36,254 nucleotides of DNA, from assembly GCA_005787345.1 (NCBI GenBank), contig SYBH01000023.1, positions 1 to 36,254 of the forward strand, in the 5' to 3' direction. The DNA comes from Actinomycetota bacterium. GTDB taxonomy: Bacteria > Actinomycetota > Acidimicrobiia > Acidimicrobiales > Acidimicrobilacustridaceae. The notes under the pieces were generated by a model that made no database searches, had not been told where the DNA came from, and saw nothing but the letters and a program-made list of their open reading frames with translations. The first letter of the stretch is position 1. Each line of letters opens with the position of its first letter. The translations under genes were made by a program, and so were the position numbers. Positions 1 through 36,254 of the stretch are shown one piece after another.

Positions 1-573
1 GAGGTGCTGATCGGGGAAGAACAGCACCTGCTCGCCTCCGGCTCCGTCATCGGAGCGATCTCCGAGCGAAAGCGACCATTCAAGAACCGCCCGGGCGTTC
101 GAAGAGGTGCACACTGCGCCGCCGTGTTCGCCCACGAATGCCTTCAGCGCGGCCGAAGAGTTCATGTAGGTGATTGGAATGACCTTCGAGATATCGGTCG
201 TAGCGGCGAGGGTTTCCCAGGCTTCGGTGACTTCTTCGAGATCGGCCATATCAGCCATCGAGCAGCCCGCGTTGAGATCGGGGAGGATCACGGCCTGATG
301 GTCGCCGGTGAGGATGTCGGCCGATTCGGCCATGAAGTGCACACCACAGAAGACGATGTACTCGGCTTGGGGTTGTTCCTGAGCGAGCACCGAGAGTCGG
401 AAAGAGTCGCCGCGCGCATCGGCCCATTCCATGACCTCGTCGCGCTGATCGTGGTGGCCGAGGATGAAGAGGCGGTCGCCAAGGGTGGCCTTGGCTGCAG
501 CGATTCGCTGCGCGAGTTCACTCAGTGTGGCGTCTGTGTAGCGCTCACCGAGCGGTAGTTGGAGGCGAAGCAT
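1..573 (-). CDS. nadA: Quinolinate synthase NadA, 5' part (3' end beyond window)
   Basis: The [4Fe-4S] enzyme NadA condenses iminoaspartate with dihydroxyacetone phosphate to quinolinate in cytoplasmic de novo NAD synthesis. The 191 residues present carry family blocks in order: a GHHDQRDEV block (residues 39-47), CGVHFMAESA (from Cys76, the first cluster ligand), LPDLNAGCSMADMA, YMNSSAA, CTSSNA and FFPDQHL. The frame is open to base 1, so the C-terminal third, with the remaining cluster cysteines, is missing. I chose ATG 573-571; AGGGAG lies 11 bases upstream. GTG 585 is an in-frame alternative. Oddity: the position of the catalytic tyrosine (normally HHYQ or HNYQ) is Asp42 (codon at 448-450). 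Identification rests on several motifs and is secure; activity is uncertain because of Asp42. It is divergent from uvrC. Confidence 0.93.
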   Translation of the reverse strand, partial: MLRLQLPLGERYTDATLSELAQRIAAAKATLGDRLFILGHHDQRDEVMEWADARGDSFRLSVLAQEQPQAEYIVFCGVHFMAESADILTGDHQAVILPDLNAGCSMADMADLEEVTEAWETLAATTDISKVIPITYMNSSAALKAFVGEHGGAVCTSSNARAVLEWSLSLGDRSDDGAGGEQVLFFPDQHL

Positions 574-673
574 GTTGTGGTGCACTCCCTGAAAGGACGG
601 GGAGATCCGATGAGTGGCCGGTGGGGGCAGCCTGGTCGCCACGCCACGGGGTTGTCGGCCTCGGGTCTCGATA

Positions 674-700
674 TGTCGCCGGATACCAGGCCGGCAGACA
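674..700. promoter_or_regulatory. Dyad in the nadA-uvrC divergent intergenic region
   Basis: TGTCGCCGG and CCGGCAGACA pair as a nine-base-pair stem with one bulged A around an eight-base loop. It lies between divergent nadA and uvrC, near a possible minus-strand -10 (TACACT, complement of 702-707) for nadA. It could be an operator for NAD synthesis or simply a GC-rich chance hairpin. I do not recognise it as a named regulator site. The rest of 574-741 shows no other feature. Confidence 0.3.
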
Positions 701-741
701 CAGTGTAGGCATTGAACGGCTTGTTTGCCTCAGATGGCCCA

Positions 742-747
742 TACGAT
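742..747 (+). promoter_or_regulatory. -10 element (TACGAT), leaderless uvrC promoter
   Basis: TACGAT ends seven bases before ATG 755, the spacing expected when transcription starts at the start codon. No Shine-Dalgarno sequence precedes this ATG. The same arrangement recurs before many genes in the window, and this is what decides the uvrC start. Confidence 0.6.
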
Positions 748-754
748 CGTCAGA

Positions 755-2632
755 ATGGTGCAGCGACCGCCGGCCGGCACGATTCCTGACGAGCCCGGCT
801 CGTATCAATTCAAGGACATCAACGGTCGCGTCATTTATGTGGGCAAGGCCAAGAGTCTTCGTTCTCGCCTGTCGAACTATTTCCAGGATCCGGTCCACCT
901 CGCGCCCCGCACCGCCCAGATGGTGGCCACGGCCGAAACCGTGGAGTGGATTCAGGTGCGCAATGAGCTCGAAGCGCTCATGCTCGAGTACAGCCTGATC
1001 AAACAGCACGAGCCTCGGTTCAACATCGACCTTCGGGACGACAAGAGTTACCCGTTCCTAGCAGTGACGGTTGACGACGACTGGCCCCGAGCCACCGTGA
1101 TGCGCGGCGATAAGCGCAAGGGCACTCGATACTTCGGCCCGTATGCCGCTGCGTGGGCAATTCGCGAAACGCTCGATCAGTTGTTGCGTACCTTCCCGGT
1201 GCGAACGTGCTCGGACACGAAGCTGTCGCGTCACGCCAAACTTGGTCGGCCGTGTTTGTTGTTCCACATCGAAAAGTGCAGTGGCCCATGTGTGGGGGAG
1301 ATCACAACCGAAAAGTACGACGAACTGGTTCGCGATCTCATTCGATTCCTTGATGGCGATACCGACGAAGTGATTTCTCGTCTCGAAGTCGAGATGCAAC
1401 TCGCCAGCGATGAACTCGAGTTCGAGCGTGCTGCGCGACTCCGCGACCGTCTTGGTGCTGTTCGTAAAGTTATTGAACGTCAGCAGATGGTTCTGGAAAA
1501 AGACGAAGACCTTGACGTTGTTGGTCTTACTGGCGATGAACTCGAAGCATCGGTACAGGTGTTCTTTGTTCGACGCGGTCGAGTGGTCGGTCGCAAGGGC
1601 TACGTACTTGATCGCAAAGAAGATCTTTCCGATGGCGAACTCATCGACTGCATTCTTGAACGCCTCTATGGCGATCCACCTCCACTTGGCGTACCCAAAG
1701 AGGTGCTGGTTCCGTTCGAAAGCGCGAACCCGGGACTGTACGAAGAGTTCCTGAGTTCTCAGCGCGGCTCCAAGGTCAGTATTCGCATTCCGCATCGCGG
1801 CGATAAGCGAGAGCTCTTGGCGACGGTGACAAAAAACGCGACCGAAGAGTTCTCTCGTCACCGTTTGAAGCGTGCTGCCGACCACAACAGTCGCGCGCGT
1901 GCCCTAAATGACCTGCAAGAGCACTTAGGGCTGCCGGAAGCTCCGTTGCGCATCGAGTGTTACGACATGAGCCACATCCAGGGCAGCGACTATGTCGGCT
2001 CTATGGTCGTCATGGAAGACGGTTTGCCGAACAAACGCGAATACCGCCGCTTCAAAATCAAGAGCAATCAAGGCAACGATGATTTCGCGGCCATGGAAGA
2101 AGTGCTCACTCGCAGACTCACCGCCTATCTCGAAGAGCGAAGCAAGCCGGTGGCCGAACGATCAGGGAAGTTCGCCTATCCGCCGCAACTGCTACTGGTC
2201 GACGGCGGCAAGGGGCAGCTCAGCGTCGCGGTCAAAGTGCTCGAGGAACTCGGACTCGAAGAAGAGATTCCCGTCGCGTCACTCGCAAAGCGTTTTGAAG
2301 AGGTGTATTTGCCGCATCGTTCCGAGCCAGTGGAAGTTCCGCGCGGAAGCGATGCGCTGTATCTGCTCCAACGCATTCGAGATGAGGCTCACCGATTCGC
2401 GGTTTCGTTTCACCGTGAACTTCGTGGCAAGCGAATGACGAAGTCCGTCCTCGATGACATCCCCGGTCTCGGTGAGGCACGTCGTGCGCGTCTCATCAAA
2501 GAACTTGGGGGAGTCACTGCGGTGAAACGAGCAACGGAAGAGGAACTCAAAGCCCTTCCGTGGCTTCCCGATTCGGTTGGCCAGGCAGTTTGGGACAAGA
2601 TCCATGTTCCCTCTCGTCGAGATCCGCGCTGA
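755..2632 (+). CDS. uvrC: Excinuclease ABC subunit C (UvrC)
   Basis: UvrC makes both incisions around bulky DNA lesions after UvrAB loading, in nucleotide excision repair. The 625 residues match the family length. Domains in order: GIY-YIG nuclease (about 8-90, with IYVGKAKSLRSRL), a four-cysteine cluster (Cys152, 167, 175, 179), UVR helical motif for UvrB contact (about 202-246), the RNase H-like second nuclease (ECYDMSH and LLVDGGKGQL blocks), and a C-terminal helix-hairpin-helix (LDDIPGLGEARRARL, about 565-585). Start: in-frame TTG 725 and ATG 734 exist upstream, but ATG 755 has a -10 element at the leaderless distance and gives MVQRPPAGTIPDEPGSYQF, the usual family beginning. It is the first gene of a uvrC-methyltransferase-rapZ run. 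Confidence 0.97.
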   Translation: MVQRPPAGTIPDEPGSYQFKDINGRVIYVGKAKSLRSRLSNYFQDPVHLAPRTAQMVATAETVEWIQVRNELEALMLEYSLIKQHEPRFNIDLRDDKSYPFLAVTVDDDWPRATVMRGDKRKGTRYFGPYAAAWAIRETLDQLLRTFPVRTCSDTKLSRHAKLGRPCLLFHIEKCSGPCVGEITTEKYDELVRDLIRFLDGDTDEVISRLEVEMQLASDELEFERAARLRDRLGAVRKVIERQQMVLEKDEDLDVVGLTGDELEASVQVFFVRRGRVVGRKGYVLDRKEDLSDGELIDCILERLYGDPPPLGVPKEVLVPFESANPGLYEEFLSSQRGSKVSIRIPHRGDKRELLATVTKNATEEFSRHRLKRAADHNSRARALNDLQEHLGLPEAPLRIECYDMSHIQGSDYVGSMVVMEDGLPNKREYRRFKIKSNQGNDDFAAMEEVLTRRLTAYLEERSKPVAERSGKFAYPPQLLLVDGGKGQLSVAVKVLEELGLEEEIPVASLAKRFEEVYLPHRSEPVEVPRGSDALYLLQRIRDEAHRFAVSFHRELRGKRMTKSVLDDIPGLGEARRARLIKELGGVTAVKRATEEELKALPWLPDSVGQAVWDKIHVPSRRDPR

Positions 2633-2644
2633 ATCGGAGATTTC

Positions 2645-3385
2645 GTGTCTGAACCTGATGCCAATGCCCAACTTTGGGAAGCGCATGCCGACTGGTGGCA
2701 GCGTGAGTTCACCGATGGAGTTGATCCCGAATACACCGAGCAAATCATTCCGTTGATTCTCGAATGGACAGAAGGCTTTGAACGCGTGCTCGAGGTTGGC
2801 ACTGGCGAAGGTCAGGTCGCTCGTGCGATCGCATCAACACACGGCGCAACTGTTATGGGTATTGATCCAACGGTCAACCAAATCGATGAAGCGATTCGTC
2901 GTGGTGGTGGCCCGGAGTATCAACTCGCAAGTGCCGAATCACTTCCGTTCGACGACGCGTCATTCGACGCAGTCGTGTGCTGTCTGGTGTTCGAACACAT
3001 TGACGCGGTCGACGAAGCGCTCGCCGAGGTCGCTCGTGTATTGCGGTCAGGCGGAAGGTTCATCTTTTGCCTGAACCACCCATTGCTGCAGACGCCCGGT
3101 TCCGGTTGGATCGACGATCAGATCCTTGATCCGCCTGAGCAGTACTGGCGCATCGGCCCTTACCTCACTGAGCAGGCCACGATCGAAGAGGTTGAAAAGA
3201 ATGTGTTCATCCGTTTCGTGCATCGACCACTCAGTCGTTACATCAACGCCATGGCCGATTCGGGGCTTGCGCTGGAACGCATGATTGAACCCGCGCCACC
3301 ACAGGGCTTTATCGATCGTGCTGCGGAATACACCGAAGTCGCCTCCATTCCCCGGTTGCTGACGTTGGTGGCTCAACGCCGGTAG
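2645..3385 (+). CDS. Class I SAM-dependent methyltransferase, substrate unknown
   Basis: A 246-residue Rossmann-fold methyltransferase. Motif I is VLEVGTGEGQVARAIA (about 47-62), followed by an acidic residue in GIDP that should hold the ribose of S-adenosylmethionine, the FDDASFDAVVCCLVFEHI strand (motif IV) and the ARVLRSGGRFIF post-motif typical of the Methyltransf_11/UbiE-like group. The C-terminal third (CLNHPLLQTPGSGW, then PPQGFIDR) probably forms the substrate lid; the substrate cannot be read from sequence. The GTG start at 2645 has GGAG five bases upstream, and the gene begins 12 bases after uvrC, so co-transcription is likely. Its stop codon TAG is also the first half of the predicted rapZ -10 element. 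Confidence 0.88.
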   Translation: MSEPDANAQLWEAHADWWQREFTDGVDPEYTEQIIPLILEWTEGFERVLEVGTGEGQVARAIASTHGATVMGIDPTVNQIDEAIRRGGGPEYQLASAESLPFDDASFDAVVCCLVFEHIDAVDEALAEVARVLRSGGRFIFCLNHPLLQTPGSGWIDDQILDPPEQYWRIGPYLTEQATIEEVEKNVFIRFVHRPLSRYINAMADSGLALERMIEPAPPQGFIDRAAEYTEVASIPRLLTLVAQRR

Positions 3386-3388
3386 CGT
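3383..3388 (+). promoter_or_regulatory. -10 element (TAGCGT), leaderless rapZ promoter
   Basis: TAGCGT ends seven bases before GTG 3396 and shares its first three bases with the methyltransferase stop codon. rapZ could thus be transcribed separately from uvrC as well as by read-through. No Shine-Dalgarno sequence precedes the GTG. Confidence 0.5.
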
Positions 3389-3395
3389 TCATGCG

Positions 3396-4250
3396 GTGAG
3401 CGACTTCGTTGTGATCACGGGATTATCGGGAGCCGGACGCTCTCAGGCCGCGGACGTTCTCGAAGATCTCGGCTGGTACATCATCGACAATTTGCCGCCA
3501 GCGCTTATTGGTCGCGTTGCCGATTTCGCCGATGCTCCCGATGCGACCATTACCAACGTCGTGCTCGTCGTCGGCACCGGCCCGTATCACTCCGAGGCAC
3601 TGCCAGCTCTCGATGAGCTGCGCCGTCAAGGCAACCGTCTTCGCATTGTGTTCCTTGAAGCGGCAACTGACGAACTTGTGCGTCGATACGAAAGTACGCG
3701 CCGACGTCATCCGCTTGCTGCTGAAGACCGTTCGTTGGCCGAATCGATCCAGGAAGAGCGTCGAGTTCTGGAATCGGTGAAGGCCGAGGCCGATGTCGTC
3801 ATCGACACCACCGAACTCAACGTCCACCAGCTGCGTGCTCGCATGCTCGACCTCTTTGCAGCCGATGCTCCTGCCGGCGGTATGCAGACCACGGTGCTTT
3901 CCTTCGGGTACAAACACGGCCTTCCGCTCGACACCGATTTAGTCATTGATTGCCGGTTTCTTCCGAATCCCCACTGGGTCGAGGAACTGCGGCCGTTCAC
4001 AGGGCTGGATGAATCCGTTCGTGACTACGTGCTCTCGCAACCGCTCACCTCAGAGTTCCTCGCACAGATCAATGGCCTACTCGAGACGTTGTTGCCGGCC
4101 TATGTGGCTGAAGGGAAGAGCTATCTCACGGTGGCTTTTGGGTGTACCGGCGGGCGTCATCGGTCGGTCGCAATTGCCGAAGCGGTGGCTGAAGCCCTTC
4201 GCGAGCGGGGTTTTCACCTTCGGGTCACCCATCGCGACCTCGACCGCTGA
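3396..4250 (+). CDS. rapZ: RapZ family nucleotide-binding protein (YvcJ)
   Basis: A 284-residue RapZ/YvcJ family protein with an N-terminal P-loop domain and a C-terminal domain that in E. coli RapZ binds small RNA to control GlmS. The P-loop is GLSGAGRS near residue 8, followed by LEDLGWYIIDNLPPALI, the family signature; the C-terminal domain has FGYKHGLP, DCRFLPNPHW and FGCTGGRHRSVAIAE. The P-loop lysine is arginine, which as I recall is common in actinobacterial members and so not damage. The role in Actinobacteria is not settled. In most Actinobacteria rapZ is followed by yvcK and whiA, then gap; here gap follows directly. The GTG start is favoured because of the -10 element at leaderless spacing. 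Confidence 0.94.
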   Translation: MSDFVVITGLSGAGRSQAADVLEDLGWYIIDNLPPALIGRVADFADAPDATITNVVLVVGTGPYHSEALPALDELRRQGNRLRIVFLEAATDELVRRYESTRRRHPLAAEDRSLAESIQEERRVLESVKAEADVVIDTTELNVHQLRARMLDLFAADAPAGGMQTTVLSFGYKHGLPLDTDLVIDCRFLPNPHWVEELRPFTGLDESVRDYVLSQPLTSEFLAQINGLLETLLPAYVAEGKSYLTVAFGCTGGRHRSVAIAEAVAEALRERGFHLRVTHRDLDR

Positions 4251-4264
4251 CATCATCTCGGTCG

Positions 4265-4283
4265 CCGATTCCGCAGGAATCGG
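4265..4283 (+). terminator. Hairpin after rapZ, possible terminator
   Basis: CCGATTCC and GGAATCGG form a perfect eight-base-pair stem around GCA, 15 bases after the rapZ stop. There is no T-tract, so termination would be of the T-less type common in GC-rich Actinobacteria. It could instead be the outermost of three dyads before gap. Confidence 0.45.
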
Positions 4284-4318
4284 TCGGGCTGGAGTGAGAC
4301 CGGCCAAACGCGTGCGCC

Positions 4319-4337
4319 GTCTGGCGTAACGTCAGAC
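4319..4337. promoter_or_regulatory. Imperfect dyad overlapping the likely gap -10 (TAACGT 4327-4332)
   Basis: GTCTGGCGT and ACGTCAGAC are inverted repeats about a central A, with one G-T mismatch per arm pair. The dyad contains TAACGT (4327-4332), which fits the TANNNT -10 pattern and would start a transcript near 4339. A protein bound here would block the promoter, so an operator for the glycolytic operon is a fair guess. The binder is unknown. Confidence 0.4.
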
Positions 4338-4352
4338 CATCTCGTCACTAAA

Positions 4353-4371
4353 GCCGTCGACCGTCGACGGC
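4353..4371. promoter_or_regulatory. Perfect 9-1-9 palindrome upstream of gap
   Basis: GCCGTCGAC and GTCGACGGC flank one C, giving a perfect 19-base dyad that ends six bases before the AGGAGG ribosome-binding site (4378-4383). It lies just inside the predicted 5' leader. It could be an operator, or in RNA a hairpin near the ribosome-binding site. The one-base loop makes DNA binding by a dimeric repressor more likely than a simple hairpin. Confidence 0.5.
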
Positions 4372-4394
4372 CAACCCAGGAGGCAGTGCCCACA

Positions 4395-5405
4395 ATGACC
4401 ATCCGTGTCGGCATCAATGGCTTCGGTCGCATCGGCCGCAACTTCTTCCGGGCGGTGAGGCAGTCCGGCGCTGATATCGAAATCGTTGCCGCCAACGATC
4501 TGGGTTCAGTCCCGGCTATGGCCCATCTACTTAAGTACGACACGGTTATGGGTCGCCTCGATGCAACCGTCGAAGCAACCGACGAGGGCATTCTCGTCGA
4601 CGGCAAGTTGCTTAAGATCACCGCAATCCGTGACCCCAAGGATCTCCCGTGGAAGGAACTCGGCGTCGACATTGTCGTCGAGTCCACCGGTTTCTTCACC
4701 GATCGCGACAAGGCTGCTGCTCACCTCGAAGCTGGTGCTCCGTTCGTCATCATTTCGGCCCCGGCCACCAACGCCGATGCCACCTTCGTTGTTGGCGTCA
4801 ATGACGACACCTTCGACCCGGCCGCGCACAAGGTCGTGTCGAACGCATCGTGTACGACCAACTGCTTCGTTCCGATGATCAAGGTTCTCGACGATGCCTT
4901 CGGCGTCGAAAAGGGCCTCATGACCACGGTGCACGCCTACACCGGCGATCAGAATCTCGTCGATGGCCCGCATAGCGACACGCGACGTTCCCGCGCTGCG
5001 GCCGCAAACATCACGCCATCATCAACTGGCGCTGCTCGCGCTACTGGTCTCGTACTCGAAGCCATGAAGGGCAAGCTCGACGGTACCGCTCTTCGCGTGC
5101 CCGTCCCGGACGGCTCAATCACTGACTTTGTTGGTGTGCTCAAGCGTGATGTCACCGTCGATGAAATCAATGCAGCATTCAAGGCAGCCGCAACTTCCGG
5201 TCCGCTTTCGAAGGTGCTTGTGTTCACCGATGAAGAAATTGTCTCTTCTGACATCGTTGGCGAGCCAGCATCGTGCACAATCGACTCGAAGCTCACCATG
5301 GCTATGGGCAACCTCGTGAAGGTTCTCGGTTGGTACGACAACGAGTGGGGTTACTCCAACCGCCTGGTCGACCTCGTGCAGGTCATGGCCAAAGCGGCGA
5401 AGTAG
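4395..5405 (+). CDS. gap: Glyceraldehyde-3-phosphate dehydrogenase, NAD-dependent type
   Basis: GAPDH oxidises and phosphorylates glyceraldehyde 3-phosphate to 1,3-bisphosphoglycerate in the cytoplasm. The 336 residues have the family length. The N-terminal Rossmann motif is GINGFGRIGR (residues 6-15), Asp35 in AANDL points to NAD rather than NADP, the catalytic Cys153 sits in SNASCTTNC, the partner histidine is in VHAYTGDQ, and the phosphate-binding STGAA block follows. The C-terminus has WYDNEWGYSNR. Start: GTG 4386 is in frame but only two bases after AGGAGG (4378-4383), so ATG 4395, at 11 bases, is better. It opens the gap-pgk-tpiA-secG operon and is preceded by three stacked dyads. Confidence 0.97.
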   Translation: MTIRVGINGFGRIGRNFFRAVRQSGADIEIVAANDLGSVPAMAHLLKYDTVMGRLDATVEATDEGILVDGKLLKITAIRDPKDLPWKELGVDIVVESTGFFTDRDKAAAHLEAGAPFVIISAPATNADATFVVGVNDDTFDPAAHKVVSNASCTTNCFVPMIKVLDDAFGVEKGLMTTVHAYTGDQNLVDGPHSDTRRSRAAAANITPSSTGAARATGLVLEAMKGKLDGTALRVPVPDGSITDFVGVLKRDVTVDEINAAFKAAATSGPLSKVLVFTDEEIVSSDIVGEPASCTIDSKLTMAMGNLVKVLGWYDNEWGYSNRLVDLVQVMAKAAK

Positions 5406-5414
5406 TCCCGCCAG

Positions 5415-6539
5415 ATGAGCGTTCCTTCGCTGGAGGATCTCGGTGACGTCAGCGGTCGCCGAGTCCTTCTCCGCGCTGATTTCAATGTGCCGATCTCCAA
5501 TGGGCAGATCGTCGATGACTTCCGCATTCGTGCCGCCCTTCCCACGATCGAGTATCTGACCTCTCGTGGCGCAACTGTTACCGCGTGTACACATCTCGGT
5601 CGTCCGAAGGGCGCTCCCGATCCCAAATATTCGGTGGATTCAGTTCGTCGGCGTCTTGGCGAACTCGCGCCGGGTGTCGAACTTCTCGATAACCTCCGAT
5701 TCAATCCCGGTGAGACGGCTAATGATCCTACGTTCGTGCAGGAACTCATCGCTGGTCAAGACCTGTACGTCAATGACGCGTTTGGTGCATCGCATAGGGC
5801 ACATGCGTCGATCGTTGGTCCTCCCCAGTTTCTTCCTTCTGCGGCTGGTCGACTTCTTCAACGAGAAGTCGAAGTTCTGTTGCCGTTACGTTCTGACCCG
5901 AAGCGTTCTTTTGTCGTCATCCTTGGTGGCTCGAAAGTTTCGGACAAACTTGGCGTGATCGATGCGCTGTCTGAAGTCGCTGATGCGCTCATCATCGGCG
6001 GCGGAATGTGTTTCACGTTCCTCGCCGCGCAAGGTCATCACGTTGGCGATTCGTTGCTTGAGGTCGACCAGATCGAAACCTGCAAACGATTCCTCGACTC
6101 CGATGTCACGATTCATATTCCGCACGATGTGACCGCACTCGGCCCAGGCGGCGAGATCATGAACCCCGAAGCGGGGGGAGAGGTTCGCCAACTCGGTGCC
6201 GATGTTCCCGACGGTTGGAAGGGTCTCGACATTGGTCCTGGAACCGCATCGGAATTCGCCGACATCATCGCTGAAGCAAAAACAATCTTCTGGAACGGTC
6301 CCATGGGCGTCTTCGAAGATCCGCGCTTTGCTGCTGGCACTCGCGTAATCGCCGAAGCAATGGCTGAAGCCCGTGGCTTTACCGTTGTCGGCGGTGGCGA
6401 CTCCGCTGCAGCACTCGACGCGTTCGGACTCGCTAACGAGGTCGATCACGTCTCAACCGGTGGAGGTGCGTCGCTCGAATTGCTCGAGAATGGCGACCTT
6501 CCCGGACTCGAAGCCCTACGAGGAGCATCAAATGCCTGA
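5415..6539 (+). CDS. pgk: Phosphoglycerate kinase
   Basis: PGK transfers phosphate from 1,3-bisphosphoglycerate to ADP, the first ATP-yielding step of glycolysis. The 374 residues are a little shorter than the usual 390-415 but all blocks are present: RADFNVP near residue 20, the substrate-binding histidine and arginine in THLGRPKG, DAFGASHRAHAS, the nucleotide-domain LGGSKVSDK, GPGT, FWNGPMGVFE and the C-terminal GGGDSAAA and STGGGASLE. The start ATG 5415 lies nine bases after gap; no good ribosome-binding site is visible, and the TAGTCC six bases upstream is only a partial -10 match, so coupling to gap is likely. Its last eight bases overlap tpiA. Confidence 0.97.
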   Translation: MSVPSLEDLGDVSGRRVLLRADFNVPISNGQIVDDFRIRAALPTIEYLTSRGATVTACTHLGRPKGAPDPKYSVDSVRRRLGELAPGVELLDNLRFNPGETANDPTFVQELIAGQDLYVNDAFGASHRAHASIVGPPQFLPSAAGRLLQREVEVLLPLRSDPKRSFVVILGGSKVSDKLGVIDALSEVADALIIGGGMCFTFLAAQGHHVGDSLLEVDQIETCKRFLDSDVTIHIPHDVTALGPGGEIMNPEAGGEVRQLGADVPDGWKGLDIGPGTASEFADIIAEAKTIFWNGPMGVFEDPRFAAGTRVIAEAMAEARGFTVVGGGDSAAALDAFGLANEVDHVSTGGGASLELLENGDLPGLEALRGASNA

Positions 6540-7308
6540 CCGCAAACCACTCATCTCCGGTAACTGGAAGATGAACCTCAATCACTTCGAGGCAACAGCA
6601 ACGCTCGACAAGTTGCGCTATCTCCTTTCGAAGGATGATTACGAGGCAGTCGATGTGTCGGTGCACCCGCCATTCACCGACATTCGTACCGTTCAGACAT
6701 TCCTTGAGAGCGAAAAGGTTCCGATCGCTCTCGGTGCGCAGAACTGCCACTGGGAAGCCAACGGCGCCTACACCGGTGAAGTCGCCCCGGGAATGCTCTT
6801 CAAGCTCAACGTTTCCTACGTAATTATCGGACACAGTGAACGACGCGAGATCTTCGGCGAAGACGACGTCATCGTTGCTCGCAAGGTCAAGTCCGTCTTT
6901 GAAAACGGTATGACTCCGATCCTGTGCTGTGGTGAAACACTCGAAGAACGTGAAGGTGAAGCCACCCGCGGAAAGGTCACGGGTCAGATCCACGCCGGTA
7001 TCGAAGCCCTGAAGCCCGAGCAGGTGGCCACAATGGTCCTTGCCTACGAACCGATCTGGGCCATCGGTACAGGCCGCACCGCTAGCGCTGAAGATGCACA
7101 GCAGGTCTGTAACTGGATCCGAGCCAAGGTGAAGGACATGAAGGGTGCGGATGCGGCCAAAGCCGTTCGCATTCAGTACGGAGGCTCGGTTAAGGCGGGA
7201 AATGCTGCCGAACTGATGGGTCAGCCCGATATCGATGGGGCCCTTGTTGGTGGAGCGGCCCTCGATCCCGAGGAATTCGCTCGAATCGTCCAGTTCCGAC
7301 TGTCCTGA
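6532..7308 (+). CDS. tpiA: Triosephosphate isomerase
   Basis: TPI interconverts dihydroxyacetone phosphate and glyceraldehyde 3-phosphate. The 258-residue protein has Lys13 in GNWKMN, the electrophilic His101 in IIGHSERR, the catalytic base Glu173 in AYEPIWAIGTG (which continues into flexible loop 6) and the phosphate-binding YGGSVK and GALVGGAAL near the C-terminus. Start: a longer in-frame reading upstream is a pgk shadow; ATG 6532 has AGGAG six bases upstream and gives MPDRKPLISGNWKMN. It overlaps pgk by eight bases, indicating translational coupling. Confidence 0.97.
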   Translation: MPDRKPLISGNWKMNLNHFEATATLDKLRYLLSKDDYEAVDVSVHPPFTDIRTVQTFLESEKVPIALGAQNCHWEANGAYTGEVAPGMLFKLNVSYVIIGHSERREIFGEDDVIVARKVKSVFENGMTPILCCGETLEEREGEATRGKVTGQIHAGIEALKPEQVATMVLAYEPIWAIGTGRTASAEDAQQVCNWIRAKVKDMKGADAAKAVRIQYGGSVKAGNAAELMGQPDIDGALVGGAALDPEEFARIVQFRLS

Positions 7309-7314
7309 TACGGT
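7309..7314 (+). promoter_or_regulatory. -10 element (TACGGT), leaderless secG promoter
   Basis: TACGGT begins directly after the tpiA stop and ends seven bases before GTG 7322. secG would therefore have its own promoter besides read-through from the glycolytic genes. Confidence 0.55.
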
Positions 7315-7321
7315 CTCAGCC

Positions 7322-7552
7322 GTGCTGATCGCTGTCCTCATCGTCCAGGTGCTCTCCGCCCTCACCCTTATCTTCCTCGTCCTGCTTCATAGCGGTCGGG
7401 GTGGTGGCCTTTCCGACATGTTCGGTGGCGGCTTGGGTGCGTCAGCTGCAGGTTCAACTGTCGTCGAGAAAAATCTCGATCGCATCACCGTGGTTGCGGC
7501 CGTTATTTTCATGTTTGCGTCGGTCGCACTCGCACTCCTGCTCGACAAGTAG
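7322..7552 (+). CDS. secG: Preprotein translocase subunit SecG
   Basis: SecG is the small accessory subunit of the SecYEG channel in the cytoplasmic membrane. The 76 residues form the usual two-helix hairpin: helix one about 3-22 (VLIVQVLSALTLIFLVLLHS), a Gly-rich loop with SGRGGGLSDMFGGGLG and SAAGSTVVEKNLDRIT, and helix two about 53-73. The SGRGGGLSDMFGGG loop is the family signature. Start: there is no ATG in the right place; GTG 7322 with a -10 element seven bases upstream gives the expected N-terminus. Linkage to gap-pgk-tpiA is common in Actinobacteria. Confidence 0.93.
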   Translation: MLIAVLIVQVLSALTLIFLVLLHSGRGGGLSDMFGGGLGASAAGSTVVEKNLDRITVVAAVIFMFASVALALLLDK

Positions 7553-7558
7553 GTCGCC

Positions 7559-8359
7559 ATGGGTCGTTCCGACCCTGCAGCACTTTCACTTCACAACGTC
7601 ACGCTTGTTCGTGAAGGCCGAGCGATCTTGAACAACGTCTCCTGGATGGTGGGCGCTGACGAGCGATGGGTCGTGCTCGGGCGAAATGGTTGCGGGAAAT
7701 CCACGTTGATGAAGATTGCGTCGCTGTATTTGCACCCATCCTCGGGTGATGTCGAGGTGCTGGGCGAGAAACTCGGACGTACCGATGTGCGCTCACTGCG
7801 AAAGCGCATTGGTGTTGCCAGTTCGGGAATGGCAGACCAACTTCGATCCGATCTGATTGCAACCGACGTCGTCATGACGGCAAAAAACGCAGCGCTCGAA
7901 CCCTGGTGGCATACCTACGATGAGGCTGACCGCCAGCGAGCGCTGGACTGTCTCGAGCGAATGGAGATTGGTCGTTTGGCTAATCGCAGTTTCGCCACGT
8001 TGTCATCGGGTGAAAAGCAGCGAGTGTTACTGGCCCGAACCCTGATGCCACAGCCGGGTCTTCTTCTTCTCGACGAGCCCACCGCTGGGCTCGACCTCGC
8101 TGGACGCGAGGACCTTGTTCGCACTCTGGGTATTCTCGCAGCTGGAGTCGACACGCCAGCAACAGTGCTCGTCACCCATCACGTCGAGGAAATCCCAGAA
8201 GGGTTCACAAATATCTTGATGCTTCGCGAAGGCCAGGTGCTCACTGCCGGCCCGCTTGACATTGTGCTCACTGAATCGAATCTTTCCGAATGCTTCGAGA
8301 TGCCGCTTGGTCTCGAACGGCGACATGGTCGATGGTGGGCTTGGGGACTCGAAGCATGA
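7559..8359 (+). CDS. ABC transporter ATP-binding protein without cognate permease
   Basis: A 266-residue single ABC ATPase domain. Walker A is GRNGCGKST (about 42-50), the Q-loop region follows, the signature is LSSGEKQR, Walker B is LLLLDEPT with the D-loop AGLDL, and the H-loop is VTHHVEE. The overall sequence resembles the lone ATPases annotated as ModF/YlmA-like. No membrane component lies beside it unless it works with the downstream CNNM-type proteins, which are not ABC permeases. The start ATG 7559 is six bases after secG, and its stop overlaps the next start (ATGA), so it is translated with the CNNM pair. Substrate or cellular role unknown. Confidence 0.85.
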   Translation: MGRSDPAALSLHNVTLVREGRAILNNVSWMVGADERWVVLGRNGCGKSTLMKIASLYLHPSSGDVEVLGEKLGRTDVRSLRKRIGVASSGMADQLRSDLIATDVVMTAKNAALEPWWHTYDEADRQRALDCLERMEIGRLANRSFATLSSGEKQRVLLARTLMPQPGLLLLDEPTAGLDLAGREDLVRTLGILAAGVDTPATVLVTHHVEEIPEGFTNILMLREGQVLTAGPLDIVLTESNLSECFEMPLGLERRHGRWWAWGLEA

Positions 8360-9708
8360 ACCCGGCATTGGGCCTTGTTGGGTTGTTTTTTCTGATTATC
8401 GCCAACGGGTTCTTCGTTGCGGCCGAATTCGCGCTTGTTGCTGTCGATCGGGCGAAGGTTGAAAACGACGTCGATTCGGGTCGACGTCGCGCTCGAGTTG
8501 CCAAGGACCTCCTTGCGCACCTGTCGTTTCATCTGTCCGGCGCTCAACTCGGAATCACAGTGACATCACTGCTCATCGGTTTCTTGGTAGGGCCTGCGAT
8601 CGCAGAACTCCTGCACCCCGCGCTTGAGCCGTTGGTGGGTTCGACTGCGATGATTGGCGTTTCGTTAGTGATCGCAATCTTTCTCGCAACAGTCGTGCAG
8701 ATGATTGTCGGCGAGTTAGTACCGAAGGGTCTTGCCGTCGCCCGGCCCGAGACAACGGTTTACCTTCTCGGTCCGCTTGTACGAATATACGGAATCATTT
8801 TTGGTCCGCTCATTCGCATGTTGAATGGAGCGGCGAACCGCACCGTTCGCTTGCTCGGCATAGAGCCAACTGAAGAGCTTTCGCATGTTCGAACTCTTTC
8901 GGAAATGCAAATTCTTGTGAGTGCGTCAAGTCGCGGAGGAGTCCTTGATGACTCGGCATCGCAGTTGCTCACGCGATCGATTCGATTCGAAGGAAAGAGT
9001 GCAGAAGATGTGCTCGTCCCGCGCACGGCTGTTACGGCTCTTCAGAGTTCTGCCACGGTTGATGCACTCGTCGAGGCGTCTGTCTCAACGGGACATTCGC
9101 GTTTCCTTGTCTACGGTGAGGATCTCGACGACATCGTTGGGACCGTCCATGTGCGATCTGTTCATGCCGTACCTCGCGCTCAACGTTCCACCACATTGGT
9201 GTCGTCGTTGATGCGCCCCATGCTGGAGTTGCCCGAGAGTCGCGATCTTGCTGATGTGCTTCGGGATTTGCGTCGGGCCAGAACTCATCTCGCAGTGGTG
9301 GTCGACGAATACGGAGGCACTGCGGGGATCATTACGCTCGAAGACATTCTTGAAGAAATCGTCGGCGAAATCGGCGACGAACACGACCGTCGCATGCCCT
9401 CAGCGGTGGTTCCCGGTAGGCGAAATGAATGGTCGTTACCTGGTGGGCTTCATCCCGATGAAGTCGCCGACCAAGTCGGATGCGTGATCCCCGAAGGTGA
9501 GTACGAAACCTTTGCCGGATTCCTTCTTGATCAACTCGGACATCTACCTGCCGTCGGCGAGAAAGTGCTCTGGGGTGACTGGAGCTTTGAAGTCGTTGAG
9601 ATGGATCGACGTCGCATCTCTCAAGTCACCGCTCGGGTGACGGTACCGGATGGTGCTGACGACGCTGCTGGCGGTCCTTCGACAAGTCGAAAGAAGAGGG
9701 ACGACTGA
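8356..9708 (+). CDS. CNNM/HlyC-type membrane protein (DUF21, CBS pair, CorC_HlyC domain)
   Basis: A 450-residue protein of the CNNM/CorC family, implicated elsewhere in Mg2+ transport or homeostasis. The N-terminal DUF21 region has hydrophobic helices (about 4-25, 70-95, 105-130) with family residues in NGFFVAAEFALV and GELVPKGLA. A CBS pair follows (about 205-325), containing VVVDEYGGTAGIITLEDILEEIVGEI, and the C-terminal CorC_HlyC domain (about 350-430) is present. Start: an upstream in-frame ATG exists, but ATG 8356 overlaps the ABC ATPase stop and begins right before the first helix. The next gene is a shorter paralogue; paired genes of this kind occur in Mycobacterium (Rv1842c-Rv1841c as I recall). 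Ion specificity cannot be read from sequence. Confidence 0.9.
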   Translation: MNPALGLVGLFFLIIANGFFVAAEFALVAVDRAKVENDVDSGRRRARVAKDLLAHLSFHLSGAQLGITVTSLLIGFLVGPAIAELLHPALEPLVGSTAMIGVSLVIAIFLATVVQMIVGELVPKGLAVARPETTVYLLGPLVRIYGIIFGPLIRMLNGAANRTVRLLGIEPTEELSHVRTLSEMQILVSASSRGGVLDDSASQLLTRSIRFEGKSAEDVLVPRTAVTALQSSATVDALVEASVSTGHSRFLVYGEDLDDIVGTVHVRSVHAVPRAQRSTTLVSSLMRPMLELPESRDLADVLRDLRRARTHLAVVVDEYGGTAGIITLEDILEEIVGEIGDEHDRRMPSAVVPGRRNEWSLPGGLHPDEVADQVGCVIPEGEYETFAGFLLDQLGHLPAVGEKVLWGDWSFEVVEMDRRRISQVTARVTVPDGADDAAGGPSTSRKKRDD

Positions 9709-9709
9709 T

Positions 9710-10741
9710 ATGTGGCCGTTCCTTCTCGTCATCATTCTCCTCGCCGTAAATGGTTTTTTCGTTGCGCTTGAGTTTGCGCTTGTGGGTTCTCGTCGTAGTC
9801 GACTCGAGCCGCTCGCCAACGCAGGTGATCGCTCTGCGATTCGCGCACTCGCAGCGATGAAGGAACTGAGTGTTCAACTTGCAGGGGCACAGTTGGGCAT
9901 CACCGTCGCGTCACTACTGCTCGGTCTTGTCGGTGAACCCGCATTCGCCCACCTCATCGAATCTGTTGCTGATAATGCTTCATGGGTTCCGCAAGGATGG
10001 GTTCGCCCCGTTTCAGCGGTAATCGGCCTCCTTGTGATCGTATTTGCTCACATGGTTTTGGGTGAGATGGTGCCGAAGAATTTGACCCTCGCACACCCCG
10101 AATCGGTTCTGAAGATCGTGAGCGGACCGAATCGTGCCTATCTGTTGTTCGCTCGTCCTCTCGTTATCGTGCTCAATTGGTTTGGGAACGTGGGCGTACG
10201 GATGTTTGGAGTTGAGCCGAAAGACGAACTTTCCGATGCGCATTCGGCGCAGGAACTCGCGGTGCTGGTTTCAGTGTCACACGAAGAAGGAGCCATACCG
10301 GATTTCTCGGCGGAACTTCTCTCTGGAGTTTTGGATTTCGGTCAGCGAACGGTGACTTCGGTGATGGTTGGGCGCGATTCAGTTGCCGCTGTTTCTATAG
10401 AAGCGACGCCACGTGAACTTGAACAAGCAGTTCGCGAACTCGGGCACACACGGCTGTTAGTCGTTGGTGACGGCGGGATCGACGACGTGCGCGGCTTTCT
10501 CCATGCGAAAGATTTACTCACCATCCCTGATTCGGAAATCGACAACCCAGTTCCACCACGGTTAGTGCGTCCGACGCTCGAAACTGAATGCGATAAGCGA
10601 CTTGAGGAACTCTTGACAAAAATGCAGTCGACGCGAGTGCACTTCGCAACCGTTTACAACGATGATGAATCAACCGCCGGGATCGTGACTCTCGACGATC
10701 TTCTTGAAGAGTTGCTAAGTGACCTGACCGAAGAGGATTAG
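9710..10741 (+). CDS. CNNM-type membrane protein paralogue lacking the CorC_HlyC domain
   Basis: A 343-residue second copy of the DUF21-CBS architecture. It starts MWPFLLVIILLAVNGFFVALEFALVG, has the conserved GEMVPKNLTLAHPE block after the third helix, and a CBS pair ending VTLDDLLEELLSDLTEED. It stops where its neighbour continues into the CorC_HlyC domain, and the frame is clean, so the shorter form looks natural. Start ATG 9710 lies one base after the previous stop with GAGGG upstream; an earlier in-frame start would lie inside the preceding gene. Tight spacing implies the two act together, perhaps as a heteromer. Its stop (TTAG at 10738-10741) overlaps the stop of convergent fabI. Confidence 0.89.
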   Translation: MWPFLLVIILLAVNGFFVALEFALVGSRRSRLEPLANAGDRSAIRALAAMKELSVQLAGAQLGITVASLLLGLVGEPAFAHLIESVADNASWVPQGWVRPVSAVIGLLVIVFAHMVLGEMVPKNLTLAHPESVLKIVSGPNRAYLLFARPLVIVLNWFGNVGVRMFGVEPKDELSDAHSAQELAVLVSVSHEEGAIPDFSAELLSGVLDFGQRTVTSVMVGRDSVAAVSIEATPRELEQAVRELGHTRLLVVGDGGIDDVRGFLHAKDLLTIPDSEIDNPVPPRLVRPTLETECDKRLEELLTKMQSTRVHFATVYNDDESTAGIVTLDDLLEELLSDLTEED

Positions 10742-11505
10742 GCGCCAGTGGCGTGGTAACCGCCATCGACATGCACGATCTCCGCAGTTGTTTGTGGGAA
10801 CCAATCCGAGAGCAGTACAACACAGGCCTTTGCTACTGCACTGGAATCGCGAACATTCCAGCCAAGGGGCGCGCGTTCATCCCACACGTCTTCGAACTTT
10901 GAAAACCCCGGAATTGAACGCGCTGCGATGGTCTTGATTGGACCCGCCGCAACGAGATTGACACGAATTTGCTGAGGGCCCAGATAGCGGGCGAGATAGC
11001 GAGATGTGGATTCAAGCGCTGACTTGGCAACTCCCATCCAGTCGTAGGAAGGCCAAGAAACGGTGTTGTCGAAATCGAGACCGACGATGGAGCCACCCTC
11101 TGTCATAAGGGGAGCGACAACGTCGGCGAGGGCTTTGAGCGAGTACGCCGAAATGTTCATGGCTACCGAGACGTCTTCCCATGTGGCATCCATGAAGGTG
11201 CCGCCCAAACAGACCGGCGGAGCGAAGCCAATCGAATGAAGCGCACCATCGACGCGCCCCCATTTCTTCGCGAGGTGTTCCCGGGCGGCATCAAGATGTT
11301 CAGGAACCGAGACATCGAGTTCGATGACCTCGGGTTCTACGTCAAGTTTCTTTGCGGCCTTAAGTGTGTGTTTCATGCCAGCGCCCACGCCAGTGAGAAC
11401 GATCTCGGCCCCTTCTTGCTGAGCGAGACGAGCGACGCCAAAGCCAAGCGAGGAGTCATTGAGCACTCCAGTCATCAACAGTCGCTTACCTTCAAGCAGT
11501 CCCAT
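10738..11505 (-). CDS. fabI: Enoyl-[acyl-carrier-protein] reductase, FabI/InhA type
   Basis: This reductase uses NAD(P)H to reduce the enoyl-ACP double bond in the last step of each fatty acid elongation cycle. The 255 residues follow InhA closely: MGLLEGKRLLMTGVL, an LDV block, HSIGFAP, SIVGLDFD, and the catalytic set Tyr154-x2-Met157-x3-Lys161 in YDWMGVAKSAL, then NLVAAGPIKT, GWNVRDSS and HVDGGYH. Start: ATG 11505 has GGAGG four bases upstream and gives the InhA-like N-terminus; a longer in-frame start at 11556 is less likely. The gene is monocistronic, convergent with the CNNM pair (four-base overlap of stops) and divergent from the F420-reductase gene. The isoniazid/triclosan target class is known; drug response here is not predictable. 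Confidence 0.94.
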   Translation of the reverse strand: MGLLEGKRLLMTGVLNDSSLGFGVARLAQQEGAEIVLTGVGAGMKHTLKAAKKLDVEPEVIELDVSVPEHLDAAREHLAKKWGRVDGALHSIGFAPPVCLGGTFMDATWEDVSVAMNISAYSLKALADVVAPLMTEGGSIVGLDFDNTVSWPSYDWMGVAKSALESTSRYLARYLGPQQIRVNLVAAGPIKTIAARSIPGFSKFEDVWDERAPLGWNVRDSSAVAKACVVLLSDWFPQTTAEIVHVDGGYHATGA

Positions 11506-11533
11506 AGTTCCTCCGATCGCGGTTGCAGCAGAG

Positions 11534-11539
11534 ACGTTA
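11534..11539 (-). promoter_or_regulatory. -10 element (TAACGT) for fabI
   Basis: On the minus strand TAACGT would start transcription near 11527, leaving a leader of about 22 bases that holds GGAGG before ATG 11505. Unlike several other genes here, fabI therefore has a normal leader. Confidence 0.45.
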
Positions 11540-11543
11540 CGTT

Positions 11544-11562
11544 GCCGAACCCGCAATTCGGC
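11544..11562. promoter_or_regulatory. GCCGAA/TTCGGC dyad upstream of the fabI -10
   Basis: GCCGAA and TTCGGC flank a seven-base spacer just upstream of the predicted fabI -10, about where the -35 region would be. It is a candidate operator for a fatty-acid regulator or for the divergent F420-reductase gene. No known consensus is recognised. Confidence 0.3.
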
Positions 11563-11593
11563 GGAACAGCACGATGAGGGAGCGATGGTCCGC

Positions 11594-11599
11594 TACGGT
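11594..11599 (+). promoter_or_regulatory. -10 element (TACGGT), leaderless F420-reductase promoter
   Basis: TACGGT ends seven bases before ATG 11607, with no Shine-Dalgarno sequence between. It supports ATG 11607 over the in-frame ATG 11574. Confidence 0.6.
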
Positions 11600-11606
11600 T
11601 CGCCGC

Positions 11607-12275
11607 ATGCAGATCGGAATCGTGGGTGCTACGGGCCCAGCAGGAAGCGCCCTCGGAATCAGACTCGCTTCGGCAGGCCATCAGGTCATCCTTGGCTCAC
11701 GAAGCGAGGAACGAGCGGCCGAGGTCGTCAATGGAATCCTCACCAAGTGGCCCGATCGCAACCTCTCAATCACCGCAGCCGACAACGCTGGTGCAGCATC
11801 GGCACAACTGATCGTGATCGCGACTCCATGGGACGCGGCATGGACAACGGCAAAGTCGGTCTCCGATCTCCTCGAAGGCAAGATCGTGATTTGTATGGCG
11901 AATGCGCTCATCCGCGTTGGCCACGAATTCCAGCCCCTCGTACCTCCGCGCGGATCTGTCGCTGCCAGCGTCCAGGCTGCAGTTCCCCGTTCACTTGTTG
12001 TCGGTGCGTTGCATCACGTTCCGGCAAAAGAACTTGCCGACCTCGACCACCCGATCGAGAGCGACGTGCTGGTCTGCTCCGATCACCCGGTGGCAAAGCG
12101 AGTTTCAATGGATCTCATTAACGAAATGCCAAACATGAGGGCTCTCGATGCCGGTGACCTCACCCAGGCCGCGCCGATTGAAGCGTTCACCGCAGTGCTG
12201 CTCGAACTGAATCTCAAGTACAAGACCCGCGTTGCGGTGAAGTTCACCGGAATCGATCCCGAAAAGCTTCGATGA
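11607..12275 (+). CDS. NADPH-dependent F420 reductase (F420H2:NADP oxidoreductase)
   Basis: A 222-residue protein of the Fno/NpdG family, which moves hydride between F420H2 and NADP in the cytoplasm. The N-terminal dinucleotide motif is GIVGATGPAGSALGIRLASAG (broken here: GIVGATGPAG, then SALGIRLA), followed by LGSRSEERA, whose Ser-Arg pair is typical of NADP-binding members. VIATPWDA and AVPRSLVVGALHHVPA are further family blocks. Start ATG 11607 gives MQIGIVGATG and has a leaderless -10. The stop overlaps the mshC start (ATGA), so the two are one transcript. It implies that the cell makes F420, although no F420 synthesis gene lies in the window. Family assignment is good; direction of the reaction in vivo is not known. 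Confidence 0.82.
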   Translation: MQIGIVGATGPAGSALGIRLASAGHQVILGSRSEERAAEVVNGILTKWPDRNLSITAADNAGAASAQLIVIATPWDAAWTTAKSVSDLLEGKIVICMANALIRVGHEFQPLVPPRGSVAASVQAAVPRSLVVGALHHVPAKELADLDHPIESDVLVCSDHPVAKRVSMDLINEMPNMRALDAGDLTQAAPIEAFTAVLLELNLKYKTRVAVKFTGIDPEKLR

Positions 12276-13447
12276 CTAGGGCAACTGTGGCCGGCCCGAT
12301 GCGCCTTTACGACACCGCTCGCCGCGAGGTTGTTCCGTTTGAGCCCGATCCCGTTGTTCTTATGTACACCTGCGGTATCACGCCGTACGACGCCACACAT
12401 CTTGGTCATGCGGCGACCTACGTCACCTACGACGTGTTGCAGCGGCGTTTACGAGATCTAGGTCATGAAACTCGATGTGTTCGCAACGTCACTGACGTCG
12501 ATGACGATCTTCTCCGCAAAGCCCGTGAACTGGGCGTTCACTATCTCGATCTGGCCGCGGCCGAAACCGCTCGGTTCGATGCGGATATGGAAGCGCTTAA
12601 TGTCGTCGAATGTTGGAGTGAACCACGTGCCACTTCAGCAATCGCTGACATTCGCGGTTTCATCGGCATGGTGCTTGATCAGGGTCATGCCTATGAAAGC
12701 GGCGGCTCTGTCTATTTCGATGTCAGTTCCTTCGACCGCTTCGGCCAGGTTTCCCATTACAGCCGCGAACAAATGATCGACCTTGCTCGTCAGCATGGTG
12801 GCAATCCCGACGATCCCAACAAACGCGATCCTCTCGATTTCGTTCTTTGGCAGCCATCTGCGCCCGATGAACCCAGCTGGGAATCGTTGTGGGGGCCGGG
12901 GCGTCCGGGCTGGCATATCGAGTGCTCAGCACTTGCTCTTCGCGAGCTCGACACCACCATTGATCTTCATGGCGGTGGCTCCGACCTCATCTTCCCGCAT
13001 CACGAATGTGAAGCAGCTCAGAGCGAAGCCGCCACCGGACAGCCCTTTGTGCGCCACTGGATGCACCAGGCAATGGTTCGCATGGACGGCGAAAAGATGT
13101 CGAAGTCGCTCGGCAATCTGGTTTTCATCAGCGAATTACGCAAGACCTGGGACGTTCGTGCGATTCGTTTGGGGATCGTTGCGCACCATTATCGCGACTC
13201 ATGGGAATGGCATGACGAAATCATGCCGATCTCAGCAGCTCGTCTTGAACTCTGGTTGGCTGCCACAACTGCTCCGGGTGCTGTCGATAGTCAGACAGCA
13301 CTTGATGCGGTCCGGGTGCGTCTCGATGACGATCTAGATACGCCGGGAGCAGTTGAAGCAATTGACCGAGCGGTGGAACGAGGCGAGGGTGTGGCGTCCG
13401 CCGCAAAACTCCTCGGCGTCTTCCTCGTTGGCGAGCCTCAGCGCTGA
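12272..13447 (+). CDS. mshC: Mycothiol ligase MshC (cysteine:GlcN-Ins ligase)
   Basis: MshC joins cysteine to glucosaminyl-inositol, the penultimate step of mycothiol synthesis, and derives from cysteinyl-tRNA synthetase. The 391 residues end after the catalytic core, without the anticodon-binding tail of CysS (about 460 residues), and the block YTCGITPYDATHLGHAATY (about 32-50) is that of MshC. Zinc ligands are Cys34, the cysteine in ECSAL and the histidine/cysteine of FPHHECE; the ATP-binding KMSKS loop is in GEKMSKSLGN. Start ATG 12272 overlaps the F420-reductase stop; ATG 12299 (MRLYDT) is an alternative with no better signal. CysS is the rejected alternative. Presence of MshC is a strong marker for Actinobacteria. 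Confidence 0.9.
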   Translation: MTRATVAGPMRLYDTARREVVPFEPDPVVLMYTCGITPYDATHLGHAATYVTYDVLQRRLRDLGHETRCVRNVTDVDDDLLRKARELGVHYLDLAAAETARFDADMEALNVVECWSEPRATSAIADIRGFIGMVLDQGHAYESGGSVYFDVSSFDRFGQVSHYSREQMIDLARQHGGNPDDPNKRDPLDFVLWQPSAPDEPSWESLWGPGRPGWHIECSALALRELDTTIDLHGGGSDLIFPHHECEAAQSEAATGQPFVRHWMHQAMVRMDGEKMSKSLGNLVFISELRKTWDVRAIRLGIVAHHYRDSWEWHDEIMPISAARLELWLAATTAPGAVDSQTALDAVRVRLDDDLDTPGAVEAIDRAVERGEGVASAAKLLGVFLVGEPQR

Positions 13448-13484
13448 TCTTGTAACTACTTCCGGGGCGTCAGAGCGCAACGGG

Positions 13485-13490
13485 TACGCT
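13485..13490 (+). promoter_or_regulatory. -10 element (TACGCT), leaderless thrS promoter
   Basis: TACGCT ends seven bases before ATG 13498 in the 50-base mshC-thrS gap. There is no Shine-Dalgarno sequence and no room for a T-box leader, so T-box control of thrS can be excluded here. Confidence 0.6.
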
Positions 13491-13497
13491 CGCCGTT

Positions 13498-15447
13498 ATG
13501 TCTGACGAGATCACGATCACCCTTCCTGACGGTTCCGAGCGCTCTGTTCCCGCCGGTACAACCGTCGCTGGGCTTGCCTCGTCCATTGGTTCGCGCCTCG
13601 CGAAGGCGGCCGTTATCGGCGCCGTGAATGGCACCGAGCGAGATCTCGTTTGGCCGCTCGAGGGTGGCGATGAGGTTTCGATCATCACCGAGACCGACGA
13701 GCGTGGTCTGTTCACCATTCGCCACTCGACTGCCCACGTGCTGGCCCAAGCGGTCCTCGACCTGTTCCCGGGGGCCACGTTTGCGATCGGTCCGCCCATT
13801 GAGAATGGCTTCTATTACGACTTCGAACTTGCTGACGGCGGAACGTTCACGCCTGATGATCTTGAGCGTCTCGATAAGCGAATGCGCGAGATCATCGCCG
13901 AAAAGCAACCGTTCATTCGCGACGAAATTCCTGAAGACGCTGCCCTCGAACTTTTCAGTGGTCACAAATACAAGTGCGAAATCATTCGTGGCGCCGCCGA
14001 TGACCCCACTTCGGCAACCGAATCGGGTCTCGTGCGAACCTACGAGAACCCACCCCGTTTCATTGATCTCTGTAGGGGGCCTCACGTTCCTGATACTGGC
14101 CGACTTGGTCATTTCAAACTCATGCGTGTTGCCGGGGCCTATTGGCGTGGTGACGAACGCAACCCGATGCTTCAGCGCATCTACGGAACTGCATGGGCAT
14201 CGAAGAAAGACCTCGAGGCCTATCTCAAGCGTCTCGAAGAAGCCGCCGAACGCGATCACCGAAAACTTGCGACTGAACTTGATCTCCTGAGTTTCCCGTC
14301 GGAGTTGGGAGGCGGTCTTGCGGTGTGGCATCCGAAGGGTGCACTCGTCCGGAAGTTGATGGAGGATTACAGCCGCGATCGTCACGAGAAGGGTGACTAC
14401 CAGTTCGTTGTTACGCCGCACCTTGCGAACGCGAATTTGTTTGAGACCTCAGGTCATCTGGATTTCTACAAAGACGGCATGTATCCGCCAATGGAAATGG
14501 ACAACGGGTCCTACTACCCGAAGCCCATGAACTGCCCGATGCACTGCCTAATCTTCCGCAGTCGTCAGCGCAGCTATCGCGAGCTTCCGCTCCGCCTGTT
14601 TGAACTGGGCACGGTGTATCGCTACGAAAGAGCCGGAACCCTCCATGGCCTCATGCGAATTCGTGGGTTCACGCAAGACGACAGTCACATCTACTGCACT
14701 GAAGAACAACTGCAAGACGAAATCGCTTCACTTCTCGATTTCGTAATGAGTGTTCTTCGTGCCTTCGGCTTCACCGAATTCACCGCCAACCTCAGTACGA
14801 AGGATCCCGACAAGCATGTTGGGAGCGACGAAATCTGGGAGAAAGCGACTGGGGCGTTGAAGAACGCACTCGAGCAGTACGGCTTGGAGTATTCGGTCAA
14901 AGAGGGAGACGCCGCGTTCTACGGTCCCAAGATCGACATCGATATCAAAGATGCAATCGGACGGACGTGGCAGCTCAGCACGATCCAGTGCGATTTCAAC
15001 CTTCCCGAGCGCTTCGAACTCGAATACGTGTCCGATGATGGTTCGCGTAAGCGACCCATCATGTTGCACCGTGCGTTGTTCGGATCAATTGAACGATTTT
15101 TCGGCGTGCTCCTCGAGCATTACGCAGGAGCGTTCCCGGCGTGGCTCGCACCGGTGCAGGTGCGCATCCTTCCCGTGCGCGACGATCACGATGCGCACGG
15201 TCGTTTGCTGGTCGCCAGCCTCCGAGCCCGTGGTTACCGAGCAGACATGGTCGAAGCGGACGAACCGCTTGGTGGTCGGATCCGTAAGGCAAAACTCGAA
15301 AAACTTCCATATGTGCTTGTGATCGGTGACGACGATGTCGCTCACGCAACCGTTGGCGTGAATCCACGTGGGGGAGAGGTCGAGCGCAATGTGGCCTTTG
15401 AATCGTTCGTTGAGCGTCTCGCCGCGGACGTCGTTGGTCACTCGTAA
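13498..15447 (+). CDS. thrS: Threonyl-tRNA synthetase
   Basis: ThrRS charges tRNA-Thr in the cytoplasm. The 649 residues have the full bacterial architecture: N-terminal TGS domain (1-62), editing domain with His76 and His80 in HSTAHVLAQ and the Cys/His pair in DLCRGPHVP, class II catalytic core (motif 1 region, zinc cysteine in MNCPMHC, motif 2 RYERAGTLHGLMRIRGFTQDD, motif 3 near MLHRALFGSIERF) and the C-terminal anticodon-binding domain from about 545 (VRILPVRDDHD). The ATG is fixed by the leaderless -10. It heads the conserved actinobacterial order thrS-HIT-pgsA-patA-pimA. Confidence 0.98.
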   Translation: MSDEITITLPDGSERSVPAGTTVAGLASSIGSRLAKAAVIGAVNGTERDLVWPLEGGDEVSIITETDERGLFTIRHSTAHVLAQAVLDLFPGATFAIGPPIENGFYYDFELADGGTFTPDDLERLDKRMREIIAEKQPFIRDEIPEDAALELFSGHKYKCEIIRGAADDPTSATESGLVRTYENPPRFIDLCRGPHVPDTGRLGHFKLMRVAGAYWRGDERNPMLQRIYGTAWASKKDLEAYLKRLEEAAERDHRKLATELDLLSFPSELGGGLAVWHPKGALVRKLMEDYSRDRHEKGDYQFVVTPHLANANLFETSGHLDFYKDGMYPPMEMDNGSYYPKPMNCPMHCLIFRSRQRSYRELPLRLFELGTVYRYERAGTLHGLMRIRGFTQDDSHIYCTEEQLQDEIASLLDFVMSVLRAFGFTEFTANLSTKDPDKHVGSDEIWEKATGALKNALEQYGLEYSVKEGDAAFYGPKIDIDIKDAIGRTWQLSTIQCDFNLPERFELEYVSDDGSRKRPIMLHRALFGSIERFFGVLLEHYAGAFPAWLAPVQVRILPVRDDHDAHGRLLVASLRARGYRADMVEADEPLGGRIRKAKLEKLPYVLVIGDDDVAHATVGVNPRGGEVERNVAFESFVERLAADVVGHS

Positions 15448-15450
15448 TCC

Positions 15451-15975
15451 ATGTCCGACGTACCGCACCTTGATCAACTTTGGGCGGGATGGCGATCGTC
15501 GTACATCACCGCGGTGACGCAGCCCGGTGACACCTCGCTCGATCCGGACGAGAACGGTTCGCTCTTCGAACGCGTCCTCTCACTTCCCGATGACGAGGGC
15601 ATGGTTGTTCATCGCGGAACGACATGCTCAGTGCTTCTCAACGCGTACCCGTATACAAGTGGGCATCTGCTCGTGGTACCGAATCGCGCTGTGGCCGAAC
15701 TCGAGGGCCTGACCGATGAAGAACTTGAAGAGATGGCGCATCTTTCAAGAGATGCAGTGATTGCGCTCAAGGGTGCCTATCGCTGCGACGGAGTAAACGT
15801 TGGACTGAATCTTGGTCGTGCTGCGGGCGCCGGCGTTCCTGATCATCTGCACACCCACGTACTTCCTCGGTGGGATGCCGACAGCAATTTCATGACCTCA
15901 ATTGCTCTTGCTCGTGTTCTGCCAGAACCGCTTGACGCAACGCTGCAGAAGGTTCGAGCAGCCTGGCCCACCTGA
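15451..15975 (+). CDS. HIT family hydrolase/phosphorylase (Ap4A phosphorylase-like)
   Basis: A 174-residue histidine-triad protein with the catalytic motif His132-Leu-His134-Thr-His136 in DHLHTHVLPRW. Earlier family blocks are LLNAYPYTSGHLLVVPNR and GVNVGLNLGRAAGAGVPDH. In Mycobacterium the gene in the same place after thrS (Rv2613c) encodes a diadenosine tetraphosphate phosphorylase, so breakdown of Ap4A made by aminoacyl-tRNA synthetases is the likely role. The ATG lies three bases after the thrS stop, so the genes are co-transcribed and the substrate may come partly from its neighbour. Exact substrate is inferred from synteny. Confidence 0.9.
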   Translation: MSDVPHLDQLWAGWRSSYITAVTQPGDTSLDPDENGSLFERVLSLPDDEGMVVHRGTTCSVLLNAYPYTSGHLLVVPNRAVAELEGLTDEELEEMAHLSRDAVIALKGAYRCDGVNVGLNLGRAAGAGVPDHLHTHVLPRWDADSNFMTSIALARVLPEPLDATLQKVRAAWPT

Positions 15976-16006
15976 TCCATAGCGACTGCCACCGTGAAGG
16001 CATCCT

Positions 16007-16030
16007 GGCCGCGGGTGTGCGACCGTGGCC
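16007..16030 (+). terminator. Hairpin after the HIT gene, possible terminator
   Basis: GGCCGCGG and CCGTGGCC form an eight-base-pair stem with one G-U pair and an eight-base loop, 32 bases after the HIT stop and before the next -10 element. No T-tract follows, so T-less termination is the most that can be claimed. Confidence 0.4.
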
Positions 16031-16040
16031 CGTAGGCGGC

Positions 16041-16046
16041 TACGGT
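16041..16046 (+). promoter_or_regulatory. -10 element (TACGGT) for the 16055 gene
   Basis: TACGGT ends eight bases before ATG 16055 and supports that start over in-frame GTG 16025, which lies upstream of the -10 itself. Confidence 0.55.
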
Positions 16047-16054
16047 CCCATCCG

Positions 16055-16588
16055 ATGTCTGACATGAACGACGCCAACGATTCCGCCTCGACAGCTCCGT
16101 TGAACGACGCTGATATTCGTGACGAACTTCCCGAAGATCTAAATGCGGCGGGCTATGTCGGCCCTTATCTCTTCCCGAATAACAATCGCCGTCGGATTCC
16201 CGCCTATCTCTATTGGGCGATCTCTGCGATCTGCATCTTCATCTGGGTGTTTCGCAGCGGCAGCGATCCCGTTCTGATCAATCAGGGCGTTCTCATCGCT
16301 GCGATCGTGCTTGCTTTGTTCGGCCTTTACAGCTTTGTTGCGGGTTGGAACCTGAAGGTTGACGAAAGCGATGCTCTCGTTGCTGCCACCAAGCAGGTTG
16401 GATTCCCGGTTGGGCATGCTTCAGCGCAGATGGGCTGGCGCGGACTCCTCAGCCGACCGACATGGCGCATCTTGCTCTATAGCGCGGAAGATCCACCGGA
16501 AAAGCGCGGGCTCGTGCTCGTCGATGGCGTCGACGGTTCCATCGTCGAATGGTTTGTTGAAGACAACCCCGAGGACTGGGCCGAATAA
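16055..16588 (+). CDS. Hypothetical protein with two transmembrane segments
   Basis: A 177-residue protein that I do not recognise. An acidic N-terminus (about 1-45) is followed by a YVGPYLFPNNNRRRIPAYLY stretch, helix one (about 48-65), a short loop, helix two (about 75-95) and a soluble C-terminal domain of about 80 residues ending WFVEDNPEDWAE. Both ends probably face the cytoplasm if the Arg-rich NNNRRR before helix one follows the positive-inside rule. It has its own leaderless-type promoter and lies between the HIT and pgsA genes, a place where Mycobacterium has no such gene. Real coding is supported by promoter, clean frame and a good terminator hairpin downstream. Confidence 0.75.
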   Translation: MSDMNDANDSASTAPLNDADIRDELPEDLNAAGYVGPYLFPNNNRRRIPAYLYWAISAICIFIWVFRSGSDPVLINQGVLIAAIVLALFGLYSFVAGWNLKVDESDALVAATKQVGFPVGHASAQMGWRGLLSRPTWRILLYSAEDPPEKRGLVLVDGVDGSIVEWFVEDNPEDWAE

Positions 16589-16603
16589 AACTTCTGGGAA
16601 GTT
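16589..16603. terminator. Bidirectional hairpin terminator between convergent genes
   Basis: AACTTC and GAAGTT form a perfect six-base-pair stem around TGG, directly after the stop of the 16055 gene and just after the convergent minus gene. On minus the stem is followed by a TTTTATT run; on plus by CTTGTTC. It is the best intrinsic terminator in the window. Confidence 0.6.
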
Positions 16604-16608
16604 CTTGT

Positions 16609-17097
16609 TCAGCGAAGCGACGCGACGATGCGCTCGACCTGAGTGAGTGCATCGACACCAACCCCGACGGCGTCGCGCAAAAGATCCAGCGCGCTGACCC
16701 GGGCTTCGGCGATGACGCCAGTACGCGACCAATCGTTGCCTTTGATGGAATCGGCTAACTCGGCAATAGCCGTCACGCGTTCAGTGAACTGTTCCAGCAC
16801 CGCTTCGGCGGGTTCGTTCGTTGAAAGTTCGATGGAACGAAGCCGCCGATTGGTCACTGCTGGGTGAAGGGGGGCGTCGTCGAGAATTGAGACATCGCTC
16901 AGACCCTTTTCGAGCACTGCGAGAGTGGCGGTTGCTCCGAGAATCGCCTCGATGGCAGAAACTCCGTCAGCGCCCAATTGATGCGATCGTCCCTCGGTGA
17001 CCTCGTCGACCACGCCAAGGGCGGCGGCAACCCGTCGTGGCAGAGTGCGCAGAGCGACGATGGCATCGCCGGGCATCAGGGTCGAGTAGTCAGTCAT
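16609..17097 (-). CDS. Small helical hypothetical protein, possibly DinB-like
   Basis: A 162-residue, largely helical protein. The start MTDYSTLMPGDAIVALRTLPRRVAAAL and the late WSRTG segment recall DinB/maleylpyruvate-isomerase N-terminal four-helix proteins, but I cannot identify the metal-binding histidines those proteins use, so this is a weak guess. It shows no signal peptide or membrane helix. ATG 17097 has TAATCT six bases upstream on minus, a leaderless layout. It is divergent from pgsA across only 57 bases and convergent with the 16055 gene. The gene interrupts the otherwise conserved thrS-to-pimA order. Confidence 0.72.
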   Translation of the reverse strand: MTDYSTLMPGDAIVALRTLPRRVAAALGVVDEVTEGRSHQLGADGVSAIEAILGATATLAVLEKGLSDVSILDDAPLHPAVTNRRLRSIELSTNEPAEAVLEQFTERVTAIAELADSIKGNDWSRTGVIAEARVSALDLLRDAVGVGVDALTQVERIVASLR

Positions 17098-17103
17098 GGC
17101 AGC

Positions 17104-17109
17104 AGATTA
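17104..17109 (-). promoter_or_regulatory. -10 element (TAATCT), leaderless promoter of the 16609-17097 gene
   Basis: On minus, TAATCT ends six bases before ATG 17097. It is the closest match to TATAAT among the leaderless set. Its -35 region must interleave with that of the pgsA promoter. Confidence 0.55.
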
Positions 17110-17142
17110 GGGGCGTGCCGGGGTCGGTCAATGGCCCACTGC

Positions 17143-17148
17143 TAGCCT
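17143..17148 (+). promoter_or_regulatory. -10 element (TAGCCT), leaderless pgsA promoter
   Basis: TAGCCT ends six bases before GTG 17155 with no Shine-Dalgarno sequence. It fixes the GTG as the pgsA start. Confidence 0.55.
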
Positions 17149-17154
17149 TTCTCC

Positions 17155-17847
17155 GTGCTTGACGGTCGTTGGCGAACCAATATTGAGAATGGGTTAAAGC
17201 CGGTTGGGGCGAACTTGCTCAAACTGGGTTTCACCGCCGATCGCCTGACCGCCCTTGGCGTGGTCATGTCAGCTTGCGCAGCAGTTGCGATCGCGGCCGG
17301 CTTTTTGCCCCTAGGACTTCTCCTCCTTGTCCTCACCGGTTTACCCGACGCCCTTGATGGTGCCGTAGCAAAGGCAGCCGGCACCGCTGGTCCTCGGGGT
17401 GCCTTCTTTGACTCTGTCGCCGACCGAGTTTCCGACACGATGTTGCTCGGCGGTGTCGCTTGGTATCTCGCCGATACCTATGGCGGACTCATGCCCCTTC
17501 TGCCGATGGCTGTGCTCGGCGCTTCGCTCATCATCTCCTACGAGCGGGCGAAGGCCGAAGCCCTCGGCTTTAACGCCAAGGGCGGCGTCATGGAGCGCGC
17601 TGAACGCGTCATCCTCCTCGGTCTTGGTCTGCTCTTTCCCGTTCTGTTGATTCCAGTTCTATGGGTCATGCTCGTTCTGACAATCGTGACTGCCGTGCAG
17701 CGCTTTGCGAAGGTGTGGCACCAGGCATCGCAGGAACGTCCCGTTGTTGCACCAACACGCCGAGCGTCCCGTCGCCGTGCCGCCCGCGCAACGCGCGCCG
17801 GGTCGTCACAGTGGCGTCAGAACCTTCAGGCGCGTCGACGCCGTTAG
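17155..17847 (+). CDS. pgsA: CDP-alcohol phosphatidyltransferase, probable phosphatidylinositol phosphate synthase
   Basis: A 230-residue integral membrane enzyme with several hydrophobic helices. In Actinobacteria the homologue between the HIT gene and patA joins CDP-diacylglycerol to inositol 1-phosphate, giving the lipid anchor for phosphatidylinositol mannosides. The CDP-alcohol signature is present as Asp65-x2-Asp68-Gly69-x2-Ala72-Lys73-x8-Gly82-x3-Asp86-x3-Asp90; the four metal-binding aspartates are intact but the usual arginine after Ala72 is lysine. The C-terminal tail (about 195-230) is very Arg-rich and probably sits on the cytoplasmic membrane face. Start GTG 17155 has a leaderless -10. 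The next gene begins six bases after its stop. Inositol specificity is inferred from synteny. Confidence 0.88.
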   Translation: MLDGRWRTNIENGLKPVGANLLKLGFTADRLTALGVVMSACAAVAIAAGFLPLGLLLLVLTGLPDALDGAVAKAAGTAGPRGAFFDSVADRVSDTMLLGGVAWYLADTYGGLMPLLPMAVLGASLIISYERAKAEALGFNAKGGVMERAERVILLGLGLLFPVLLIPVLWVMLVLTIVTAVQRFAKVWHQASQERPVVAPTRRASRRRAARATRAGSSQWRQNLQARRRR

Positions 17848-17853
17848 GCGCTC

Positions 17854-18810
17854 ATGGCGCTAGATCCGGTCACCGCGGCCTATCGCGCGGGTGCAGCCTT
17901 CTCGCGGTCTGTGCCGCGTCCGGTCGCTGAGGTCACTGCAAAAGGTTTAAGTCGTATTGCTGCTTCGATGTCGAAAGAGCGACGCATGCTTGTTGCGAGG
18001 CATCTTCATCGTGCGGATCCCACTCTTGAAGGTAAGGCACTCGACCGCGCCGTCGATGCAACCTTCGACAGTTACGCGCGCTACTGGGTCGACTCTTTTC
18101 GTCTTCCGCAGTTATCTCCAGAAGAAGTTGACTTCAGTTTTGCTTTTGAAAACTTCGCCCATATCGCTGATGCACTGAAAGTGGGCAAGGGAGTAGTGGC
18201 AGTTATGCCGCACTTGGGCGGTTGGGAATGGGCCGCATTTTGGATGACGCAAGTGATGAAGATTCCGGTCACTGCGGTTGTCGAATCGCTCGAGCCTCCT
18301 GGCTTGTTTGAGTTTTTTGTGGAGTTCCGCCGAGAACTCGGGATGAACATCGTTCCGTTGGGGCCTGATGCAGGTAACGAGATTCTGAAGGCATTGAATT
18401 CCAATCATGTCGTGTGCTTGCTTGCCGACCGCGACATCATCGGCGACGGCGTTGAGCTTGAGTTCTTTGGCGAAATCACCACGATCCCGGCAGGCCCAGC
18501 AACGCTGGCATTGCGTACTGGTGCCGCACTCATCCCGTGTGCCGTCTATTTCGAAGGCAGAACTGGTCATCACGCTGTAGTTGAACCGCCTTTGAAAGTC
18601 ATTCGTGAAGGAAGACTTCGTGACGACGTGCGTCGAGTCACCATTGATTTGGCGGGTCGGCTCGAAGGGCTCATTCGCCAAGCGCCGGAGCAGTGGCATC
18701 TGCAGCAGCCGAACTGGCCAAGTGATTACGTCGAACTTGAACGAATCGGCAAACCACATCCACGACCCAAGCGTGGTCCGTCTTCTCTTGCTGCTCGTGG
18801 TGACTACTGA
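17854..18810 (+). CDS. patA: Phosphatidylinositol mannoside acyltransferase (PatA, LpxL/HtrB fold)
   Basis: A 318-residue member of the LpxL/HtrB acyltransferase family. The catalytic HX4E dyad is His120-Glu125 in MPHLGGWEWA; the downstream stretch LADRDIIGDGVELEFFGE and PAGPATLALRTGAALIP aligns with mycobacterial PatA (Rv2611c), which acylates the PimA-added mannose on the inner membrane face. No clear transmembrane helix is present, fitting a peripheral membrane enzyme. It sits between pgsA and pimA exactly as in Mycobacterium, which strengthens the specific assignment over a lipid A enzyme, since this organism should have no lipid A. Start ATG 17854 is six bases after pgsA. Confidence 0.9.
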   Translation: MALDPVTAAYRAGAAFSRSVPRPVAEVTAKGLSRIAASMSKERRMLVARHLHRADPTLEGKALDRAVDATFDSYARYWVDSFRLPQLSPEEVDFSFAFENFAHIADALKVGKGVVAVMPHLGGWEWAAFWMTQVMKIPVTAVVESLEPPGLFEFFVEFRRELGMNIVPLGPDAGNEILKALNSNHVVCLLADRDIIGDGVELEFFGEITTIPAGPATLALRTGAALIPCAVYFEGRTGHHAVVEPPLKVIREGRLRDDVRRVTIDLAGRLEGLIRQAPEQWHLQQPNWPSDYVELERIGKPHPRPKRGPSSLAARGDY

Positions 18811-18811
18811 C

Positions 18812-19888
18812 ATGCGTATCGGGATTGTTTGCCCTTACAGCCTTACCCTTCCAGGTGGTGTGCAAGGTCAGGTGTTGTCGCTCGCCCGTGCTCTTCGGGC
18901 TCGCGGGCACGACGTCCGAGTCCTTGGTCCCTGCGATGGGCCACCACCTGATTCCGGGGTGACGCCTCTGGGTGACAGCCTTCCGACTGCTGCTAACGGA
19001 TCCGTCGCTCCAATTGCCCCCGACCCCTCGGCGCAATTGCGCACGATTCGAGCACTTCGCGACGAACGCTTTGATGTCGTGAATGTCCACGAACCTCTTG
19101 CGCCGGGAGTCACCAATACGGCACTGCTGTTTAAGTCGCAACCGATCGTTGGCACTTTTCATGCGGCGGGGGAGAGCGCTGCCTACCGATGGCTTCAGCC
19201 TGTCGTTCGGTGGTTGGCACGCAAGATCGATGTTCGTTGTGCAGTGTCCGCCGACGCTCGCGACATGGCAATCGAAGCGGTTGGCGGTTCCTATGAACTG
19301 CTCTTCAACGGTGTTGATCTTTCTCACTACGCCGGCCCGGCGATTCCGAAAGCGGAACCGCGCACGATCTTTTTTCTCGGTCGTCATGAACCGCGCAAAG
19401 GTCTCGCTGTGCTGCTCGAAGCAATGGGGGACCTTCCGGCGGGTGTTCGTCTTGTCGTGGCCAGTGACGGACCTGAGACGGAGGAACTTCGTCGACGTGT
19501 TGCCGGTGATACGCGGATTGAATGGCTGGGTCGAATTTCGGAAGCGGAAAAAATTCAACGGCTTCACTCTGCAGAGGTTTTCTGTGCGCCCTCGCTTGGC
19601 GGCGAATCATTCGGTGTCGTGCTACTCGAAGCTATGGCTGCGAAGACAGCGGTGGTCGCCAGCAATCTCCCCGGTTACGCCAATGTGGCGAGATCCAATA
19701 AAGACGCACTTCTCGTCCCACCAGGAGATCCAGCGGTTCTCGCAGGGGCATTGCGAAGAGTTCTCGACGAAGCGCCTCTGCGTGAATCGCTTGTGGCCTC
19801 GGGCTCAGAGCGAGCAGAGGGATTCTCGATGGATCACCTTGCTGAACGCTATGAGGAGATCTTCGAGCGTGTAGCGCTTCGCCGGTAG
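18812..19888 (+). CDS. pimA: Phosphatidylinositol alpha-mannosyltransferase PimA
   Basis: PimA transfers mannose from GDP-mannose to phosphatidylinositol at the cytoplasmic membrane face. The 358-residue GT4/GT-B protein opens MRIGIVCPYSLTLPGGVQGQ, with the Gly-Gly loop of the family, has VHEPLAPG and GTFHAAG in the N-terminal domain, LFNGVDLSHY at the domain hinge, FFLGRHEPRKG, and the nucleotide-sugar block APSLGGESFGVVLLEAMAA, whose Glu residues bind GDP-mannose. Start: longer in-frame readings begin inside patA; ATG 18812 lies one base after the patA stop and gives the same N-terminus as mycobacterial PimA. GTG 18800 is a weaker alternative. Co-transcribed with pgsA and patA. Confidence 0.93.
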   Translation: MRIGIVCPYSLTLPGGVQGQVLSLARALRARGHDVRVLGPCDGPPPDSGVTPLGDSLPTAANGSVAPIAPDPSAQLRTIRALRDERFDVVNVHEPLAPGVTNTALLFKSQPIVGTFHAAGESAAYRWLQPVVRWLARKIDVRCAVSADARDMAIEAVGGSYELLFNGVDLSHYAGPAIPKAEPRTIFFLGRHEPRKGLAVLLEAMGDLPAGVRLVVASDGPETEELRRRVAGDTRIEWLGRISEAEKIQRLHSAEVFCAPSLGGESFGVVLLEAMAAKTAVVASNLPGYANVARSNKDALLVPPGDPAVLAGALRRVLDEAPLRESLVASGSERAEGFSMDHLAERYEEIFERVALRR

Positions 19889-19891
19889 TAT
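19886..19891 (+). promoter_or_regulatory. -10-like element (TAGTAT) before the M48-like gene
   Basis: TAGTAT overlaps the pimA stop codon and would start a transcript near 19898, leaving a short leader with GAAGG (19914-19918) six bases before GTG 19925. It could let the pseudoprotease and DUF3048 genes be expressed apart from pimA. Confidence 0.4.
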
Positions 19892-19924
19892 CGCTATGTC
19901 CTCTTTCCCGATCGAAGGCTTTGT

Positions 19925-20692
19925 GTGACTTCCACTCTTGAGCAAGCGTCGCCTCGTTCCGCCAGATATGGACTCGCCGCTGCACTGCCACTCGCTTTAT
20001 TGGGCCTGATCGTCGCCGCAGTTCTTGCGGGAGTTGCAGGCATCGTTGGTTTGATCATCGGTCTTTTGATCACTGCGGTAGCCGTGGTTGTCCGGATGCG
20101 CACCTTTGCTGCCGGAATCGACGATGCGATTATTCATCAGCTTGGAGCCAAGCCTGCCGATGGTCCCGAAGCAGCCGGGTTCCGCAATCTCGCTGAGGGG
20201 CTTTCTGCCACAGCCGGAGTCCCTCTTCCAGAACTGCTGATCCTCGACACTCCCTCTGTGAATCTTCTCGTTGTCGGAACCGATGCCGAACACGCAGCCA
20301 TGATCGCCACTTCTGGGCTGCTTTCCCAGTTGAGCCGTGTCGAACTTGAGGGCGTTGTTGCGCGAGCATTTGTACAACTTCGTCAGGGAGACGTTTTCTC
20401 CGCCACGATGGGTGTCCGACTCGAAGCCGCCCCTGCGACGCGAGTCTTCGCCTCGATGCTGGGTCACAGTTCAAGTCTTGGCGATCCCGATCGCGACCTA
20501 CTCCTCGATCGTTCGGCGGTGGTGCTTACTCGCTATCCACCCGGACTGATTGGTGCACTTGGAGTGTGTCTTCGAGTGGGATCCATGGTGTCGGCGGGGT
20601 CGCCTTCATTGCGCCGACTTTGGCTTGTCGATCCAATTTCTGTTGATGCAGATGCCCTTACCCATCGGATGGAAGCGCTTCGATTGCTATGA
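19925..20692 (+). CDS. Degenerate M48 (HtpX-like) peptidase homologue lacking its zinc site
   Basis: A 255-residue membrane protein: two N-terminal hydrophobic helices (about 17-40 and 38-57), then a domain that follows HtpX block by block: VPLPELLILDTPSVN, VVGTDAEHAAMIATSGLLSQL and LSRVELEGVVARAFVQLRQGD. In active HtpX the last block reads AHELxHxxxxD; here the HExxH positions are Arg147-Ala-Phe-Val-Gln151, and the later glutamate ligand (E in EADxxA) is also lost in LLLDRSAVVLTRYPPGL. The frame is clean, so it is a pseudoenzyme rather than a broken gene. GTG 19925 has GAAGG at six bases. Its stop overlaps the start of the DUF3048 gene (ATGA). A regulatory or scaffold role at the membrane is inference. 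Confidence 0.75.
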   Translation: MTSTLEQASPRSARYGLAAALPLALLGLIVAAVLAGVAGIVGLIIGLLITAVAVVVRMRTFAAGIDDAIIHQLGAKPADGPEAAGFRNLAEGLSATAGVPLPELLILDTPSVNLLVVGTDAEHAAMIATSGLLSQLSRVELEGVVARAFVQLRQGDVFSATMGVRLEAAPATRVFASMLGHSSSLGDPDRDLLLDRSAVVLTRYPPGLIGALGVCLRVGSMVSAGSPSLRRLWLVDPISVDADALTHRMEALRLL

Positions 20693-21888
20693 CTCGCAAA
20701 AAGCTGTGGATGATCATTGGTGGATCGGTCGGAGCCCTTGTCATTGTGGGCGGGGTCGTGTTCGCTCTCACCCGGTCCGATTCCACTGAGTCGGCAATCC
20801 CCGAGACAACAACCACCACGACAACAACCACCCTTCCGGTATGGCCGCTTACGGGTGTGCCCGACGCGAAAGCCAGTGGACCTGCTCACCCTGCCATTGT
20901 GGTGAAAATCGACAACAGTCCTGCTTCTCGCCCGCAAACTGGCATCAACGAAGCCGACATTGTCTACGAAGTGCTTGTCGAAGGCATTACTCGATACGCA
21001 TTGGTCTTCCACTCGAACATCGTCGATCCTGTCGGTCCAGTCCGCTCAGCTCGATCGAGTGACATCAACCTTGTTGCCAATCTCTCAACGCCATTGTTTT
21101 CTTGGTCGGGAGGCAACGCAGGAGTTGTTGGTGAAGTCCGGAATGCGGAGCGCAACGGGATTCTGATTGATGCTTCGCATGATGCAGCGTCTCCGGCGTA
21201 TTACCGAGCGAACGATCGTCAGGCACCACACAATTTGTATGTGCATCTTCCGCAACTTCTTGAGCTGAAGGCTCCTGCGAATCAAGGTAACCCTGCACCG
21301 ATCTTCAACTTCCGCAAGGTCGTCACTTCGCCATCCAGCACAACGACGTCCTCTTCGTCAACGACAACCTCAAAAAAGGCATCGTCAGAAACGACAACGA
21401 CAACGATTGCGATCCCGACCACGACGACAACACTTCCAGGTTCACCGACACCGGGTTTCAGTCTCGATTTCGGTGGGGTCAATGTCGACTATGTGTGGAA
21501 CCCTGCCACCAAGGGTTGGTCGCGTCTGCAGGTCGACCAGACCCATCCCCGACCAAAGAGTTCGACACTCGATGCCGCAGGTGTTCAGGTCTCTCCTGAA
21601 AATGTGATCGTGCAGTTCATCGACTACGGCCAAAGTCCGTCCGACAGCCGTTCTCCGATGGCACTTACGGTTGGGTCGGGCAAGGTGCTCGTCTTCACCG
21701 ACGGTCGGGTAGTGGCCGGAACATGGTCTCGTCCCTCGGCCGACAAACCCACGACCTACACCGCCACCGACGGAACACCGATTCTCCTGACGCCCGGTCG
21801 GACATGGGTGGCCTTGCCTAGGGCGGGCTCGGCGGTTGCAACACTCGACCAGCCCACTGCCGACGCGTTTCTTGCCATCAAGGGTTGA
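20689..21888 (+). CDS. DUF3048 (YerB-like) membrane-anchored extracytoplasmic protein
   Basis: A 399-residue protein with an N-terminal anchor helix (about 7-28) and no lipobox cysteine, so it is membrane-anchored rather than a lipoprotein like Bacillus YerB. A Thr-run (residues 40-48) leads to the first DUF3048 part (about 55-205), which contains PAIVVKIDNSPASRPQ, VYEVLVEGITRYALVFHS and GPVRSARSSDI. A 40-residue Ser/Thr-rich segment (213-252) separates it from the C-terminal part (about 255-399), with VDYVWNPATKGWSR and GRTWVALP. Function of the family is unknown. ATG 20689 overlaps the previous stop. It ends the PIM transcript, with a hairpin just after. Confidence 0.85.
   Translation: MTRKKLWMIIGGSVGALVIVGGVVFALTRSDSTESAIPETTTTTTTTTLPVWPLTGVPDAKASGPAHPAIVVKIDNSPASRPQTGINEADIVYEVLVEGITRYALVFHSNIVDPVGPVRSARSSDINLVANLSTPLFSWSGGNAGVVGEVRNAERNGILIDASHDAASPAYYRANDRQAPHNLYVHLPQLLELKAPANQGNPAPIFNFRKVVTSPSSTTTSSSSTTTSKKASSETTTTTIAIPTTTTTLPGSPTPGFSLDFGGVNVDYVWNPATKGWSRLQVDQTHPRPKSSTLDAAGVQVSPENVIVQFIDYGQSPSDSRSPMALTVGSGKVLVFTDGRVVAGTWSRPSADKPTTYTATDGTPILLTPGRTWVALPRAGSAVATLDQPTADAFLAIKG
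20806..20832 (+). repeat. Poly-threonine codon run in the DUF3048 gene
   Basis: Nine ACN codons in a row (residues 40-48), mostly ACA/ACC/ACG, form a low-complexity linker just outside the membrane helix. Mixed codons argue against a recent slippage expansion. Confidence 0.7.
21325..21444 (+). repeat. Ser/Thr-rich low-complexity insert in the DUF3048 gene
   Basis: Residues 213-252 are almost all Ser and Thr with a TTTTTIAIPTTTTTLPG end, placed between the two halves of the DUF3048 fold. It is a flexible extracytoplasmic linker and a possible O-mannosylation target, in line with the neighbouring mannosyltransferase, though that link is only suggestive. Confidence 0.6.
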
Positions 21889-21915
21889 ACCCCTCCGACT
21901 TCGTTCGGGTGGGGT
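21889..21915 (+). terminator. Hairpin after the DUF3048 gene, possible terminator
   Basis: ACCCCTCCGA and TCGGGTGGGGT pair with one T-T mismatch and one bulge around CTTCGT, beginning at the base after the stop codon. No T-tract. It lies just before the pdxS promoter and may separate the two transcripts. Confidence 0.45.
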
Positions 21916-21924
21916 CCTCGCCCG

Positions 21925-21930
21925 TAGACT
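21925..21930 (+). promoter_or_regulatory. -10 element (TAGACT), leaderless pdxS promoter
   Basis: TAGACT ends six bases before ATG 21937, and no Shine-Dalgarno sequence is present. The operon pdxS-pdxT(-yebC) starts here. Confidence 0.6.
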
Positions 21931-21936
21931 GCTCCC

Positions 21937-22842
21937 ATGGCTGATCTGACCAACGGGATTGTCTCCCGAGCAACCGGTACCGACCTCGTCCAGCGTGGAC
22001 TCGCTGACATGCTCAAGGGCGGCGTCATCATGGACGTTGTCGATCCGGCGCAGGCCAAGATCGCTGAAGACGCCGGTGCGGTTGCGGTCATGGCGCTCGA
22101 GCGGGTGCCTTCCGACATTCGTCGCGACGGTGGTGTGGCTCGTATGAGCGACCCGGAGATGATTCAGGGCATTCAGGAAGTCGTCAGCATTCCAGTGATG
22201 GCCAAAGCTCGTATTGGTCACATCGCCGAGGCTCAGATCCTTCAGGCCCTGCGGGTCGACTACATCGACGAGTCCGAAGTTCTCACGCCGGCTGACGAAG
22301 CCCATCACATCGACAAGTGGGCTTTTGAAGTTCCGTTCGTTTGTGGTGCAACCAATCTTGGCGAAGCACTCCGCCGCATTTCCGAAGGCGCGTGCATGAT
22401 TCGCTCAAAGGGCGAGGCCGGCACGGGCAACGTTGTCGAAGCGGTCCGTCACCTTCGTTCGATCCTTGGCGACATTCGTAAGATCACCACCGCTGATCAA
22501 GCCGAACTGTTCGATTGGGCCAAGCGTCTGCAAGCGCCACTTCCGCTCGTGCAGGAAATCGCCGAAACCGGAACGCTTCCCGTGCCGATGTTCTGTGCTG
22601 GTGGCATTGCCACGCCCGCCGACGCGTCACTCGTGATGCAACTCGGTGCTCAGGCCGTATTCGTCGGATCGGGAATCTTCAAGAGTTCCGATCCCTCGCA
22701 CATGGCCAAGGCCATCGTTGAGGCCACCGCCAACTATCTTGATCCCGACATTCTTGCGAAGGTCAGTCGTGGTCTCGGCGACGCAATGCCCGGTCTCGAA
22801 ATCGGTTCGCTTGAAACAAGACTCTCTGAGCGGGGTTGGTGA
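21937..22842 (+). CDS. pdxS: Pyridoxal 5'-phosphate synthase, synthase subunit PdxS
   Basis: PdxS builds PLP from ribose 5-phosphate, glyceraldehyde 3-phosphate and ammonia; the glyceraldehyde 3-phosphate comes from the glycolytic pathway whose genes lie upstream. The 301-residue beta-barrel enzyme is highly conserved: [44 protein letters not shown] with the Schiff-base lysine, [27 protein letters not shown], the phosphate-binding [11 protein letters not shown] (which includes the second reactive lysine), and [11 protein letters not shown] with FVGSGIFKS. Start fixed by the leaderless -10. Forms a 24-subunit complex with PdxT in known systems. Confidence 0.98.
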
Positions 22843-22895
22843 ACCGCAACGCGGTGAACCGTTTCAAATGACTGCTCGTGGATCGGAGCCCCCAG

Positions 22896-23483
22896 GTGGC
22901 TCTTCCCCGTATCGGAATACTCGCGCTCCAAGGGGCAGTTGATCTGCACGTTCATGTATTTGAACGCCTGGGTGTCAAAACTGTTGAGGTGCGTCGGGCC
23001 GAGCATTTAGCTCGTGTTGACGGATTGGTTCTGCCCGGCGGCGAATCCAGCACGATCTCGAAACTGCTCGTCATCAACGAATTGTTCGAACCGTTGGCAG
23101 AACGACTCGATGCGGGAATGCCTGCGTTCGGAACTTGTGCAGGGATGATCATGTTGGCTTCGGAGATTCTCGACGGTCGCGACGATCAGTTGTCGTTCAG
23201 CGCTATCGACATTTCTGTTCGACGCAACGCGTTTGGTCGTCAGATCGATTCGTTCGAAACCGATCTGAACGTGATCGGCTTGGCCGAAGCTCCGGTTCAT
23301 GCCGTGTTTATTCGGGCACCAGTTGTTGAACGAGTCGGTCCGGGTGTTGAGATTCTCGCCGCGGTTGAAGAAGGTCGGCCCGTGGCCTGTCGTCAAGGCT
23401 CAGTGCTCGTGACCTCATTTCACCCGGAATTGTCACCCGATCTGCGACTCCATGAACTATTCATCAAGGGGATGGCAGCATGA
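22896..23483 (+). CDS. pdxT: Pyridoxal 5'-phosphate synthase, glutaminase subunit PdxT
   Basis: PdxT is the class I glutaminase that channels ammonia into PdxS. The 195 residues show IGILALQGAV at the N-terminus, the oxyanion LPGGESST, the nucleophile Cys81 in GTCAGMIML, and the His-Glu pair in TSFHPELSPDLRLHELF at the end. Start: GTG 22878 is in frame, but GTG 22896 has GGAG seven bases upstream and gives a normal-length N-terminus (ALPRIGILALQG). It lies 53 bases after pdxS. The otherwise typical EH after LQGAV is replaced by DLH. Confidence 0.95.
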   Translation: MALPRIGILALQGAVDLHVHVFERLGVKTVEVRRAEHLARVDGLVLPGGESSTISKLLVINELFEPLAERLDAGMPAFGTCAGMIMLASEILDGRDDQLSFSAIDISVRRNAFGRQIDSFETDLNVIGLAEAPVHAVFIRAPVVERVGPGVEILAAVEEGRPVACRQGSVLVTSFHPELSPDLRLHELFIKGMAA

Positions 23484-23523
23484 GTGCGCTCCTCGCAGTA
23501 TCTGACCAGTAAGAGAGGCACCG

Positions 23524-24273
23524 ATGTCCGGACATTCCAAATGGGCGACGATCAAGCACAAGAAGGGCGCTGCTGACCAAAAGCGCGCCAAGGTGTTTGC
23601 CAAGTTGATCCGTCAGGTCGAGGTTGCCGCTCGTGAAGGTGGCGGCGATCCTGCGATGAACCCAGCGCTGCGCACGATGTTCCAAAAGGCGCGCGACAGT
23701 TCAGTCCCGATCGACACCATTGAGCGCGCGATCAAGCGCGGCACTGGTGAACTCGAGGGCGTCACCTATGAGCAGATCACCTACGAGGGCTATGCGCCTC
23801 ACGGTGTCGCAATCCTCATCGACGTGCTTACCGATAATCGCAATCGTTCGGGTAGCGAGGTACGTACCGCGCTGAAGAAAACCGGAGGCTCGCTTGCCGA
23901 ACCCGGTGCCGTGTCGTGGCAGTTCGAACGAAAGGGTGTCATCATCCTTCCGCGAAGCGCTGAAGAAGACGACATCATGATGGCGGCACTCGACGCTGGT
24001 CTCGAAGATCTTGCCGATGAAGGAGACACATGGAAGCTGGTGTGCGCGCCAACTGATCTTGCTGGGGTGCGCGCTGCGCTTGAAGAAGCAGGCATCGCTA
24101 TTGAGTCTGCTGATTCAACAATGGTGTCGACCACAACAGTGATGCTTGATACTGCCGATGCAGCCAAGGCTGTGCTTCGGGTTATCGATGCCCTCGAAGA
24201 CGACGACGACGTCCAAGACGTCTACGCCAACTTTGACATTCCCGATGCGATCATGGGCTCCATCGATCTCTAG
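23524..24273 (+). CDS. yebC: YebC/PmpR family protein
   Basis: A 249-residue cytoplasmic protein of the YebC/PmpR/TACO1 family, with reported roles as transcriptional regulator and, more recently, in relieving ribosome stalling on polyproline. The signature MSGHSKWATIKHKKGAADQKRAKVF starts the protein (its first 10 residues MSGHSKWATI are nearly invariant), followed by GGGDPAMNPALR, KARDSSVPIDTIERAIKRG and the acidic C-terminal domain EDDDDVQDVYANFDIP. ATG 23524 has GAGAGG upstream. In many Actinobacteria ruvC-ruvA-ruvB follow; here a peroxiredoxin follows, so ruvCAB must be elsewhere. Confidence 0.96.
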   Translation: MSGHSKWATIKHKKGAADQKRAKVFAKLIRQVEVAAREGGGDPAMNPALRTMFQKARDSSVPIDTIERAIKRGTGELEGVTYEQITYEGYAPHGVAILIDVLTDNRNRSGSEVRTALKKTGGSLAEPGAVSWQFERKGVIILPRSAEEDDIMMAALDAGLEDLADEGDTWKLVCAPTDLAGVRAALEEAGIAIESADSTMVSTTTVMLDTADAAKAVLRVIDALEDDDDVQDVYANFDIPDAIMGSIDL

Positions 24274-24353
24274 TAATTGAGGCCACGGAGCGGCTTACCG
24301 TCTTCGAGAGTGTGTGAAACGACTGCCCGATAGATGCACAATCGATGCTGGCC

Positions 24354-24359
24354 TAGGGT
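24354..24359 (+). promoter_or_regulatory. -10-like element (TAGGGT) for the peroxiredoxin gene
   Basis: TAGGGT would start a transcript near 24366, giving a leader of about 33 bases with GAAGGG (24383-24388) before ATG 24399. The remaining part of 24274-24353 shows no feature I can support. Confidence 0.4.
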
Positions 24360-24398
24360 TTGGCGTCCGGTTTGCGTTGCCTGAAGGGAACCCTTGTC

Positions 24399-24869
24399 AT
24401 GATCGAAGTGGGAGATATCGCACCCAACTTCGTGCTTGACGGAGTCGATGGCGATGGCACCGGCCAACGACAGTTCTCACTCGATGCGTATCGGGGTCTT
24501 CCCGTGGTGCTCGTCTTTTATCCGGCCGACAATTCACCGGTCTGCACCGCGCAACTCCGCTCCTATACCGACGACATGTCTGCGTTTGCCTCGGTCGGCG
24601 CGCAGGTACTGGCTCTGAGTCCCCAATCAGTTTCAGATCACGTTGAGTTCGCACAACAAAACGGCGGTTTCGGTTTTCCGCTGCTGGCCGACGTGGACAA
24701 ACAGGTTGCGAAGGACTACGAAATTCTCGGTCCGATCGGTTTCTATCGCCGCTCAGTATTCGTGATCGATGCCAACGGAATCATTCGTTGGGCCCGCCGA
24801 GCAGCGGCTGGGCTTACCTTTCGTCCGGTCGACGAGATCGTCGAGGCGGTGCGCTCGATCGGGGAGTGA
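24399..24869 (+). CDS. Peroxiredoxin, AhpC/TSA superfamily (Bcp/AhpE-like, 1-Cys)
   Basis: A 156-residue thiol peroxidase that reduces H2O2 or organic hydroperoxides. The active site is Pro42-x3-Ser46-x2-Cys49 (PADNSPVCTAQL), the usual PxxxT/SxxC with Ser. This is the only cysteine in the protein, so there is no internal resolving cysteine; reduction by mycothiol would fit the mshC gene in this genome, but that is inference. Later blocks GFPLLADVDKQVAKDYEI and RRSVFVIDANGIIRW are typical. ATG 24399 is chosen over an in-frame TTG at 24360 because of GAAGGG upstream. The last 56 bases overlap convergent rsgA. Confidence 0.88.
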   Translation: MIEVGDIAPNFVLDGVDGDGTGQRQFSLDAYRGLPVVLVFYPADNSPVCTAQLRSYTDDMSAFASVGAQVLALSPQSVSDHVEFAQQNGGFGFPLLADVDKQVAKDYEILGPIGFYRRSVFVIDANGIIRWARRAAAGLTFRPVDEIVEAVRSIGE

Positions 24870-25827
24870 CCGGTTCGGTTGCATCAGTTTCCGCTTCGAG
24901 TCGGCGCCAGGCCTCAACTCGTTGAGCGTTGAGAGTCCCGTCAGCCAGCGCCGAGGCAACGGCACAGCCGGGCTGACCCTCGTGTTGGCAATCGGCAAAG
25001 CGGCAGGTTGAAGCGATGTCATCGACATCGGCGAACGTTTCAGCAACGCCGTCGTTGTCGGCAACAAGACCAACGGCCCGAATCCCTGGAGTATCGATCA
25101 GAACGCCGCCGCCAGGCAGTAAGTGAAGTTCTCTCGTCGTGGTGGTGTGGCGACCTTTGCTGTCGCTCTCGCGCACCTCGCCAATCGTGACGACGTCGTC
25201 GCCGAGTAGCGCGTTCACAATGCTCGACTTTCCCGCACCCGATTCGCCCAGCAACGTGACGGTGTCGTTGCCGATGATCGAACGAAGTTCATCGATGCCG
25301 ATTCCTTCTTTTACTGATGTGACGATGACATCAATGCCGGGGTGGGCGGCGCGCACCTCGTCGGCGGCTTGCTGAGGATCAACTTCGACATCGGTTTCGC
25401 GTGAGGCCTTGGTAAGGACCACAACGGGCTCGGCGCCAGCATCGCGACTGATAGCGGTGCCACGTTGAATGCGGCCGTCCTTCACGGGTCGATCGAGTCC
25501 GCAGACCAGCAGCACCTTGTTGATGTTGGCAGCGAGTTGTTGTTCGCCGTCTCCGTGAGCATTTCGACGACGCAAAAGCGATCGCCTAGGGAGGACGGCA
25601 ACGACTTCACCATCTTTGAATGCGATCCAATCGCCAACAGTGGGCTGTGGTTCGAGCCGAAGTGTGAGCATCACGGTTTCGGTTCGGTCGGCCAATGCAA
25701 GTACAAGCGCAACGCCGTGATGCTGAAGAACTCTTCCGGGTTCAGCGCCTTGGAGAGTCGAGGCGAGAGTTTTCGCCCACGCTGGATCCCAACCGAGTGG
25801 TATCAGCGATTCAAGTGATGCGCTCAC
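24814..25827 (-). CDS. rsgA: Ribosome small subunit-dependent GTPase A (RsgA/EngC), atypical G4
   Basis: RsgA is a circularly permuted GTPase that checks late 30S assembly. The 337 residues show an N-terminal OB-fold (about 40-90), then the permuted order G4 (VVLTKAS), G5 region (TSVKEG), G1 (GESGAGKSS), G2 (GRHTTTTREL), G3 (DTPGIR), and a zinc knuckle CRFADCQHEGQPGC. In G4 the aspartate of NKxD/TKxD is serine, removing the residue that reads guanine. The C-terminal tail (PPRRSRRPDER) is Arg-rich and overlaps the peroxiredoxin gene by 56 bases. GTG 25827, four bases after the upstream stop, is the best start; a longer in-frame ATG (25965) would lie inside the upstream SRPBCC gene. Confidence 0.88.
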   Translation of the reverse strand: MSASLESLIPLGWDPAWAKTLASTLQGAEPGRVLQHHGVALVLALADRTETVMLTLRLEPQPTVGDWIAFKDGEVVAVLPRRSLLRRRNAHGDGEQQLAANINKVLLVCGLDRPVKDGRIQRGTAISRDAGAEPVVVLTKASRETDVEVDPQQAADEVRAAHPGIDVIVTSVKEGIGIDELRSIIGNDTVTLLGESGAGKSSIVNALLGDDVVTIGEVRESDSKGRHTTTTRELHLLPGGGVLIDTPGIRAVGLVADNDGVAETFADVDDIASTCRFADCQHEGQPGCAVASALADGTLNAQRVEAWRRLEAETDATEPVTPRSSAPPRRSRRPDER

Positions 25828-25831
25828 GAGT

Positions 25832-26287
25832 TCAAGATTCCGGCACGTTCCCAGTTGTGACGTAGTTGTCGAGCCGCTCGAGGGTCTTTTCCATCGATGC
25901 AAGATTCTTGGTGGGGATGTCTTGTCGCTGAAGAAGCCATGGGAGTGGGCTCGGTCGCCAATCAAAGGTTTCGGTCACTTTCGTGCCGCCGTCGACCGGT
26001 TCGAGCTCGTAGCGCCAGACGTGCTGGCCGATATGACGCCAACCGATCTGTTTGCCGTCTTCGAACTCGACCACTTTGTTGCGCATCGTTGCGTGGAAGC
26101 TCATCTTCATGCCGAACTTGGCGCCAAGAAAGAGTCGCGGCGGATTGCCCTTCGCTTCGACGAGGCTGCCAGAACCATCGATGATGGAGTGCTTCGCCGG
26201 GTCGGCGAGAATCTCGAAGATTTCCTGCGCCGGAGCCGCAATGACACGGCTCGTGGAAACATGACGTTCTGCCTTGGGAGTGATCAT
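25832..26287 (-). CDS. SRPBCC (START/Bet v1-like) family protein
   Basis: A 151-residue protein with the helix-grip fold of polyketide cyclase/SRPBCC proteins. VSTSRVIAAPAQEIFEILADPAKHSIIDGSG is the usual first strand and helices (the hallmark being VIAAPAQEIFEILADP), followed by the FGMKMSFHATMRNKVVEFE strands, IGWRHIGQHVWRYELEPVDGGTKVTETFDW, and a C-terminal helix. Such proteins bind hydrophobic ligands; which one is unknown. ATG 26287 starts the gene, 12 bases after the SDR stop; the gene ends four bases before the rsgA start, so SDR-SRPBCC-rsgA is one operon. Confidence 0.85.
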   Translation of the reverse strand: MITPKAERHVSTSRVIAAPAQEIFEILADPAKHSIIDGSGSLVEAKGNPPRLFLGAKFGMKMSFHATMRNKVVEFEDGKQIGWRHIGQHVWRYELEPVDGGTKVTETFDWRPSPLPWLLQRQDIPTKNLASMEKTLERLDNYVTTGNVPES

Positions 26288-26299
26288 GTCGTCAGTCTC

Positions 26300-27211
26300 T
26301 CAGGCTGCTGCCTTCGATGTGAGTACATCTTGAAGGGCAACGTCGATTGTGGGGTGGGCGAAGGAATAGCCGCTGGCGGTGAGTGACCCCGGGAGTACAC
26401 GAGTGCTGGTGAAGAGCAGTGCATCGGCGAGTTCCGCGCCCAGCAAGAGTTTCGGGCCGAACGAGGGAACGGGGGCCAGGGTGGGGCGGTGCATTGCCTC
26501 GCCGAGGGCTTTTGTGAACTCTCGGTTGGTGACCGGCGTCGGCGCAGTCGCATTGACGGGTCCGCTGATGTCGTTGTCGATCAGCCAGCGAATTGCTCCG
26601 ATCTCATCGGCCATCGAAATCCAACTCCACCATTGCTTGCCCGAGCCCATGCGGCCTCCGAGCCCGAAGCGGAAAAGGGGAAGCATCTTTGCCAACGCTC
26701 CACCATCTGCAGTGAGGACGATGCCAGTGCGCAGGAACGGCACGCGAATTCCGGCGGCAATTGCGGGCGCCGCTGCTGCCTCCCACTCGACACAAACATC
26801 GGCGAGGAAGTCGCTGCCGGCAGGCGCGGTTTCGTCGACGGCGGTGTCGCCAGTGTCGCCGTAGAAGCCGATCGCTGATCCGCTGACCATGACCGACGGC
26901 GGCGTGTTGAGCGTGGCGAGGGTGTTGGCAAGTAGCGCGGTGCCCTTCGTACGGCTCTCAAGGATTTCGCGCTTGTAGGACTCTGACCAGCGCTTATCGC
27001 CAATGCCGGCGCCAGCGAGGTGCACAACAGCATCGACTCCTTCGAACTTCGCAGCCTCAATCGTTCCGGCCGCTGGATTCCACTCGATGGTCTCGATTCC
27101 GCCCGACATTGGTCGGCGCACGACTGGCACCACCTGATGTCCGTCGTTGGTGAGCGATGTCGTAAGAGAGCGGCCGATAAGGCCCGATGCTCCGGTGATG
27201 GCGATCTTCAC
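26300..27211 (-). CDS. TIGR01777 family SDR oxidoreductase (SDR39U1/YfcH-like)
   Basis: A 303-residue extended SDR-type protein: ITGASGLIGRSL at the N-terminus is the dinucleotide motif, then VVRRP, AVVHLAGAGIGDKRW, SGSAIGFYGD (where the Tyr-x3-Lys motif of classical SDRs would lie) and the C-terminal DUF1731-type segment LGEAMHRPTLAPVPSFGPKLLLGA. The substrate is unknown. From memory the mycobacterial homologue Rv2216 lies between dlaT and lipB, the same lipoate genes that sit just across the spacer here, so an old link to lipoate metabolism is plausible. GTG 27211 has AGGAG five bases upstream and opens a minus-strand operon with the SRPBCC and rsgA genes. Confidence 0.88.
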   Translation of the reverse strand: MKIAITGASGLIGRSLTTSLTNDGHQVVPVVRRPMSGGIETIEWNPAAGTIEAAKFEGVDAVVHLAGAGIGDKRWSESYKREILESRTKGTALLANTLATLNTPPSVMVSGSAIGFYGDTGDTAVDETAPAGSDFLADVCVEWEAAAAPAIAAGIRVPFLRTGIVLTADGGALAKMLPLFRFGLGGRMGSGKQWWSWISMADEIGAIRWLIDNDISGPVNATAPTPVTNREFTKALGEAMHRPTLAPVPSFGPKLLLGAELADALLFTSTRVLPGSLTASGYSFAHPTIDVALQDVLTSKAAA

Positions 27212-27239
27212 GGGTACTCCTGGAAGTGGGGGACAGGCA

Positions 27240-27250
27240 GGTGTAACACC
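27240..27250. promoter_or_regulatory. GGTGT-A-ACACC palindrome upstream of the SDR operon
   Basis: A perfect 11-base dyad 29 bases before the SDR start codon on minus. It could be an operator of the SDR operon. No regulator is recognised. Confidence 0.3.
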
Positions 27251-27288
27251 AAGAACAGCGTTCCTATGCCCTCAGCGTCCGATTCCGT

Positions 27289-27332
27289 GATCTGAGGTTC
27301 ATGCTCAGTCCCGATACGATCTGAGGTCCATG
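27289..27332 (+). repeat. Two direct copies of GATCTGAGGTYCATG, 29 bases apart
   Basis: Copy one is 27289-27303 (T at the variable base), copy two 27318-27332 (C). Each ends in ATG. The first ATG opens only a seven-codon frame, the second a 30-codon frame. The repeat looks like a local duplication of a start region, or a pair of protein-binding sites. Confidence 0.6.
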
Positions 27333-27422
27333 AGTACCCGGAGACTGATCCTTCTTTCGCTGGCCTGCGGTCTAGCGATCTTGGCTGCTGCCGCAGCTCA
27401 ATTGCTCCTCGCGGCTCGCTGA
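27330..27422 (+). CDS. Possible 30-residue single-helix membrane peptide
   Basis: MSTRRLILLS then LACGLAILAAAAAQLLLAAR: an Arg pair followed by about 24 hydrophobic residues and a final Arg, the shape of a small membrane protein or an isolated signal anchor. TACGAT (27315-27320) lies nine bases upstream, slightly longer than for the other leaderless starts, and GAGG is close to the ATG. I do not recognise a family. A chance frame in a spacer cannot be ruled out. Confidence 0.4.
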   Translation: MSTRRLILLSLACGLAILAAAAAQLLLAAR

Positions 27423-27487
27423 TCGGCGAAGTTTGGTCCGAGCCAGTGGAGCGGAAAGTATCGGTCAGGCCCCGGCCTCGGCACCGG

Positions 27488-27493
27488 TAGGAT
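27488..27493 (+). promoter_or_regulatory. -10-like element (TAGGAT) for lpdA
   Basis: TAGGAT would give a leader of roughly 28 bases with AGAGG eight bases before ATG 27528, so lpdA has a normal rather than a leaderless start. Confidence 0.4.
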
Positions 27494-27527
27494 CGGGTTC
27501 CCCGTAGTCGCGATAGAGGTGGTCCGA

Positions 27528-28931
27528 ATGGCCGAGAACTTCGACGTCGTCATCATTGGTGGCGGCCCCGGTGGTTATGCCGCCGCCCTGTATGGAGCAT
27601 CGGCAGGACTCAACATCGCGTTAATCGAGAAGAACCGCATCGGTGGCACCTGCCTCAATGTTGGCTGTATCCCCGCCAAGGAACTTCTCGAGACTGCATC
27701 GATCCGCCGTGCGATCGAAAGTGCTGCGGCCTTCGGTCTCACGACTTCTGAACCCGTGCTTGACTTCTCGGTGACACAGACCCGCAAGCAGAGTGTGATC
27801 GACGGCCTTGTTGGCGGTCTCACTGGGCTCCTCAAGAAGCGCAAAGTAACGGTCTATGACGGCATCGGCACATTGCATGCCGGTCATGTCGTCAAAGTCT
27901 CTGGCGGATCATCGGGCGATGTTGAACTTCACGGCACCAATGTGATCCTTGCCTCAGGCTCGGTGCCTCGCACGATCCCAGGTTTCGATGTCGATGGCGT
28001 CACTGTCCTTACGTCGGACGAACTGCTTTCGCTTCAGAAGTTGCCGGCAACTGCTGTTGTCATCGGTGGCGGGGCAATCGGATGCGAATTCGCGTCGATG
28101 ATGTCCGATCTCGGCACCGAGGTCACGATTCTTGAAGCCCTTCCGCAGATCCTTCCTGGTTGCGACGATGACATCACCCGAGTTGTTCTCAAGTCTTTCA
28201 AGGACCGCAACATCACCGTTCGGACCGGAGTTTCGGTGAATGGACACGACATCAAGTTTGGCGGCGGCACCACCGTGAAGTTCGGTGAAGGCGAAACCGT
28301 CGATGTCGACATGGTGGTTGTTTCGGTCGGTCGTCGTCCTCTTTCTGAAAATCTTGGTCTCGACGGCACCGCAGTTGCAGTGAGCGATCGTGGCCATGTC
28401 GTTGTCGATGCTCATTGCCGCACCGGCGAGCCCGGCGTGTGGGCTGTCGGCGACCTCATCGCAACGCCAGCGCTTGCTCACATTGGTTTCGCTGAAGGAA
28501 TGCTCGCCATTCGCGACATGCTCGGTGAAGATCCAATGTCGATCGATTATTCCAAGGTGCCGTGGTGCATCTATTGCCACCCCGAGGTCAGTTTCGTTGG
28601 TCACACCGAGAAGTCAGCCAAAGAGGCTGGTTTCGATGTGATCGTGAGCAAGCACCGCTACACAGGTAACGGACGTGCACTTATCCTCGGCGAGCCCGAG
28701 GGCATGGTGAAGGTCATCGCCGAAAAGCGTTCTGACGGAACCGGCGGTCGCTTGCTTGGTGTTCACATGGTTGGCCCTTGGGTGACCGAACAGCTTGGTC
28801 AGGCTTATCTCGCAGTCAACTGGGAAGCGGATGTCGACGACGTTGCCGCTTTCATCCAACCGCACCCCACGCTGAGCGAATTGTTCGGTGAAAGCGTTCT
28901 TGCTCTCACCGGTCGCTCACTTCACGGCTGA
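27528..28931 (+). CDS. lpdA: Dihydrolipoyl dehydrogenase (E3)
   Basis: E3 reoxidises the dihydrolipoyl group of E2 with FAD and NAD, serving 2-oxo acid dehydrogenases and glycine cleavage. The 467 residues have the FAD motif VVIIGGGPGGYAAALYGA (about 6-23), the redox pair CLNVGC in GGTCLNVGCIPAKELLE, the NAD motif VVIGGGAIGCEFAS, AVGDLIATPALAH, and the C-terminal HPTLSELFGE with the catalytic His-Glu dyad contributed across the dimer. ATG 27528 follows AGAGG at eight bases; in-frame GTG 27519 would overlap that site. It is 15 bases before the E2 gene. No E1 gene is adjacent. Confidence 0.96.
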   Translation: MAENFDVVIIGGGPGGYAAALYGASAGLNIALIEKNRIGGTCLNVGCIPAKELLETASIRRAIESAAAFGLTTSEPVLDFSVTQTRKQSVIDGLVGGLTGLLKKRKVTVYDGIGTLHAGHVVKVSGGSSGDVELHGTNVILASGSVPRTIPGFDVDGVTVLTSDELLSLQKLPATAVVIGGGAIGCEFASMMSDLGTEVTILEALPQILPGCDDDITRVVLKSFKDRNITVRTGVSVNGHDIKFGGGTTVKFGEGETVDVDMVVVSVGRRPLSENLGLDGTAVAVSDRGHVVVDAHCRTGEPGVWAVGDLIATPALAHIGFAEGMLAIRDMLGEDPMSIDYSKVPWCIYCHPEVSFVGHTEKSAKEAGFDVIVSKHRYTGNGRALILGEPEGMVKVIAEKRSDGTGGRLLGVHMVGPWVTEQLGQAYLAVNWEADVDDVAAFIQPHPTLSELFGESVLALTGRSLHG

Positions 28932-28946
28932 ATCCCGGAGGATTCC

Positions 28947-30332
28947 ATGGCAGAGATTCAACTTCCGCAACTTGGTGAGTCCGTCACTGAAGGAACCATC
29001 ACAAAATGGTTCAAGGCAGTCGGCGACTCCGTTGCTGAAGACGAGGTCTTGTTTGAGGTGTCCACCGACAAGGTTGACTCTGAAGTTCCCTCGCCGGTCG
29101 GCGGCGTGCTGACTGAAATTCGTGTTGCCGAGGGCGACACTGTTGATGTCGGAACAGTTATCGCTGTTGTCGGCGATGGCGCTGCTGCGCCCGCACCCGC
29201 TCCCGCCGCGACGGCTCCTGCCCCCGAACCCGAACCCGAACCCGAGCCCGCTCCCGCACCGGCGCCGGTTGTCGAAGCAATGCCAGCACCTGCACCCGTT
29301 GCGGCTGCTCCGGCTCCAGCACCTGTTCCCGCTCCTGCGCCAGCTCCTGCGCCTGCCCCAGTTGCTGCACCTGCTGCGGCCACCGCCGGCCAGGTGCTGT
29401 CGCCGATTGTCCGTCGCCTCATCGCCGATTACGGCCTCGATGCCTCTCGTATTACCGGCACCGGCCCCGATGGTCGCATCACTCGCTCTGATGTCGAAGC
29501 CGCAATCCGCTCAGGTGTTGCGTCCTCGTCGACCCGTAGCGCTCCGGCAGCAGTTTCTGCACCCGCAGCCACTACCACAGGTGGTCAGCGTCGTGGAACG
29601 CCTGCCCCGCGTTCAGGTACCGGCGACACCGTCGAGCCGCTGAACAACATCCGCCGTCGTACGGGCGAACACATGGTGATGTCAAAGCAGGTTTCGCCGC
29701 ACGCGTACACGATCGTCGAAGTCGATTACGAAAATGTCGAACGTGTTCGTCGTTCACATCGCGACGAGTTCCGTGCTTCGGAAGGTTTCGGCCTTAACTA
29801 TTTGCCATTCGTCTCTCGTGCAGTCATCGACGCGTTGCGCAACTACCCGCACATGAACGCATCGGTTGGCGATGGTGAACTCATTGTTCACAACTATGTG
29901 AACCTCGCTATTGCGGTCGATATCGATTTCACGGGTCTGCTCGCCCCAGTTATTCATGAGGCTGACGACAAGCGTCTTCGTGCAATCGCCCGCGACATCA
30001 ACGATCTCGCGGCACGCGCTCGTTCAAAGCAGTTGTCGGCCGACGACATCACGGGTGGAACATTCACGCTTTCCAACTCCGGTTCATTCGGAAGCCATCT
30101 CGTACTTCCGATCATCAACCAGCCTCAGGTCGCGATCATCTCGACCGATGGCGTGCATCGCAAGCCGGTTGTGGTCAACGGAACCGACGGTAGCGAATCA
30201 ATTGCTATCCACTCGGTGGGCATGCTTGCAATGAGTTGGGACCATCGTGCCTTCGACGGCGCCTACGCCGCAGCGTTCTTGCGTGACGTTAAGGAAATCA
30301 TTGAGACCCGCGATTGGGAAGCGGAGCTCTAA
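28947..30332 (+). CDS. Dihydrolipoamide acyltransferase (E2) of a 2-oxo acid dehydrogenase complex
   Basis: The E2 core carries acyl groups on a lipoyl arm to CoA. Of 461 residues, 1-78 form one lipoyl domain with Lys42 in FEVSTDKVDSEV as the lipoylation site; 79-148 are an unusually pure Ala-Pro-Glu linker; 149-187 are the E1/E3-binding domain (SPIVRRLIADYGLDASRITG); about 230-461 are the catalytic domain with SWDHRAFDG, whose His433 and Asp437 are catalytic. GGAGG lies five bases before ATG 28947. The acyl group (acetyl, succinyl or branched chain) cannot be settled from sequence; actinobacterial DlaT/SucB is the closest type. The adjacent lipBA gene supplies its cofactor. Confidence 0.93.
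   Translation: MAEIQLPQLGESVTEGTITKWFKAVGDSVAEDEVLFEVSTDKVDSEVPSPVGGVLTEIRVAEGDTVDVGTVIAVVGDGAAAPAPAPAATAPAPEPEPEPEPAPAPAPVVEAMPAPAPVAAAPAPAPVPAPAPAPAPAPVAAPAAATAGQVLSPIVRRLIADYGLDASRITGTGPDGRITRSDVEAAIRSGVASSSTRSAPAAVSAPAATTTGGQRRGTPAPRSGTGDTVEPLNNIRRRTGEHMVMSKQVSPHAYTIVEVDYENVERVRRSHRDEFRASEGFGLNYLPFVSRAVIDALRNYPHMNASVGDGELIVHNYVNLAIAVDIDFTGLLAPVIHEADDKRLRAIARDINDLAARARSKQLSADDITGGTFTLSNSGSFGSHLVLPIINQPQVAIISTDGVHRKPVVVNGTDGSESIAIHSVGMLAMSWDHRAFDGAYAAAFLRDVKEIIETRDWEAEL
29181..29390 (+). repeat. Ala-Pro(-Glu) codon repeat in the E2 linker
   Basis: About 70 codons alternate GCN and CCN with a short EPEPEPEP section. It encodes the flexible swinging-arm linker. The repeated GCTCCTGCGCC-type units are a likely site of length change between strains. 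Confidence 0.75.
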
Positions 30333-30334
30333 TC

Positions 30335-32059
30335 ATGACGACGGCCGGGGACGCCCCCACCGTCGGTGCTTCACCGTTGCGCGTCCGCTGGCTGGGGACC
30401 GTTCCCTACGGCGAAGCCTCTGATCTGCAGCATTCGTTGTTTGAGCACGGCACCGATGACTGGTTGCTACTACTTGGACATCCCCACGTCTATACGCTCG
30501 GTTCGAACGCCGATCCGTCGAATGTTCTTATTGACCCAGCCTCTGTAGGGGCGGAATGTGTGCGCACCGACCGGGGCGGAGACGTCACCTATCACGGTCC
30601 TGGTCAACTCGTTGGCTATCCCGTGTTATCGGTTCCCGGGAAGCGTGGCGGGGGAATGGCCGACACGGTTGCCTACGTGCGGTCGGTTGAGGAACTCGTA
30701 ATCGGCGCACTGAACGATCTTGGACTCAACGACGTCGGTCGCCTTGAGCAGTACCCGGGTGTTTGGGTTGCTCCTGAATCTGCGAACCCTCGCAAGATCG
30801 CAGCTATCGGCGTTCGCCTGACTCGGGGCCGCTCGATGCATGGCTTCGCTATCAATGTCGACCCCGACATGTCGATGTTCACGCACATTGTCCCGTGCGG
30901 AATCGCCGATAAATCTGTGACCTCACTCGCTCAGGAAGGCATCGACGCGTCGATGGCCGAGGTTGCCGATGCAGTTATAGCTCGTGCAACTGCGTTGTGG
31001 GCCGCCAACCGAGTTGTTGATCGGGCCGACATCATTCGTCGTTCGACTGAAGGCGATGACGATCTTTCCCCATTTAGTCGAGGCGCCGGAGCTGGTGAGC
31101 CGGTAAAGACAGGTGCTGATCATCGTGCTTGTCCGTCGTTGCGTCTCAAGGGTCGACTGGCCGAAGCCGGAGTCGCTGACGGTATTGATGTCATGGAACG
31201 CAAACCCGATTGGATGCGCGCCAAAGTAAACATTGGCGGGAAACCGCTTGAGTTGAAGAAGACACTGCGAGATCTTCAACTGGTCACGGTGTGCGAGGAA
31301 GCCGGATGTCCGAACCTTTCTGAATGCTGGTCCGATGGCACCGCGACCTTCATGATTAACGGCGAACGCTGCACCCGAAAGTGCGGGTTCTGCCTCATCG
31401 ATACGCGTCTTCCAGAAGCACTTGATCCTCAGGAACCAGCGCGGGTTGCAGAAGCAGTGGCGCGAATGGAACTCGACTTCGCCGTCGTAACGACTGTTGC
31501 TCGTGACGATCTTCCCGACGAAGGCGCCGGAGCAATGGCCGATACGGTCAGAGCGATTCGCGAGCGAGTGCCGGGTGTGCAGGTTGAAGTTCTGATTTCT
31601 GATTGTCGTGGTCAGGCTGCGGCGCTTGATCTCATTTTCGAGAGTCGGCCCGATGTGCTCAATCACAATGTTGAAACGGTGCCGCGCCTTCAACGGGCGG
31701 TTCGGCCTTCTGCCGGTTATGCGCGATCACTTGCGGTGTTGTCTCGAGCAAAGCGAGCAGGTCTCCTTACGAAGTCGGGGCTCGTTGTAGGAATGGGCGA
31801 GACCGATGAGGAAATTGCTTCGGTGCTTGCTGATCTTGCGGGCATCGGCGTTTCCATCGTCACCATTGGTCAATACTTGCGCCCCACATCAACGCACTTG
31901 CCCGTCGATCGTTGGGTGACTCCGGAGCAGTTCGCGTCCTATGCCGTGTTGGGTGAGGCACTTGGTATCGATCATGTCGAGTCGAGCCCGCTCACTCGTT
32001 CAAGCTTCCATGCAAAACAAGCAGCAGCTGGCTCTTCCGTGCCAGTCACAATCGACTGA
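30335..32059 (+). CDS. lipBA: Octanoyltransferase-lipoyl synthase fusion (LipB-LipA)
   Basis: One 574-residue frame encodes both steps of de novo lipoylation. Residues about 14-230 are LipB, which moves octanoate from ACP to the target lysine: RTDRGGDVTYHGPGQLVGYP, Lys154 in RKIAAIG and the acyl-accepting Cys188 in HIVPCGI. After a linker (about 231-285) residues about 286-574 are LipA, the radical SAM enzyme that inserts two sulfurs: auxiliary-cluster cysteines 320, 325 and 331 (CEEAGCPNLSEC), the radical SAM CxxxCxxC at 346, 350 and 353 (CTRKCGFC), and the final RSSF that replaces the usual RSSY. ATG 30335 has GGAG at eight bases. The linker has no stop or frameshift; Met287 (31193) is an internal candidate start without a ribosome-binding site. 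Confidence 0.94.
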   Translation: MTTAGDAPTVGASPLRVRWLGTVPYGEASDLQHSLFEHGTDDWLLLLGHPHVYTLGSNADPSNVLIDPASVGAECVRTDRGGDVTYHGPGQLVGYPVLSVPGKRGGGMADTVAYVRSVEELVIGALNDLGLNDVGRLEQYPGVWVAPESANPRKIAAIGVRLTRGRSMHGFAINVDPDMSMFTHIVPCGIADKSVTSLAQEGIDASMAEVADAVIARATALWAANRVVDRADIIRRSTEGDDDLSPFSRGAGAGEPVKTGADHRACPSLRLKGRLAEAGVADGIDVMERKPDWMRAKVNIGGKPLELKKTLRDLQLVTVCEEAGCPNLSECWSDGTATFMINGERCTRKCGFCLIDTRLPEALDPQEPARVAEAVARMELDFAVVTTVARDDLPDEGAGAMADTVRAIRERVPGVQVEVLISDCRGQAAALDLIFESRPDVLNHNVETVPRLQRAVRPSAGYARSLAVLSRAKRAGLLTKSGLVVGMGETDEEIASVLADLAGIGVSIVTIGQYLRPTSTHLPVDRWVTPEQFASYAVLGEALGIDHVESSPLTRSSFHAKQAAAGSSVPVTID

Positions 32060-32063
32060 CCGG

Positions 32064-32069
32064 TAACCT
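32064..32069 (+). promoter_or_regulatory. -10 element (TAACCT), leaderless promoter of the M24 peptidase
   Basis: TAACCT ends six bases before ATG 32076, five bases after the lipBA stop, with no Shine-Dalgarno sequence. Confidence 0.55.
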
Positions 32070-32075
32070 CACACA

Positions 32076-33182
32076 ATGCTCAGCGAACGCATCGACAGAG
32101 TCCGATCAGCGATGGCTGATCAGGGAATTGACGTCTGCTTGCTTTCTGTCGGTCCCGACTTGCCGTGGCTTACGGGCTACGAAGCAATGCCGCTCGAACG
32201 GCTCACAATGCTTGTCGTTCCAGCTGAGGCAGACGCAACTCTGGTGGTACCGGCTCTCGAAGTTGCCCGTGTCGTTCCCCGAGACGAACTCTTTTCGATC
32301 CACCCATGGGGCGAAACCGACAACCCGATCACGATCGTTTCTGACCTCATTGGCTCCTCGGCAAACGCCGCGATTGGCGAACGCACATGGGCTCGATTCC
32401 TTGTTGAGCTTCAGTATGCACGTCCCGATCTGACCTTTACGACGACAGCACCGGTCATTGGTCCGCTCCGTGCAGTGAAAGATGCCGCAGAGGTGGTTGC
32501 ATTGCGTACTGCTGCCGCAGCAGTCGATCGCATCGCTGCACAACTCCAAGCCGGCGAAATTCCACTTATCGGCCGCACCGAGGCAGAGGTCTCTGCCGAT
32601 CTCGGTCGACGAATTCTTTCTGAAGGCCATCACCGTGTGAACTTCGCGATTGTTGCGGCGGGAGAGAACGCCGCAAGCCCTCATCACGAGCCAGGTTCCC
32701 GAGTGATTGGTCCTAACGAAGTCGTTCTTTGTGACTTCGGCGGAACCATGGCCGACGCAGATGGTGTTGGGTATTGCTCCGATATCACTCGATGCGTTGT
32801 CACGGGAACTCCAACTTCTCGAATGACCGAGGTCTACGGCCATTTGCGTAAGGCTGAAGCTGTCGGACTTGCCGCTGGTGGTCCGGGCATTCCTGCTGAA
32901 GATGTTGATACGGCAACGCGGTCGATCATCGACGCTGCCGGTTTTGGCCAATGGTTCATGCACCGAACCGGACATGGCATCGGGGTGGAAGAACATGAGG
33001 ACCCCTACATTGTTCTTGGGAATCTGAAGCCACTCGAAGTGGGGAATGCCTACTCGGTCGAGCCCGGCATTTACCTTCCCGGCGAGTTTGGTTTCCGGCT
33101 CGAAGACATTGTGGTGGTAACTGAATTTGGGGCCGAGTCGATTACGAACGCCGAACGGTCATTGGTGTCTGTTGAAGCATGA
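32076..33182 (+). CDS. M24 family Xaa-Pro peptidase (aminopeptidase P/prolidase-like)
   Basis: A 368-residue cytoplasmic metallopeptidase of the pita-bread fold that cleaves bonds before or after proline. The N-terminal creatinase-like domain (about 1-130, with WLTGYEAMPLERLTMLVVP) precedes the catalytic domain. The five dimetal ligands are present: Asp in CDFGGTMADADG, Asp in CSDITR, His in HRTGHGIG, Glu in SVEPGIY and Glu in RLEDIV. Whether it is an aminopeptidase P or a dipeptidase cannot be told from sequence. Its start is fixed by the leaderless -10. It is followed after 15 bases by an unknown membrane protein. Confidence 0.92.
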   Translation: MLSERIDRVRSAMADQGIDVCLLSVGPDLPWLTGYEAMPLERLTMLVVPAEADATLVVPALEVARVVPRDELFSIHPWGETDNPITIVSDLIGSSANAAIGERTWARFLVELQYARPDLTFTTTAPVIGPLRAVKDAAEVVALRTAAAAVDRIAAQLQAGEIPLIGRTEAEVSADLGRRILSEGHHRVNFAIVAAGENAASPHHEPGSRVIGPNEVVLCDFGGTMADADGVGYCSDITRCVVTGTPTSRMTEVYGHLRKAEAVGLAAGGPGIPAEDVDTATRSIIDAAGFGQWFMHRTGHGIGVEEHEDPYIVLGNLKPLEVGNAYSVEPGIYLPGEFGFRLEDIVVVTEFGAESITNAERSLVSVEA

Positions 33183-33197
33183 CAAAGTGGCAGTCCG

Positions 33198-34061
33198 ATG
33201 ATTGATTTCGATGCCGCCTCGCTCTTATTGCAGTGGGCTGCTGGCGGTCTGCTTTTCTTGTGGGTGACGACGCGGCGTCGTGAAGTTTCACTTGGCTATG
33301 GCTGGCTTATGCGTGGCACGTACCTGCTGATGGCAGGCGGGGCCGCCTATATCGGCATCTTTGTCATTGAGCCCATGGCGGGTCGTGACATTGCTTCGGT
33401 TGGTGTGGTTTTGGCCGCGGGATACGCGCTTGCGTCCTCAATCGTTCGCCGCAAGGCCGGGGTTTCCGGTCAGGTTGCGTTGGCAGAGTCTCGTTCCGAG
33501 CGCGTTGCTGCAATGACCGGGATTGAACGAGAGGCTGCGCAAAAAGACACGAAGGTTCGTGAGTTCGATCCTCGTCTTGATCTCATCGCTCCGGTCATCG
33601 GTTTCGTGGGAGTGGTTGCTGCTGGTCTTGAAGCAGGTGGACCAGCCTGGCTTGCAGTTGCTCGGTTCGTTGTCGGAGCAATGTTCTTGGGTGCAGTTAC
33701 CGATGCGATGTTGCTTGGTCATTGGTATCTCGTGCAGCCGGGTCTGGCTCGAGGCGCGCTTCTTGAACTCGTGTACTGGACGGGTTGGTTGTGGGTTCCC
33801 GAAGTGATCCTGCTGCTTGTCCCAACCGGAATGATCTCGGCCATCAACGGCACCATTGACGACGGCTACAACGGCTTGCTCACCTGGTTCTGGGTGATGT
33901 GCACGGTCACGACGATCGGCTTGATCATCACGACACGACTCGCCTTGAAAGAGCGCTCGTATTCAGCCGTGATGGCGGCAACGGGATTGCTGTATCTCGC
34001 AATCCTCACGGCGTTTGGTATTGACTTGGTGGCTCGGGCGCTGCTCTCTTCAGCCAACTAA
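33198..34061 (+). CDS. Unknown polytopic membrane protein (about seven helices)
   Basis: A 287-residue protein with hydrophobic segments near 5-22, 37-57, 63-83, 128-150, 155-175, 195-213, 225-248 and 258-282, and one soluble loop (about 84-127) rich in charges (SRSERVAAMTGIEREAAQKDTK). The stretch TDAMLLGHWYLVQPGLARGALLELVYWTG joins two helices and includes a His-Trp-Tyr set that might bind a metal or haem. I do not recognise a named family. ATG 33198 has no clear ribosome-binding site, so it is probably read through from the peptidase. It ends three bases before the convergent metH gene. Confidence 0.8.
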   Translation: MIDFDAASLLLQWAAGGLLFLWVTTRRREVSLGYGWLMRGTYLLMAGGAAYIGIFVIEPMAGRDIASVGVVLAAGYALASSIVRRKAGVSGQVALAESRSERVAAMTGIEREAAQKDTKVREFDPRLDLIAPVIGFVGVVAAGLEAGGPAWLAVARFVVGAMFLGAVTDAMLLGHWYLVQPGLARGALLELVYWTGWLWVPEVILLLVPTGMISAINGTIDDGYNGLLTWFWVMCTVTTIGLIITTRLALKERSYSAVMAATGLLYLAILTAFGIDLVARALLSSAN

Positions 34062-34064
34062 CGC

Positions 34065-36254
34065 TCAACGAGCGACGAAATACTTGGCCTGAGGGTGATG
34101 GCAGATCAGCGCTGAGGTTGTTTGTTCAGGCTGGTACTGGAAGCCGGTCTCCTCGTTGACCTCGATGCCGATACGGCCAGCATCGAGAATCTGAGCAACT
34201 CGCTCATTGTCTTCGAGGTCAGGACATGCGGGGTAGCCCCACGAGTAACGACCGCCGCGGTATTGCTGACGGAAGAGTCCAGCGAGCGACGGGCCATCGT
34301 CTTGGGCGAAGCCCCAGTCCTCGCGCATGCGGCGATGCCAATACTCAGCAAGAGCTTCGGCCATTTCGACTCCGAGACCATGCACCATGAGGTACTCCTG
34401 GTATCGGTTCTCCTCAAACAACTTGGCCGCAACATCGCTCACGCGCTGACCCATCGTGACGATGTGGAACGCCGCGTAGTCGATCTCGCCCGAATCAATT
34501 GGGCGAAAGAAATCGGCAATACACATGAACGGCGCGGCCTGCTGGCGCGGATAATGGAAACGGGTGAGTTCTTCTGACCGAGTCGCGTCGGTCCAGACCA
34601 CGAGGTCGTCGCCATCGCTGTTAACTGCGAAGTAGCCGTAGACCACCTGGGGAATCAGCATGTCGGCAGCCTTCGCCTCGGCAAGCTGCGATCGAAGCAT
34701 CGAACGAATGCGGTCTTTGAACTCTCCGTCGGTCTCGGTAAGCCCGTCGGTTGTTTCGGGACGGAACTGCCACTGGTTACGGAACAACGCGGTTTCATTG
34801 ATATAGGCAGCGATGTCGTCGATGGGGATTCCTTTGACGACTTTCGTGCCGAGGAACGGGGGAGTGAAGACCTCGTTGTCGGCAGCGACATCAGGCGAGC
34901 GTGGCGGAAGGTCCTCGGCTGGGGTAACGGTCTTGGTTCCCGAACGAGCCGGCACGGTGCTTTCGCTGGGAACTCGACCCCAGTCAGCATCATCGGGTTC
35001 GGTGCCGCGTTTGATGTCGCCAAGACGATCCATGACACGTAGGCCCTCAAAGGCGTCCTTACCGTAGAACAAGCGACCTTCGTAAACCTCGCGGAGGTCA
35101 CGTTCTACGTAACTGCGAGTGAGTGCAGCGCCGCCAAGCATCACGGGGATGTTGGAGAGGTTGCGAGTATTCAGTTCTTCGAGGTTCTCGCGCATGATGA
35201 GAGTGGACTTCACAAGAAGTCCGCTCATTCCGATTGCGTCGGCATTCACTTCAACAGCCTTCTCGATCATTTCGGCAATCGAAATCTTGATACCGAGGTT
35301 GATGACTTCGTAGCCGTTGTTGGTGAGGATGATGTCGACAAGGTTCTTTCCGATGTCGTGAACATCGCCCTTTACGGTGGCGAGGACGATTCGGCCTTTC
35401 CCGCCGTCGTCGGCCTTCTCCATAAATTGTTCGAGATGGGCGACAGCTGTCTTCATTGTTTCTGCCGATTGCAGAACAAAGGGAAGCTGCATTTCGCCGG
35501 TGGCGAAGAGTTCCCCGACGACTTTCATGCCAGCAAGGAGAACGTCGTTAATGATGAAGAGGGGCTCTAGCCCCTGCGCCCGGGCACGATCAAGATCATC
35601 TTCAAGGCCTTCGCGCTCACCATCGATGATTCGTTGACTCAGAATCTTTTCGATGGTCCAGTCAGTTCGGTCTTCTCGGACAACCTCTGTTGCCTGGACA
35701 TCAGCAAAGATGTCAAGAAGCTTCGTGAGCGGGTCGTAGCCCTCGCTCCGGCGGTCGTAGATGAGATCAAGGCTGACTGCACGCTGCTCTTCTGGGATTT
35801 TGTTGAGCGGCATGATTCGCGCTGCATGCACGATTGCTGAATCGAGTCCGGCTTTGACGCATTCGGCGAGAAACACCGAATTGAGTACATGGCGAGCGGC
35901 TGGCTTGAGACCGAAGGAAACATTCGAAACGCCCAGTGTTGTGAATACGCCGGGGAGTTCGGTCTTGATTCGCTTGATCGCCTCAATCGTGGCGATCGCG
36001 TCGCCGCGCAAGTCGTCATCTCCAGTTGACAGCGGGAACGTCAGCGCATCGAAAATCAGATCGCTGGGTTCGAGTCCGTAACGGTTCACCGCAAGATCGT
36101 GAATGCGATGCGCGATGCGCAACTTCCATTCGATGTCTCGAGCTTGGCCTTCTTCGTCAATGAGGAGACAGACGATTGCGGCGCCATATTCGGCAGCCAA
36201 CTTCATGACACGATCGAGCCGGCTTCCTTCGGCTTCGCCGTCTTCGAGGTTGGC
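34065..36254 (-). CDS. metH: Cobalamin-dependent methionine synthase MetH, C-terminal 729 residues (5' end beyond window)
   Basis: MetH methylates homocysteine from methyltetrahydrofolate through cobalamin. The frame is open to base 36254 (it begins NLEDGEAEGSRLDRVMKL, a mid-protein block), so the homocysteine domain and part of the folate domain lie outside. Present are the end of the folate domain (DALTFPLSTGDD, GVSNVSFGLKP), the cobalamin cap, the cobalamin domain with GDVHDIGKN, whose His (codon 35358-35360) is the lower cobalt ligand, GMSGLLVKSTLIM, and the reactivation domain with RGGRYSWGYPACPDL. A Ser/Thr/Pro-rich linker (VPSESTVPARSGTKTVTP) joins the last two. It shows that the organism uses vitamin B12. 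Confidence 0.97.
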   Translation of the reverse strand, partial: ANLEDGEAEGSRLDRVMKLAAEYGAAIVCLLIDEEGQARDIEWKLRIAHRIHDLAVNRYGLEPSDLIFDALTFPLSTGDDDLRGDAIATIEAIKRIKTELPGVFTTLGVSNVSFGLKPAARHVLNSVFLAECVKAGLDSAIVHAARIMPLNKIPEEQRAVSLDLIYDRRSEGYDPLTKLLDIFADVQATEVVREDRTDWTIEKILSQRIIDGEREGLEDDLDRARAQGLEPLFIINDVLLAGMKVVGELFATGEMQLPFVLQSAETMKTAVAHLEQFMEKADDGGKGRIVLATVKGDVHDIGKNLVDIILTNNGYEVINLGIKISIAEMIEKAVEVNADAIGMSGLLVKSTLIMRENLEELNTRNLSNIPVMLGGAALTRSYVERDLREVYEGRLFYGKDAFEGLRVMDRLGDIKRGTEPDDADWGRVPSESTVPARSGTKTVTPAEDLPPRSPDVAADNEVFTPPFLGTKVVKGIPIDDIAAYINETALFRNQWQFRPETTDGLTETDGEFKDRIRSMLRSQLAEAKAADMLIPQVVYGYFAVNSDGDDLVVWTDATRSEELTRFHYPRQQAAPFMCIADFFRPIDSGEIDYAAFHIVTMGQRVSDVAAKLFEENRYQEYLMVHGLGVEMAEALAEYWHRRMREDWGFAQDDGPSLAGLFRQQYRGGRYSWGYPACPDLEDNERVAQILDAGRIGIEVNEETGFQYQPEQTTSALICHHPQAKYFVAR

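Follow-up and report, generated by a model that had tools for sequence, protein, structure and literature searches.

Why would a locus for phosphatidylinositol mannoside (PIM), a cell-envelope glycolipid, carry a gene for a relative of the protease HtpX that has lost its catalytic residues, and what could such a protein do? The question is raised by the window, the whole 36,254-nucleotide stretch of acidimicrobial DNA analysed here, in which an HtpX-derived protein of 255 amino acids is encoded at positions 19925–20692 of the forward strand. All neighbouring genes discussed below lie on the same strand.

The gene and its locus

The gene order is pgsA-patA-pimA-X-DUF3048-pdxS-pdxT-yebC, where X is the HtpX-derived gene, and the position of X is referred to as the slot. 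The upstream genes encode a pgsA-like CDP-alcohol phosphatidyltransferase (17155–17847; Pfam PF01066), a patA-like PIM acyltransferase (17854–18810; NF005919 above its cut-off, and PF03279) and a pimA-like GT4 glycosyltransferase (18812–19888, with a deduced start), recognised by Pfam and by its synteny in the PimA position. Downstream are the DUF3048 protein gene (20689–21888; PF11258/PF17479) and a conserved 3' flank formed by pdxS, pdxT and yebC (21937–24273), named by sequence and conserved order. The slot gene begins with GTG 36 bp past the pimA stop, and its own stop shares the sequence ATGA (20689–20692) with the ATG of the DUF3048 gene, an overlap of 4 nt. The intact frame and the start and stop coupled to the neighbours, as given in a preliminary description made from the sequence, all hold.

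HtpX ancestry and the lost metal site

The descent of the slot protein from HtpX (M48B), as read from its sequence, is secure. The NCBIfam HtpX model matches the window protein at 5e-25 with 88 bits, a score far under the 355-bit cut-off of the model, and Pfam M48 (PF01435) gives no match to it. A profile of the window's clade matches the solved HtpX domain 3cqb at E 2.3e-9 over residues 75–162 and aligns to a profile of the intact slot orthologues with 100% probability (2e-40, hhalign). These comparisons bear out the M48/HtpX origin proposed earlier. With HtpX of the M48B type (NF003425/PRK04897 type; 3cqb) the protein shares the N-terminal hairpin, the GLL strand, the ELEG helix and the C-terminal helices, and it is homologous to the intact slot orthologues over most of its chain. 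It differs in lacking the HExxH motif, the third-ligand glutamate, the TM3–TM4 hairpin and an adjoining lemA. The AlphaFold2 model of the window protein, built from few input sequences, is poor (pLDDT 45, pTM 0.28), and its best PDB match, again 3cqb (Foldseek probability 0.72, E 0.33), is suggestive only; retention of the M48 fold is therefore argued from sequence and profile homology, which is best for residues 75–162, and a whole M48 fold is presumed by extension.

Both zinc-site features of an active M48 (HtpX) peptidase are missing. The sequence RAFVQ at residues 147–151 (20363–20377, forward strand) occupies the position of HExxH, following a GLL-x-ELEGVVA-type block, and the third zinc ligand, the Glu of the downstream ExxxD, is replaced by Asp191 (20495–20497, forward strand), so that both substitutions reported in the preliminary description are present. 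Judged from hydropathy alone, on which all statements about membrane topology here are based, the window protein keeps only the N-terminal pair of the four membrane helices of HtpX. This hydrophobic hairpin (TM1–TM2, approximately residues 17–59, 19973–20101) is also helical in the low-confidence model. At the position of TM3–TM4 there is a shortened linker (approximately residues 157–187, 20393–20485) with no hydrophobic segment left, which adds a lost hairpin to the two retained anchor helices noted before. Hydropathy gives the same picture across slot copies: two hydrophobic segments follow HExxH in 28 of 29 intact full-length copies, while 57 of 61 short metal-lost copies show no such segment.

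Purifying selection on a protein without a catalytic site

Genus orthologues that cover the region at 79–95% identity have RAFVQ, identical length and the same synteny, and more distant congeners have the variants RAFAQ, RALMQ or RGIAE. HExxH is thus lost clade-wide in the close orthologues, and none of them has a frameshift; HExxH is present in more distant slot orthologues, yet the gene of the window is intact. Frames are open in essentially all members of the slot family. Comparison of the slot gene with eight relatives gave dN/dS values of 0.057–0.076 where computable, which resemble those of patA (0.047–0.087) and are at or below those of the DUF3048 gene (0.064–0.116); pimA has 0.016–0.045. 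Synonymous sites are saturated in many of the pairs, and the closest and least saturated comparison (dS 0.34) yields 0.076. Because of these low ratios the slot gene is not a pseudogene, and the protein combines the two marks of a pseudopeptidase, lost catalytic residues and purifying selection. A clade-wide loss of the metal site in an intact frame under purifying selection implies a kept non-catalytic role, as had been suggested earlier, and the sequences indicate that the slot protein very probably has a second job that needs no cutting.

Recurrent loss in one chromosomal slot

In many relatives within the order the slot is occupied by a full HtpX whose HExxH...E is intact, usually with lemA just before it, and one genome of another order has an intact full HtpX there as well. 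Slot genes were recognised by pimA or pdxS nearby on the same strand, in genomes that are mostly drafts or MAGs. Among 119 slot genes, the metal site is lost in 59 and intact in 60. On a tree of the neighbouring genes (a quick tree with SH-aLRT support only), parsimony counts 17 changes of metal-site state, at least 11 of which are forced by well-supported branches. The direction is that of loss, since all 27 off-slot HtpX copies compared and the slot copy of the other-order genome keep the metal site. The change is a recurrent in-place loss and not one odd gene. The window's clade represents one well-supported loss (100/98 in a gene tree computed minus the motif columns). The replacements of the ligands vary by lineage: the first His is changed to Arg, Glu, Ala, Gln and others, the second mostly to Arg, and the third-ligand Glu mostly to Asp or Val.

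A salt bridge between Arg147 and Asp191 in place of the zinc seemed general in the first 94 slot genes and was broken by further genomes, in which two more families combine Arg with Val, Leu or Phe and several have Asp without Arg. The pairing is non-significant on the tree and stays only a clade-specific possibility. Separately, one slot copy with HELLR (G029:C557:1-8500) has an in-frame TAG in its matched part, and is possibly truncated or poses a start-site question.

Slot copies that have lost the metal site tend also to lack the TM3–TM4 hairpin and an adjoining lemA. In intact loci lemA lies between pimA and htpX, as seen from open reading frames and from Pfam PF04011 matches immediately upstream of the slot htpX. 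It adjoins 26 of 27 full-length intact slot copies, 3 of 28 hairpin-less intact copies and 12 of 61 metal-lost copies. In tests on phylogenetically independent pairs, metal site and lemA changed in the same direction by 5.8 to 0 (median p = 0.03), and the tests were non-significant for hairpin with lemA (0.18) and for metal site with hairpin (0.125).

Other M48 copies in the same genomes

The only lemA of the window genome (C142:7566-8009) adjoins an intact HtpX away from the slot, a separate lemA-htpX pair (C142:5500-8700) with HExxH present as HETGH, and a further HtpX is found on C48. These copies would suit a slot protein that regulates active HtpX as a decoy or dominant-negative partner, comparable to iRhoms in rhomboid signalling, or one that is a freed duplicate. 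However, the slot gene is kept in genomes G018 and G034, where no Pfam M48 match was found at E up to 0.01; both have completeness estimates of 100%, although they are drafts and a gene may have been missed. In addition, G007 has just a weak and partial M48 match. We therefore favour a catalysis-independent scaffold or adaptor, and it seems unlikely that the slot protein acts only by regulating an active sibling. Of the role suggested in the preliminary description, the non-catalytic part stands and the iRhom-like regulation of an active sibling is disfavoured, at least for G018 and G034.

By Pfam PF04011, lemA is absent altogether from G018, G027 and G034, so that G018 and G034 apparently lack any active HtpX as well as lemA. 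Takeover by an off-slot lemA-htpX pair was considered as a full explanation of the losses; it suits many genomes of the window's genus and of group g4, and was set aside in view of the three genomes without lemA.

Conserved residues outside the metal site

Several features outlast the metal site. The motif TRYPPGL (residues 202–208, 20528–20548, forward strand) is specific to the slot and kept after metal loss: leaving out loci fetched by TR[YF]PP itself, this motif occurs in 47 of the 48 slot copies with an intact metal site and in 36 of the 44 that have lost it, and none of the 27 off-slot copies has it. Trp233 is present in all 48 metal-intact and all 44 metal-lost slot copies, and also in 17 of the 27 off-slot copies. 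The metal-lost copies show no variation at Glu142, Asp195 and Arg248. Only columns 114, 147, 148, 156 and 191 are conserved at 90% or more in metal-intact copies and below 50% in metal-lost copies, and four columns (147, 148, 151 and 191) themselves define this grouping. The retention of TR[YF]PP together with Trp233, Glu142, Asp195 and Arg248 suggests that slot proteins have a non-catalytic function in common.

These residues bear on two other explanations. One is a changed enzyme, with a new site for catalysis or ligand binding in place of the former one; such a site could be formed by residues such as Glu142, Asp195, Arg203, Trp233 and Arg248, which hardly vary across the slot family. The same residues are, however, equally conserved in metal-intact slot copies and hence mark no activity gained at the loss, and the ligand replacements differ among lineages, which makes this explanation improbable. 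The other is slow decay of a redundant copy, freed when another lemA-htpX pair took over and functionless at present. Its support comes from lemA, hairpin and metal site having been lost together, from the off-slot lemA-htpX pair in many genomes of the window's genus and from the long branches of metal-lost copies in the gene tree, which relaxed constraint would likewise predict. But dN/dS is 0.06–0.08, frames are open in essentially all members, non-catalytic residues are near-invariant across independent lost lineages, and the gene is retained in genomes without another detectable M48. Decay appears largely refuted by the dN/dS values and the shared conserved residues, and we give it very little credence.

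Possible role at the PIM locus

These results lead us to propose that the slot protein is a pseudopeptidase anchored in the membrane by two helices and facing the cytosol, and that at the PIM locus it acts like a scaffold or adaptor, independently of catalysis, a reading to which we assign a probability of about 0.55. The ancestor of the Acidimicrobiia-type group may have had an HtpX (M48B) together with LemA in its PIM/pyridoxal-phosphate locus, with the slot gene as the positional descendant of that HtpX. The slot of the window's clade has lost lemA, the TM3–TM4 hairpin, the catalytic Glu and each of the three zinc ligands. Since TM3 and TM4 were lost as a helix pair, the topology would be unchanged, leaving two N-terminal helices as the anchor and, in the cytosol, a single uninterrupted M48-type domain. 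The kept surface (the GLL...ELEG helix, the TRYPP segment and the C-terminal LW...R...L) could be the part through which HtpX binds proteins or the membrane, at work here with no cutting involved. Most likely the protein would be co-expressed with the membrane-associated envelope enzymes encoded in the locus and act in the membrane as their scaffold, adaptor or holding factor. Candidate clients, guessed from synteny, are PgsA, PatA and PimA or the DUF3048 protein, and the link to PIM enzymes is our guess from synteny and gene coupling alone.

Alternatively, the non-catalytic role might belong to the general quality control of membrane proteins, the usual task of the protease HtpX, or be linked to pdxS-pdxT. 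These two genes also neighbour the slot gene and count against a PIM-specific reading; together with yebC they flank the slot almost as constantly as pimA does. In the window's clade, however, about 40 bp separate the slot gene from pimA, the DUF3048 gene follows directly or at a short distance, and pdxS is located more than 1 kb farther downstream; we consider this alternative rather unlikely. Returning to a scaffold at the PIM locus, we tentatively entertain a broader version, in which the slot repeatedly turns HtpX into a non-catalytic membrane scaffold that serves glycolipid synthesis, cutting was never the main task there, and active and inactive forms alike bind clients through a conserved TRYPP/Trp surface; this is possible, though we would not rely on it.

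Comparison with known pseudoenzymes

Pseudoenzymes are usually viewed as single, old events. At least 11 well-supported metal-site changes in one syntenic slot instead provide a natural replicate series, running from the full enzyme with LemA through a hairpin-less enzyme to the pseudoenzyme, from which a non-catalytic function of HtpX may be read. The series may thereby indicate what HtpX conserves besides cutting, and the slot protein becomes a candidate for a new component in the biogenesis of PIM or of the envelope. In common with iRhoms and other pseudopeptidases, a protease fold (here assigned by homology) is under selection after the loss of catalytic residues. The slot protein differs from iRhoms in its family, in the repetition of the loss at a single chromosomal position and in occurring also where no active sibling is detected. 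A review of pseudopeptidases that includes metallopeptidase cases mentions neither M48 nor HtpX (PMC11266112). The chloroplast FtsHi proteins are membrane metalloprotease homologues that lack zinc-binding motifs and are yet required (PMC4070914); they differ in belonging to the AAA+ FtsH family and to a eukaryotic organelle (PMC4070914). Among open-licence papers, we found none on such an M48 pseudopeptidase or on the Acidimicrobiia locus.

Variation among the surveyed loci

Two minor observations concern the composition of the locus and its records. Two consecutive DUF3048 genes follow the slot htpX in several relatives (L060, at 7087-8995, L062, L066, L071, L074 and L079). A record titled as a Bifidobacterium breve MAG (L037) has an Acidimicrobiia-type locus at 80% identity and is probably mislabelled.
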